Below are positions 1 to 64,000 of a DNA stretch of 64,000 nt, piece by piece (position 1 is the stretch's first letter; each line of letters starts with the position of its first letter). The notes beneath the pieces are model-generated. The model saw nothing but the letters and a program-made list of their open reading frames with translations, did not search any database and was not told where the DNA came from. The translations under genes were made by a program, and so were the position numbers. Origin of the DNA: Utricularia gibba (Eukaryota; Streptophyta; Magnoliopsida; Lamiales; Lentibulariaceae); contig CM007992.1 in assembly GCA_002189035.1 (NCBI GenBank), positions 2,046,001 through 2,110,000 on the forward strand, in the 5' to 3' direction.

Positions 1-286
1 GGGATGTATGCTCATTACTAAATAGGCTCATACAAACCATAAATCAAACACTTAACACACTAAAATCTAGGTCTACTCGGACTCTTGTTTTTCCCCTAAT
101 CTTTGGTCTACCTCTAATTAAGGTTGTTAAGATGGGGTTTCACTACTTCCTCCTCCTGAATCTATCCTGGTTTGTTAAGGCAGTGGCGTGATTTATGGTT
201 GATAAAGTCTAAAGAATTATTAGCATATTTCTCCCCTATTCACCCAAGGCACCCTTTAAGTGTTTAGTCACTCATGCTTAAGGTAA
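1..286. other. Unassigned stretch, possible gypsy LTR remnant
   Basis: There is no open frame. On the minus strand it contains phrases of the 'ggtagaccaa...tagacctag' kind that also occur inside the gypsy-type solo LTR at 14923-16333. It may therefore be a decayed LTR piece of that kind, but the similarity is short and this is only a guess. Confidence 0.2.
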
Positions 287-1643
287 ATGAAAATAGAAAA
301 GGAAGCATCATCTACATTGTATTCATCTCACGGTCGACTACCAAAAAGTAAACAATTATGTTCTTTTGATTCATGGAGACATTCAATTAGATTATCAGCA
401 GAAACAATGAAGACATTCATTATGGTGATTCATGGAGACATTCAAACCTCCTACAATAGGCGGAAACAATTATGTTCTTTTGATTATTTATGATTTCAAC
501 AGAAAAATGTGGATTTATCTCGAGAGGAATAAATCAGAAGTCTATGAAATCTTCAAAGGGCTTTTGGTCATAGTCGATAAAACAAATTAGATTATCACAA
601 GGCACTTGAGATACAATAGTCATTCTTAATATGGTGAGATGTCTCCTAAATAAAATTAAATGCCTTGGGAATTTTGGAGTAATGCTACTGCTACATCAAG
701 TGCATATTTTGAATCGCATCCTCTCATGAAATGCAGTGGCCAGTGGCACTGAAGGAGGCATGGAATGGAATTAAACCGTCAGCACATATGAGAGTTTTTT
801 GATTGATTTCTTACATACATAGGCCCAATGATGAATGAATGTAAGTAGAAGATAAAGCGCGAAAATTGATGTGTAAAGTGGGAAGCTATGATCAAACCTC
901 AAGACTCATCGCTTGTTTGTCAGTGGTTTCGCTTGTCATGCAATTTGGTTAAGGCATGCTCTTCATAATCTTGATGTGGAAAGTGCGAAGCCAAGAGTGA
1001 TTCATATTGATAATAAATCTACAATTACTCTTGCTCAAAATCTATAATTCTCTATGCTCATAGTAAGTATATTGGGACTCTTTTCCATTTCATTCTAGAT
1101 TGAATGAAAGATGGGAAGATTGACTTATGTTAAGAGTGAAGATCATATAGTAGATATTTTCACTAAGTCTTTGAAGATTGAGACTTTTTTTCGTTTAAGG
1201 AATTCAATTAGAGTTAGTAAACTTCTTGTTTTAGGGAGGCTATTGAAGATACAGAAGAAAGCTGCAATTGACTGGTCTAGAAGTTTAATAGTTAGATAAG
1301 AATTAGTATGGTTGAATAATACATCAATTTGAAATACTTGAAGTAGTTTGATTGTTTGAGATAAGGATTGCCTCTTATATATTATAAATAACTCTCTTCC
1401 AATCAGCGTATATGAATATAGAAAATACTTCCAAAAAGTGTGTATTTCTCCATTTAAATTTTGTTTTTTAAGATCGTAGCAGGGTGTCTTTTCCTCTATT
1501 TTAAATCCTCTTCCAATACTTCAACCTTCAGATTTTTACACATATATGACCATGTTGATGTCAAAGATAATTATTGTTTTCCCATCAACCAGGATCATTT
1601 AATCAAAAGGTTGTATACAATACATCACATGCCATGGTCTCTT
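287..1643 (+). pseudogene. Degenerate Ty1/copia pol fragment: integrase core, RNase H tail, LTR-like end
   Basis: Fragments of a copia polyprotein survive in broken frames. An integrase-core remnant lies near 375-620 (frames reading 'FQQKNVDLSREE'). It is followed directly by an RNase H remnant near 960-1250 (frames reading 'DNKSTITLAQN' and 'VKSEDHIVDIFTKSL'). The reverse transcriptase that should separate them is missing. From about 1270 the sequence looks like an LTR, with a TATA-like stretch near 1376-1390. A parallel relic with the same IN-to-RNase H jump lies at 55700-56893. Stops and frameshifts are frequent, so this is dead. It forms the left half of the block into which the intact element at 1649 inserted. 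Confidence 0.75.
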
Positions 1644-1648
1644 GGAAG

Positions 1649-1970
1649 TGTTGGAGATCAGCCTCAATCCAAAGTTTGAAGGTGATTGGAAGCACTAATC
1701 TTGTGTCATAATGTTATATTTCAGATAAAAGGTGTTGAGTTCGAGCATGGAAGTGTTGAATTCGAGTTGTTGGGCTTTTTGTGTGTTTTCAATAATTGTG
1801 GCCCACTGTTGGGTAACCTAGGTATTGGGTATATATAAACCCTACTAGGAATGCGTGTCAATTAGGGTTTTGGTCATTCTTATTGTTCATGAGTCGTTTT
1901 TCATTCAAAGTGATCTCAGAAGCATTACCTTTTTGTTACTTCCCAAGACTCTCTTTTTCTTGCATCAACA
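1649..1970 (+). repeat. 5' LTR of the near-intact copia element
   Basis: It is 322 bp, begins TGTTGGAGATC, ends TTGCATCAACA, and matches the copy at 6704-7025. A TATA box candidate (TATATATAAA) at 1830-1839 would drive the genomic transcript. The primer-binding site follows at once. Confidence 0.96.
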
Positions 1971-1984
1971 TGGTATCAGAGCAG
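1971..1984 (+). promoter_or_regulatory. Primer-binding site (initiator tRNA-Met type)
   Basis: TGGTATCAGAGCAG directly follows the 5' LTR. TGGTATCAGAGC is the standard plant copia primer-binding site, complementary to the 3' end of initiator methionine tRNA. It would prime minus-strand DNA synthesis. Confidence 0.95.
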
Positions 1985-2088
1985 TAAGGTTCTCAAACCT
2001 GTGCTCGTTTCAGTATTTTATTTACCGTTCAGCGTTTTTTACTTGGTGGATTACAAAATATCAACCCAAAGCTTTTCAAGCGGTGGCT

Positions 2089-3987
2089 ATGATGGCATCT
2101 GGTAGAGGACCTCCAATATTTGATGGTTCAGGGTATGGAAGCTGGGTCAAAAAGATGCGTAGCTACCTGCGGGTCAAAAAGATTTGGGATGTTGTTGAAA
2201 GGGAGATTCCAACGATTACAATAACAAGCAAATCCACATCAGAACAGCAAGAGGAAGCTGAATATCTTCAACAGAGAAAAGATGAAGCAATGGATGCCTT
2301 GTATCAAGCCATCTCTGAACATCTATTTGATGATATTGCAGAGTGTCAATCAGCAAAAGAAATATGGGATACTCTCAAATCCCATTATGAAGGTGATGCC
2401 AAACTGAGAGAAATATTATGCAAAAACAAGTTGGAGGACTTTGAGAGGAACAAAATGTTAGACAATGAAACCATGCAAGTCTATTATGAACGTACTGCGA
2501 AGCTTGTGAAGGAGATTCGAGGATTGGGGGAAAAACTTGAGGATCAAAAGGTGATTAGCAAGGCAATCATGAGCCTACCTGCAAGATTCGAGCCAAAGTT
2601 ATGTGCATTTGAGACAGAAAGAAAAATCCTTGACATTATTGAAGGAAAGCTCCATCAGTTATATCCTGAATATCCTGTTATACCAGAGCCAACATTTAGA
2701 GAGTTCATGATTGAGTTGCAATCTACAGAAAAGAGATTGGAGCTAAGAGATGGTTATGAAGTTGAGAAAACTTATGGTGAAGCTGCTCTCCTCACCAAAA
2801 TGCAGAATATGAATATAAACTCAGGTGCAATTAACAATGTCAAGGATGTCAAATCAACAGCCATCAAACAATCACCAACGTCAATCCCCACATCAACGAT
2901 GGGCAATCAGAAGTGCAGGCATTGTGACAAATCCAACCATAAGAGTGAAGATTGTTGGACTTTAAGCACAAATGCTTGCAAGCATTGTAACAAACAGAAT
3001 CACAGGAGTGAGTTTTGTTGGTGGAAGCCTGATGCTTTGTGCACGAAATGCAATCAAAGAGGCCATCTTGACAAGGTATGTGGAATGTCAAAACCAATAA
3101 AAGTTGAGCATAACAAGAAGGCTACTTCCAGGGAAGAGAAATCACATGCATCCTTTACCTACTTTGAAGATGAGCCAGAAATATCTTTTGAAAATCCTTT
3201 TGAGTATGAGTGTGCTCTAATGACAGTAGCCTCAGATGCTAAAGGTTGGTACTTGGACTCTGGTGCCTCCTATCATGTATGTTGTGATACAAGGTCATTT
3301 CTCAAGCTTGAAAGGATTGGGAAGGAGGTAAGCACGTGCACTGGTGAAAATATTGGCATTGTGGGCAAAGGAAGCATTTTACTCTTGCTAAAAGAAGGAA
3401 TTGTTCAAGTTGATGATGTTTATTATTCACCAAACCTCAAACAGAACCTGTTGAGCTTTGGCCAATTGAGCAGGCAAGGTTTTGACATTGAGCTGATGAA
3501 GGATGCTGGTGGTATAACCACTAAAGTTAAGGTTGCTGATCCAAAAACGAAGATTGAATTCCATGCTGTGTTGATCACCTACAACCTCTACCAAATCATG
3601 GTCAGTGATCATAAAAGTTGTATTTTCTCACTTCAGGATCAAAGCAGCCTTTGGCACAAACGTTTTGGGCACTATAGCTTCAACAATTTGAAAATATTGC
3701 AGAAGAATAAGGAAGTACTGGAATTGAAAGACATCAAGTTTGCTAATGCCATATGTGAAGTGTGCCATCAAGGTAAGCAATGTAGAAAGCCATTTTATTC
3801 CAGTGATTCAGTAGCAAAGGAGAAATTAGAGCTTGTGCATACAGATGTTTGTGGACCATTTAAGGAATGTTCATTAGGGGGAGTAGATATTTTGTTACAT
3901 TCATTGATGATTATTCACGTTATTGTTGGGTTTACTTTCTTAAAAGCAAGTCAGAAGTTCATCATATCTTTCGAAAATTCAAAGTGA
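2089..3987 (+). CDS. Copia Gag-protease and start of integrase
   Basis: This encodes the capsid/nucleocapsid and protease part of the polyprotein. I start it at the ATG at 2089 (a second ATG follows at 2092) because the reading 'MASGRGPPIFDGSGYGSW' is the usual copia Gag N-terminus; the frame upstream to 1855 is leader. Counting from 2089, a UBN2-type Gag domain covers roughly residues 10-240. Three CCHC zinc knuckles (Cx2Cx4Hx4C) lie at about 276-331. The protease active site is DSG at 390-392, and a Gag-pre-integrase zinc region starts with WHKRFGH near 522. The first catalytic Asp of integrase (codon at 3844) is here. Just after it the frame breaks at the G run 3877-3881 and reads nonsense to the stop. 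Three knuckles is more than the one or two usual in copia Gag. No other defect is visible. Confidence 0.93.
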   Translation: MMASGRGPPIFDGSGYGSWVKKMRSYLRVKKIWDVVEREIPTITITSKSTSEQQEEAEYLQQRKDEAMDALYQAISEHLFDDIAECQSAKEIWDTLKSHYEGDAKLREILCKNKLEDFERNKMLDNETMQVYYERTAKLVKEIRGLGEKLEDQKVISKAIMSLPARFEPKLCAFETERKILDIIEGKLHQLYPEYPVIPEPTFREFMIELQSTEKRLELRDGYEVEKTYGEAALLTKMQNMNINSGAINNVKDVKSTAIKQSPTSIPTSTMGNQKCRHCDKSNHKSEDCWTLSTNACKHCNKQNHRSEFCWWKPDALCTKCNQRGHLDKVCGMSKPIKVEHNKKATSREEKSHASFTYFEDEPEISFENPFEYECALMTVASDAKGWYLDSGASYHVCCDTRSFLKLERIGKEVSTCTGENIGIVGKGSILLLLKEGIVQVDDVYYSPNLKQNLLSFGQLSRQGFDIELMKDAGGITTKVKVADPKTKIEFHAVLITYNLYQIMVSDHKSCIFSLQDQSSLWHKRFGHYSFNNLKILQKNKEVLELKDIKFANAICEVCHQGKQCRKPFYSSDSVAKEKLELVHTDVCGPFKECSLGGVDILLHSLMIIHVIVGFTFLKASQKFIISFENSK

Positions 3988-6734
3988 TGATTGAGAATCA
4001 GAGTGGATGCTCTTTGAAGATGATTAGATCAGACAATGGAGGCGAATTCTACAATAATAGCATGAGAATGTTCTGTGAAAATGAGGGAATCATGCATCAA
4101 TTCACCGTACCATATTCTCCACAACAGAATGGTGTATGTGAAAGGAGAAACAGAACAATCCTTGATATGTCAAGATGTCTATTGTTTGAGAAAGATCTTC
4201 CTGTAAATTTCTGGGCTGAAGCGGTATCTACATCTGTATATCTATTGAACTTGCTTCCCTCAAGGGCGATTAGTGGAAAAACCGCGCATGAAAAATGGCA
4301 TGGTTATATTAAAAAGGTTGATCATCTCAGAATCTTTGGTAGTCTGTGTTTTACTCATGTACCAGACCAAAAACGAGGAAAACTTGATAAGAAATCTGCA
4401 TCTGATGTATTTGTTGGTTATACCAACACTACCAAGGGATATAAAGTTTATCTACCTCAACAGAAGAAATTTATCCTCAGCCACGATGTCACTTTTGATG
4501 AAGGTGCAAGGTATACTTTAATTGATGATTGCATTGCTCTGAATGATGCAGAAGCTCATAAAAGTCTTGAAAGGCATAGCACCCATGTGAAAGGAGACCT
4601 CTGGACACACATGCCTCAAAACTTCTCTTCCAGCAATTCAACAAACCAAGAAACTTCAGAACTCGTTCATGAAGATTCAAATCAAGTAAATGATCAGCAT
4701 TCAGATGAGAATTTTCCAGCTCAAGAGGAGGAGAAGGTCACAAATCAAGATGGCTCGTCCAATGAGAATTCAGAATCAAACTCTGAACCCCTATATGGAC
4801 GATCTCATCAGGCCAATGATCAACCTTCAGATGGGAATTTCGAAATCCCAGAGGAGGAGCAAGGCACGAATGTAGAAGACTCATCAACAGATGAATCTAA
4901 TGGAGAGGAACCTGATACTGATGATGAAGATTATTACCCATCTGATCGTGATTGGCAAAGGAGGAAACGCAAAAACATCAGAGATTCAATAGATAATGAA
5001 GACAGTCATGTTACTGACATCAGAAGAAGCAAAAGAAACAAGGCTCCTACAATAAGTTTCTCCAAGTTGAATGATGATGTCCAAGATGCTGTGGCTGATA
5101 TTTTGGCTGGATTATTGACAGGAGATCCAACATCATTTGAAGTGGCTGTACAAAATCCTAAATGGAGAGAGGCCATGAAGGAAGAAATGAATTCTATACT
5201 TGAAAATGAAACATGGGAATTAGTTGAGAAACCCAAGGATAGGGGTTTCAAACCTATTGGCCTCAAGTGGTTATTCAAAACCAAGATGAATGCAGATGGC
5301 TCTATCAACAAATATAAGGCTAGATTAGTAGCCAAGGGATATAGTCAGATCAAAGGAATAAATTTTCATGAGATTTTTGTACCAGTAGCAAGATTTGACA
5401 CGATTAAAGTACTTCTTGCCATCTCAGCTGCTCATGGATGGAAAGTGCATCACATGGATGTCAAGACTGCGTTCTTAAATGGTGTGTTGGAGGAGGTTGT
5501 TTTTGTTGAACAACCAAAGGGCTTCGAAGTGTCAGGTCATGAAGACAAGGTATTGAAGCTAAAGAAATCTCTCTATGGGTTGAAGCAAGCTCCTAGAGCA
5601 TGGAATGAACGCATGGATAACTTTCTCCAGGGTATTGGTTTCAGAAAAACATATAGTGATTACTCATTATATGTTAAAGGAAAAGAAGATGATCGTTTAT
5701 TTATTAGCTTATATGTGGATGATCTTATGATTACCTCAGGTAATGAAAGGAAGATTGAGGAATTCAAAGCTCTACTCAAAAATGAATTCAAGATGACTGA
5801 CCTTGGAATGATGTCCTATTATCTAGGCATGGAAATTCATCAACTTGAAGGTGTTGGAACATTCATATCTCAGAAAAAGTACTGTAATGAACTTCTTGAA
5901 AGGTTTGGGTTCAAAGATGTCAATCCTTCAAAAACGCCTTTGGATTACAAACAAGTGATTGGAGAGAACAATCAGGGAAAGAATGTGGATGCCACTACAT
6001 ATAGAAGTATGATTGGAAGCCTCATTTATCTCCAGCATACAAGGCCTGACTTGTGTTTTTGTGTAAATGTCTTATCTCGCTTCCTCAACAAACCAACAAC
6101 AACTCACATGGCAGCTGTGAAAAGAGCTTTCAGGTACATAAAATCTACTACTGATTTCGGATTGTTCTATCCCTATGAAGGTGAAAAACCAGTCTTGAAA
6201 CTTAGAGCCTACTCAGATAGTGATTATGGTATGGCTGAAGATAGCAAGAGTACATCTGGTGCACTCTTCTTCTTAAATAAGAGTCCTGTAGTCTGGTTTT
6301 CGAAGAAACAAAAAGTCGTAGCACAATCAACAGCTGAAGCAGAATACATCTCAGCAGCACATGCTTCGAACTATTGTGTTTGGTTGAGGCAGATGCTAAA
6401 CGAACTTGGATTCATACAAAAGGAAGCTACACATCTGCTTATGGATAATCGAGCTGCAATCTCCATTGCCAAAGATCCAACGAACTTCAGCAAAGCCAAG
6501 CGCATAAGAATCAGGTATCATGTCATAAGGAATTACATCAAGGAGAAGAAGATTAAAGTGCAGTATGTTGAGAGTGGGAATCAGCTTGCTGATGGGCTCA
6601 CCAAAGGTTTGAACAGAGTTCAGTTTGAGCTAGCAAGGAAGAACATGAATCTCATGACTATAGAAGACTTTCTCAAGTTGGGAGATCTCGGTCTGGGGGG
6701 GAGTGTTGGAGATCAGCCTCAATCCAAAGTTTGA
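3867..6734 (+). CDS. Copia Pol: integrase, reverse transcriptase, RNase H
   Basis: This 955-residue frame carries the rest of the polyprotein. The second and third integrase catalytic residues are D56 and E92 (DD35E spacing); the first is in the upstream frame. The integrase C-terminal region ends near residue 220. An acidic variable linker (about 225-425) contains a 42-residue tandem duplication. Reverse transcriptase (RVT_2 type) runs from about 430 to 680 with YVDD at 616-619. RNase H has D784, E824/E826 and D860 in the expected contexts. The frame reads about 10 codons into the 3' LTR before stopping. The start at 3867 is only the first ATG in this frame; in the family this is one polyprotein with the upstream frame. 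The break is either a one-base loss in a homopolymer or an assembly error. Confidence 0.94.
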   Translation: MFIRGSRYFVTFIDDYSRYCWVYFLKSKSEVHHIFRKFKVMIENQSGCSLKMIRSDNGGEFYNNSMRMFCENEGIMHQFTVPYSPQQNGVCERRNRTILDMSRCLLFEKDLPVNFWAEAVSTSVYLLNLLPSRAISGKTAHEKWHGYIKKVDHLRIFGSLCFTHVPDQKRGKLDKKSASDVFVGYTNTTKGYKVYLPQQKKFILSHDVTFDEGARYTLIDDCIALNDAEAHKSLERHSTHVKGDLWTHMPQNFSSSNSTNQETSELVHEDSNQVNDQHSDENFPAQEEEKVTNQDGSSNENSESNSEPLYGRSHQANDQPSDGNFEIPEEEQGTNVEDSSTDESNGEEPDTDDEDYYPSDRDWQRRKRKNIRDSIDNEDSHVTDIRRSKRNKAPTISFSKLNDDVQDAVADILAGLLTGDPTSFEVAVQNPKWREAMKEEMNSILENETWELVEKPKDRGFKPIGLKWLFKTKMNADGSINKYKARLVAKGYSQIKGINFHEIFVPVARFDTIKVLLAISAAHGWKVHHMDVKTAFLNGVLEEVVFVEQPKGFEVSGHEDKVLKLKKSLYGLKQAPRAWNERMDNFLQGIGFRKTYSDYSLYVKGKEDDRLFISLYVDDLMITSGNERKIEEFKALLKNEFKMTDLGMMSYYLGMEIHQLEGVGTFISQKKYCNELLERFGFKDVNPSKTPLDYKQVIGENNQGKNVDATTYRSMIGSLIYLQHTRPDLCFCVNVLSRFLNKPTTTHMAAVKRAFRYIKSTTDFGLFYPYEGEKPVLKLRAYSDSDYGMAEDSKSTSGALFFLNKSPVVWFSKKQKVVAQSTAEAEYISAAHASNYCVWLRQMLNELGFIQKEATHLLMDNRAAISIAKDPTNFSKAKRIRIRYHVIRNYIKEKKIKVQYVESGNQLADGLTKGLNRVQFELARKNMNLMTIEDFLKLGDLGLGGSVGDQPQSKV
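4689..4940 (+). repeat. In-frame 126-bp tandem duplication in the Pol linker
   Basis: Two diverged copies, period 126 bp (42 codons), start near 4689 and 4815. Both begin 'ANDQ/VNDQ' and continue into Glu-rich 'PEEEQ/QEEEK' stretches. The duplication lies between integrase and reverse transcriptase, where copia elements tolerate length change. The frame is preserved. Confidence 0.7.
6691..6703 (+). promoter_or_regulatory. Polypurine tract
   Basis: GTCTGGGGGGGAG lies immediately before the 3' LTR. This is the expected place and composition for the RNase H-resistant primer of plus-strand DNA synthesis. Confidence 0.85.
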
Positions 6735-7025
6735 AGGTGATTGGAAGCACTAATCTTGTGTCATAATGTTATATTTCAGATAAAAGGTGTTGAGTTCGAG
6801 CATGGAAGTGTTGAATTCGAGTTGTTGGGCTTTTTGTGTGTTTTCAATAATTGTGGCCCACTGTTGGGTAACCTAGGTATTGGGTATATATAAACCCTAC
6901 TAGGAATGCGTGTCAATTAGGGTTTTGGTCATTCTTATTGTTCATGAGTCGTTTTTCATTCAAAGTGATCTCAGAAGCATTACCTTTTTGTTACTTCCCA
7001 AGACTCTCTTTTTCTTGCATCAACA
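6704..7025 (+). repeat. 3' LTR of the near-intact copia element
   Basis: This 322-bp copy reads the same as 1649-1970 throughout. The Pol stop codon lies inside it, at 6732-6734. Its TATA candidate is at 6885-6894. It is followed by the GGAAG duplication. Confidence 0.96.
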
Positions 7026-7030
7026 GGAAG

Positions 7031-7659
7031 TTGTTCTTGGATTTTGTAAAAGTGAAGGCTGTTTATTCCAACTTGTTTCCATAATGTAATTTTTTTTTTC
7101 ATTGAAGTATTTTTTTCTTAAGTGAAGTTGATTGCTGATTTCTTCTATCGATAAAAGAGCATAGCGTTCTAAACATCCTCTTTGTTATCTTCTTTGTTCA
7201 TTGAGTACAAGCAATGCATTAGCAAACTACAGTTCCAGTTTGTATCATCTCTTTAGTTCTATAGCTTTCACGGTTGTTATTAGAGCAAGGTTCATGCAAC
7301 TTAATCAAGTGTTGTGTGAAAATTCGATGGTGAGAATTCTGCTATTTGGATTATTCAAATGAAAGTATATATTTATGCAATGATGTTGTGGGAGACAATA
7401 AACTTGCTGATCCAAATAGAGAAGCTATCAATGTCTCTTTAGTAAGAGTGAAGTGAGCTAAAAAACTGCAAACCATAGAAGGCTAATGGTGCTTTATTCT
7501 AGTATAGACAAATCCATTATTCTATGAATGTTAGCTTGCAAATGTTGGTAATTTGAGGGAGATGAGCATTCTATGGAAATTCATATTGCAAATTTGGAGA
7601 TGAAGTATGAGAGCATGCATATGCTACCTTGTAAAACCATCAATGCATATGTTGATCGA
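7031..7659 (+). pseudogene. Older copia relic: leader, primer-binding region and Gag N-terminus (copy 1)
   Basis: This resumes the block interrupted by the element at 1649. A run from about 7130 to 7320 looks like the end of an LTR and a diverged primer-binding site ('TTATTAGAGCAAGG'). Broken Gag frames follow (near 7570: 'IANLEMKYESMHMLPCKTINAY'), similar to Gag of the element at 20954. The whole stretch matches 58181-58670. Relative to that copy, it is interrupted at 7660 by a hAT relic and lacks the solo LTR found at 56894-58175. Confidence 0.75.
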
Positions 7660-9371
7660 AAGAGGGGGGTAAAAGAAGGGGCTAAACTACCTCTCTTTCA
7701 GAAATTAGCAGGTGCAGGGGGAGGCAACAGCAAAGGCATTATTTCAGAAATCGAATTCGTCTCTATCTTTTAACCATTGTGTATAGCCCTCAAGTTTTGT
7801 ATCTTATTTTTACCGCTTGTTTTGGTTGATATTTTTTTCAAATCTTGTGCTTTGTAAATGGAGCATATTTTTATGTTCATTTTTTATTTTTATATTCTCT
7901 TTATGTTGAAAAGTTTATGATTCTCTTTTTTATTCACTTATGTGTTTTTTCATTGAATACGTACAAATTACAATGGTTAAAAATAAGACCCTAAATTGAT
8001 AAAGTTGTTCTTTAAAATGCTCCTGCAACTTGTAAGCAATACTCACCTAGTATTAAAAAGGAGATTTTGAGTATTTATGTAAAAGATTGTCCTTATGTAA
8101 ATTATGTGCATTGTTATGTGCACCATTTGTAACTTGTCTTAGTTGCAGTCTCAAAAAATGTTCCATCATTGTTTTAATTTTTTCAAAGTTGAATTTTATT
8201 ATAAACACTATTGATGGATCATGAAAAAGACATGATGAACTTCATGATGCTCGAGTTGTTGAGTTATCTAATTTGCTAGCTATTAATAAGCTTAAGACAA
8301 GTCGAGGAGCTAACCAAATTGGTTTGTTACATCGCCCGGGAGATACTAAATGGAGCTCTCACTTGTATTCCATTCGTAGTTTTATGGAGATATTTAATTC
8401 AGTTTCTTCTATTCTTGAAAATATATGAAATGATTCATTTGGTTCTATTCGAGTAGATGGAGATACAATTTCTAATTATTTATTATCTTTTGATTTATAT
8501 TTATCTTATTTTTGATGATGAAGTGTTAGGGATCGCTGATTTGCTTTGTCAAGAATTGCATAAAAAGAAAGAAGATATTGTTAATGCTATTCATTCAATA
8601 GCAACTACAAGACAACTACTACGGAAAATGAGAGATGATGGTTGGATAGCTTTCTTTGGGAAAGTTGTTGAGTTTTGTGAAAGTCATGATATTGATGTCC
8701 TAATATGGATGAGACATATATTACACCCAATGGGTTAGGGCATTGACAAATTGAGCATTTCACTAATGAAAGATACTTCTTAGTTGAAATTTTTTTGGTT
8801 ACCACTAACACTCAATTGCATGAGTTAAGTCACAGGTTCAATGATAATGTTGTGGATATTCTCAAGCTTATGGATTCATTGATTCCAAGTAAGAAGTTTC
8901 AATCTTTTAATGTAACTATGATTTGTCAGTTAGTTGAAGCATATTACATATTTATGTCATTTCTTTGTTGAGACTGATCAACAAAGTAAGTATATCTCCA
9001 TTTATGAGCTACTTTGTTTAATTGTGACTCTTCTACTTACAACAAGCACTGCAGAACGTGCATTTTCTGTTTTGAAGATCATCAAGACAAGATTACAGAA
9101 TAAGATGAGAGACGATTTTCTTACCAACAATATGCTTATATATATTGTAGATGAACTTGCATACAAGTGTTACTATGATGATATTATGAAGAATTTTAAG
9201 AGGATGAAGAAATAGAGAAGAGATCTTTAGGTTTTATTTAATATTTGATAGTATTTTAGTATTGGAGATTAATTTAGTATCTTTTACTATATCTAAAATT
9301 TGTTTTGCTATAAATTTATTTATTGATTTTAAATTAGCACGCTCCACAAATTTGGTCACGATCCGCCACTG
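7660..9371 (+). mobile_element. Degenerate hAT transposon (MYM/TTF-type transposase) with 8-bp target duplication
   Basis: The relic is flanked by TTGATCGA (7652-7659) and TTGATCAA (9372-9379), an 8-bp duplication with one mismatch, the length typical of hAT elements. The right end reads GATCCGCCACTG, the reverse complement of a hAT-like terminus CAGTGGCGGATC; the left end is decayed. Coding remnants start near 8233 ('DARVVELSNLLAINKLKTSRGANQIG') and 8519 ('GIADLLCQELHKKKEDIVNAI'). They end with the hAT C-terminal dimerisation region at about 9020-9215 ('STAERAFSVLKIIKTRLQNKM'). Those phrases are typical of plant zinc-finger MYM-type hAT proteins. Several stops and frameshifts make it non-functional. 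The paralogous block has an uninterrupted site at about 58675-58690. Confidence 0.85.
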
Positions 9372-10298
9372 TTGATCAATTTATAATGGTAGTAACTCAA
9401 TTGTAGATGCTACTTGATAGGAAGAGTGATTTCACTTTGACAATGAAGATCATGCATACTGTGTTGCCTATTTTTGAGAAAAAAATTTCATCACTTGAGT
9501 GTAGTCCATACTCGAGAAATTGATAGCATTAAGCTATCAAACACCTCCTCAAGCACATTAATGCAGAGCTACTGTAGGAGAGCAAGTCATGGGACGAGCT
9601 TCAAGAGTGAGTATGTTGGAAAATTTGAAGTTACAAACAAGTATCAAGTACCTCTAATGACATGGTCCAAGAATGTGCACCTCACTATAACTCAACTTCA
9701 TCGGCCAAACTTTAAGGGTGAAACTATCTCAACTAAAATCATGACAAATATCAACTCTCCCACTTCCGGATATTTCATTTTTGCTGATGTATTTAAGGTT
9801 CTTTAGCTTGTAGTTGTTTTTCATGTTTTTGAAGTATTGAATCTCTGATTGAATTAGAGCATTTTGTTTTTTTTTCTGCTTATTCCAAGCATTAGAAGAG
9901 TTTTAATTCATTTTTGCAACCTTGATTTCCATTTGTCTAGTGCATTCATTCACAATTATCATACCCTTGGGTTCTTACACCAGCATGATCATAATCTTCC
10001 CAATCTCTCCCTTTTAAGAACTTCGTGCCTCTAGCCTTGAATTGGTTCTTTTCATTTAGGCCCTCAATTTCAATGATCCTATCTATATCACACTGTAATT
10101 AATAATGCTCTTTCATTCCATTCAAGGGAAATGACAAGAAGAGGTACTATTGATGCTGAGATAGACTTCTTTCATACTCCATAATAATCCTACTTTCTCA
10201 AGATAGCTTTCAATCTTAATACTTCCTTTACTACCTTTTCCAAAAAGAAGAAGGCAACCAAATGCTCTTAGCCTTAGGGAAAAAAATAATGAAAGATT
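9372..10298 (+). pseudogene. Older copia relic: Gag C-terminal remnant and LTR-like tail (copy 1)
   Basis: From 9380 the frame resumes ('FTLTMKIMHTVLP'), matching Gag of the element at 20954. From about 9545 to 10298 the sequence is non-coding and LTR-like, and matches 59462-60215 closely enough to follow by eye. The second copy carries a separate retroelement fragment at the Gag/LTR-like junction that is absent here. The 110-residue frame at 9474-9806 crosses this junction and is not a gene. Confidence 0.65.
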
Positions 10299-10317
10299 AA
10301 ACAAAGGCGATCATATC

Positions 10318-10632
10318 ATGCGATTTTTTATGTATAGAGAGATCTTGGGCAAGCATTCTAAAGAGATGACACTTTATTGTCCGAATGCATGTTGCGTGAG
10401 TAGATACAAAGCTCATGTTTGTGACATTGCACTTTCCCTGCTCCTTAGACATAGTTTTCCCTCCATTCAAAGATCACATAGGCGATACTATATCACTGTT
10501 TCCCCTGACTTCTGGAAACTGCCTTTCGTCTTATTCATAAGAACGTTAGGCCCTTTAAATAGCATCATGGGGCCCAACGCAACTTCACTTTCAGTCTTCC
10601 AACCTGATAGTAATAGAGACTGCTTTATTTAG
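10318..10632 (+). other. Unrecognised 104-codon ATG frame
   Basis: An open frame begins at the ATG at 10318. It is Cys/His-containing in the first third and hydrophobic near residues 85-95. I recognise no domain and see no splice context. It lies just outside the end of the duplicated copia block, so it may be chance or a captured fragment. Confidence 0.15.
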
Positions 10633-12700
10633 ATAAGAAGGCAGAGAAAAAGAATCAATCAATGGGATGGATCCACCTTTTGTCAATTTAGGTTGATTTT
10701 GTTTCTCCAGGTTCCTAAGTCAACACCTTACTACTCAGCTTTTAAGTTTTAAGTGCAGCCTGAACCTTTTTACACATTTGAGTAAAGTTAAAAATTGGTC
10801 CGTATCATTAGTGAAGTCTGAGGACCACGACTAATCCTGAAAAGGAATGAATGGGAAAAAAATAGCATGTTGCATTAATGAAGTGTTCGTAGGATATTTT
10901 GTTCTTATCAGATAGTTCCATAACCGTGTTCCAATTCTTGGAACTCAAAATGTCGGGTCAAAATGGATAGAGGTGGGGGCTTTACGGTTTCAATTAATTA
11001 AAATAAAGAAAAAAACAACCAGCTTCTCTTTTCAATTCGGAAAATTAACGATCTAATTAGACGTTCAAACTTGCATACTACTTGATAAGTGATTTTGGTA
11101 TTCCAACACATGTTATTTCATTACTCTTCAATGTTATTTTTACTTACTGTACATTCCACTATATCATTATTTTCAATTGATTTTGTATTATTTATATTAT
11201 TTTTTTTACCAACGCACTCTTTATTACCACATAACCCTAAGTAAATGTGAGAAAATCTCATATTGATCTCAAGCATCAAAAGAGATTGGCTCAATGGGCA
11301 CTGTTGGAAAGGTGCATTCTGTTTAATTTGTATGTAAGGTGTGAGATGTGAGAATTAGATTCGAATGTAAGAAAAACATGGATTATCACAAGAAATGAAA
11401 CAAATCTGATGATATGGTTTATTATATAATCTTACTTAACGAGAAATGGTGTTATAACATTTACCAAATAGCACTACTTTAAAATAACATATTCAAAATT
11501 TGCGTAACGATGTCAATTATCAAGATTTGCGCACATACACATGAGTGAGTTCTAGCAAAATGAATTCTAAATCCAAAGTTAATTTTATATTGTTTTGAAA
11601 ACCAGTCTTTTTTTTATTTTTTTTAATGCAAAATCAATATAAGTACATCACAAAGAAAAATACTTGGCCACCTCGGACGGTGTGTTGATTTCATCTCCAT
11701 TGTTGGAGAAATTCCACCAGCACAAATTTCCCTATGGATAGGATCGAAAATGCGTTCACAATTCACAAAACAACCCATCATTTTTTGGTTTATTGTATAT
11801 GTAACGAAACAGACGGGGTGGTTTGATACGAGTATTGGAGATTAGTCGGGATTTAATTCATTTCAATATATATAAATAGATATCATGAGTTCAGTGAATA
11901 AAATATTTTTTTCATGTGTATTAATATTATTAATATTTATTTGTAACATTTATTTGATATTATGATTTAAAATCTAAGGAATAATTTTATACGTAAAATT
12001 ACATTTACATTCTTATTAAAAACATTTAAAATACTATATCGACTACAAAATCTAATCTCAAAATCTGATGTTTTCTTTCTTTTTTAAAATATCAGATGAG
12101 CACCACTATTCCTATCACGATGCTCACAACAATAATTTAATTCAAGTCACATACCTGATCTTTGATTTTTATTTTATTATTACAATATTGCTTATTAAAA
12201 AAATATCACTTTTTTTTTTTTAGCAAAAGATGTTTTGGATTTAAAAAAGGCTACCTGCCCCTCAGTTTATATTTACCTACGCGTATGGTTTTGTATCTAG
12301 CTTATTATATTCATCAGATAAAATATACGTGAGCAAATTATTAATCTCATATTTAAACTCACCTTAAGTCAGGTACCAAATACCCTCCATTAGGATAATT
12401 TGTTACTTTTCAAATTATCTCTCCATTAAGAGAATTTAAGTAGCCGAAGTGCTAATTAGTTGAGGAGAAACTAATCTAATTGGTGACTATTGACATTTAT
12501 AATGATTGATCATAGATCAAAATTGCTATTCGTTCTGGTTAAAATTCTTCCTATTAATCTGTAAATTTTTCTCAGATACATGAAAATGATTCAGTTCCAA
12601 AGTTAAAGATTGTAGTTCTCTAACAAGCAAAACGATTTTGGAATAGCCCCGATGCAAGCTCGAATATGACCAGATTGTATGAGCAACACCAAATTTTTGG
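10633..12700. other. AT-rich intergenic stretch
   Basis: I see nothing recognisable over these 2 kb: no sustained frames, and long A/T runs, especially 11880-12250. It may be old transposon debris. Confidence 0.5.
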
Positions 12701-12762
12701 AGCCCAAACAACCATTTCTCCCACTCGCTGTCCCCCTTGTTTTGCCCCCTACTCTAAGGGAT

Positions 12763-12879
12763 TGTTGCACAAGAAGTCTATCGTATTCCAGAGATCCAAA
12801 TAAAGGATATAGCAGAACTCATACGCCGCAAGGCGCGACTAGAAGGAGCCACTCTTTTTATCTTGAATTACCCACCCGG
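12763..12879 (+). pseudogene. Unrecognised coding-like fragment
   Basis: About 37 codons are open with protein-like composition ('EVYRIPEIQIKDIAELIRRK', then a Gly/Pro-rich end). The stretch is GC-richer than its surroundings. It runs straight into the copia LTR end at 12915 and looks like part of an exon truncated by that element. I do not recognise the family. Confidence 0.3.
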
Positions 12880-12914
12880 AGGGGATTCAATACAACTCTG
12901 AAAGGGCTGGGATG

Positions 12915-13110
12915 AAGATGCACAAGAACACGATTTGGGATTTCTTCTCTTGTGAAAGAAAATGAACACAGCAGTATATGTACAAACAAAAGGGAAAATA
13001 GAATAAATAAAATGAATATAATTATACATTATTAATATATAATAAAATTTTCAGCTTGTTTTTTGTACACGATTATTTGCATCCTCATTTCACATCTTTA
13101 TCATTCAACA
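12915..13110 (-). repeat. Truncated 3' LTR of the minus-strand copia relic
   Basis: The minus strand reads TGTTGAATGATAAAGATG and matches 16695 downward with small indels. The far end is cut at about 12915 against an unrelated coding-like fragment. Confidence 0.6.
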
Positions 13111-13398
13111 TCAGGTAGGAACACGAGGTTATGAGTTTGATGGGTTGGAGGTTGGAGAAAAAATTAGAAGAATGGTACATATGTGAATTGGCTCTAATGT
13201 CTACTACCTATTCCCAAGATTTCATACAAGATATATCAGAATCATCAGTGAGCATGCACTTCGTTGTACTAGAGTAACAAGCGTCTCCAAAACATAAAGG
13301 GTGCAAACTAAGGTTTGAAGCATTACTAATAAAATCATCAAAACCGGCAAAGTTGGCCTTGGTTTGATCTCATGGAAGAATGTGTAGTCCAATATCTC

Positions 13399-13983
13399 TC
13401 ATGAATTCTTGCTTAATAAACTGTGCAGTTTTAGTGTTGATACCTGCACTACAAGAAAGATCTCCAACCAATGATATATTAGAAGGATTGGATGGTGGAT
13501 TAATAAACCTGCAGCAACAATAGAGTTAAGTCCAGTGATTGTGCAATGACCATGAGAATGAGTGTTTTGCCCTTGGTTTTCTCTAGCTGGTCGCTTCCGA
13601 AGTTTCAAGTACCAATCAGGCCATACAGATTCCAACACTCCTTTGAAACTAGTCTCTCTCAAATGATCGTTTTTCTTGCATTTTGTACAATAAGGATTCT
13701 TCTTTTCCACATATTTTGTCATGAGTAAATTCTTTTGAGAAAAGATATCAATAGGTAACATCATTCCCATCAAGGCAGATTCAGAGAGCATTGAATCTTT
13801 ACGTTGAAGGGTTTTAGCATTCAACATAATTGAGAAGGCCTCATCCAAGGAGGGTGTTTTATCCATGACCATGATCAAATTACAGGATACCTCAAATGAA
13901 TCATTCAAACCAGATAAGAAATGAGTTAAACGAATCATGTACACGCTATTGTTGTCCTCCAATTCAATACTAATTTGTTGCAC
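13399..13983 (-). pseudogene. Copia Gag fragment
   Basis: A 194-codon open frame without an ATG start. It carries a Gag (UBN2-like) region ('YMIRLTHFLSGLNDSFEVSC', 'TPSLDEAFSIML') and a zinc knuckle near residue 100 ('YCTKCKKNDHLRETSFK') whose last Cys has become Ser. The frame drifts after 'PDWYLKL'. It belongs to the minus-strand relic 12915-16695. Confidence 0.75.
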
Positions 13984-14917
13984 TTGATAATAGGCAAGAG
14001 ACTCTCAATTTCCTTCCATAAACTTTTCTAAGTGATAAATTGCCTTGAGACAGGGAAAAGAGTTCTTTGAAGAGGTGAAAAATATTAGTTGTGCTACATT
14101 TCCCAAAATGACTATCTATGATAACAATAATTTGTAAACTGTAGATTCTTTTATAAAAGTCCTTGCCAAGTCAATATGCATTTGAAGAATGATGAAGATG
14201 TTGCATAAATGAATATTTAGATAGTAAAATCATTCCATTAGAACCAATGACAAAGAGCAAGAATAAAAAGATTCTGTTACACTTAAGATTCTACTCAACA
14301 CTATTGAAATCAAACTTGGACTTGAAGACTTGGCATCAAAGGAGTTCAACTACTTGAAGCTAGATTTATCTTAGAGCCCAAAACATCTCTTCATCTTTGA
14401 TGTATACTATTGGACTTGTTAGTCTTTCCTTTTTATTTAGTTTACGCTTAGTAATATTTGAACTCAATTTAGGTATAAATACTCTAAAGACATACTCCGA
14501 GAAAGAACTTTAGCTTACTTCATGAATCTTGTAAGAAATTTTCTCTTTTTTTAATATTTGAACACTCTTGACTTATCAAGTTCATAAGGTTATGGTATCC
14601 AAGTATTATCACTTCCAATTTCTTCTTCTTCTGAAGCGTGGCTCCTAATTTCTTCTTTCTTTTATAGTCTGATTGCAAAAGATTCATTCTTTTGAAGGTA
14701 GACTTAGATATGTTCTTTTCTAAACATCACATCTCCTAATGTTTGTGAATTGCTAATCTCTTTAGTTAGAGGGTCATATCAAATAATAAAGCCAAGCTTA
14801 TATTTTCAATCCACGACAAACGTGACCAGATGGCTCATGCTTAAAATTTGTAGAACTAAGTGGAAGATTTACCAATTTAGAACCTGGGTTATCAGCAATA
14901 ATGAGAAGGTAAGTACG
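13984..14917. other. Mixed retroelement debris
   Basis: About 14290-14600 looks like a plus-strand LTR end: a TATA-like 'TATAAATACTC' near 14474 and a PBS-like 'TGGTATCCAAG' near 14592. No second copy is in the window to confirm it. From about 14800 to 14917 the minus strand carries the Gag N-terminus of the minus-strand copia relic. Confidence 0.35.
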
Positions 14918-16338
14918 ATTACTGATAGCACACAAATTTTCAGGTTTTTAGGATATGAAAATCATGAGTTTTTAATTATGTTTTGTTATTTATTTTATAG
15001 TTTTAAGTATTTTTATATAAAATTTAGAAAAATGTGATTTTTGGTATGTCAATAGGCTAAATCCTTTGATTTACCCCACCCATATTCTAACCCGATTTTG
15101 AGCCCACCAGCCACTCGAAAATCATGGAAAAGTCAAGGATTTCGTATAAGTTACCACACAGCAGGAAGCAATGAATACACTGTCCTGACAGCAGTCTGCA
15201 AGTCAGGGACAGGATTAGTGGAAATGTCAGAGAATTTACTTGCCTTAGACAATGGGAGGCGAGAGAAAGGGAGAGGAGAGAGAATTGCAAGGGAAAAACG
15301 CGTTTTTTCAAAATACACACAAGGGGTTTTCCCTCCAACCTTCAATGTTGGGGAGAGCAACTCCTTCACCAACAACAACACCTCCAACACGAAGAACCCC
15401 GACCAGAAGAAGAGAAGAAGAATTTCATCCTCAAGAATAGCATCAGAACCAATTTAGCACTACTATTTCGGTCCAAGAACAGTAGCAGACAGAAACTAGG
15501 CTTCTTACGACTTTGTTTTCGTTTGTTGATGTTTTTAGTTTCTACAACCAACTTCTACACAAGGTTCTTGAAATTCTCTCTATTTTATGTTAATGCCATT
15601 ACTTTTTACCTTTTAAATATGAGTAGCTTGAACTTTAGGAATGTCTTATGGTGAAGCATGGTGGTGTGGGTCTATGATTCTTAATAAAATTCATCATTGT
15701 TTCCTAGTTCTTGTTTCTATCATTCTATGGGTAGACCTAAGGAGGGAAACAAGTAACTTCGTAACTAAGAAGCTTGGTTTAGAGGTAGACCAACAAATCA
15801 AGGCGGCCGCAGTAGGTGTTAGTCCAGAGTAGAACTAGTAAAACCGGGTAGACCTAGTTTTATACACTTTGCATGCAGGTAGACCTAATTGTAAGCTTGG
15901 TGATGACATTGGGGATTAGCTTAGCTGAGGATATGACAAATAACCTAGGTAGATTTAGCTTATTTGAAGTTGTTAGTGTAGGAACATGAGAATTTACGTC
16001 AGACATTTTAACACCACACCAACTGCAAGTACTTAAAGCATCTTCGTATTATTCTGAGTTAGAACCAGTCCTTGTTACGTTTAGCGTTAAGACATGATAT
16101 TGTTTACTGATCTTGTTTACCACTATTGGTCCGAGCTTAAACTAAGATTCACTGTTATTCCGAATTGTGTATTTACTAAAACACTTAGGGAGCATAAGCT
16201 CTTCGTGATCTACCCCGACATTCATTATACAAGTTTTCTAAATTTGTATTTTGTGTAGATTAGGGACTATAAATTTATTTGATACGAAAATTTGGTTTTA
16301 TTGCAACGACATTGCAAAAATTTTCGTTTATCAATTAC
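14918..16338 (+). mobile_element. Solo LTR, Ty3/gypsy-type (Athila/Tat-like), with 5-bp target duplication
   Basis: The LTR proper is 14923-16333 (1411 bp), starting TGATAGCACACAAATTTTCA and ending TTTCGTTTATCA. ATTAC flanks it at 14918-14922 and 16334-16338. Long size, a start with TGATAGCAC, an internal 'ATGAGTAGCTTGAA' stretch near 15620 and an ending in 'GTTTATCA' are what I know from Athila/Tat-lineage LTRs; the lineage call is inference. There is no internal region and no second LTR, so it is a recombination product. It sits inside the minus-strand copia relic, splitting leader from Gag. Short frames inside it are chance. Confidence 0.8.
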
Positions 16339-16695
16339 ACATATCATTATCCCCAAAAATTCACAGCAGCCTTGGAGTCGATGGTCTTTGAAGAAGAATA
16401 GAGAGAATCAATGAGATTTTGATGGTAAATTCCTCCATATCCAATGAAGAGGAAAAGATAAGTGTGATGAATGTGGTTGTGATAGCATGAACAAGAACAT
16501 GATTTGGGATTTTTTTCTTTTGTGAAAGAAAATGAACACAACAATATATATACAAAGGATAGGGAAAAAGAATAAAGAAAATGAATATAATTATATAATA
16601 TTAATATATAATAAAAATTTTATCTTCTTTTCTGTACATGATCATTTGCACCCTCAACAGGTTTGTATCCTCATTCACGTCTTTGTCATTCAACA
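16339..16695 (-). repeat. 5' LTR and leader remnant of the minus-strand copia relic
   Basis: The minus strand begins TGTTGAATGACAAAGACG at 16695. Relative to the other copy it has a short extra segment near 16660-16680. It continues past the point where the copy at 12915 is truncated. Confidence 0.55.
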
Positions 16696-17129
16696 GTCCT
16701 GTCAGAAAGTTCAAAGGCGAATGGAGTATGGTGACCAATTAAACCAAATAAGCCTTGTCCACCGGTATCTCAGCAGTTCTTACTGTTGTTTTTACAGATC
16801 TTCCTTCTTATACTATCAAAGCATCACCCAGTTACAATACCAACATTATTTGGTTCCAAATTAAGAACAATACCTACTTGAAGTATTGCTATATTAACTT
16901 TTCTTGAATTATTTTTTATGGAATATCATTCAAGAATATTTCTAATTTCACCAAATGGACCAATTAGTAACTCAAGATTCCATACTTCTATAAAATGGAA
17001 AAGAAAGTGATCTGGAAAAGAAGTCTATAGATACAAGATAGAAAAAGTAGTGAATCGTAATCTTTTGCCATTTTGAACCTACTAATTTTGAATTAGGTTA
17101 CTTCATTTGGATTTTATGTCATTAAATAG
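16696..17129. other. Unassigned stretch
   Basis: I see no sustained coding frame or repeat partner between the copia LTR and repeat G. Confidence 0.4.
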
Positions 17130-18130
17130 TTTTTTTCAAAGTAACTTCTAGACAAGATATAAAACCTATAATAAAATAAGTATTTTTTTCATTTTTTAAT
17201 ATATAAGATAGCTTGTGTAAGGACTTAGGAAAACACATTACGTCAGTTTCTTTAAATTTTCCTAGTCCAATTAGGTTTATGTGTTTGGGGAGTTCTATTA
17301 AGCAGGGAGACCATATCGGGGGTTTGGTCATATTAATAAACAATGCTTGATCTTTTACTTCAAGGGGAAAATTTTTCAAGAAAACATGAGTAGCAGTTGT
17401 GCATAATAAGAGGGAAATAGGAGGATAAAAAAGGAAGAACCATTAGTAAGTTGAGAAGTGTTTGAATTTTATGCAACCACATACCCTTCAAGTACTATAA
17501 TAACTTTTTACGAGTTTTGATAGAAGCAAAAGAGGGATGGCAAGCAATGCACTATAACCCAAACATACACTAAGACAGTGATTAGAAAATTTTAGTCTGA
17601 AATATGTGCTAATGATGCAAATAAATTCTTAGATAAGGAGTTCCCAAGTATAGAAAAGGTGTAATGAAGGATTAAATCAAGGTAAGTGGGATGAATGTCC
17701 GTGAGTACCTAAAAACTATTTTACAAGAATAATTTTTGGAAGAGAAAAACTATTTTCTATGATATATGTAATTTTTGTACTATGTTATTTCACTTTCTGA
17801 TATTTGTAAAAGTTTTAGCTTTTATATGTCTAGTCTTCTTGCAATTTTAGGGTATAGTAGAATGTAAAGTGGAATGAAGTTTAGGATTTTAGAAACTGAT
17901 AGATATGGTGAGTTTACACTAAATAAGTTGATGACTTTTGCAATGAGATGAGTATTAGTAAACCCTTGAATCATTTTGGAATCACTTGAAAAGACTAACA
18001 TTGGAGGATATTATAAATCTTTTCATTACATATGATATAAACTGTTTTTTAAATCTGTGTGAACTCTTTTAAGTCTCAAAAGAAAGTTGATATCTCTACG
18101 CAAACAACTTCTTTTTATGTGCTTCTTTGT
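17130..18130 (+). repeat. Repeat G, copy 1 (unclassified)
   Basis: From about 17270 this matches 61125-61860 in the same orientation. The shared landmarks include 'GGGAGACCATATCGGG' near 17304 and 61172 and 'AAGTTGATATCTCTA' near 18083 and 61800. Copy 2 lacks about 160 bp present here (near 17830-17990). The minus strand keeps an 85-codon frame (17122-17379) only partly alike in copy 2. I cannot name the element. Strand is arbitrary. Confidence 0.7.
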
Positions 18131-18149
18131 GAGTCTGGAATTGTATCAG

Positions 18150-18310
18150 TTTGGCTTGATCATTTGAGCTGGTTATCAGAGCTGGTCTGCTCTTGTACTA
18201 AAACATTATTTTAGTGAAGTTTTCATACCTGGTGAGGATTCACCCCTGGTTTTTTCCGCAAGGGTTTCTATGTCAAAATTGCTTCGTGTTCTTTACAGTT
18301 TTAGCACCCA
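18150..18310 (+). repeat. Copia LTR end-like fragment
   Basis: 'GGATTCACCCCTGGTTTTTT' followed by 'TTTCTATGTCAAAATTGCTT' is the usual downstream part (R/U5) of plant copia LTRs. A degenerate 'GGTTATCAGAGC' lies nearby at 18170. No partner LTR was found. Confidence 0.45.
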
Positions 18311-18947
18311 AGATCCATCACGTTTTTGCTATTTTATTGAACCTTCAAATTTTCTGAAGTTTTTGATCCTACAATATACACATAAGAAAGGGATTATGTT
18401 TATTCTGTATATGGCAACTCATGCTTGACAAACTTCTAATTAAAGTCTCCAAAAACAACTCGGGTGCATATTTAATTCAAGACAATTTAACACACACAGG
18501 TATAAATGGGATTGGGTCTTGCTTCACATCTTGCAGTAGCATTGATAAATAATTTTGTCTCAATTATATTTATGTTTTTACAACTCTGTTAGATCGGTTT
18601 GCATTTATTTTATTTTATTTTATTTTTAGTTAAATTTTATATTTTTTACATTAATTTGTGTTTTTTAAAGATAAAATGTATTTTCTGATTTTTCAAGATA
18701 ATATCAACTTATCTTGAAGGAAATCAGAATGAACTTGATGCAGTCAAAAATTTAGTCTTTACGAATAAAGACTTGATGAAATATTCTCAATTAAGATAAG
18801 ATTGGATCTTATCTAAAAAAATTTAGATATAAGATTTAATAGGAGAACATCAAGAACATAATTTCGTATGATAAATTTGATAATAGAGACATTTTAATTC
18901 TGGATTTGATATAAATCCAAAATTTCCATTTATTCACCAATATGATA
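18311..18947. other. AT-rich stretch
   Basis: No coding frame or repeat partner recognised. It ends where repeat D begins. Confidence 0.4.
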
Positions 18948-19957
18948 GGTTTTAAGAAAATCTATCTTATTTTTTTAATACTTTCGTATTTACTATATAT
19001 AAAAAATGAAAAATTTGTAAACTAAACCAATCAAATATTCTAAATAATTCTAATCCAATTATTTTTTATCCAGTTTAACAAATTAGACCTAGATATTTCA
19101 TACTATTTCCTTTTGGAATATCTTGAATCCGAATCTGAACTAGTTAATTGAATTGTTGTATTGTATCAGCTCGGATTTCAGTAGAATGAACAAGACTCCC
19201 CAAAGCACTGTGATTCACATTTTGAACATTCCACTCTCATATGGGACGAAATCAACTTAACCTGTTTTCAAAGACTGTTGCGTCATTCCGCTTGTTGACG
19301 AACCAGATGTCACTTTGGGACGAGGGAGAAGAGGAACTTCTTTAAGTATATGTTTACTAGGGAGGAGATTTGGATCAATGAAACAATCAATTCCCAAAAT
19401 AGATTTTAAAATGATTATCGAATTCATGGAGTAGCTTTATGTTTTGAAAGAACTTGATTATGGAAAGTAAGTAATTTGAGGATTTCACCAATTCTTTTTT
19501 TCCTAATGAACGATTTTTCGAGAAAAAAACTCATTTTTTATCGATTTTTATTCTTTTTCAAATTCTTTTTCTATGTAATGATTCTATTATATTCCCAATT
19601 CCACCATGAATTCAACATGCTCGAAAAATGGATTTTGAGTCACATTGCAATTAACCTAATCAATAAAAATAACAAGAACAAAATATCAATCAAACGAATT
19701 TTATCTACTGCTAATACTTGAACATATTAGAAAAATGGTCAAAACTATGTAAAAAATTTGATTATTATACATTTTTTTTAACTGAATAAGTGAGAGAAAT
19801 GAGAGATTACCTCCTTGCTAAATGACCCGGCGAAAAGTGGCTAAAGAGAACTTGGTGGAAGTCGATTACACAGATAAGGCAAGCACAGCTAAAGACATTG
19901 CAAGTTTTTTCGAGTTTAATTCCAACACAAGAATGAGTCCAATCGTTTGTCTCTATA
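18948..19957 (+). repeat. Repeat D, copy 1 (without the 1.14-kb insertion)
   Basis: This matches 24880-27044 in the same orientation over its whole length, apart from the insertion at 25231-26383 in the other copy. Shared landmarks are 'ACCTAGATATTTCATA' and 'CTCCCCAAAGCACTGTGATT'. Near 19280, 'GTTGCGTCATTCCGC' is the unoccupied counterpart of the insertion site. It is non-coding as far as I can see. The match is too long for a MITE; it may be an LTR/leader or a duplicated intergenic segment. Confidence 0.75.
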
Positions 19958-20083
19958 CAGCTCAGACATGAATGTTTCCATTCAAAGCTTGGAGTTTGAA
20001 GGGCCAAATATACAGAACAAAAAGAAGGACCAACCAAAAAACGAAGTAAAAGTGAATAACACTAACCAATCCTTGGGATCCAT

Positions 20084-20875
20084 GAGAGCTCTATGGAACA
20101 GAACGACAGCTCTTGGAAGAACACAAGGGCGGAAGGAAGCATTATGATAGGTCAAGTGCCTTGTTGTCTATAGTTAGAGGTAATTCCTCTTTTCCTTCTC
20201 GTCCATTCACTAGCTGCAAATTTCAATTATTTTATGATAAAAGTGTGCAACTACTAGTAAATCAAAGGAGTGGAAAGAGATAATGGAATAATTTCACCAA
20301 TTACTTTACTGTGAAATCTCTCTTGATCTCTTACTGAGAGAGGCTCAGTAGAAGGCCATCCAGGTAGCAAGAGCAATAGCAAGGTGGGCACTGCCTGACA
20401 AGGCGTGCTTCAGTTCAAACATCAACTACGATCAGCATCACAATAGTTGAGATGGCTGTTGAGCACGGGGCATGGGAGACGCGTTTTGGATTGCTTGCAA
20501 ATGCTGAATGAACAAGAAACACCAAAAGGAAACCCTTTTACAGACAAACAGAGCGCAGAATGTGGCACAATGTGTGTGTATCTCAGAGACCAGTTGCTAC
20601 AGTGACGGTAAATTTGAATCCAAAGAACATAGAAATCCAACGATCAGTAAAGAAGAGTATAGTGATAACCAGCAGGGGGCAATTCCATAACGCTCACCGG
20701 CAGCATTCCATAGGGTGGCATCATCGGCGGTATGTCCGAAGTATAATACGCGCCTCCATTGCTGATTTTTTGCCAAACTAGCTTCACCCTACATTCCATA
20801 TTGTCTGCCCTGATGCCACACCATCTGCTCCTGAACCAGAAATTGCTGCTTCTTCTCCATTGTCAAAGAAAAATG
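20084..20875 (-). pseudogene. Clathrin-assembly (ANTH/PICALM-like) gene fragment, copy 1: C-terminal exon and 3' region
   Basis: On the minus strand, 20870-20660 reads 'MEKKQQFLVQEQMVW' and then, after a stop and frame slips, 'PPMMPPYGMLPV'. This is the Met/Pro/Tyr-rich C-terminal tail of plant ANTH-domain clathrin-assembly proteins, which recruit clathrin and AP-2 at the plasma membrane. Downstream (20640 to 20084) is a 3' region shared with 62384-62950 and, inverted, with 27235-27545. It contains a plausible intron, so this is copied genomic DNA and not a retrocopy. The ANTH domain itself is absent. Beyond 20875 the homology ends close to the copia LTR at 20954. Confidence 0.65.
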
Positions 20876-20953
20876 ATCATTTTTCCATCATCCAACCAGG
20901 TCAAATGCTGGACAGAAGACTACGTTGCCACCTTTCATATTTTGTAGAAATGC

Positions 20954-23375
20954 TGTTACGTGTGTTGCAGAAAATCCGGGTCTGAAGGCTGTTACCAATT
21001 ATTATCATAGTTTGTTCTAGTCAATCTTTGTGTCTATTTAAGCTATTGTCTATATTCAGCTCATTGTCCTTTTTTGTCTGATTAATAACAGCAGTTTTCT
21101 TTCTTACGTGTCCCTTCCACGAGAACAAATTGTAAACAGCCTGAGAGTTGTCGTTCTTTACCGACACCTACTTCTCTTATGCTTATCACAATTCGTATCA
21201 GAGCATTGGTTCGATGGGTGCGACTCAATCAAGTGCTGTATGGAAATTCAATGGAGAAGATTATGTTGTGTGGTCGGTCCAGATGGTTGCATATCTCAAA
21301 GCAATGAAACTCTGGGAGACAGTAATCATGCCGCCACAACTCGAGGTTCTTCCAACCAATGTGTCGCTAGAAAGGATCAAACGGTTAGAGGACCTCCAAG
21401 CCAGAGAGGAATAAGCTAAAGTAGTCCGTTATTCTGGTATGGACAAATCCATAATTTCAAGAACCTTAATGTGCAGAACATCGAAAGAAATATGGGACAA
21501 GCTGAAGACAGAATTCGAAGGTGACGCTCACTCCAAAGAGACAAGGATTGCAAATCTGGAGATGGAATACAAAGGCATGCAAATGCTGCCCTCAGAGACG
21601 ATCAAGACTTACATGGATCGTTTTATGAAGGTAGTAACGCAGATGCAAATGTTGGGGAATATAAAATCAAAATTCACCCTTACCAAGAAGATCATGCATA
21701 CTGTTCTTCCTTGCATTGAGCCGAAAATTTCATCCTCGGAGTGCAGCACTGAATATCCCCATCTCATAGTTGCAAAACTCTCAAGTGCCTTGCAAGCTTT
21801 AGAGTGCAGGATGGCTGCAAGAGATCAAGTGGTGGAACAGGCACTCACTGTTCTCAACATTGGCAAAGCAGATGGCAGACAATCTGAATCAAAAGAGAAG
21901 AAATCTGAGACAAGCAAAGGCAAAGAGGCAAAGAAAAAGAATAAAAGGAAATTCCCACCGTGCGAATAATGCAAATGAAGCTCACTCCGAAAACTATTGT
22001 TTCTGGAGACCTAATGCACATTGCTTCATATGCAACCAGCAAGGGCATGTTGATAAGATATGCAAATAAAAAAACCTGCCTCAAGTGAATGCATCAGTGG
22101 CTGAGGTCGTGCAAACCGACTATGTTGAGAATCTCTTTGCTATTTCAATTGCGGAACCAGCAGAAATTTCTGTTGAGCCTCAGACTTCAACAAATCATGA
22201 AGCCCTCCTAGCAGGAAATTTGGTTCCACGTACAGTCCATAATCTTGGCTGGTTGGTGGATTCAGGATGTTCAGCTCACATGACAGGTGAGCAACATTTA
22301 TTTTCCATGCTAAATTTCTCATGCACAGCTAGTGTTCAACTTGGAAATGGAGATGCACTCAAAGCCATTGCCAAGGGCTTTGTGTTGGTTCAAACACCAC
22401 AGGCCACAAGATGCTTGAAAGATGTCTATCTTATACCGGGACTCACCATCAATCTGTTGAGCATCAAAAAATTGGATGATATAGGATTTACAGTCATCTT
22501 CGGAGGAGGCGCTTGCAGGATTACATATCCAAAAGGACATGACGTTATACACATTCCAGCCACTGGGGACAGCTACTTCCTACCGTGGCCTCTACTCACC
22601 CCTAAAATAGCCAATGCTGCAACAATGATGGATGACTTGAGATGGCATAATGCCTTAGGCCATGTCAACGTCTCCAAACTTGAACCCATGTCAAAGATGG
22701 GCATACGTAGAGGACTTCCCACTTTAAGGTTTGATCATGCATTCACCTGTCCCGTGTGCTTGCAGGGAAAAATGAAACAGGTACCATATCCCCGACAGAC
22801 CAACTTTAGGGCCCAAACACACCTTGAGCTAGTCCACGCTGATGTCTACGATAACATGAGTGTTGCATCGCTTGGCAGTAATAAGTATTTTCTCAGTTTT
22901 ATTGATGAAAAGTCGAGGTACTATTGGGTCTTCTTCATGAGATATAAGTCTCAGGCACTTGAATGCTATATGGCCTTCAAAGCAGCGTGAGAGAAGCTCT
23001 GGAAGCAGGTTAAAATGTCTACGAACAGACAATGGTGGAGAGTTCACCTCCACACGCTTCAAGCATGAATTGCAAGCATGGTGGAAGCAAGTTAAAACAT
23101 CAGACTAGAGTTCCATACTCTCCCTCACAGAATGGCATTGTGGAAAGCAGAAACAGAGTCATTATGGCTATGGCTTGCTGCTTGCTGTTAGAGAAGAAAG
23201 TGCCAAAACAATTTTGAAGTGAAGCTATAGCCACTGTGGTTTAAATTCAAAACAGACTGTCAACAACAAGTCTACAAGAGGAGACGCCAAGGCCTGGCAT
23301 GGGAAAACACCAATGGTTGGACACAATAAAATATTTGGTTCCATTGCCTACACTCTAGTCCCAACTAAACCTTAA
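20954..23375 (+). mobile_element. Truncated Ty1/copia element (LTR, gag, protease, partial integrase)
   Basis: A 237-bp LTR candidate, 20954-21190 (TGTTACG...TATCACA), is followed by a diverged primer-binding site (CGTATCAGAGCA, 21194-21205). Gag starts at ATG 21214 and is interrupted by a stop near 21412. It continues at 21439-21969 and ends with zinc-knuckle remnants to 22069 ('CFICNQQGHVDKICK'). Protease is visible as 'WLVDSGCSAHM' near 22250, with Gag-pre-integrase and integrase to about 23370. There is no RT, RNase H or 3' LTR. Its Gag resembles the relics at 7031-9510 and 58181-58782. Confidence 0.85.
22085..22990 (+). pseudogene. Copia protease to integrase N-terminal region
   Basis: A 301-codon open stretch. 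The protease motif VDSGCSAHM lies at residues 57-65. The Gag-pre-integrase motif 'LRWHNALGHVNVSKL' near 190 has a Cys pair downstream ('CPVCLQGKMKQV'). The integrase start 'HLELVHADVYDN' and 'FLSFIDEKSRYYWVFF' follow. A stop at 22988 cuts the integrase before the second catalytic Asp. Remnants go on in other frames to about 23220, including 'PYSPSQNGIVESRNRVI', which holds the third catalytic residue. Confidence 0.85.
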
Positions 23376-24879
23376 GAAGCTTCAATACATTGTATTATAT
23401 TGTTCTAGTTAGTAATCGAATTTACTAGTTATTGCTTTGCTATATTTTATCGTAGACTTGCATTTGTGTTAACTTGGATTTAATATTCAAACGTCAAAAA
23501 TAGAATACATTAAACTTTATATGACAAATACATAAATTTTTGTATTCGACCTTAATCTACTATACTCATATTTTATTTTATGATTGAATATGTATTAGAT
23601 TTATAAATTTATTTGTTAGAATAATTTGCATATTAACGACACTTGTAAATTTTTTGTTTATCAACTGAATGACTAATCTTCAAAATATTATTCTGAGAAG
23701 CTAATAATATGTCAGTTTCAAGATCTTGAATATGATAGTCGTGTAAGTAAACTTAGACTTGAAATCAACAAAGTTATTTTGATCTTAACATTATATTTTA
23801 ATTTATTACTAATGAGAGTCTAACCATGAATTGCCTAATATAGATGAAAATGGATGCGACTTCTATCAATAACGTTAGCTTGTTTTAACATATCATCAAA
23901 TCTAGGTTTTTTAATTAATGAAAAAGAAAGTTTATTCAGTATCAAATAATGTACAAAAATAATTTGAAAAAGTTTATAAATCGATACTTTTAATACCCCT
24001 AAACATAATTTACTTTTACGAATTTGAGTTAATCTATCATTATATTTCTCTCTAACATGTCTTTTATATATATCAGTTACTCAATTCTTTTTGAAAGCCT
24101 TCCTTGCAACAATGCTTGGAAATAAGTTTTCCGGATTGAAAACAACAAAATCATCTCAAATATCTCAAAAATCATCATTATGATTTTTTGATTTTTTCCG
24201 ACATAAAAAACTTGATAAGATAGAAAAATCCACTTCTTAATGATTAGAAAAATCATCATATTGGGGTAATAGAACAGATTCAAGATCTTACAAAACTTGA
24301 ACTTCTTCCCCAAAACTTAAAAAGAATTTTGTAAATAAGATCCGTACATTTTGTAAAAAAATAAAAAAAAACAATATATTAATGTTACAAGAGTAAAATT
24401 TAAAAGTATTACTGTTCATGGCTTGCCAAGTTCGTCCAAATTGGAATTTTGAAAGTACCTCAAAACACAAATTGTATGTAGAAATTGAAATAAAGTTATT
24501 GCGAGGATGAGTGATGAATGCACTAAGAGAGAGTATATTAGAATTATATGATATCTATAGGGTATATGCATAGACAGTTTTCTATTAAAAAATATCAATG
24601 GATATTAAATTTTTTTTGCACAAACTAGCCGTTGCCAATGGCTAGAAATATATATATAGTATTTTAATAATTTTTAATATCAAATAATGCGTTTGATATT
24701 TTTTAATCTTATTTCTATTTTTTAGTATTAACCAACAAATTATTGGTAATCGTTTATAAATATTTTTATGTTTGTTAATGCTTTTATTTAAAAAAAACAT
24801 GAACGTTGAATGACATGGTTTATGTATAATGAATACTTTAAATATTGTAAAACAAACCGATGGTTCACGGTTTATGTTG
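23376..24879. other. AT-rich intergenic stretch
   Basis: No sustained coding frame. There is a small inverted repeat at about 24627-24647 (CTAGCC...GGCTAG). The remainder is AT-rich and unclassified. Confidence 0.4.
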
Positions 24880-27044
24880 GGTTTTAAGAAAATCTATCAT
24901 ATTTTTGTAACACTTTTTGTATTTACTATGTACAAAACATGGAAAATTTATAAACTAAACCAATCAAATATGCTAACTAAGTCTAATTCAATTATTTGTA
25001 AGCCAGATTAACAAATCAGACCTAGATATTTCATAGTGTTTCCTTTTGGAATCTCTTGAATCTCATTCTGAACTAGTTAATTGAATTTTTGTATCGTATC
25101 AGGTCAGATTTCAGTAGAATTTTACAACACTCCCCAAAGCACTGTGATTTGCATTTTGAACATTCCATGGGAGAAATCAACTGAACCCATTTTCAAAGAA
25201 AGTACAATAAAAACTCCAATAAAAATGTGCTTGATGGTAATTCTACAAGTGCACAGAAACCGTCGAAATAATAAAATAAGATTGTATCCATAAGAAATTA
25301 TTATTGGAATTTTCTTTTCAAACAAATACTCAAAAAGACCGAAAACAAAAAAAAGACTTGGATTTAAAAATAATAAGAAAATTGATCTTGGATCAAGCAT
25401 CCACCTTGCTTAAAACTTGCTCAAACTCGTGTGTGTAAACCTTGAAGATTGATTTGCTTGTGCAAGTTCTGGGGTGTTATGGTAAAGAAGTGCTACTCGG
25501 TGACTGTTATAGCACCGTCCCTTGTTTTGTGGGATTATGGAATCAACCACGCCACCAGAGCCATTTTACCTCTTATGATAATCCATGTTTTCCCCACACC
25601 CAAATCTAACCTCTACACCTCACACCTCGCAGACAGATTAGATAGAATGTGCCTTACCAACGATGTCCAATTGAGACCCTTCTCCTTAGGTGCTTGAGGC
25701 CAATCTTTGATTTTTTCACACTTCCTTCGGGTTATGTGATACTGAAGAGCACGTTGGTAAAGAAAACGTTACAAAAAACAGAATCAAACCTCAATTTAAA
25801 TGTCGAAAAACATAGTAAAACAGTTACATGTGCATGACTTGTGCAAGAAAGGCTTCACCGCAGATCCTCAGCCTCAAGCGCCTACACGTGCAGACTTGAA
25901 TCTAACATGAAAATAGACACGAAAATAGGAAAAGTACAAAGGAAAAGTGGTCAAAGACATCTCTAATGTTTGAGAGGGTGAGGTATTTATAGGAGGGTCA
26001 ATCCAAGTCTTCGTATTAAGCTTATTTGATGGGCTTGGATAAGATCTTCTATCCAAATTTTTTATTCAAATCTTCGAAGATCATCTTCATATCTCTATCT
26101 TATCCACGAATCTTGGACCAAATCTTCATCGGTTGACCGAGTCTTGGGTTGAGATTCGTGGTCCATCAAATCCATAATTTGGTGGGTCTTGATTTCTCCT
26201 CAAATTGATCCAAAAGTACCCTAAAAATCCACAAAATACACTTTCTCTCAAAAAAGATCAAAGTAATGTGAGAGATGCAAAATCAATTGAGAATAATGAG
26301 AAAGTTGGGTTTAAAATACGTAAAAACAACACTCAAGAGTAATGGAAGAACATATTTTGAAATGACACAAAATCACTTATCACTGCATCACTCCGCTTGT
26401 TGAAGAGGCGCTTCTTTTAAGTATATGTTTACTGGGGAGGAGAGTTGGATCAATGAACAATCAATTCGCAAAATAGATTTTAAAATGATTATCGAATTCA
26501 TGGAGTAGCTTTATGTTTTTAAAGAACTTGATTATGGAAATTAGGCAATTTGAGGATTTCACCAATTCCTCTTTTCCTAATGAACAATCATTTCGAGAAA
26601 AAAACTCATTTTTTATCGATTTTTTATAATTTTCTATATGAATTGATTATGATTTTAATTCTATTATTTTCGCAAGTCCACCATGAATTCAACAAATCAT
26701 GGTCGAAAAATGGATTTTGAGTCCCATTGTGCTTTACCTAATCAGATAAAAATAAAAAGAAAAAATATCAATCAAATCAAATTTATCTACTGCTACTACT
26801 TGAATGTATTAGAAAAATGGTCAAAACTATGTAAAAAAATTTGATCATTCTACATATATTTTTTTAACTAAATGAGTGAGAGAGAAATGTGAGATGACCA
26901 ATTTGTTAAATGACTCGGTAAAAAATGACTAAAGTGAACTTGGTGGGAGTGGATTACACCAACAAGGCAAGAACACTAAAGACATTGCGAGTTTTTTCAA
27001 GTTTAAACCCAACACAAGAATTAGTCCGATCATTTGTCTCTATA
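24880..27044 (+). repeat. Repeat D, copy 2, carrying a 1.14-kb insertion
   Basis: This matches 18948-19957 on both sides of the insertion at 25231-26383. About 30 bp of A-rich sequence just before the insertion (25198-25230) has no counterpart in copy 1. The end at about 27044 coincides with the end of the match in copy 1. Confidence 0.75.
25231..26383. mobile_element. 1.14-kb non-coding repeat family C, copy 1
   Basis: It starts TTGATGGTAATTCTACAAG and ends AAAATCACTTATCAC. TGC flanks it at 25228-25230 and 26384-26386, and the paralogous empty site near 19280 has a single TGC. It is alignable end to end with 32729-33867 and 37679-38812. The two ends share an imperfect inverted similarity (GGTGATTCTG near one end in copy 2, AGTGATTTTG from the other). 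No transposase and no long frame. A 3-bp duplication suggests a CACTA or PIF/Harbinger-like mechanism, but the terminal sequence is neither CACTA nor a PIF consensus I know. Confidence 0.75.
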
Positions 27045-27234
27045 TCAACTTACCAATAGAAGGCTGAGATTCTCGATTGTAGTCTTCATGATCTTTCTTG
27101 TTTTGCCTTGCCTTATGACTTTTTTGAAGGTGGTGGACTCTAGTAGTCCTGCAGATGTAGGTGCTGTTAAGGCCAAACAGTGTAACCAAAGCAAATCCTC
27201 AACTAGTAAAAAATAGAAGGAATTTACAAGAGAT

Positions 27235-27545
27235 CACATCAATATTCTCAATCATAGACCGGTGAGAACAAGAGAGATTTCACACAGAAGGAATTAGTGA
27301 AATTATTACATTATCTCTTTCCACTTCTTTGATTTACTTGTAGTTGCACTCTTTTATCATAAAATAATTGAACTTTGCAGTTAGTGAATGGACAAGAAGG
27401 AAAACACGAATTACCTCTAACTATAGAGATCAAGGAACTCGACCTATCAATAGTGTGGCTCCTTCTGCCTTTGTCTTCTTCCAAGAGCTATTGTTATGTT
27501 CCATAGAACTCTCATGGATCCCTAAGGACTGGTTTGTGTTTATTC
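27235..27545 (+). pseudogene. Inverted partial copy of the clathrin-gene 3' region
   Basis: The plus strand here matches the minus strand of 20084-20340 and 62384-62650. It keeps an intron-like structure: a donor-like 'CCG|GTGAGAAC' at about 27260 and an acceptor 'TTTGCAG|TTAGTGAATGG' ending near 27380. The coding C-terminus itself is not included. Its orientation relative to the neighbouring repeat D is opposite to that at 18948-20875. Confidence 0.6.
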
Positions 27546-30080
27546 CCTCTGTTAAATTATGATATGAGTTCTTGCGTATTATTATTGCTCCAGTTAGTAC
27601 CATTGTTTGGACTTAGGTCAAAACACCCATGCATGAGGCAAACCAGTTGCACATAGGAATGTATCTCGGGAAGGCGTATATGGCAGACATACCCACTGTG
27701 TGTTTGTGTATGAAAGAACTACCCTTCTGATAAAGAAAGTTGATTAACAAAAGCAAGACAGAAAAGGCAGCAGCTTTGTCCCCTATATATATGTATATGC
27801 GTTCGTCTTCTTCATTAAGAAGAGCAAGCAGAAACTGTAATCTCATCAATGAAAACTTCCTAGTGAGCGGCATTTCCTTGCCCGTGGTTTTTTGTCTTCT
27901 TGGAGTTTCCACGTAAACACCATGTTCTTCCATTTACTTGCTCAAACACAAAGCGATTAACAAGACAACTAGAATACAAACTAACGCTCACTTCTAACAC
28001 CCTCAGCGTACTTCCTTTCTTCGCTGGTACTTCTTTTTGTTCTGTATATTTGGCCAAAAGCATTTTGTGCTTCAAGAGCTCGAGAGGAAAAGAAGAAGAT
28101 TTTCCACTTACGAGTATCTACAGCCATCCCATCTGACAATCATTTTGCTTAATATTAGTGGTCATGTGTGCTCGTATGACAAAACATAACTACATAAAGT
28201 AAAAACAAAAAATAGTGAGCATGATTTTCTTCCTAATTCATAATTAGTCACCTTACATCATCCCATGGCAATCCCAATAGAGTGGACATTTTGGAGGCAA
28301 ATGTCTATAGAAGAGGTCTAATAGAGTACTACACTATTGACAATGTAGATCCAAAAAGTTGTGCAAGTTCAGATGGATCACTTTGCATGTTAGAACCCGT
28401 CAAAAAGGGACTTATGAAAGATAGTCATACTTCTCCAGAAAAACCAAATCACTCAGAGTCCGAATTTTAGAAAGTATTACTACCTATTTCATTTTCCTGA
28501 TGGGTTTGGTATTCTCATTTTGTAAAGCACACGATTTGTGGTTTTGCGTGTACTTTTTCTATGAAGCGAAGTGGAGTAGGGATTTTCCCTACAATGGCAT
28601 TGGGAAGAGGGATACTTTTGAATGAAGCATGGTGCAACCAGACCAAAGTTTAACATCTCTATAGAAGCTACTAAATCATTAGTTAAGGGTGATTGGTGAC
28701 ATGGCATGTAGGAGCAATAACTCAAGTGGAGGCAGAAGTAGACACTCTGCACTAATTTACTTCAGAATAAATGATTTTGGTTTTTACAACATAAAGTCGA
28801 AAAAGGAGGGTTTAAGGCTTTGCAAGCATTGATTTAAATGAAATAATGTCGTCAAGCATGGAACCATAAACAGAATTTATCCATTTAGAATAAATAATCA
28901 TAATCCTTATTTAGTAACTAATACACGTGGCAGCCTTTATTTTCATCCTGCTTCATTATGGCGGTGTTAAGCAAATCAATCTCGACAGTTGGAGACCTTT
29001 TATCAAGCATAGAAATGTCTCAAAGTCTCCAATGTGGCAACAAATCCTTATACCAAATAGTGAAAACAAATAACCACTGTGGCGTTCCACATTTAGAAAA
29101 TTACACTTATATATATATGTATATATATATATATTTTAAAAATATTATATTATATTTACATTAAAATTATGTAACTTATTTTTATTTTTTTAATAAAAAT
29201 TCGTCTTTTGTTACTCTGAAAATTTTAGCCGAACCTTTATTACCTCAATGGATCTAATTGTCTCATAAAAATCAAATCATTAAAACCATTTTTGGTTGAA
29301 TTCACAAAAATTATGTAATATATTTTACAATATTTATATAATTTCTATTATAATAATATTTAAACTAGTATAGCCAATCTTGATTTTAATTTAAATTCTA
29401 TCATTTTGTAGTTATATGTCAACCTTGAAATTTATATTTAGATCTTTTTTTTTATTGAATTAAATTCAACAGCAATTTAGATTGTTGTATAATATAAATT
29501 TTAGAATTTAAAGAGTAATTTACATTGTAGAAAGAAATGTAAATGTTATATAAATAAAAGATGGACAGTGTTATATTATGTTGTATGCTAGATGAAATAA
29601 AAGATTTATGAATTAAAAAATAAGTAAAAATAATGTTTATATAAAATATATGTGTTTTTTTAAAAAAAATTAAAAAAAAGATAGGTAGCTTTATGAAGTC
29701 TGGTGGCCTGTTCGTGTGGATTCACTGTAAAAAACTTTGCAGGTGCATCTGGTTGCGTATTAGGAGAGCGGCTGGGACCTTTGCCATTTGGAGAACTTAG
29801 AAAAAGTGCTAAAACCACACTTTGCACGTAAATCAGACAAAGATAAACACAATTTCCAAATGGCGGGAAGCAAATGATGAAAAACAGGAAGGAGAAGTTA
29901 CAGATGAAAAAAATAAACTAACACATATGTTGTATTAGATAATGACTTTAATCTTCAATTTCACCATTCAAGATTGTTGACAACATCAAATTGATACACA
30001 CTCCATTTAAAAACAGTACATACCAAGCAGCACATGGATAATGTCAAACAAGAGTTGATCAATTCCTTTTACTTGAGACC
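27546..30080. other. Unassigned region with short frames
   Basis: Near 28021-28060 there is a short stretch ('GTSFCSVYLA') that matches the minus strand near 20037-19995, another inverted piece of the D/E neighbourhood. A 62-codon frame at 28282-28470 is unrecognised. The rest, and in particular 29100-29700, is very AT-rich and I see nothing in it. Confidence 0.4.
29108..29134. repeat. TA dinucleotide microsatellite
   Basis: An almost pure TA run with one G interruption, inside a broader AT-rich region. Confidence 0.9.
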
Positions 30081-30084
30081 AAAA

Positions 30085-32420
30085 ATTTTTCTGGCTGGTG
30101 GAGCATCAACAATCTCCCATGTTTTATATTTATTGATCATCCTTAGCTCCTCCTGCATGGCCTGCCTTTTAGATAAGCGGAGACAATGCTTCAGATACAT
30201 TTGAAGGTTCAATTGACAAAATACAATTGTCAAAACATCAGACATCCTGCTAGAACTTTGAGCATGTGCAAAATCACAACTTTCAGGATCTACATAATTC
30301 TCAAATTGTGATTGAGTAGTTGTTTCAGGGAGAGAAACAAACTTCTAGAACTTGATGATTAGTTGATGACTTAGCAACATCTTCATCCTCAAGTCCAAGT
30401 GGATGGAAAATAGTGAATGGTTTCATTCATTCCTATCGAAATTCCAGACTACACTCTCATGAATTTTCAATCACGGACTTATAGAAATTTGTTGAGTTAA
30501 AGGATCAAAAATCCCATGGACTTTATAATTAGTGATAAAACCATAACAATGCCAATAAAGCCTCTGCGATCAAGATTGGTTCTTTGAGGACTAGGAACAT
30601 AACAATTACAGATGCTTCCAAAATACTCCCAAAAAACTTGATGGCAACTTATTCCCAAACCATCTTTCAAAAGGTGTTGAGAATGATACAACCTTGCAGG
30701 GTAATTGATTCTGTAACAACATGGAGGTGGAAGCCGTTGATCCTTCAAATATCGTTTAATAAGCACTTGGTCATATTGAGTATGCTTCTATTTTTTTACT
30801 CTCACAAGCATTATTCTGTTGAGGATTATATGACACACTCAAATGGTGTTTTATGTTATGATCCTTCAAATAAGCATCAAAAACATTGTTTGTAAATTCA
30901 GTACCATTATCACTTCAAAAAACTTTAATGATTCAAAACTTTCCTTCTCAACATAACTTTTAAAATCACAAAACACAGCAAATGCTTCAAACTTGATCTT
31001 GAGAAAATATATCAAGTAAAATCAACTAGAATCATCAATAAAGATGAGAAAATATATATTGCCATTTAAAGAAATCTCAGAAGAGGATCAAATCACTATG
31101 AACCAATTCCAATTTTTGTTGACCTTGAAAGTAGTTGGAGATAATGGATTTTGCTGTAATTTGCCATATTGGAAAGTAAGACATATTTCCGTAAAGGTAG
31201 GATTAAAACTTGGCAAGTCATTAGTCAAGTCCTTGTTTATCATCATTTTAACATAATGAGGATTAGCATGAACAAATTGTCTATTCCAAAAATTAGCAAT
31301 ATCACTAGTGTTTCAAAAATGTATTAAATTCAAGAGCAAGGTTCTTATACTATAACATAGAATGAGCAATCTCCTTTCTTATCAAAAAATTGACATACTT
31401 GATCTTTAAAAACCATAGAGAAGCTGTTCATCGTTAGTTAACTAATACTTAAAAGATTTTCCTCAAGATCAATCAGATATAGAAAATCTGAAAGTAAATT
31501 AGTTCCACTTGATATTTTAATGATAATAATGCCTATCCCAAGGTATACTAGTGTATAACATAAAAACTTATATAAATTCTCTAATCATTGCAAATTGTTA
31601 GAATTCTCATATCAAATAAATTTATAAAACTCAATTTTTAATTAAACATAATTCAAAGAAGATCATATAATGGAATTGGGGTGAAACACAAAAAGTCTAA
31701 CATTTATAATGTGAAAATTCATGCATTCTAATCTATAACATAAATAGCAATAGTAAGGCCAACGACTATTGGTGGGTTCATTTCTAAATACTAATTTTAC
31801 TTATATATTTAGGTTGCTAATCTCTTTCACATTAAAGGGTCACATCAAAATGTATCCTTGGTAATACCATTTTGAAAGAGCTCAATGATTGGGCTTTGAA
31901 AGTTGATGATAAAGAAAAGAGTACAAGGAAGAGAAGGTGTGTGTTTGCAGAAGAAGAATTTCCATCTACGAAGAAGCAGAGTTGATCGGAATGGTGACGA
32001 GTTGTTTTGTTTCACGATGCTTGAACTTATAGAATGCAATGAATTTAAATATAAAGAAAAACATAACAAACTAAAAACTTTCCTTATTGTATAGCAAACT
32101 AATTGGGAAAATATCTTTGATTTGTTCTTTTATTTATGACTAATGGTGATCCCACAATAATTGCCAAGTATAGTAGACTCATAATTGGGATGATTTCACT
32201 TATACAAGAAACCTTTGCATGGGTTGTATAGTCAGCGTAATTATCCTTATTACTTCTCTCTTTGTTCCACCAACTAAGTGGCTTTTTAATACTTGTATTG
32301 GCTGCGTGCAAGTTGAGTTTGGTGGTGAAGAATGACAGGGAGGCTTTGATCATTCACTTAGTGAGAATATCTGCCATTTGATTGATGTGTGGGGAGGTGA
32401 GAGGTCACCAAATAATACAA
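30085..32420 (-). mobile_element. Degenerate minus-strand copia: RNase H tail, LTR, then protease-integrase-RT start
   Basis: Read right to left: an RNase H end with the tract after it (32420-32250, 'KKPLSWWNKE'), an LTR-like segment (about 32240-31871) and a primer-binding-like TGGTATTAC at 31869-31861. Next come protease/pre-integrase remnants (about 31500-31130) and integrase core (31080-30890, 'NIYFLIFIDD', 'FEAFAVFCDF'). Integrase C-terminal region (30720-30480, 'YFGSICNCYVPSPQRTNLD') and the start of RT (30195-30085, 'MQEELRMINKYKTWEIVD') follow. Gag is gone, and many stops are present. An RNase H end upstream of an LTR and internal sequence after it suggests two units sharing one LTR, or two adjacent elements. 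Confidence 0.7.
31871..32240 (-). repeat. Copia LTR-like segment of the minus-strand relic
   Basis: Bounded on one side by the RNase H tail and on the other by the PBS-like TGGTATTAC. No second copy is in the window, so the ends are approximate. Confidence 0.45.
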
Positions 32421-32589
32421 AGCAATGCACTCCCATATAAAGTGAAAACTGAGCTCAATATGTTTACTATAAGAATGGAAGATCGAATTTACAGTGAGTT
32501 ATTGGGCACTAAGGTTGTCATGGAGAAACCATGGCATTGCGTGAAGATGAATACCTAAGGCATGATGATAGAATTTACAGTGAGTTATT

Positions 32590-34120
32590 GGTCCTGAGTT
32601 TTGTATCATTTTCTTCCCCACCTCAATTTAGTAGAAATCTTCTCCTACGAGCTCCGACAGCTCCATGATTTTTCCATTTTACGGTGGTTTCCACATAAAA
32701 AGTCCCCACCTATTTTCATTTCATCCGGTTGATGGTGATTCTGCAAGTGCACAGAAACTGTCGAAGTAATAAAATAAGATCGTATCCACAGGGAATTGTT
32801 ATTGGAATTTTCTTTTCAAACAAAGACTGAAAAAAGAACGAAAATAAAAGAAAGATTTGGTTTTAAAAACAATAAGAAAATTGGCTTTGGATCCACGATT
32901 CACCTTGCTTAAAACTCGCCCTTGCGTGTGTGTAAACCTTGAAGACTGACCTGCTTACACAAGCTCTGGGGGTGTTATTCTAAAGTAGTGCTACTTGATG
33001 ACCGTTATAGCACCGTCTCTTGTTTTGTGGGATTATGGAATCAACCATGCCACCAGAGTCATTTCGTCTCTTGTGATAACTCATGTTTTCCCCACACCCA
33101 AATCTAACCCCTACACCTCACACCTCGTAGACAGATTAGATAGAATGTGCCTTACCAACGATGTCCGATTGAGACCCTTCTCCTTAGGTGCTTGAGGCTA
33201 ACCTTGGATTTTCTCACACTTCCTTTGGGTTATGTGATACTAAAGAGAACGTTGGTAAAGAAAACATTGCGAAAACAGAATCAAACCTCAATTTAAATTT
33301 CAAAAAACATAATAAAACAGTCACACGCGCAGAACTTGCACAAGCAAGGCTTCACCGCAGATCCTCAACCGCAAGCGCCTACACATGCAGACTTGAATCT
33401 AACATGAAAATAGACACGAAAATAGGAAAAGTGGTCAAAGACGTCTCTAATGTTTGAGAGGGTGGGGTATTTATAGGAGGGTCAATCCAAGTCTTCGTAT
33501 TGAACTTATTTGATGGGCTTGGATAAGATCTTCTATCCAAATTTTTTATTCAAATCTTCGAAAATCATCTTCATATCTCTATCTTATCCACAAATCTTGA
33601 ACCAAATCTTCATCGGTTGACCGAGTCTTGGGTTGAGATTCGTGGTCAATCAAGTCTATAATTTGGTGGGTCTTGATTTCTCCTCAAATTGATCCAAAAG
33701 TATCCTAAAAATCCACAAAATACACTTTTTCTCCAAAAAAATCAAAGTAGTGTGAAAGATGCAAAATCAATTGAGAATAATGAGAAAGTGGGGTTTAAAA
33801 TAAGTAAAAACAACAATCACTAGTAGTGGAAGAACATGTTTTGGAACGACACAAAATCACTTATCGCCGGTCAAACCGAACAGACCACGGAAATAAACGG
33901 CACCTCCGATACCACCTGTAACCCGAAAATCGGCCCAATCCAGTATAGCGATTTTCATCCATAACATATTTGGGCACACCGTGGGCAGATCTATTGTCCC
34001 ACTCGAGAAATCCACAGAAATCACTCACCAGACACTGACCATGGCAATAAATAGCACAGCCACCAATACGGTCCACGGAGCAAGTGCCGACGTACAGCCA
34101 CCAGATCTATTTGTTTCCGG
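32590..34120 (+). mobile_element. Gypsy 5' fragment: LTR end, leader and Gag start, split by repeat C
   Basis: 32590-32728 and 33868-33967 together match the LTR of the minus-strand gypsy at 52870-54658. Shared features are 'GAGCTCCG.CAGCTCC' and the CATAACA end. The leader follows, with 'GGGCACACCGTGGGCAGATC' near 33973, then a Gag start at ATG 34044 reading 'MAINSTATNT', similar to 'MAENSTATNP' in the other copy. The fragment ends near 34120 against the MULE-like sequence. Repeat C copy 2 is inserted in the LTR part. Confidence 0.7.
32729..33867. mobile_element. 1.14-kb non-coding repeat family C, copy 2
   Basis: It starts TTGATGGTGATTCTGCAAG and ends AAAATCACTTATCGC, with CGG at 32726-32728 and 33868-33870. 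The host is a gypsy LTR whose sequence continues on both sides, so the insertion limits are defined independently of the other copies. No coding capacity. Confidence 0.8.
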
Positions 34121-34139
34121 TGGGAGTTATGCTCCTAGA

Positions 34140-34828
34140 ATTTGGTGTTTATTGTCATAGTCCCAATAAGCATCAACATAATGATTTGGAGCTTCTCCAA
34201 AATCGTAATCTGCATATTCTTCTAATATACGAAATTTGAATTAGATTCATAACACATATCATACATTAAAATTATAATATATCATACAATGCTAAAATTA
34301 ATTATGCAATATACCTTCTTAATTTTCCCTTGAAGCTGTTGGAACATCATTATTTTCAACATTAATATAACTATTTGAAAAATTGTTAAAATATGTTGAG
34401 GGATCTCCTAAATAGGAGGGAGTAACAGATTTGCTGGAACTAACATACAAATCCACTGGCAAATTAATATGATTTGGATGAAAAATATAAGAAAGTTTTA
34501 TCTATGAATAAATAGTCATATATCGCATTGTATTACTTTCCTGGTCATAGTATTGGGTAGATAGATTAAGTGTGTATTTGTTAGAGTTGATTCCACAAAA
34601 TGCAAACAATTGATTGATGAGATCCTGCATTTCAATATTTATATCAAAATCTGCAAATCCTATCAGTGGCGTATCGTAAGTTGTAAAATCTCCATAGTTG
34701 ATTATATTGTCTCCAGTGAAAATCCTCACATGCACCAGCTTCTTCCTTGAGATTTGCAAGAACAAATGAAGAGATATCAAGAAGGGTTCAAAGAATGAGC
34801 ATAACCTCTCCGATGAGTGTGTGCCCAT
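34140..34828 (-). pseudogene. MULE transposase N-terminal-like fragment
   Basis: The minus-strand frame 34828-34502 starts at an ATG. It reads 'VHVRIFTGDNIINYGDFTTY' and 'PLIGFADFDINIEMQDLINQ', resembling the N-terminal region of many plant MuDR/MULE-type transposases. A second exon-like piece (about 34225-34140, 'EYADYDFGEAPNHYVDAYWD') is separated by AT-rich sequence that could be an intron. The zinc-finger and catalytic regions are missing, cut off by the gypsy fragment. A host gene using the same domain is an alternative. Confidence 0.5.
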
Positions 34829-35029
34829 TTATAAGCTCTAAAATTAATGATTGTGGATACAAGTGGCAAACACATCACATGATAATGAAATAATTCAGTT
34901 AAATAAATTTGTTTCATCATAATAAAATTTTATTATTTTATGAAAAAAATTTATTATTATATACTTAAGTTTATTTATATTTATATTACATATATATTGA
35001 TTATATTAAATAAGCGGGATAGTGGGTGA

Positions 35030-35320
35030 AGTGCTTGCGCGCGACGAGGCGTCATCCTCGCTGCATGGAGGCACACCCTGCTGGCTGCTGGAGCATAAAT
35101 TGGTCATTGGGGTGGCTACTCATGCAGGACGCCTGCACGTCCCGACCTTGCACCAAGTCGCGCATGATGCACGCATGCGAGATATGCGGCGACGTCGGCG
35201 ACATGCACACAATGCCCGCACGCCCCGGCCACGCCCACGACGCACCCACGCAGATGCCTGCCATGGCAAGGAGTGGCGCTGCGGGGGCAAGGGCGCGGAG
35301 AGGGGTGGCATGGGTTCAAT
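35030..35320. other. GC-rich island of unknown origin
   Basis: About 290 bp of strongly GC-rich, CpG-rich sequence sits abruptly inside AT-rich DNA on both sides. Several overlapping frames on both strands are open simply because stop codons are rare at this composition. I see no domain. Repeated 'GCACGC' and 'CCCACGACGC'-type phrases suggest low-complexity origin. Confidence 0.55.
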
Positions 35321-35574
35321 TTATTTTCATTACAAATTATGTTTTTTTTTATAAAATTCAATTTAGTTTAATATAATATTAAATAAATTACACAATGTGT
35401 TTATTGATATGATTTATAATGAAATCAAAATTATATATTCATATATATACATTTATATTTGTATTTACATTTTTTATAAATATATGTTGTAAATCAAACA
35501 CAAAAGAAGAATAAAAACCCTAAAATGTTGTCCTAATGGGCCTGACACAAAAATGGAGCAAAACGTGGGCTCAG

Positions 35575-35775
35575 ATCGCACACACGCGAGAGGCTTTCTG
35601 GCCCTCCAAGAGCCCAACCCAATCTAATAAATTAAGATCCTACGTACGCATGAGGCCCAGCTTAGTCTCAAGCCCATAAAGGGTATTGGGTTGCTTTCCT
35701 TTATAAACTAGTTGAACATGTGTTCAACTAGCAATGTAGGATAAATAATCCCTTCTCCAATACACATTATTCTAA
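35575..35775 (+). repeat. Repeat I, copy 1, with conserved hairpin
   Basis: This matches 44665-44910: 'CGAGAGGCTTT', 'GCCCAACCCAATCTAATAAA', a hairpin TAGTTGAACATGTGTTCAACTA, and 'CCCTTCTCCAATACA'. It is non-coding. It may be an LTR end or a small non-autonomous element. Confidence 0.6.
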
Positions 35776-36385
35776 CAATATAATATCTATTTTTATTATA
35801 CAAAACATAATATCATATAATATGAATAAAAAGCATGAATTTAACAAATGAATAAATAAAAAAGAGCTAGTTTGATCACAATTCCAAATTGTATTATTTA
35901 ACTAATAGATTTTTTAAAAAGAGTTATTTTACTAAATAATTTTGGTAATGAATAATGATATGTGTTTTTTGATTTTTTTAAAATATTTTTCTTCTTAAAA
36001 AACCAAAGTGAAAAATTAGTTATATTTTTAATGTTTTATAATTCTTTTTACATTTAATTATCTTATATTTAGTGTAAATTAATAATTTTCACATAATTTA
36101 TCAAATTTACATAATAAAATAAATAGAAAAAAAAATTAAAACCCATGTCGACATCCGATTAGATAAAATGGATATATAGAATCTTTATTTAATAGAAATT
36201 GAATAAAATAGAAGAAAATAAAAATTAATTTTTAGAAAATGAATACTTTTTTAACACAGTAATATTGGGCTGCTCCTACTTGGGCCAAGAAATTGAAAAC
36301 TGCTGTAGCTCAAATAGCTAGCTCACGTTCCTCTTTGGCGAAACCCAAGTGATGAATGTTACAAATAACCCACCAAAATGACACT
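35776..36385. other. AT-rich stretch
   Basis: Nothing recognised: low-complexity A/T sequence without sustained frames. Confidence 0.5.
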
Positions 36386-36840
36386 TAAGTCAGTTTTTTA
36401 CTTCCTTTGCAGAACATCAGGAGAGGAGCCTCTTGGAGATCTTGCACCGCAGGAACTCTCTGTAGTCTGCCATCTAGAAGAACCTCCGATCAGTGATCGG
36501 AGAAGTCGAACAAGAAGAAAAGACCCCTCCAACTCCTGCCAACCCTGTGAGGGTTGCTGTTGTTAACCATTCTGTTGTTTGGGAATAATCTGGCCGGTGC
36601 GAGCCTGATTCTTGGAGCTGTTTCTGATCATGTATTAAAAACTCAATATCTAGTAGAGAGTTTTGGTCTGGTGTAACTAGTACCCGTGGTTTTTTACCAT
36701 TCTTGGTTTTCCACGTTAAAATTATGTGTTCTTTGTTTACATTTTGTTCCCGATTGCACAGAAATCTTGTAACAAGTAATACATAGTGTATACTTTTTAA
36801 ATAGCAGTAAAATGCAATGGGTAGAAAAGCAAAGGACCCA
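36386..36840 (+). repeat. Copia LTR end-like sequence after a short coding-like piece
   Basis: 36680-36760 contains 'ACCCGTGGTTTTTTACC' followed by 'TTTTCCACGTTAAAATTATG', the usual downstream part of plant copia LTRs. Upstream, 36420-36580 is GC-richer and open in more than one frame ('EEKTPPTPANPVRVAVVNHS' in one), possibly an exon remnant. No LTR partner was found. Confidence 0.4.
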
Positions 36841-36849
36841 GACCAGATG

Positions 36850-37105
36850 CCGCACACAAGCACAAACACACTGTGGTCTTCCTTTCTTATTCCAATAACT
36901 GAATTATGCAAATGCAGCAGTAGACGAGACAATATAACTTGAAAACTCCTCCACTGATTCTTGGGTTCAGCTGATGGGTTGGCGACCTCAAAGGGAGCTG
37001 AGGGAGAGGGAGGACGGGTGGAATAACTGGGAGAAACCACGAGGGCGACAACTAGGAGAAAGGCAGCAAATGCGAGTGCTACTCTGAAGCCATCTTCAGA
37101 GTCTC
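36850..37105 (-). pseudogene. Possible secreted-peptide gene remnant
   Basis: On the minus strand, near 37100-36940, a frame reads 'VALAFAAFLLVVALVVSPSY' and then a Pro/Ser-rich stretch, like a signal peptide and mature start. The only nearby ATG (about 37100) is out of frame by one base with this reading. The remainder of the 188-codon frame downstream looks random and runs into LTR-like sequence. I do not recognise a family. Confidence 0.25.
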
Positions 37106-37204
37106 CTAGTTATGGTTTTGCATGGGTTGAAGTACATAATTGTTCCAATTGTTAAATTTATTCCATCTCTTTTAAAAAATTTTGCAGACAATTTTTTAAT
37201 ATAA

Positions 37205-37615
37205 AAAAATGTTTCAAACTTAAATTGAATACTAGATAAATAGGGCAATATACAGTCCAATGTAATCAATTGGAGATATTTAAAACTCTATTTGTTTCTA
37301 TTATTCAAAAATTAATTTTGAGGTAACTTTTAGGTGGTTAATATATATTCCAATGAAAGATATCTGAAGTGTTGTTTGATTTTATTTTTTAAAAATTAAT
37401 TTTGAGAAACTAAATACTAGATAAAGTCTGTCAACATAGAGTCCAATTAAACCAATGGGAAATATTTAAACCCTTCAAAACTGGGTTAATCTTTTATATT
37501 AAAACTTTGTTTGATTCTATCCTATGAAAAGTAATTTATTTTAGATAAAATTAGATAAATTGGGGTAATATATAGTCCAATATACCAATGAAAAATATTT
37601 AAAGTATTAGAAAAC
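37205..37615. repeat. Degenerate AT-rich tandem repeat
   Basis: About four diverged units of roughly 80-130 bp share 'GATAAATTGGGGTAATATA'-like, 'AGTCCAAT', 'CCAATGAAAAATATTTAAA'-like and 'AAAATTAATTTTGAG'-like segments. It ends about 60 bp before repeat C copy 3. Confidence 0.5.
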
Positions 37616-37678
37616 TGGACACCATATTCCAAATGTATGACAAAAATGGACACCATATATATAAAATATTGATCATAA

Positions 37679-38812
37679 TTGATGATAATTTTATAAGTGT
37701 ACCTATATCATCGAAATAATAAAATAAAATCGTATCCACAAGAAATTATTATTGAAATTTTTTTTTTAAAAAACAATAACTCAAAAAGAGCAAAAACAAA
37801 ACAGATGTTTAGTTTTAAAAATAATAATAAAAGTGACTTCGAATCTAGGAACCACCTTGCTTAAAACTCGCTTATACTTGTATGTGTAAATCTTGAAATT
37901 TAACCTGCTTATGCAAGTTTTGGGGTGTTATTTTAAAATAGTGCTATTCATTCATCATTATAGTACCGTCCTTGGTTTAGTGAGATTATACAATCAACCA
38001 CGCCACTAGAACTATTTCACTTATTGTGATAACCTATGTTTTCATCACATCCAAATTTAACTCTACATCTCACACCTTATAGATAGATTAGATAGAATAT
38101 ACCTTACTAACAATATTTAATTGATGTCTTCTTCTTAGGTTTTTGAGACCAACTTTAGAGTCTCTCACACTTTTTTAGGATTGTATGATACTAAAGAACA
38201 CGTTGCGAAAAAATAGAATTAAACCTCAAATTAAATGTCGAAGAACATAGTAAAATAGTTACACGTGTAGGACTTGCACAAGTAAACCTTCCCCATAGAT
38301 CCTTTAGATGCAAGTGGCTACACACGCACATTTGACTATAACATGAAAATAGGGAAAAATACAAAAAAAAAGCAGTCCAACACCCTAACATTTGACTCTA
38401 ATGATTGAATGAGTAAGATATTTATAAAATAGCAAATCCAATTCTTCATACTAGGCTTATTTGATGAACTTGAATAAAATCCTCTATACAAATATTTTAT
38501 CTAAATCTTGCAAGATCATTTTTAAATCTTTATTTTATCTACGAATCTTTCATCAAATGTTGATCCTTTGACTAAGTATTGAGATTGAGATTCGTGGTCC
38601 ATCAAGGTCATAAATTGTTAGATCTTGATTTCTCCTCAAATTGATCTAAAAATATTCTATACAAAATACATTTTCTTTTCGAAAAAATCAAAATAGTGTA
38701 AAAGATCTAAAATCAATTAAAAATAATGAAAATTAGAGTTTAAAATAGATAAAAACAATATTTAAGAGTAATGAAATAACAAATTTTGAAATGATACAAA
38801 ATCAATTATCAT
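37679..38812. mobile_element. 1.14-kb non-coding repeat family C, copy 3 (most diverged)
   Basis: It starts TTGATGATAATTTTATAAG and ends CAAAATCAATTATCAT, with TAA at 37676-37678 and 38813-38815. It has many AT-ward substitutions relative to copies 1 and 2, consistent with greater age and cytosine-methylation decay. Confidence 0.75.
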
Positions 38813-38815
38813 TAA

Positions 38816-39564
38816 TATGTGATACATAAATACTATTTTTCTAAATGCTCCTAATATATAGTTCAAAAGAAGTGGGGAGAGTTCAAGAACGGCAAGTTTC
38901 ACATGGCGTCGTAGCTTTAGAATACAATAAAATTAATTAATTAATACGTTCGTTTGTGGGCCCCAACCCCCGATTTAGTGAACCATAGTCATGGGAAAAA
39001 AGAATAGAAAAAGAGTATGGCGGGGGATGAATGGCGACGTCCGTCCTTCAAAACTCGTGGGTGTATTTTTCGCTCCTAATCCCATAAGCACATTTTTTAT
39101 ATCAAAGATTATATAATGAGTGTTTTAGATTATTTGTGATTGATGTATATTAAATATAATAGATTATATATTTTTTATGTTTGGTATATATAATCAAATT
39201 TATTTGTGATCATAAAAATTGTCATATTTAGTTTGAAAGTTTATAAACGCACATAAATGTAAAATATAAAAAATATTCGAATCATATAATTTTTAATTTA
39301 TTTCTCTCCCTACTTTTTCACCTTTTTCGCACAAAAAAGTTGCATTATTACTGCAAACACTTCTCGAATAATTACAATTAGAGCAATTCTTCTTAAATAC
39401 GTCCAATTTTTCAGCAAAATCACAATATTTTTATTTTTAATCCATATCCAGTTATTAATCCATGGTTCAATAATTAATCAAATAAAATGCTCATTAAAAT
39501 CTATCACTTTATCAAATCAGTGGCATTTGTAGATACACAACAATGTAATCATTTGAATGAATGA
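38816..39564. other. AT-rich stretch
   Basis: No coding frame or repeat partner recognised; a brief GC-richer patch lies near 38960-39060. Confidence 0.4.
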
Positions 39565-39871
39565 ATGGAATGGATCCCACGGCTGCTAAAGGAAATGTCC
39601 AGATACATAGATGAATTGACAACACTCCAACCCTCTCGCTATTGGCTTGGGTCGCCCACTAACCGGGAGAAGCTGCATTCGACGTGCGATCAACACCTGT
39701 CCAAGTTTTCGGATATGGACGATAAATTAGCATACTATTTGCTTTTTCAGTTTTTGTTGCTCGCTGTAGTTGATGAGATCTCCCAAGTTGGATCCACGCA
39801 AAGCCGCCCACATGAATCATTGCATGTTGCTAAACAGGAAGGCGCTGTGAGAATATGTCAATCATGGTGCA
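39565..39871 (+). other. Unrecognised ATG frame truncated by a copia LTR
   Basis: An open frame from ATG 39565 runs into the LTR at 39872 and stops at 39918. The part before the LTR is GC-richer than its surroundings and protein-like ('MEWIPRLLKEMSRYIDELTT'), but I recognise no domain. It could be an exon fragment into which the copia element inserted. Confidence 0.25.
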
Positions 39872-40143
39872 TGTTGTTTATTGGGGTCAGCTGCCACCTT
39901 GGACAAGAAGGAGAATGAAGCTCAAGATAAATAAATTACTTTTGTTATTGTATTTCTTTGAGTCTTTTGAAGCATGTGCAAGGTATATGTAATATTGGTA
40001 TGAATACCCAAATTTGTTAAATGTTCAAGTTGTTGGGAACAATTGATTTTGTGTGGGGAGTTTGTCCTTGAAATTTAAGGTTGTTGAATCATCTTGTTCT
40101 TCAAAATTCATCCTTCAATCGTTGAACATTCAAGGTTCTAACA
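39872..40143 (+). repeat. 5' LTR of the degenerate copia element
   Basis: Starts TGTTGTTTATTGGGG, ends GGTTCTAACA, 272 bp. It shares long stretches with 42790-43061, for example 'AACAATTGATTTTGTGTGGG'. Confidence 0.8.
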
Positions 40144-41559
40144 GGGTATCAGAGCTCCAAAGAGTTTGCCTATGAACGAGTAAGTGAATTTATCTGCTAT
40201 CTTTAAAATCTCAGATATGTTTTTATAGCAAAATGGAATCTGGGTATGCACCTTATTCAAAAGCTTGATGCGATGAACTATCGTGAGTGGGTGTTGTTGA
40301 TGACTACTTTTCTCAAAACAAGACAGCCATGGGTATTTGTTGAATATAAGGTTGAAGAGCCAAAATTATCTACAAATCCCACAAATCCAGAGAAAAAGAA
40401 GTGGGAGGAGTTTCATGAGAAACAAGATGCTAAGATGATGGCTCTCCAACTATATGTTGTGTCACCACATGAAATCGGGTCTAAACTGAAAGATAAATTT
40501 GATGGAGATGACCAAATGCGTAAGATTCATGCAAGAACATAATTAGCAGAGTTTGAGAGGAATAAAATGAAATCCACAGAAACCTTGTAGGATTATTATT
40601 ATTGCACTCTTCAACTGGTGAATGAACTACGAGACTTTGGAGAAGATATACCTGAGGAAAAGATCATAGATGAAGCTATGAGGAGTATGCCTGCTAAGTT
40701 TGAAGCAAAGTTATGTACTCTAGAGGCTGGGGACAGTATTAAGAGGGTCTTAAAATTACAGAAAAATGGACTTTTCTTCATTGCAAGCACCTGAGAAACG
40801 AATGGCTATGCGGGAGGAAGAGAAAGAAGCAAGTGAAAATACTCAATCGGTACTCATCAATAAGTCAAGTAGAAATGACACTACTAAAAGGAAAGAAAAG
40901 TAAGCAGAGAACCCAGTGAGTCACGTATTCACTCAAACAAATTTGAACACACTATTCGACAAAACAAGAAAATGCATGTACACATTGTGGCCGAAAATAT
41001 CACTTTCTAGACACTTCATGGCGGCATCTAGATGCAGTTTGTACTTATTGCAAGAGTAAAGGACATAAAGATAGAGTTTGCCCGTCTCAAAATCCTAAGA
41101 GCATACCACCTTCAAGGAAAAACACAAACAATTGCTTTCTGTTATCATGAAGGGAAAATGGAAATTGATAATCAGCTCGATTTTGAGTTTGCATCGAAGG
41201 CATCTGAACAATTATGTGATGGATGGTTCTTAGACAGCAGAGCCTTGAAACACGTGTAAAGAAGCTGTTTATTTTTAGGATATAGCTCGACTATATGCTG
41301 AGATGGTTAAGGGTGTTGTTTCTTGAAAATCAACACAAGTTAAAGGACGAGGAACCATATTTCAAGATGTGGTGATTGAAGATGTGTGCTTCATTCCAGA
41401 TTTGACAAAAAATTTAATCAGCCTTGGACAACTACATAAAAAAAAGTTTCAGATGATACTTATGGAGGAAGAGTTTCAGGTCAAAGATCTTTCTAGCAAG
41501 ATAACAGTTGATGCGGTTGATGAACATTGTAAATTATCGCTAAATGTCACGATCTAACA

Positions 41560-42615
41560 TGTTTAACGCATCAAATTTATAAATCAAACTATTCTACTAC
41601 ATAAATCAAATAAATTAATATAGTATGAAAAGCAAGGTTCAAATCTAAATGAAATAGTTTTAATTTCTCGAATTACTTTACATTTATTGAAAACAAGGGA
41701 GGGTTTCTAGAAGTTTATGTCTTAGATGCGTAAGACATAAAATAACAACAGTTGAAATGAACAAGTTAAGTTATAAGGGTGGAGAAGCATAGAAAATAAT
41801 AGAAATGTGTAGAAAATGTAAAATGAAGGTAACTTGACTGGGTTTTATATTAGGATCTGATTCTTGTGTCACTTAAGAGAGTTCATAAGCTTAAACCCAT
41901 CTTTATCCCATCCAAAAACAGAGTAAATGGTTAATAAAGACATATTAAACTTAAAATTAAAGACAAAGAACTCAAACAAAAATTGGTTCATAAGCTTGAA
42001 TAATGTATACATGAGATTTCTTGTTCACAACCAAGCATAAGAAATGCAAAGAAAAGCATGAAAATACAGAAAATGACAGCAACAAGTTCAATAACAGAAA
42101 TGAAAGTACGGAAAGCCAAAATAAATTGTCAAGCGATTACTCTGGTCGTAGATTTACTTAAACTAAAAGTTCTAGGCATAAATCTGATAGTAAAATGTAG
42201 ATCTGGAGGCTGGCTTGAGCTATTTGCCAGAGAATCACCGTTCTCCTTGCATCCTCATTTTTTTCCTGCTCAAAGGAAGGGCATCTCCATCTTTTGCATA
42301 GGTTTCTTGCTCAAGATCTTATCTTTTTAGAGGACGGTTGCTTTCGGCTAAAAGTCACTTTTGTATAACTTTTCTATTTCTTTTGACTTGTTAACACAGA
42401 AAGTGTGCTATCAGTATTAACTCTTACCCTATTAAGACTAAGATGCAGACTAGGAAGAAACATTAAAGTTTTCGACCCAATTGTTGCTAATTGAACCTAT
42501 TTTCATAACAAACACCTTATAACGAACTAGATGCACAAAAGGAAATAATTACACATATAAAGCAACATTATACCTCATAAAATAACCCTAAAAACACATA
42601 CAATAATTAAATAAA
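41560..42615. mobile_element. Unclassified insertion of about 1.05 kb inside the copia element
   Basis: The copia protease/pre-integrase region stops near 41557 and resumes near 42620, so this segment is an insertion. It has no transposase, no clear terminal inverted repeats, and no target duplication I could fix. The frame 42058-42330 is not recognised. Confidence 0.45.
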
Positions 42616-42789
42616 AATGGTGTTATCTGCAGTCCTATTGTGTAATAATTTGTATAAGCAGGATATTTGTAAGATTTCAAAAAGGTGCTTCAAAATATCA
42701 TAAGAAGCATACCAGTGGCATGGCAGATTTGCTCATTTTGGTATGAAAAAAAATTAAAGATATTTCAAAAGGATGATACTATCAATAGC

Positions 42790-43061
42790 TGATATACTAT
42801 TGGGCCACCTGCCATTTTGGAGAAGAAGGAGAATGAATCTCAGGATAAATAAATTACTTTTGTTATTGTATTTCTTTGACACTTTTGAAGCATATGCAAG
42901 GCATGTGTAATGTGGGTATAAATACTCAACTGTGTTAAATGTTTAAGTTGTCGGGAACAATTGATTTTGTGTGGGGAGCTTGTCCTTGAAATTTAGGGCT
43001 GTTGAATCATCTTGTTCTTCAAAATTCATCCTTCAATAGTTGAACATTTAAGGTTCTAGCA
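42790..43061 (+). repeat. 3' LTR of the degenerate copia element
   Basis: 272 bp, starting TGATATACTATTGGG and ending GGTTCTAGCA. It has more substitutions at its start than elsewhere relative to the 5' LTR. Confidence 0.75.
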
Positions 43062-43089
43062 GAGTCAATAGTTCATCAATTTTTGATAG

Positions 43090-43345
43090 CATACTGTATT
43101 TGATAGCAAAGGCATGTGTTTGGGCTGGCATGATCATTTGGAAGTGGTCTAAAAGGTTGATAGCATAGTGTGTTTGATAAAAATGTAGTTCATGGGCGTT
43201 GGATAGATTTCAACTTCAAGAAAGTGATGCAAGGGGCTGAGATCCTTTATAACAAACACCAAGCTTAAAAGAGCAATATACTTGTAGACAAATGATGATG
43301 AGCTACCTATGATCAAAATGTTATCCACATTGATGCTGTCAAAAA
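43090..43345 (-). pseudogene. Copia reverse-transcriptase fragment
   Basis: The minus strand reads 'INVDNILIIGSSSSFVYKYI', corresponding to the catalytic YVDD-I-I-G region with YVDD changed to NVDN. It continues 'IKDLSPLHHFLEVEIYPT', the usual following segment of copia RT. Stops follow. It is a short isolated piece opposite in strand to the element before it. Confidence 0.65.
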
Positions 43346-44664
43346 TCTTGCCTTTTGGGGTAGACTTTGAGCATCCTCAGATTCTACGTTTGTGTGATTA
43401 AAAAGATGTAAACCCCTTAAAGACAAGGCCATAGTTTTAGCATAAATAGGAATAGCTACACCTCCTTCACAACTCATTTGTCTCATATCCAAGGGTTCCG
43501 TAAAATAGCAATGGCACATCTGGATCCACACATCATTCCTTGGTACAACGCAATCCAGTTAAACAGAGGTCATGACTTCCCAAAAAACTACGCAATGAAT
43601 ACCTACCATACTCCAACCGTAGGCCCATCTTTGTTGATCAACTGTAAATAAAAAAGTGAGCACCTTGGAATTAATAGCGTCTCTTGAGCAGATGCTAGCC
43701 AACCATTTAAATGCTCCTTGGAATTGGCGGATGCCCTATTGTAGTAAAGCTTCCCTTCACTTATTTCTTACACCATTCTCAACTATTCTCAATTCTTTAA
43801 GTGGAGGGAATTTTTTTTGAGTCTGTCCTAACAAGTTAGATAGATTGAATAGCCTGAAGAGAGATTTTTGTATCTCATGTACTGCTTCCCCCACTTACGA
43901 AAAGATAGACGATGGATGTGAAAGGGAGAGTGACTAAGTCGAAGCCCTATGGCTGGGCTTGAATATGGCAGTTAGAAAGAGGGTCAGGATGAATGTGAAG
44001 TGGAAACCATTTTAACAATATTTCATACCTGAAGCCATGTTTCGCACACATTCTGATTATCATTTTGTATTCTTAAAATGAGAAATTGATAATTTTCTAG
44101 AATATAACTATTTTAATTTTCTAGAATGAGAATCTAAAATTCTAAACTCATTCTGATTCTAAAAAATGGCACATGAATATAAAATAAAGTATTTTGCTCA
44201 TTCTGATTTCCATTCTCATTCTAACAATTTTTTTTCATAAATGCTATTTTTCTTACCTATTTCAATTCATTTCTTTAAATTCTTTCTCTAGTTTTCCATT
44301 GTAAAGTTTCGAGAAATTAAAAGACCAAGTGTTTCGTGTGAATTAATATTTGTATTTTATTAAAAACTAATTTCACATTTTGCAATGAAATATATTTCTT
44401 ATTATACAATCTTTTTTTAAAGTTACAGAACACAAACTCATTTTTTATCATTCTCATTAGAGTTCATACTCTCATTTTTTTTTTGAAAACTTATATAGGA
44501 ATATGTGTGGAGCATACTCATAGGGATTGTTTGATTTGAATATTTAAGTTTAACCTGGGTTTCATTTATTTGGTTTAATATACAAGTCTCGTGAATTTCA
44601 AAATAACGTGCTTGATATATATGTAAGAATTATTAAGATTAATTTTCCTTGTTTTGTAAGAAGG
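43346..44664. other. Unassigned region, AT-rich second half
   Basis: 43430-43990 has some open stretches on the minus strand but no recognised domain. 44020-44480 is rich in 'ATTCTGATT' and 'ATTCTCATTCT' phrases on both strands, which might be a decayed hAT-type MITE, but I could not define ends. Confidence 0.3.
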
Positions 44665-44910
44665 CTGGATTCACACACAAGCGAGAGGCTTTTGGGTGGC
44701 TTCTCACCCCCTCTCTGTGCGTAGCTTTTTTGGGTTTTAGGACCCTCCGAAAGCCCAACCCAATCTAATAAATTAGAAACTTGTGTGCGCATGAAACCCA
44801 ACTCACTCTCATGCTCAATAACGTTAATGAAATGGTATACCATATAAATTAGTTGAACTCCTCTTCAACTAGCAATTTGGGATACCCATCCCTTCTCCAA
44901 TACAATAAAT
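44665..44910 (+). repeat. Repeat I, copy 2, with conserved hairpin
   Basis: Same orientation as 35575-35775. It has an additional segment near 44700-44740 and the hairpin variant TAGTTGAACTCCTCTTCAACTA. Minus-strand frames across it are chance. Confidence 0.6.
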
Positions 44911-46019
44911 TTCAATAGAAAAAATATATCATCTATTTAATTTAAATAATTAGATCCGTTCTTTTTAAAAATAAATTAAAAAATATCATGTAAGCTATGA
45001 TCGCAATCATGATATTGATCTGATACTATAATATTTAAAAAAGAAAAATATAATTTTTAATTTACTATGAAATTAATATTTTTTAATGTGATTGCATTAA
45101 TCAAAGGAGAAATAAAAAATGCGGACAATTGCCAACGCGCCCAATAACATCGTGTATTTAAATAATCTACATTTTCCTCTTGATATATATTTTATATTTA
45201 CCGCATGTGTTGAATTGCATTTGATTTATTCAATCTAGGCAAGTAAGAATTGATCATAGTATAATATGCATTCGAAACATGAGTAAAGTATTAAACTCAC
45301 TACCTACCTATCAGATTGTGTCCTTTGAGATTCAACTGGATGACTACCTGATCATCACTCGGGTATTTACCCAAATTTGAAGAATGCAGCCAAACGTAAC
45401 TTTTGGACTTCTTTTACAATTTGGAAATTTTAGTGAAAAGGGTTCCATGTCTTCCAAATATTCCATATTTTCGCTTGATTTGATAGTATCATTCTTTGTA
45501 GGTTTTCTGTAGAGCACTCTGATAAGTATATACTGTAAACTTTATTTAGAAATCAGAAGTTTTATGAACTGAGGAATTATGTCAAAGCAATGAAATATAG
45601 AGAATAAGAAAAAGCGAAAGAAACTAAGGGGCCTTGTTCTAGTAAAGGTGTGAGGATTTTAGGCAAATCCCACATCCATTATAGACGGGGTAGATGGATA
45701 TTTTATATAGAGGGATCTTTTATTTGAACGTCAAACTATGACAGTTGAATATCGTACAAGGAAATGGTGGATTGTAACATTTGGTATTAGAATTAAATTG
45801 GGCTGTAACCAGTGATGGGGAAAACCTTATGAGGACTCCGTGTTTCCAAGGGTGCGGGAGGGTCTTGCTCAACAAAGGGGTTAAGAACCTTAACCAAATT
45901 TTATATCGGTTATGAGCATAGTAGAAGTAAAGTTTATATAGAAGGATCTTCTCAAAAAGAAAGAATGCAAAACTATGGAGGTCGGGTGCCCATAGTAGAT
46001 AATATCATGCAAGAAGAAA
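44911..46019. other. Unassigned region with LTR-like debris
   Basis: 44911-45640 is AT-rich with nothing recognised. 45650-46000 resembles retroelement LTR/leader sequence. Two related phrases occur there, 'TTTATATAGAGGGATCTT' near 45699 and 'TTTATATAGAAGGATCTT' near 45932, and a PBS-like 'TTGGTATTAGAA' lies at about 45781. The resemblance is weak. Confidence 0.3.
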
Positions 46020-47430
46020 GAAAATCTTAACATTCATGATTCGTTGGTCTTTCTTGGAGGATTTCTTGAGAAATTGGCTGACTTATTGTGTCCATAATTA
46101 GGGATGAAGGGTTCTATTCAGCATAATCCATTGAATGGTTGTAATATTGAGTCTTCTAGAGAAGATATGTCAGCCTATCTTCATAAATATATCGTTCAGT
46201 TGGGCCGTGTGATCTTGGAAGTGCAATACATTTCTACATATGGTATTGAGATTTGATGGCATTATATTCTCTTTCATTGAAGATCTTTCGTGGTCATTAT
46301 TTGCATGAGGATCCCTTTCCTACTCATATCCCAATTCTTCTATCATGCTGACATGTGGATGTGTACAAACTGTACGGTGAAATTCTTTGCTATGATGATG
46401 TGAACTCTTTGTATCCTTTTGTGATGGAGAACTATCCTATGCCTAGTGGTATATCATATGGAGAAATCAATTGGAGTTGGTTAGTTTAGACAGCTTATTT
46501 GAATATCTTGAAGTGTACATAGCATTTCTTATATTTATGACCTATTGGTTCATGCCTTATAAATATAAACATGGTATTGGAAGTTGTCTTTTATAGTGAG
46601 GAGTTGATGTTTGCTCGTGATTTAGGTTACAGTGTGATCATTCTAAGCAGGTACATGTTTCAGAAGAAAGCAAATCCTTTCAACGTTTTATTATTGATCT
46701 GTATGAAAATAAACTGGAGACTAAAATGAATGGTGATGAGTCTTATATATAAAATTCTGATGAACTTACTCTATGACCTGTTTGGGATGAATCTCGAAAA
46801 TCTCATCATTAGGAATTGAGATAAAAAACAATATGAAAAATTGTTGATGAGCGATAATTTTCAATCGGTGCCAAAGCTCATCAATCATTACTATGGTGTT
46901 AATTATGTTCTGATTTAAACCATTCAAATAATGACAGCTGGATGACATGGAAAGCATCAGCAGTTCAATTGTACTTGGCCACAATCGATTATTCAAGAAT
47001 TTAATACTCTTAGCACTAAAGAGTTATAACAAATCCTCTTGATGATGATGCTAAAATCCCTCTCATCCAAATTAGTACGTTTAAACTTGAATATAAAGTG
47101 CAAAGGATATATTCTTAGGAACAAAGAGTTACACCATAACAATAGAAAAAGGTTCTAATGCATTAAAATATAAGAGCCTAGCTAAAGATTTTGTCACATG
47201 AGAGTGATTAAAAAAAAAATAATTAGTAGACCTCAAAGAATCCAAGAAGATATCTATGAGTGCTAATTTCCTGACTTGCAACTAGAATGTCTAAGAATAC
47301 CAAAAGTAAAAATAAATATTCAGATAATGAAGAATAGATAAACTTACAAGATCATGTTGTTAATATTAATTTCAAATATGGATTGCGCTCCATAAACTTG
47401 AAAATACAAGAAAAAAAAAATGAAAGAACT
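46020..47430 (+). pseudogene. Family-B DNA polymerase relic, mitochondrial linear-plasmid type
   Basis: Broken frames in order carry the landmarks of protein-primed, organellar/viral type-B DNA polymerases. From 46023: 'NIHDSLVFLGGFLEKLADLL', then 'DMSAYLHKYIVQLGRVIL', the end of the 3'-5' exonuclease region. From 46361: 'YGEILCYDDVNSLYPFVMEN', motif A (DxxSLYP, codons 46397-46417) followed by 'YPMPSG'. From 46598: 'YSEELMFARDLGYSVI'. Near 46751: 'KILMNLLYDLFGMN', degenerate motif B. Near 46945: 'ASAVQLYLATIDYSRI'. Motif C (DTDS) seems lost between about 47005 and 47037. Thumb-like sequence follows ('YTITIEKGSNALKYKSLAKD', about 47130-47195). Stops and frameshifts exclude function. In plants this family is carried by mitochondrial linear plasmids, so a nuclear copy implies transfer from such a plasmid. 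Confidence 0.8.
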
Positions 47431-47499
47431 CATTAATGACAAATTTGATAATAGCATGGATTTGGAGATACTTGATGTTGATCACCATGGACATGAAGC

Positions 47500-47600
47500 T
47501 AGCTCAAGTTACATAGATTGAGGAAAGCATCAACCATTCAATTGTCCGTGGCTACAATCGATTCTTTGAGAATTCATATGTACCCATACATGGTAACCAT
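47500..47600 (+). pseudogene. Second fragment of the polymerase 'VQL' region
   Basis: The frame reads 'KASTIQLSVATIDSLRIHMYP', a diverged second version of 'ASAVQLYLATIDYSRI' at 46945-47005, and extends further into the MYP segment that normally precedes motif C. About 500 bp separate the two. This is either a tandem partial duplication or a second plasmid-derived copy. Confidence 0.6.
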
Positions 47601-47895
47601 CTGAACTTGGGATCTAGATGTTTGGAATGTTACTGGATCCAAGCGAGTCACCGGTTCCTTCAGCATGGTTCTTCCCTCCGGTAGTCATACTCTCAAGTCT
47701 TTCATTTGTTGTGGTTTCATGATTTCCAGGGAATAATACTGCATAAACTTAATAGAGAAACCAAATCTGACATAACGTTCAAAGGAGATACACACACAAC
47801 ACTTAGAAAATAGAGATTTCGTTCCCTAATCACCAAGGCCTTGGTTCACTCTGCCACTTCATCAGCTGCTCCAGCCGCAATAGTCTATTGAAGGT

Positions 47896-48124
47896 GCCAG
47901 ATCACATTCACAAATCAGCTATCACATCACCTTCCAAAGATGTTGATGCATAAATTCCTCTTCAGCCGATTTTACTGGATTATAGTTTTTACTCCTTTGT
48001 AGTGGGCTATAAGTCCAAACCTATATATAAACATTGTGTAGCATTAGAAAACTCACGAATTGGAAAATTTTGTAGTAGGATCTACGACTCCAGATTTCCA
48101 TTTTCTCATTTTTTCTTTTGAACA
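47896..48124 (+). repeat. 5' LTR of the degenerate copia element
   Basis: Shares 'GATCACATTCACAAATCAGC' at its start with 52528 onward and ends TTTTGAACA directly before the primer-binding site. A TATA-like 'CCTATATATAAAC' lies near 48022. Confidence 0.75.
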
Positions 48125-51100
48125 TGGTATTAGAGCCATATGTTTGTTATCTCATTCCTGTGGGTTTTCTTTCTACTTGGTTCAATTTCTATCTATGTGA
48201 CATTCATCAATGGCTAGAACATACGATTCATGATCTGCAAATGTAATGAGTGGGCAGAATGAAAAAGATTCCAATCTCCTTTCACTTTCTTGTAATTCAA
48301 TGCTTCTTTTGACAGCATCTGACAATCCTTGTACTGCTTTGATTAGTTTTCCGCTTACTACTACCAACTTCAGTGATTGCAGTCATGCTATGAAATCATC
48401 TTTGGATTGCAAAAAGATAAATTGGAATTTGTCACTAGTGAGATGTTTATACTCACATATGATTCTCCTAAGTTCAGATTATGGTAGAAGGCTGATAGTA
48501 TGGTGTGTTCATGGCTGTTGCGTGACATTTCTAGAGATCTAATTCCTACTTTCAGTATGGCTATTACCGCACTTGAAATGTGAATATCTCTTGAAACTCA
48601 TTTTGGCCAATGAGGCACTTGGATTGTTTTTTTGTCTTTTTAAGGAACTATTTGTATTGGAACAAGGAAATATGAATGTTATGGATTATTATTTGAAAGT
48701 GCACACTCTATGGCATGAAATTTTTCGCATTTTACCTATCTCCCAATGTAGTAATTGTGGCACTTATTTGGATGCGGATGGAGGCTTGGCTATGGTTTGT
48801 TTGACATACTTTATAGCAGGATTTATGGACTCATATGACTCAACTCCAAATTTCATATTACTATGAAACCAACACCTAACTTTCAAGATGCATTTTCTAT
48901 TGTCTTCAACACAGAGCCTGCTAAGGACAAGATGACTAATGTTATTGATCCAGCATTATTGAACAAGGTTGCGAATGATTTTAACATGCCAACATCCGGA
49001 AGTTCAAGAGGGAGGGATAAAAAGTTGACATTCTGTACAATGTACAACAAGAAGGGTCACTTAAGGGAATCATGTTTTAAAGGATTATCAAATGCTGAAC
49101 TACCAATTTGGTATCTTGAGTTTAAAAGGAAATATGGAAAATAAGTTCATGGAAAAGCATCAAATCAAGCAAATAGCATGAAGAATATTAATATCTCATA
49201 TGCTAATAAATAAGAACTTTTTATTGCACACACCATCAATTTAATTAAACATGAGATACTCACTTGACTGGAGTGGGTGAATTCAGTGATAATTGCTTTT
49301 CCCTTATATCGCACTTGGTGCTTTGCATGATTCATATGATTTATGATTCTAAGAATCATTGTGCTGCTATTCAGTGTTCTTCTATTAATTTGTTTGATAA
49401 ATGTGTGGAGCCATATCGTCATTGTGAATGGGTGGTTGACACTAGTGCTACAGCTCACATGCATTTTCTCTAATATATTTTGACACTTTTTACTTAGTTT
49501 TGTTTTTCTGCCTGATGGATCAGCAAAGAACATCACCCATACCAAAACTATAAAGTTGTCTTCCACTCTCACCCTAACCTCACTTTATCTTGTTCCTTCC
49601 TTTAAGTTCAATTTAATTTCCACAAGCAAGCTAGTTGAAGTTGAAGTACAATTACTTTTTTGTGGATCTTGTTGTTTTCTCTAGGACCTTCGATCTAACT
49701 CATTACTTGGGAAGGGAAGATTGAAAGTAGGGTTTTATGTGATAGATGCAAATGATTTCAACCTCAAGTTTTACCACTTATTCTAAAGTGTTGAAACATT
49801 TTTTTCGCTTGCTATATGTGATATTTTTTAGACATTGTGATGATATGATCCATAAAACCAATTGTTTTTCACTTACTGTAACGTCAACTAACTCCTCCTT
49901 ATTATGGCACTTGCGTATGGGGCCATGTTGCCACTACTATGGGAAGTCATTACCTTTTTCTTGTAGTTTGGGTGATAATCATTGTCATGTTTGTGAATTT
50001 GTTAAATTCCATAGATTGCCATTTTGCTTAAGTGAAAATCATTCTATTGGAGCCTTTATGTATAATCCACAATGACATTTGGGGTCCATATAACATTCCT
50101 ATTTATTCTGGATATTGTTTCCATTTTACCATTGTGGATGATCGTCGTAGAAGTACCTGGACCTATCTCTTATCCAATAAAACACATGCTTTTTCAGCCT
50201 TACATAATTTTATTCCCAATTTGATCATGTCATATGCATCATGTGTTTTGATAATGAAGATGAATTTACTGGAAAGAATTTAATTAATTGGATCTGGTTA
50301 GGAATTCTTCCAAAAAACTCATGTCCTCATTCTCCTCAACAAAATGGTGTGGTTGAGTGAAAATGTTGTAGCGTGCTTAATATTGCTAGAGCTCTTATGT
50401 TTCAATCTTGTTTATCATATGAATATTGGGGAGATAGTATTTTGACAATCACCTATATTCATAATAGATTACCTTTTGCACTGTTGGCTTGGAAATCACC
50501 TATAGAAGTATTGCTGAAACAGACTCCTACTTTTTCTCATATGAGAGTCTTCGGTTTCTTATGCTATGCAGTAACTTTAAATCCTGCAAAGGGCAATCAT
50601 AAGGGATACGGATTTGATTTTTCTATCAAATCTACCTTTGTCTCCCGAGATGTAAAATTCTAGGAAAATCTTTTTCTTTTTAAGTATTCACTTGATCATA
50701 ATTTGGACACTTTGGAACCCATGTTGTCATTTTCTTTTGGAACCTCAAATTGTCATTGACTCTGCCATTCCTTCATCAGCATCTAATATCACATGCCTTC
50801 CAATTTCTAAGACTAGTTCATCTACAATTTAGCAACCATATTTTTCCCCTCCAATGTGATCCACGAAAGATAATATTGGTGATGCTTCCGCTAGCTTTCC
50901 CAATCAGCCACATTCACCCTTGAAACACTTGGTGATCTAAACTACCTCCCATTTTCTCCACCCATGTCGAGTACTTCAGTTTTGGTTCAACAATAGAAGA
51001 CAAGTGTTCTATGGCTCTCATGTTCAGGTATGGAAGTAGAGGAGAGATCAACAATTAGGTTGGTACAATTAGGCAAATGGTAAACCTGAATGGAAGATGG

Positions 51101-52527
51101 CTATGAAGGAGGAGCTTGATGATTTGGAGAAAAATAGTACTTGGAAGTTGGTAGTGCTTCCACCTCATTGCAAGCTCATTGGTTGTAAATGGGTTTTTTC
51201 ACATTAAATTGAATCCTGATGGATCAATGGCATGTTACAAGGCAACCCTAATAGTAAAGGGTTATACGCAGATTGAAGGGAAAGATTATTATGATTGTTT
51301 TTCATCTGTAACAAAGATGGTAAGCATTCGTGTCATTATTGCACTAGATGCTGCTAATGATTGGTTTTTGCATCAATTCGATATTAATAATACTTTTTTA
51401 TGGGCATCTAGATGAAACCATTTACATGCATATTCCTAATGGTTATTCTCATGGCAAACCAGGTGATGTATGTCTTCTACAGCATTCACTTTATGGACTG
51501 AAACATGCATCCTGTCAATGGAACATTGAGTTGATGAATACCTTGATAACCTATGGTTTTACTCAATCTAATGCTGATGCATGTCTTTTCACTTACTATT
51601 GGTGATGTGCATACTCACTTGTTGATCTACGTATATGACATATTGGTGGCTGGTCCGGATTTAGAGATTATATGCAAGATAAAGTACTCTTTACATCACT
51701 TATTTATGAGGATATGGAAGATGAAACCTTTTTTCTTGAGCTTGAATTAAAAGGTATGAGTGCTAGATTTTTCCTCTTTCAATAAAAATATGAATCCAAT
51801 ATTGTGACTCACTTAGGCATGTAAGACAATACCCCATCTCTTGCACCTATTTTGAAAATTTTCACTTCGGGATTCCCAATGATGGTTTATTTCTGGATGA
51901 AACTCGCAATAGAATGATGGCGGGGCATTTACTTTAACTTGGGTTTACTCGCTCAGATTTGGCATATGTCACTCAACAACTTAGTTAATTTGTAAATCAT
52001 CCCACTAATAAACAATGGATTGCAGCCAAGCACATGGTGCGTTATTTGAAAGGTTCTCTCACTTGAGGTTTGTTCTTTCTTGCGGATTTATCATTAAGCT
52101 TGGATGGTAATTGTGATGTCGATAGGGCTACCTATCTTGTTCGTCGTAAGTTGATCTTAGGATATTGCATCTTTCTTAGTCCTTTAATCTCTTTGAAGGC
52201 TAAGAAACAAACATTGGTAGCACATTCTTCGGTGAAGGTAGAATATCATAGCTTGGCATTAACTACTAAAGATCTTTCATAGGATGTTCCTTTACCCATT
52301 CCTCTTTGGTGCGAAAATCAAGTGGCTTTGCTTATTGCCTCCAATCTCATTTTTCACAAATAGACAAAACATATTGAGATTGATTGTCATGTTGTGAATG
52401 ACTAGCAAAAATCTGGTTTTTTGTCCTTTAGTTTTGATCCCTCTCCGGTGCAACTAGCTGATATTTTTACCAAGGCACTTGGCTCCATAGTTCTCTTCCC
52501 TTATTGGCAAGCTGGGACTTTGCGATC

Positions 52528-52748
52528 ACATTCACAAATCAGCTACCACATCACCCTCCGAATATGTTAATGCGTAACTTCCTTTTGGGCCCATTTTACT
52601 GGATTTTAGTTTTTACTCCATTGTATGAGCTATAAGCCCAAACCTATATATACACATTGTGCAGTATCAAAAAACTCACAAACTGGAAAATTTTTCTAGA
52701 AGCATCTATGACTCTTGATTTCCATTTTCTCAATTTTTCTTTTGAATA
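52528..52748 (+). repeat. 3' LTR of the degenerate copia element
   Basis: Matches 47905-48124, ends TTTTGAATA, and is followed by unrelated sequence leading into the minus-strand gypsy fragment. Confidence 0.75.
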
Positions 52749-52993
52749 TAGTCCAACTTGAAGTGTCACCTACACACGAGTAAGGGGTTACCTTGAGTGT
52801 AGGATAGCCCAAAATTCCAACCAAAACACAAGCTACATAAGCACATAAAGCATATAAAACTCGTACTGTGGTTGGTTCCACCTGATATACTTCATGGCGT
52901 TTATTCAGCCTGGGCCCCCAGTTAGGTTGGGTCTCCTACTGTGGGATCGGACGAATCTCCACGCGGCTTTTCATCTCGGCTCTGAAGTCGTCG

Positions 52994-54055
52994 TCAACTC
53001 GGATGTACTTCATAATTTTTCTCAGCAATTCTCCGAGATTCTTTGGTGGGGATTTCGATAGACTGGACGTCTAAGGCCCGCTTCATTATTTCCACCCTTT
53101 CCTTCAAGTCTAACTGGACGTCTTGCGCCAAACAATTGAATCGGTCGATGAATTTTCTCAAGTTTTCTCTTCTGTGATCATACCGAACGGAATATAATGC
53201 TGCTTTTGATGGCGGGGCTTCGATGTTGACAGTGTATCGGGTAGTGAAGAGTAGCACCAGCTCCCAATAGGACCCCATGCTACACGGTTCTAACTGTTTG
53301 AACCAGATCTTGGCTCCCTTCTGGAGCGAGCAGGCAAACAACTTACACTTTATGGCTTCGGAGTGCCGGACCGTGGCCATCCTCATGTCGAAGTCGGTAA
53401 CGTGAGATATAGGGTCTCCCTTCCCATCGTAGGTGGGCAGTCCATCGGGGACTCTAAATCCCCTTTCGGGCTCCTATCGGATCAACTCATCGGAGAAAGG
53501 ATCGAAACAAAGTGCTGGGGTCCTTGCAGTTCCTTCAACACTATTCTTCAAGGCTAGATCAATGTCGGCAAGGACGTCTCCTCTTTCGGTGCAGACGTTC
53601 TGGTCGAAGGCGTCCCTGAAGCCCCTACTCTCTCTCTTTCCCGGTGGCGTTCGAGCGGCGATGAGCTTTCGTCTTTCCCGGATCTTATCCAATTCTCTCT
53701 TCAATTCTTCTTCCCTTTCTTCCAAGATTTTTCCGGCCATGTTTTCCCTATCAGTTCCTGGCTCATATATGACTTGGCTACGCCTCTTCATTCGCAACAT
53801 CTCCTCCTCGGTTTCGGATTCAGTCTTCGTGTCCGGGGGGTAATCCGGGATAAGAGGTTGCTTCTCTGTAGGTGGTGCAGTTTCAGGTGTTCCCTCCTGG
53901 GCGTTGGAGTTGAGACCTGAAGGTGCCCGGAGGTTGGCGAGGATTTCGGTTAGCAAGGCTTTCAGTTGCTCCCTGCTGGTGATCATAAGGCCGAGATCTC
54001 GCGCATCGGCGTTTCCGTCCTGGGTCGGGTTGGTGGCTGTGCTATTTTCCGCCAT
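52994..54055 (-). pseudogene. Gypsy Gag with one premature stop
   Basis: The start ATG at 54055 is chosen because the leader and primer-binding region lie just upstream and the relative at 34044 starts equivalently. Codons 1-193 are open. The amber codon at 53474-53476 interrupts, and the same frame stays open to 52994. Residues 1-120 are acidic and low-complexity; about 125-155 are a Glu/Lys/Arg-rich likely coiled coil; the Gag domain starts near 235. Apart from the single stop it is well preserved. Confidence 0.8.
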
Positions 54056-54131
54056 GATCAACACTTAGTGATTGACTCTCATGGATTTCTCGGATGGGGT
54101 TGTAGATCTGCCCCACGGTGGGCACCAAAGA

Positions 54132-54658
54132 TGTTATGGGTGAAATCGGTATCTGGTGGGAGGCCGATTTAAGGTGACAGGTGCGGACGGGAATGCCACG
54201 CTCAGTCACGTTCTTCACGGTTGGTTCGATTGAAATAAGAGTGAGCAAGGATTTTTTACGTGGAAACCGCCGGAAAGAGGAAAAACCACGGAGCTGCCGG
54301 AGCTCGCCGGAAAAGAATTTCACTAGATGAAGGTCGCAAAGAGGAGAATACAAATTGAAGAAATCTTTTGATTCCAACTTGCTTTTCGTCATAATTCCTC
54401 CTATTTATAGGAGAGCTCACTTTGACCGAATTCTGACATCTCCAAATATCGGTTGCTTTCTGCTCTTGCTATATGATCTTGCTTTTTAGATGTCAGCCTC
54501 CTGTTATGCCGTAATTCGGCCGCTTTTCAGACTATGTCATACGGCCACACCTATCAGATTTCTGACAGATATCGGTGTGTCAACTGTCATTATCCCTTCA
54601 AGGTCTCTTTTGGCAGCTTTTTAAGAACCGGTTACCCCCGACCGATTTATCCCTATCA
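54132..54658 (-). repeat. Gypsy LTR
   Basis: 527 bp, TG...CA ends on the minus strand. A TATA candidate (TATAAATA) lies around 54405-54415. Its internal part matches 32590-32728 plus 33868-33967. No 3' LTR is present. Confidence 0.75.
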
Positions 54659-54679
54659 TCCTCTATCTCTCTTATGTGA

Positions 54680-55480
54680 TGAAGATGACTTGTCATTTCC
54701 CTGATCATTATTGGATAGATTAGAATGTCTAGAACCCCAGTCATAGCCACGTCCTCTCCTATTTCCATGAGAATTGTGTTGCTTTTTCTGACCTATTCTA
54801 GAACCTGTAATGACCTAGTTAATTCATAGCAGCTTGGTGGAATAAGATTTGTCACCATCCTTAAGTCTCTCTTCATATACTTGTAATGACCTAGTTAATT
54901 CATCAAGTTTCATTGTGGTTAAATCATTTGCTTCCTCAATGGAAACCATCATGAAAATTAATTTCTTATCCAATGAACGGGGGACTTTCTCCATAATGCA
55001 TCCTTCGGTGACCGTTTCACCAAAACGTTTCATTTGCTTTGCAACACTTTGAATTCCAATGACATAGTCATTCACACTTTCATCAAGCTTTTATTTCAAA
55101 CCCTCAAACTCAGCCCTTGGAGTTTGAAGTTTCACCTGCTTCACCTTATCTACATCTTGAAATACAATAATCAAGGAGTCTCATGCATGTTTGGATGAAG
55201 TTGCCTTTGAGACCTTCCTAAAGTACTTCTCGTTTAGTGCTTGGTGAATGATTGACAAGGCCTTGTTGTCCCTTCTAAGAGTTGTAGTATCAGACATGAG
55301 TGTAATACCATTTGAACTGCTTCCCAAATTTCATAAACATCAAATATCATTTGGATTCAGATTTTCCAATTGTCAACATTCTCTTTTGACAACAATGGAA
55401 TGGAGAATGACCTTGATCCCCTAAGCCACGTTGTTTTCCATCTTCCTTAAAGAATCCTGCTCCGAATTTGATCTGTTTTA
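54680..55480 (-). pseudogene. Copia Gag fragment
   Basis: The minus-strand frame 55075-54824 carries a typical UBN2 Gag segment ('VAKQMKRFGETVTEGCIMEK', then 'MKLDELTRSLQVYEERLK'). Upstream frames to 55480 show the Gag N-terminal part with stops. Downstream, to about 54690, there is an Arg/Gly-rich stretch. A 21-bp phrase at about 54811 recurs at about 54884, a short local duplication. There are no LTRs on either side. Confidence 0.7.
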
Positions 55481-55699
55481 TTTATCAATGGAGTCACCAT
55501 TCTTACATAGACTACAATGTATTTATACAAGTACTAGAGAAAGTAAACAAAATAAACAGTTGCTTAGCTATACTAATATTATCCAAACATAACGTCTAGG
55601 TAACCACATTAGGTGCTGATCTCCAGCATCTTCTTCCATATTCATCAGCATCTCTATTTATTTTTCATTTACTTCTTCATCTAACATAGTTCATATTGG

Positions 55700-56893
55700 T
55701 GATTCTACGAAAGTAACCGTGAAGGGAAAAGGATGTGTTCTTTTTTCTCTAAAAGATAGCAGTCATAGATTAATCTCAAATGTATGATATGTTTCTGGTT
55801 TAAGGTATAATATACTGAGAAAGTGATGGATTTGAGAAAAATGCTTTAAAAGTCTTTTAGAAAATTGGCAGTGGGAATTGATGGATTTGAGAAAGTGAAT
55901 CTTAGCATCTGTAAAGATGAAGGAAAAGCATATGGTTTCATTGGAGTGTAACTCAGTTTTTTGAACATGTCTGAAAGTCTCCTAAGGAAAAGCATGGACA
56001 CAATTCATATGGTTAGAACATATTACTTTTCAATACCTATGGAAACTTGCAAGCAATCAAATGATCAAAGGTTTGCCGATCATTTCACATAAGATGATCT
56101 CGTGCAAAGAAACCTTTAGAGTTGATTCATGGAGACATGTGGACCGATCAAACCTCTTACAATATGTGGAAACATTTATGTTCTTTTGTTTATTGATGAT
56201 TTCAACAGAAAAATGTGGATTGATCTCATGAGGAATAAATCAGAAGTCTATAGAATCTTCAAGGGGCTTTTGGCTATTGTTGAAAAACAAAGTAGGTTAT
56301 CCATTAGTTGTTTAGGAACAGATCATGGAGGTGAATTTTACTCCTAGCAATTTTGCTGATTTTCACAACGCATTTGGGATATACGAGTCATTAACAATGG
56401 AAAAGACACCAAATCTAGTTGCGAGTGGAAATGACACTAAAGGAGGCATTGAATGGAATTAAACCCTCAATATATTATATGAGAGTTTTTTGATTGATTG
56501 CTTACATACATAGGGTTGATGATGAACCAACGTAACTAGAAGATAAAGATCAAAAAATGGTGTTTATTGGCTATGATCTAAACACAAAGACTTATCGCTT
56601 GGTTGTTAGTGCACGCATTTGTCATGCAATTTGGTTAATGTATGTTCTTCAGAATCATGGTGTTGAAAGTGAGAAGCCGACAATGATTCATGTTGATAAT
56701 AAATCTCAATTGCTCTTGGTGAAAATCCTATTCTCCATGCTCGTAGTTAGCATATTGGGACTCATTCACATTTCATTCAAGATTGTGTGAAAGATGTGCA
56801 GATTTGTACATCACATGCCATGGTCTCTCAAAAGAAGTTGTTCCTGAATTTTGTAAAAGTAGTGGCTGTTTAATCCAATTGTGTTTCCATAAT
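55700..56893 (+). pseudogene. Degenerate copia pol fragment: pre-integrase, integrase, RNase H (copy 2)
   Basis: Remnants run from the protease/pre-integrase region (about 55710, 'KGKGCVLFSLKDSS') through integrase. At 56129-56347 one frame reads 'CGPIKPLTICGNIYVLLFID' and 'GTDHGGEFYS', keeping the second catalytic Asp. The frame then jumps to RNase H ('HVDNKSQLLLV', near 56690). It is the partner of 287-1643, with the same loss of RT. It lacks the RNase H end and LTR-like sequence (about 1115-1620) found there. 56805-56880 is the uninterrupted counterpart of the insertion site of the intact element at 1649. Confidence 0.75.
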
Positions 56894-58180
56894 TGTTAAG
56901 CATCATTTTCTCACTATCTTTTAAGTCGTTTTTAAGTCTAAATGTGATTAAAGTTATTTATTAGGAATTTATAATATAAGATTTAGGTTATTATCTAAAT
57001 TAGGGTAATTATCCTAAATCTTGTAATTTATCTAATATTTTTGCTAGTTTAGTTTAAGCTTTATTATGGCCAAACACGTCGCAAGAAGTATGAGAGAGGA
57101 AGCAGCAATGGTGACAAAATAGATCTTCCCGAACTAACATCTCCTTTATTTCCAAAAGACTGCAAATGCTTAATGATGAGCCTTGACATGCGGTACAAGG
57201 GAGTTTCTGACAGATGAAATTATTAGTTCTGACAGAGAAACACGAAAACTCAGACGAAGTAGTTCAATTCATTCATTCAGCATTCAATTTCAAGTTTTTA
57301 GTTTAGACTTTTGTTTCCCTCTCGAGAGGATTTTTCCTCTAACTTCTCTCTAAAGTCTTGATTTCATTTTCCTTAGTTTGTAAAGCTGTTCATGGCTAGA
57401 AACTTTTGTTTTTGGGTTGGGAGATTCTCAATTCTGTGTTTCGTTAGTTAATCTCCATTTATTCTTTGAATCCGATCGGGTTCTATATGTCTTTGCACAA
57501 CTATGTTATAGTCTTCTGCAACTGACCCTTATTCAAGATTCATGGTTAGCTGATCACTATCTGAGAGTTTTGAAGAGGAGTAAAATGGAAAGCACCAACT
57601 CATGCCCTTTTGGCAAGAGGGACAGATAGTAGTTACCTTAGGATCAATGCACAGATTGTTACCTCTTCGACTCATTGGGTCATTGGCAACACTCAGGTAC
57701 ACACATGCAATTCGACGGTGAGGGTAAGATGGCATGACCTCTTATCTTCACGTTCATTCAAGGAGGAGCGAGATCGAGCTATATCCATGCCTTCTTAAAA
57801 GAGAGTGTAAGGGAGGGTAGGAATTTCTTTACTCCTATATCCGAGTACTCGAGAAGATCAAAGAAGAGTGGAGATGCAACAAATGTAGCTAGGTAGTATC
57901 CTAGTCTCAAGAATATTCTTTTTATTTAAGGTTCATCGCTTAATTTTATTTTCAATGTTTGTTTACAATCCTCTTATCCCCTTACTCAAACTTCATCATT
58001 TACATTTCTTGCACCTTTTACTTTACAAAACCGTTTACAAATCGTGACAATTGTACTCGTTATAACTTCACCTTTCACTAAAAAACAACTCCTTATGTTC
58101 GACACCCGTACTATGCATTTGTGTTTTACGAGTTTTAAAAATATTTAAAATTTATTATGGAAACGACACCCATCAATAAT
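56889..58180 (+). mobile_element. Solo LTR, Ty3/gypsy-type, with 5-bp target duplication
   Basis: The LTR proper is 56894-58175 (1282 bp), TGTTAAGCATC...CACCCATCA. ATAAT flanks it at 56889-56893 and 58176-58180. The copy-1 block has an uninterrupted site at about 7078-7085 with a single ATAAT. An ending in 'GGAAACGACACCCATCA' and an internal 'TGTTCGACACCCGTACT' fit gypsy LTRs of the Athila/Tat kind (inference). Short frames inside (57417-57798) are chance. Confidence 0.85.
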
Positions 58181-58782
58181 GTCATTTTTTTTTATTGAAG
58201 TAGTATTACTAATAAAAGATCATAGTGTTCTAAACATCCTCTTTGTTATTTTTTTTGTTCATTGACTACAAGCAATGCATTAGCAAATTACAGTTCCAAT
58301 TTGTGTCATCTCTTTAATTCTACAGATTTCAAAGTTGGCATTAGAGCAAGGTTCCATGGATTCAACTTAATCAAGTGATGTATGAAAATTCAATGGTGAG
58401 AATTGTGATATTTGGGTTACTCAAATGAAAGTATATATTCATGCAATGTCTCTTCAGCAAGAGTAGCATGAGCTGAAAAACTACAAGCCATAAAATGCTA
58501 AGCAAAAGTGGCACTTTAGTCAAGTATGGACAAATTCATAATTCCATGGATGTCATCTTGCAAATGTTGCTAAAGACATATGGAAACTCAAACGAAATAT
58601 GAGGGAGATGAGTCTTCCAGGGAAATGCATATTACAAATTTGGAGATGGAGTATGAGTAGCATAATGTTGATTGATTTATGATGGTAGTAACTCAGTTGT
58701 AGATGCTACATGATGCATACCATGTTGCCTAGTTTTGAACCTAACATCTCATCACTTAGGTGTAGTCTATACTAGAGAAACT
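58181..58782 (+). pseudogene. Older copia relic: leader and Gag N-terminus (copy 2)
   Basis: Matches 7086-7659 plus 9372-9520 without the hAT insertion. It has a PBS-like 'TTGGCATTAGAGCAAGG' near 58335 and Gag remnants near 58620 ('ITNLEMEYE'). The undisrupted 'GTTGATTGATTTATGATGG' near 58674 is the empty site of the hAT. Confidence 0.75.
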
Positions 58783-59461
58783 GATGCTGACACAACTGAT
58801 CTTATAAAAGTGAAGACAGAAGATAACGCAGCTGATCTTATGACTAAGGCCCTGAGGTCCTCTCGGCACCATATGTTGGTGCAGAAAGCAGGGCTCAAGA
58901 TTATTTGCTAAAGGAACGCTCACATCCAGCCTGTGGGAGTGATTGTTGACATTAAGTAATGATCACGTGTGTTGCCCAGGTTGGAAGTGAAGGAGTAGAC
59001 CAGCAGCCCCTACTGATGAAATCGAAGATGATTCCCACATCCCACATTAAGGGTCATGATCCCTATCAAATGGGGGGCAGAAGAATAAAAGGGACATGTA
59101 GAGGTGGGCTGCTGGGGCGTGGAGAGAAAGAAGAAATTATGTCTGATTGAGCAACAAGTTAGGTGGTTGTATGCTAAGAATTCAAATTGGATAGTGGCAT
59201 GCTGAAAACACAGATTTGCTGTATGTGCTTGCTCTTTTCATAATGAATTTCTGTTGCTTAGGAGAAATCCTAAGCGCAGGAGGTTCCCAATTGGGTTTAC
59301 ATGGCTAAATCCTGTTTTCTCTATTTCATTACATATACATGTGCACAGATTTACAAGAAACCGTATAGGTGTGTTAGCTTCACACACAACAGCGGAGGCT
59401 GCTGATCATGAGCTTTTGTTCCAGCCCTTCTGCTGGCTGTAGGTGTGCCTTTCTACTAACA
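58783..59461 (+). mobile_element. Copia 3' fragment: RNase H end and LTR
   Basis: 58783-58910 reads 'LIKVKTEDNAADLMTKALRS' and 'LVQKAGL', the C-terminal end of copia RNase H. An LTR candidate follows at 58944-59461 (518 bp, TGTTGACATTAAG...CTACTAACA). The copy-1 block lacks this segment at the equivalent point (about 9520-9545), so it arrived later. Only the 3' part is present. Confidence 0.7.
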
Positions 59462-60215
59462 TTTTCAAGCACACTAATGCAGAGTTGCTGTAGGAGAGCA
59501 AGTCCTAGAATGAGCTTGAAGAGTGAGCTTGTTGGAAAATTTGAAGTAAAAAACAAGTGACGTGGTCCACGATTATGCATCCCAGTATAGCTCAACTTTA
59601 TCAACCAAACTTTAAGGATGAAAAACCTCAGCTAAAATCATGATAAATATCAACTAACCCACTTCTGGATATTTCATTTTTGCTTATGTATTTAAGGTTC
59701 CTTAGCTTGTACTTGTTTTTGCATGTCTTTAAGCATTGAATCTCTGATGGAACTAGAGCATTGTGCTTTTTTTTTTCTTATTCCAAGAATTACAAGAGTT
59801 TTGATTCATTTTTGCAATGTTGATTCCTATTTATCTGGTGCATTCATTGGCAATGATCGTACCCTTTGGTTCTTACACAACCATGGTCAAGCTCTTCCCA
59901 ATCACTCTCTCTTATCTATATCACAAAGGAAAACTTTTTGCGTCTAGCCTTCAATGGGTTCTTTTCATTTAGGCCATTAATTTCATTGATCTTATCTATA
60001 TCACACTGTAATCAATGATGATCTTTCATTCCATTCAAGGGAAATGACAAGAAGAGGTACTATTGATGCTGAGATTGACTTTCTTCAAACTCCATAGTAC
60101 TCCTACTTTCTCAAGATACCTTTCAATCTTAATCCTTTCTTTACTATCTTTGTCAAAAAGAAGAAGGCAACCAAATGCCTTTAGCCTTAGGGAGAAAAAT
60201 AGGGAACGATTAGCC
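59462..60215 (+). repeat. LTR-like tail of the older copia block (copy 2)
   Basis: Matches 9545-10298 with indels; for example, a short segment near 9640-9660 is missing here. It ends where the two blocks diverge, near 60215. Confidence 0.65.
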
Positions 60216-60299
60216 TCCTAGGGCCTTCATGTTGTTTGTGTGCTCAATTGTGGTAGGATTAATTGAAGTCCAAGCCGCTATACTGATTTTCACGTCGAG

Positions 60300-61128
60300 T
60301 TACCACCCTCATTGTTACCTGAAACGAGCCATGACCTGTTACATGAGGTTCGGAACTTTTCACATTTCTATCTTTTTGAAATAGAGCCTTCGGATTTCTT
60401 TGAAGCGGAAAAATCTCCTGAATGGCATACTGCAATGGATGACCAAATCCATGCGATAGAGAGGAATAAAGCTTGGAGTTTAGTCAAGAGGCCTTCTGTA
60501 AGACTGTCATAGGTGTCAAATGGGGCTATAAAGTTAAGCGGAACGCTGAAGGAAGTGTGGATCGATTGAACTCACGGTTAGTTGCCAAAGGGTACAAGCA
60601 GAAAGCTGGGATTGATTACCATCAAGTATTTGTTCCAGTGGTTAGGATGGAGATAGTGAGGATTCTTCTTGCATTAGCAGCTCAACATAAATGGGTTATC
60701 TGGCGAATGATGTTAAATTGCCTTTCTTGAATGGAATATTGAAAGAAGAAGTGTTTGTGGAACAACAATTAGGATATATCAAGAAGGGAAATGAAGACAA
60801 GGTTTTGAAGTTACGCAAATCCCTCTATGGGTTGAAAAAAGCATCACATGCTTGGAATCGGCGAATTGATGCATATCTCAAAGGCATGGAATTTATTCAG
60901 TGTCCATATGAACATTCATTATACCTTCAATAGAAGAAGCTCATAGAAATGATGATCGTGTGTATCTATGTTGATGATTTATTGGTCATTGAAGGGGCTG
61001 AGTCTGAGATAGCAGAGTTCAAGAAAAATATGAATGAAGAATTCAAGATGACCGATGCTGGGAAAATGCATTTTTATTTGGGTATTGAAGTGAAGCAATC
61101 AGCCCAGAAAGTTTTTTTGTGTGTGTTC
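60300..61128 (+). pseudogene. Copia reverse-transcriptase fragment
   Basis: Three overlapping frames cover the RT domain: 'SPEWHTAMDDQIHAIERNKA' (60410), 'RLVAKGYKQKAGIDYHQVFV' (60578), 'KLRKSLYGLKKASHAWNRRI' (60805), and the catalytic 'CIYVDDLLVIEGAESEIAEF' (60961, YVDD intact). A stop and two frameshifts break it. It ends abruptly at about 61128 where repeat G begins, so RNase H is missing. Confidence 0.85.
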
Positions 61129-61860
61129 AATAAGCAATTAGGTTTACATTTTTGAAGGGTTCTACTAAGTAGGGAGACCATATCGGGGTTTGGTCATACT
61201 AATAAACAATGCTTGGACTTTTAGTTAAAATGAAAATTGTTCAAGAAAGCATGAGTAGCAGTTGTGCATAATAAAAGGGAAATAGGAGAGAAAAAAAAAG
61301 GAAAACCCATTGGTAAGTTGTGAAGTGTTTGAGGTCTATGCAACCACATACTCTTCAGTACTATAATAACTTTTTTCGAGTTTTGATAAAACCATAAGAG
61401 GAATAGCAAGCAATGCACTATAAACTAGAACATACACTAAGACAGTGATTGAAAAATTTTAGTCTGAAATAAGTGCTAATGATGCAAATAAATTCTTAGA
61501 TAAAAAGTTCTCAAGTATAGAGAAGATGTAATGAAGGATAAAATCAAGGTGAGTGAGATGGATGTTGGTGAGTACCTAAAAACTACTTTACAAGAATAAT
61601 TTTTGGAAGAGAAAAACGATTTTGTATGATATATGTAATTTTTGTATTGACTTGCTATTTCACTTTCTGATATTTATAAAAATTTTAGCTATATATCTTT
61701 TGGAAAACACCAACATGGGAGGAGATTATAAATCTTTTCATTACATATGATATAAACTGTTTTTTAAATCTATGTGAACTCTTTTAAGTCTCAAAAGAAA
61801 GTTGATATCTCTATGCAAAGAGCTTCTTTTTATGTGCTTTCCTTTATTTATAAAAGCCAC
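61125..61860 (+). repeat. Repeat G, copy 2 (unclassified)
   Basis: Matches 17270-18130 in the same orientation, with an internal deletion of about 160 bp near 61690. Its left edge is the truncation point of the RT fragment, which suggests either that G inserted there or that a rearrangement joined them. Confidence 0.7.
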
Positions 61861-62383
61861 CCCTATTAGCTTTTGGATGAGGTAGATTTCATGATTTATA
61901 ATGACAAACAAAGAGAGTTACCCAACGTTTTTTAAAAGTGTTTCAGAGTGTGCTATTTATGCGGTATAATTAGCAAATGCATGAGGTTGTAGACACACTC
62001 CCCTAGCAATGTGGTTTTCCCTGAGAAGGCTAATGTGACACTTCGAAAAAATGTCCAACCAAGAAAGATCATTGTTAGCAAGACTCATTTGCTGTAGTCT
62101 AATTGTGAAGCCAAAACCAAGAGCTTATAGGAAATGATAACTTATATTATGTGACTAATTTATGTGACCAACCTAAGGATAATGCTTTGGTGTGTAAAAA
62201 GAGCTAGTTTCAATCCAATAATGTAATTAATTTATTTCCATACTGTTCTAGGAGAGGAGAGGGAGAAATACAGGTTATGTGACCAACCTAAGGATAATGC
62301 TTAAGTGTGTAAATATGTTTCTTGTTGCTATCATGGAGTCGTCCAACTTATCTGGAGGTTGAACCTTGTCTATAAGAACGACA
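61861..62383. other. Unassigned stretch with an internal direct repeat
   Basis: The phrase 'GTGACCAACCTAAGGATAAT' occurs near 62167 and 62278, about 111 bp apart, with conserved flanks. No coding frame recognised. Confidence 0.45.
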
Positions 62384-63479
62384 GCTCTATGGAACAGAAC
62401 GACAGCTCTTGGAAGAACACAATGTCAGAAGGAAGCATTATGATAGGTCAAGTGCCCTGTTGTCTATAGTTAGGGGTAATTCCTCTTTTTCTTCTTGTCC
62501 ATTCACTAGCTGCAAATTTCAATTATTTTATGATAAAAGAGTGCAACTACTAGTAAATCAAAGAAGTGGAAAGAGATAATGGAATAATTTCAACAATTCC
62601 TCCTCTGTGAAATCTCTCTTTACCTCACTGGTTTATGATTGAGAATATTGATCTCTTACCGAGAGAGGCTCAGTAGAAGGCCATCCAGGTAGCAAGAGCA
62701 ATAGCAAGGTGGGCACTGCCTGACAAGGCGTGCTTCAGTTCAAACATCAACTACGATCAGCATCATAGTAGTTGAGATAGCTGTTGAACACCAGCCATGG
62801 GAGACAGGTTTTGGGTACATGTAAATGCTGAATGAACAGGAAGCACCGAAAGCAAACCCTTTTACAGACAACAGAGCACGGAATTGGCACAGTTTCTACA
62901 GTGACGGTAAATTTGAATCCAAAGAATATAGAAATCCAACTGACGATCAGTAAAGAGTAGTATGGTGATAACCAGCAGCAGGGGGCAATCCCATACTGCT
63001 CACCGGCAGCATTCCATAGGGTGGCATCATCGGCTGTATGCCCGAAGGATAATACACGCCGCCATTGCTTATTTTTGCCAAACTAGTTAGGCCCTGCATT
63101 CCATCTTTTCTGTAGTTGTTTTGCTCCTGAACCAGAAACTACTGCATCTTCTCCATATCTTCCCTTTGAACATAGGATGGTGGTGGAATGCTCAAAGATG
63201 CCACAAATGGATCTTGTCGTACAACTTAAATTGTCGATCCACCTTGTGCAGGGAGGGCAAGAACTGGAGTTGAGTTTTGGTTGCTCCAGGACGAGGTAAT
63301 GCCACACTGCTAGCGCTGTCATCACTCAACTACGCGGCACCAACATGGTGCCGGATGATTCCCTGGTCATACATGCCATTCAGCAACAATGGATCCAACC
63401 CATTGCGCATTGTAGATTTCTGGTTGGATAGAGCACTTGCGGACTCAATAAGAGCTAGCTCCCAATAAGCTTTGCCTGC
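62384..63479 (-). pseudogene. Clathrin-assembly (ANTH/PICALM-like) gene fragment, copy 2: C-terminal exon and 3' region
   Basis: Read on the minus strand from 63479: 'YWELALIESASALSNQKSTM' and 'GLDPLLLNGMYDQGI', then 'STPVLALPAQGGS', 'QDPFVASLSIPPPSYVQ' and 'FLVQEQ'. It ends with a Met/Pro/Tyr-rich tail ('PMMPPYGMLPVSSMGLPP', about 63035-62980). These are the landmarks of the C-terminal half of plant ANTH-domain clathrin adaptors; the DPF motif normally binds AP-2. Two in-frame stops and at least one frameshift kill it, and the N-terminal ANTH lipid-binding domain is absent. The 3' region (62950-62384) has donor-like and acceptor-like sites, so the source was genomic DNA. It is longer than copy 1 (20084-20875). 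Confidence 0.75.
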
Positions 63480-63489
63480 CACAATAGAT

Positions 63490-63709
63490 GGATTTTTAAT
63501 ATAAATTGTAGTTGATTGAGAAATAATGTTTTGCCTTTTATGTACCAGGCTATTGGACATTGGTTCAAGAAGATGATGAATCCTAAAGTGCTCCTTAAAT
63601 CTTCTATCATGGCATAATCAGCATTAGAGAATGCCTTCAATGTACGTTCTGCATTACTTTTTCCATAAATGTAGTACTTTCTTGAGATTAAGCCTTGGCA
63701 ATTGATCAT
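63490..63709 (-). pseudogene. Copia RNase H fragment
   Basis: The minus-strand frame from 63709 reads 'LKAFSNADYAMIEDLRSTLG' and 'IIFLNQCPIAWYIKGKT', the first half of a copia RNase H with its first catalytic Asp. It fuses directly into the clathrin-assembly fragment near 63480. The rest of the domain is missing. Confidence 0.7.
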
Positions 63710-64000
63710 ATGTGATCTAACTGATCATCATGGTTAGCTGTCAGGCGGAGCATGTGTGACCACGCTGTATAGTTAATTCAGTGGTTATTTCCCTTGACAC
63801 ACAAGAAGGTTAGTGTTGGGAGTGCGATAGTGCTCCTCTGTGTATAACCGTGTGCAGTAAGGGAAAGGCGGTGGGTGTGCATATTTTTCTGGTTTTGATT
63901 GATCACAACGAAAGAGATCTGAGTGGAGTGCTATCACTGATACTGATCGTTCCTCTCATGACTAAGTATAACCATTTTTCCCTGCTAATAAGGCCATGTC

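Follow-up and report, generated by a model that had tools for sequence, protein, structure and literature searches.

Plasmid polymerases in mitochondria and plant nuclei

Protein-primed replication is established for mitochondrial linear plasmids and the polymerase family that they encode, to which the locus described here is tied by sequence homology alone, and most of these plasmids (not all) also carry a companion gene for a phage-type RNA polymerase. Among the described systems, the mitochondrial plasmid polymerase of the fungus Moniliophthora perniciosa is characterised by Dx2SLYP, motif B, YxDTDS and KxY (PMC2746187). The mitochondrial DNA of Utricularia reniformis contains two polymerase-B pseudogenes and one RNA polymerase pseudogene (PMC5516982), and mitochondrial plasmid polymerases in the nuclear genomes of land plants are reported in the survey by Wei, Gong and Han (2023; PMC10583447).

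The present locus lies in Utricularia gibba, on contig C4, in a window (i.e. the whole stretch of DNA that was analysed) of 64,000 nucleotides, and is very probably a decayed, duplicated nuclear copy of a mitochondrial linear-plasmid DNA polymerase. It belongs to the same family and has the same nuclear setting as the land-plant copies and is an example of the published phenomenon of plasmid-derived polymerases in land-plant nuclei (PMC10583447). Compared with those copies, it is heavily decayed and locally duplicated, and an RNA polymerase gene was not found. The U. reniformis pseudogenes are likewise pseudogenised type-B polymerases of the organellar/viral kind, from the same genus, but they reside in mitochondrial DNA, whereas the relic resides on a nuclear contig.

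Identity, extent and damage of the relic

In a Pfam scan of the forward strand, in which translations were read through stops, the window matched PF03175.18 (DNA_pol_B_2, organellar and viral) at 46373-46855 (+) with an E value of 7.6e-17 and a score of 61.8 bits, which exceeds the curated cut-off of 25.8 bits. This palm/fingers core corresponds to positions 228-410 of the 468 of the profile, covers motifs A and B, and is interrupted by frameshifts and in-frame stops (five stops inside the match). PF03175 was the sole significant Pfam family in a six-frame scan of both strands of 42001-51000, the other matches being weak ones to copia families. The polymerase call agrees with weak matches in PHROG to families 1907 and 11768, both of phage DNA polymerases. 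Since the match has a single orientation, is collinear and is common to four other genomic copies, the likeness to a polymerase is not due to chance. This bears out the type-B polymerase relic proposed in an earlier note on this DNA, which had staked the proposal on PF03175 being matched across at least two motifs without a better family; both motifs A and B are covered, and no better family was found. Query P0001 gave no relative in phages or bacterial plasmids (tblastn) or among PDB sequences, and four viral-contig scans gave none either. Scanning the window for tRNA genes and Rfam families yielded no matches.

Judging from the aligned copies, polymerase-like sequence in the window extends from about 45290 (exonuclease region) to about 47420 (thumb). 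The earlier note had placed the polymerase at 46020-47600, where it is indeed present, but the 5' start was drawn too narrowly: the relic begins at about 45290, and 46020 lies close to the end of, but still within, a 409-base insertion by which the exonuclease part is interrupted. The boundaries of the relic, as well as Exo II, motif C and the thumb of the window, were established by reading translations by eye against the copies, and the window's Exo II, motif C and thumb parts have no Pfam match of their own.

The decayed 5' exonuclease region (45290-45625, +) aligns with L022 (82%), L023 (84%) and L025 (71%), three of the other copies, and includes FHIFA*FD at 45461-45484 (+), assigned by eye as a remnant of Exo II. 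A homologue of this 5' part in L025 (5231-5535), which extends from just after Exo II into Exo III, matches PF03175 33-106 with an E value of 2.6e-5. The 409-base insertion (45626-46034, no strand) is a dispersed repeat that has no counterpart in these three copies, and it has partial relatives on contigs C1 and C317. It is followed by the decayed Exo III-type region and the linker to the palm (46035-46372, +), assigned by reading through the frame and by homologous pieces of L022 and L025 that match PF03175 at positions 143-241 and 159-209, respectively. The Exo III-type sequence is HDSLVFLGGFLEKLADLLCP (46035-46097, +), and the exonuclease-type sequence NIHDSLVFLGGFLEKLADLLCP (46029-46097, +) represents the exonuclease remnant that had been noticed earlier, in a region that reaches further upstream.

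The other motif readings of the earlier note were likewise recovered: motif A is intact as DDVNSLYP at 46394-46417 (DVNSLYP conforming to Dx2SLYP), motif B is degenerate (KILMNLLYDLFG at 46751-46786, inside the PF03175 match), and the thumb-like remnant is a thumb-type sequence with the KxY-like triplet KSY at 47124-47132. The last of these lies in a decayed stretch (46856-47420, +) that comprises the B-to-C interval, the lost motif C, the thumb and the C-terminal stretch, and is collinear with L022, L024 and L025; by itself it gives no Pfam match, its assignment being based on collinearity and motif reading. Motif C (YxDTDS) is unreadable in the window and is traceable only in the copies on contig C255, as STDS in L024 and HIDS in L025. 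A second, incomplete copy of the sequence immediately preceding motif C (resembling 46940-47003) is found at 47510-47595 (+) by BLAST and read-through, and 47522-47576 matches L022:6363-6417 (BLAST), i.e. the rearranged end of the relic is common to the window and L022.

The window copy is disabled by stops, several frame changes, the 409-base insertion and this rearranged second copy. The absence of motif C from the window is taken as loss by decay, which makes the window copy a relic rather than a functional member of the family. Polymerases of this kind cannot catalyse without motif C, and with motif C gone and the frame broken many times, a present function of the relic as a polymerase is excluded on sequence grounds.

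Copies, divergence and duplication

DNA comparison of the window with the rest of the assembly (100.1 Mb, 516 contigs) brings the total to five copies of differing divergence, the window included, of which three are located on C4 and two on C255. The other C4 copies, L022 (C4:2138255-2140410) and the inverted L023 (C4:1898399-1899443), which ends at the equivalent of window position 46175, are 82-88% identical to the window, compared with 65-80% for L025 (C255:1074138-1076335) and 66% for L024 (C255:1048801-1049259). Successive pieces of L025 match PF03175 at 33-106, 159-209, 208-285 and 328-403; they follow the order of the profile, which means that the greater part of the polymerase was originally there. 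L024 has no Pfam match in the three forward frames, and its identity therefore follows from DNA similarity and motif reading. Besides the traces of motif C, the landmarks include KIIMNTLYSRFG in L025, KCY in L024 and KRY in L022. The landmarks of the M. perniciosa polymerase are thereby traceable across the relic copies, although the one is a fungal mitochondrial plasmid enzyme and the other a plant nuclear pseudogene. Just upstream of the C255 relic ends a repeat element (L025:1069-5091), copies of which occur on several contigs at an identity of 86-92%.

Over the BLAST-alignable stretches, to which all divergence counts are confined, the K2P distance from the window was 0.153 for L022, 0.158 for L023, 0.285 for L025 and 0.361 for L024. 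With the codon phase set by hand, divergence at codon positions 1/2/3 amounted to 0.153/0.135/0.123 for L022 and 0.230/0.223/0.248 for L025, and this near-equality over the positions fits decay without coding constraint. The three C4 copies are segmental duplicates (K2P about 0.15), and about 6.5 kb, flanks included, is common to the window and its C4 neighbour, which means that the relic multiplied as nuclear DNA.

Nuclear setting

The window contig C4 measures 3.85 Mb, contains nuclear repeats both inside the relic and beside it as well as local segmental duplication, and is separate from the mitochondrial contig C515 (267.5 kb), which carries cox1; the nuclear location that had been proposed is thereby supported. 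The cox1 gene of C515 (L041:3400-6000, - strand) consists of two exons, with a LAGLIDADG endonuclease in the intron. Searches with the PF03175 profile, query P0003 and DNA gave no match on C515. The flanks of the relic gave no match to C515 either among the best 39-40 candidates, which were those scored and were filled by high-copy repeats; given the gaps in the assembly and the scoring of only the best candidates, such an absence of matches is weak evidence.

The nearest LTR pair that was found belongs to a copia-like element and lies wholly downstream of the relic. Its 5' LTR (47900-48128, +) is part of the flank and not of the relic, and its partner (52524-52752) is a direct repeat at a spacing of 4624, the pair being 85-87% identical; inside the element there are weak profile matches to copia gag_3 and SH3. 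The relic does not lie between these LTRs, and the earlier statement that it belongs to no LTR element is thus borne out as regards the nearest pair found. Elsewhere in the window, a repeat roughly 1.1 kb long (41518-42628) is dispersed over many contigs, with more than 25 relatives that are 68-77% identical. Repeated segmental duplication, in both orientations, spreads blocks of the relic neighbourhood, as seen in C4:1898399-1910599, C4:2130100-2140410 and window positions 40039-49355.

Origin and alternative explanations

Whether the locus is a relic of a mitochondrial plasmid at all can be questioned in two ways. It could be an artefact of assembly, or mitochondrial sequence that is still alive, in favour of which there is only the general possibility of chimeric contigs. 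Given that the five copies differ in divergence and lie on two contigs, that nuclear repeats occur inside and beside them, and that the mitochondrial contig gave no match, this can practically be dismissed. Alternatively, it could descend from another protein-primed polymerase element (e.g. Polinton/Maverick or virophage-like), since several kinds of these fall within PF03175 and have Dx2SLYP in common. However, a six-frame scan of 42001-51000 at E values up to 0.01 detected neither a capsid nor a packaging ATPase nor a protease profile, and the 2023 survey calls such land-plant nuclear copies mitochondrial plasmids (PMC10583447), which makes this origin very unlikely. From family membership, motif resemblance and the literature (PMC10583447, PMC5516982) we infer a plant plasmid as the source, rather than one from fungi or some other protein-primed element, and the plasmid fragment in the nucleus that the earlier note had envisaged is supported to that extent. 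A relic of the plasmid RNA polymerase was not found: PF00940 gave only three clusters genome-wide, all elsewhere (C213, C413 and C2), which look like ordinary nuclear RPOT genes, and no match within 42001-51000 in a six-frame Pfam scan. Terminal inverted repeats were not noticed, and the ends of the relic are disrupted by repeats.

With a mitochondrial linear plasmid as the source, the enzyme would, when alive, have replicated the plasmid in mitochondria, with protein priming from a terminal protein. A piece of the plasmid, or of a plasmid already integrated in mitochondrial DNA, would then have been taken up into the nuclear genome, probably in the course of double-strand-break repair, and there without selection it would have decayed, received repeat insertions and been copied by local segmental duplication. 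As to the route (free plasmid or within mitochondrial DNA), which is drawn from general knowledge of organelle-to-nucleus transfer, it is possible, though somewhat doubtful, that the plasmid first integrated in the main mitochondrial chromosome and then reached the nucleus within an ordinary NUMT. The polymerase-B and RNA-polymerase pseudogenes in the mitochondrial genome of U. reniformis (PMC5516982) imply that integrated plasmid pieces exist in the genus, but neither the relic nor its flanks match C515, a point that carries little weight for the flanks. The number of arrivals is a related matter. An in-frame TAG and a 4-base deletion (frameshift) are common to the two C255 copies and missing from the C4 copies, while the window and L022 have in common a shift of frame near 46479 and a deletion preceding motif C, both of which the C255 copies lack. 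These disabling changes, which were identified by eye at a small number of sites, suggest that the relics form two groups, which may stem from one old arrival or from two. Only the polymerase is common to the C4 and C255 copies, a common flank not having been seen, and none of the disabling changes that were checked is common to both groups, as would be expected if the groups were separate transfers of the same plasmid lineage. An old duplication whose flanks later decayed would look the same, however, and the two groups diverge to a similar degree at all three codon positions, so that most of this divergence accumulated after decay had set in. Two nuclear captures of one mitochondrial plasmid lineage within one small plant genome are therefore proposed only tentatively.

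Biological meaning

As a decayed nuclear copy of a plasmid polymerase, the relic would preserve, in fossil form, a mitochondrial plasmid of a kind that has left no sign in the mitochondrial contig of the host. If there were indeed two captures, transfer from plasmid to nucleus would be a recurring event, and the nucleus would serve as a fossil record of plasmids that have since been lost from the mitochondrion. If several relics of this type were compared among related species, they could reveal which plasmids the hosts carried, when these disappeared and how frequently plasmid DNA was transferred to the nucleus.
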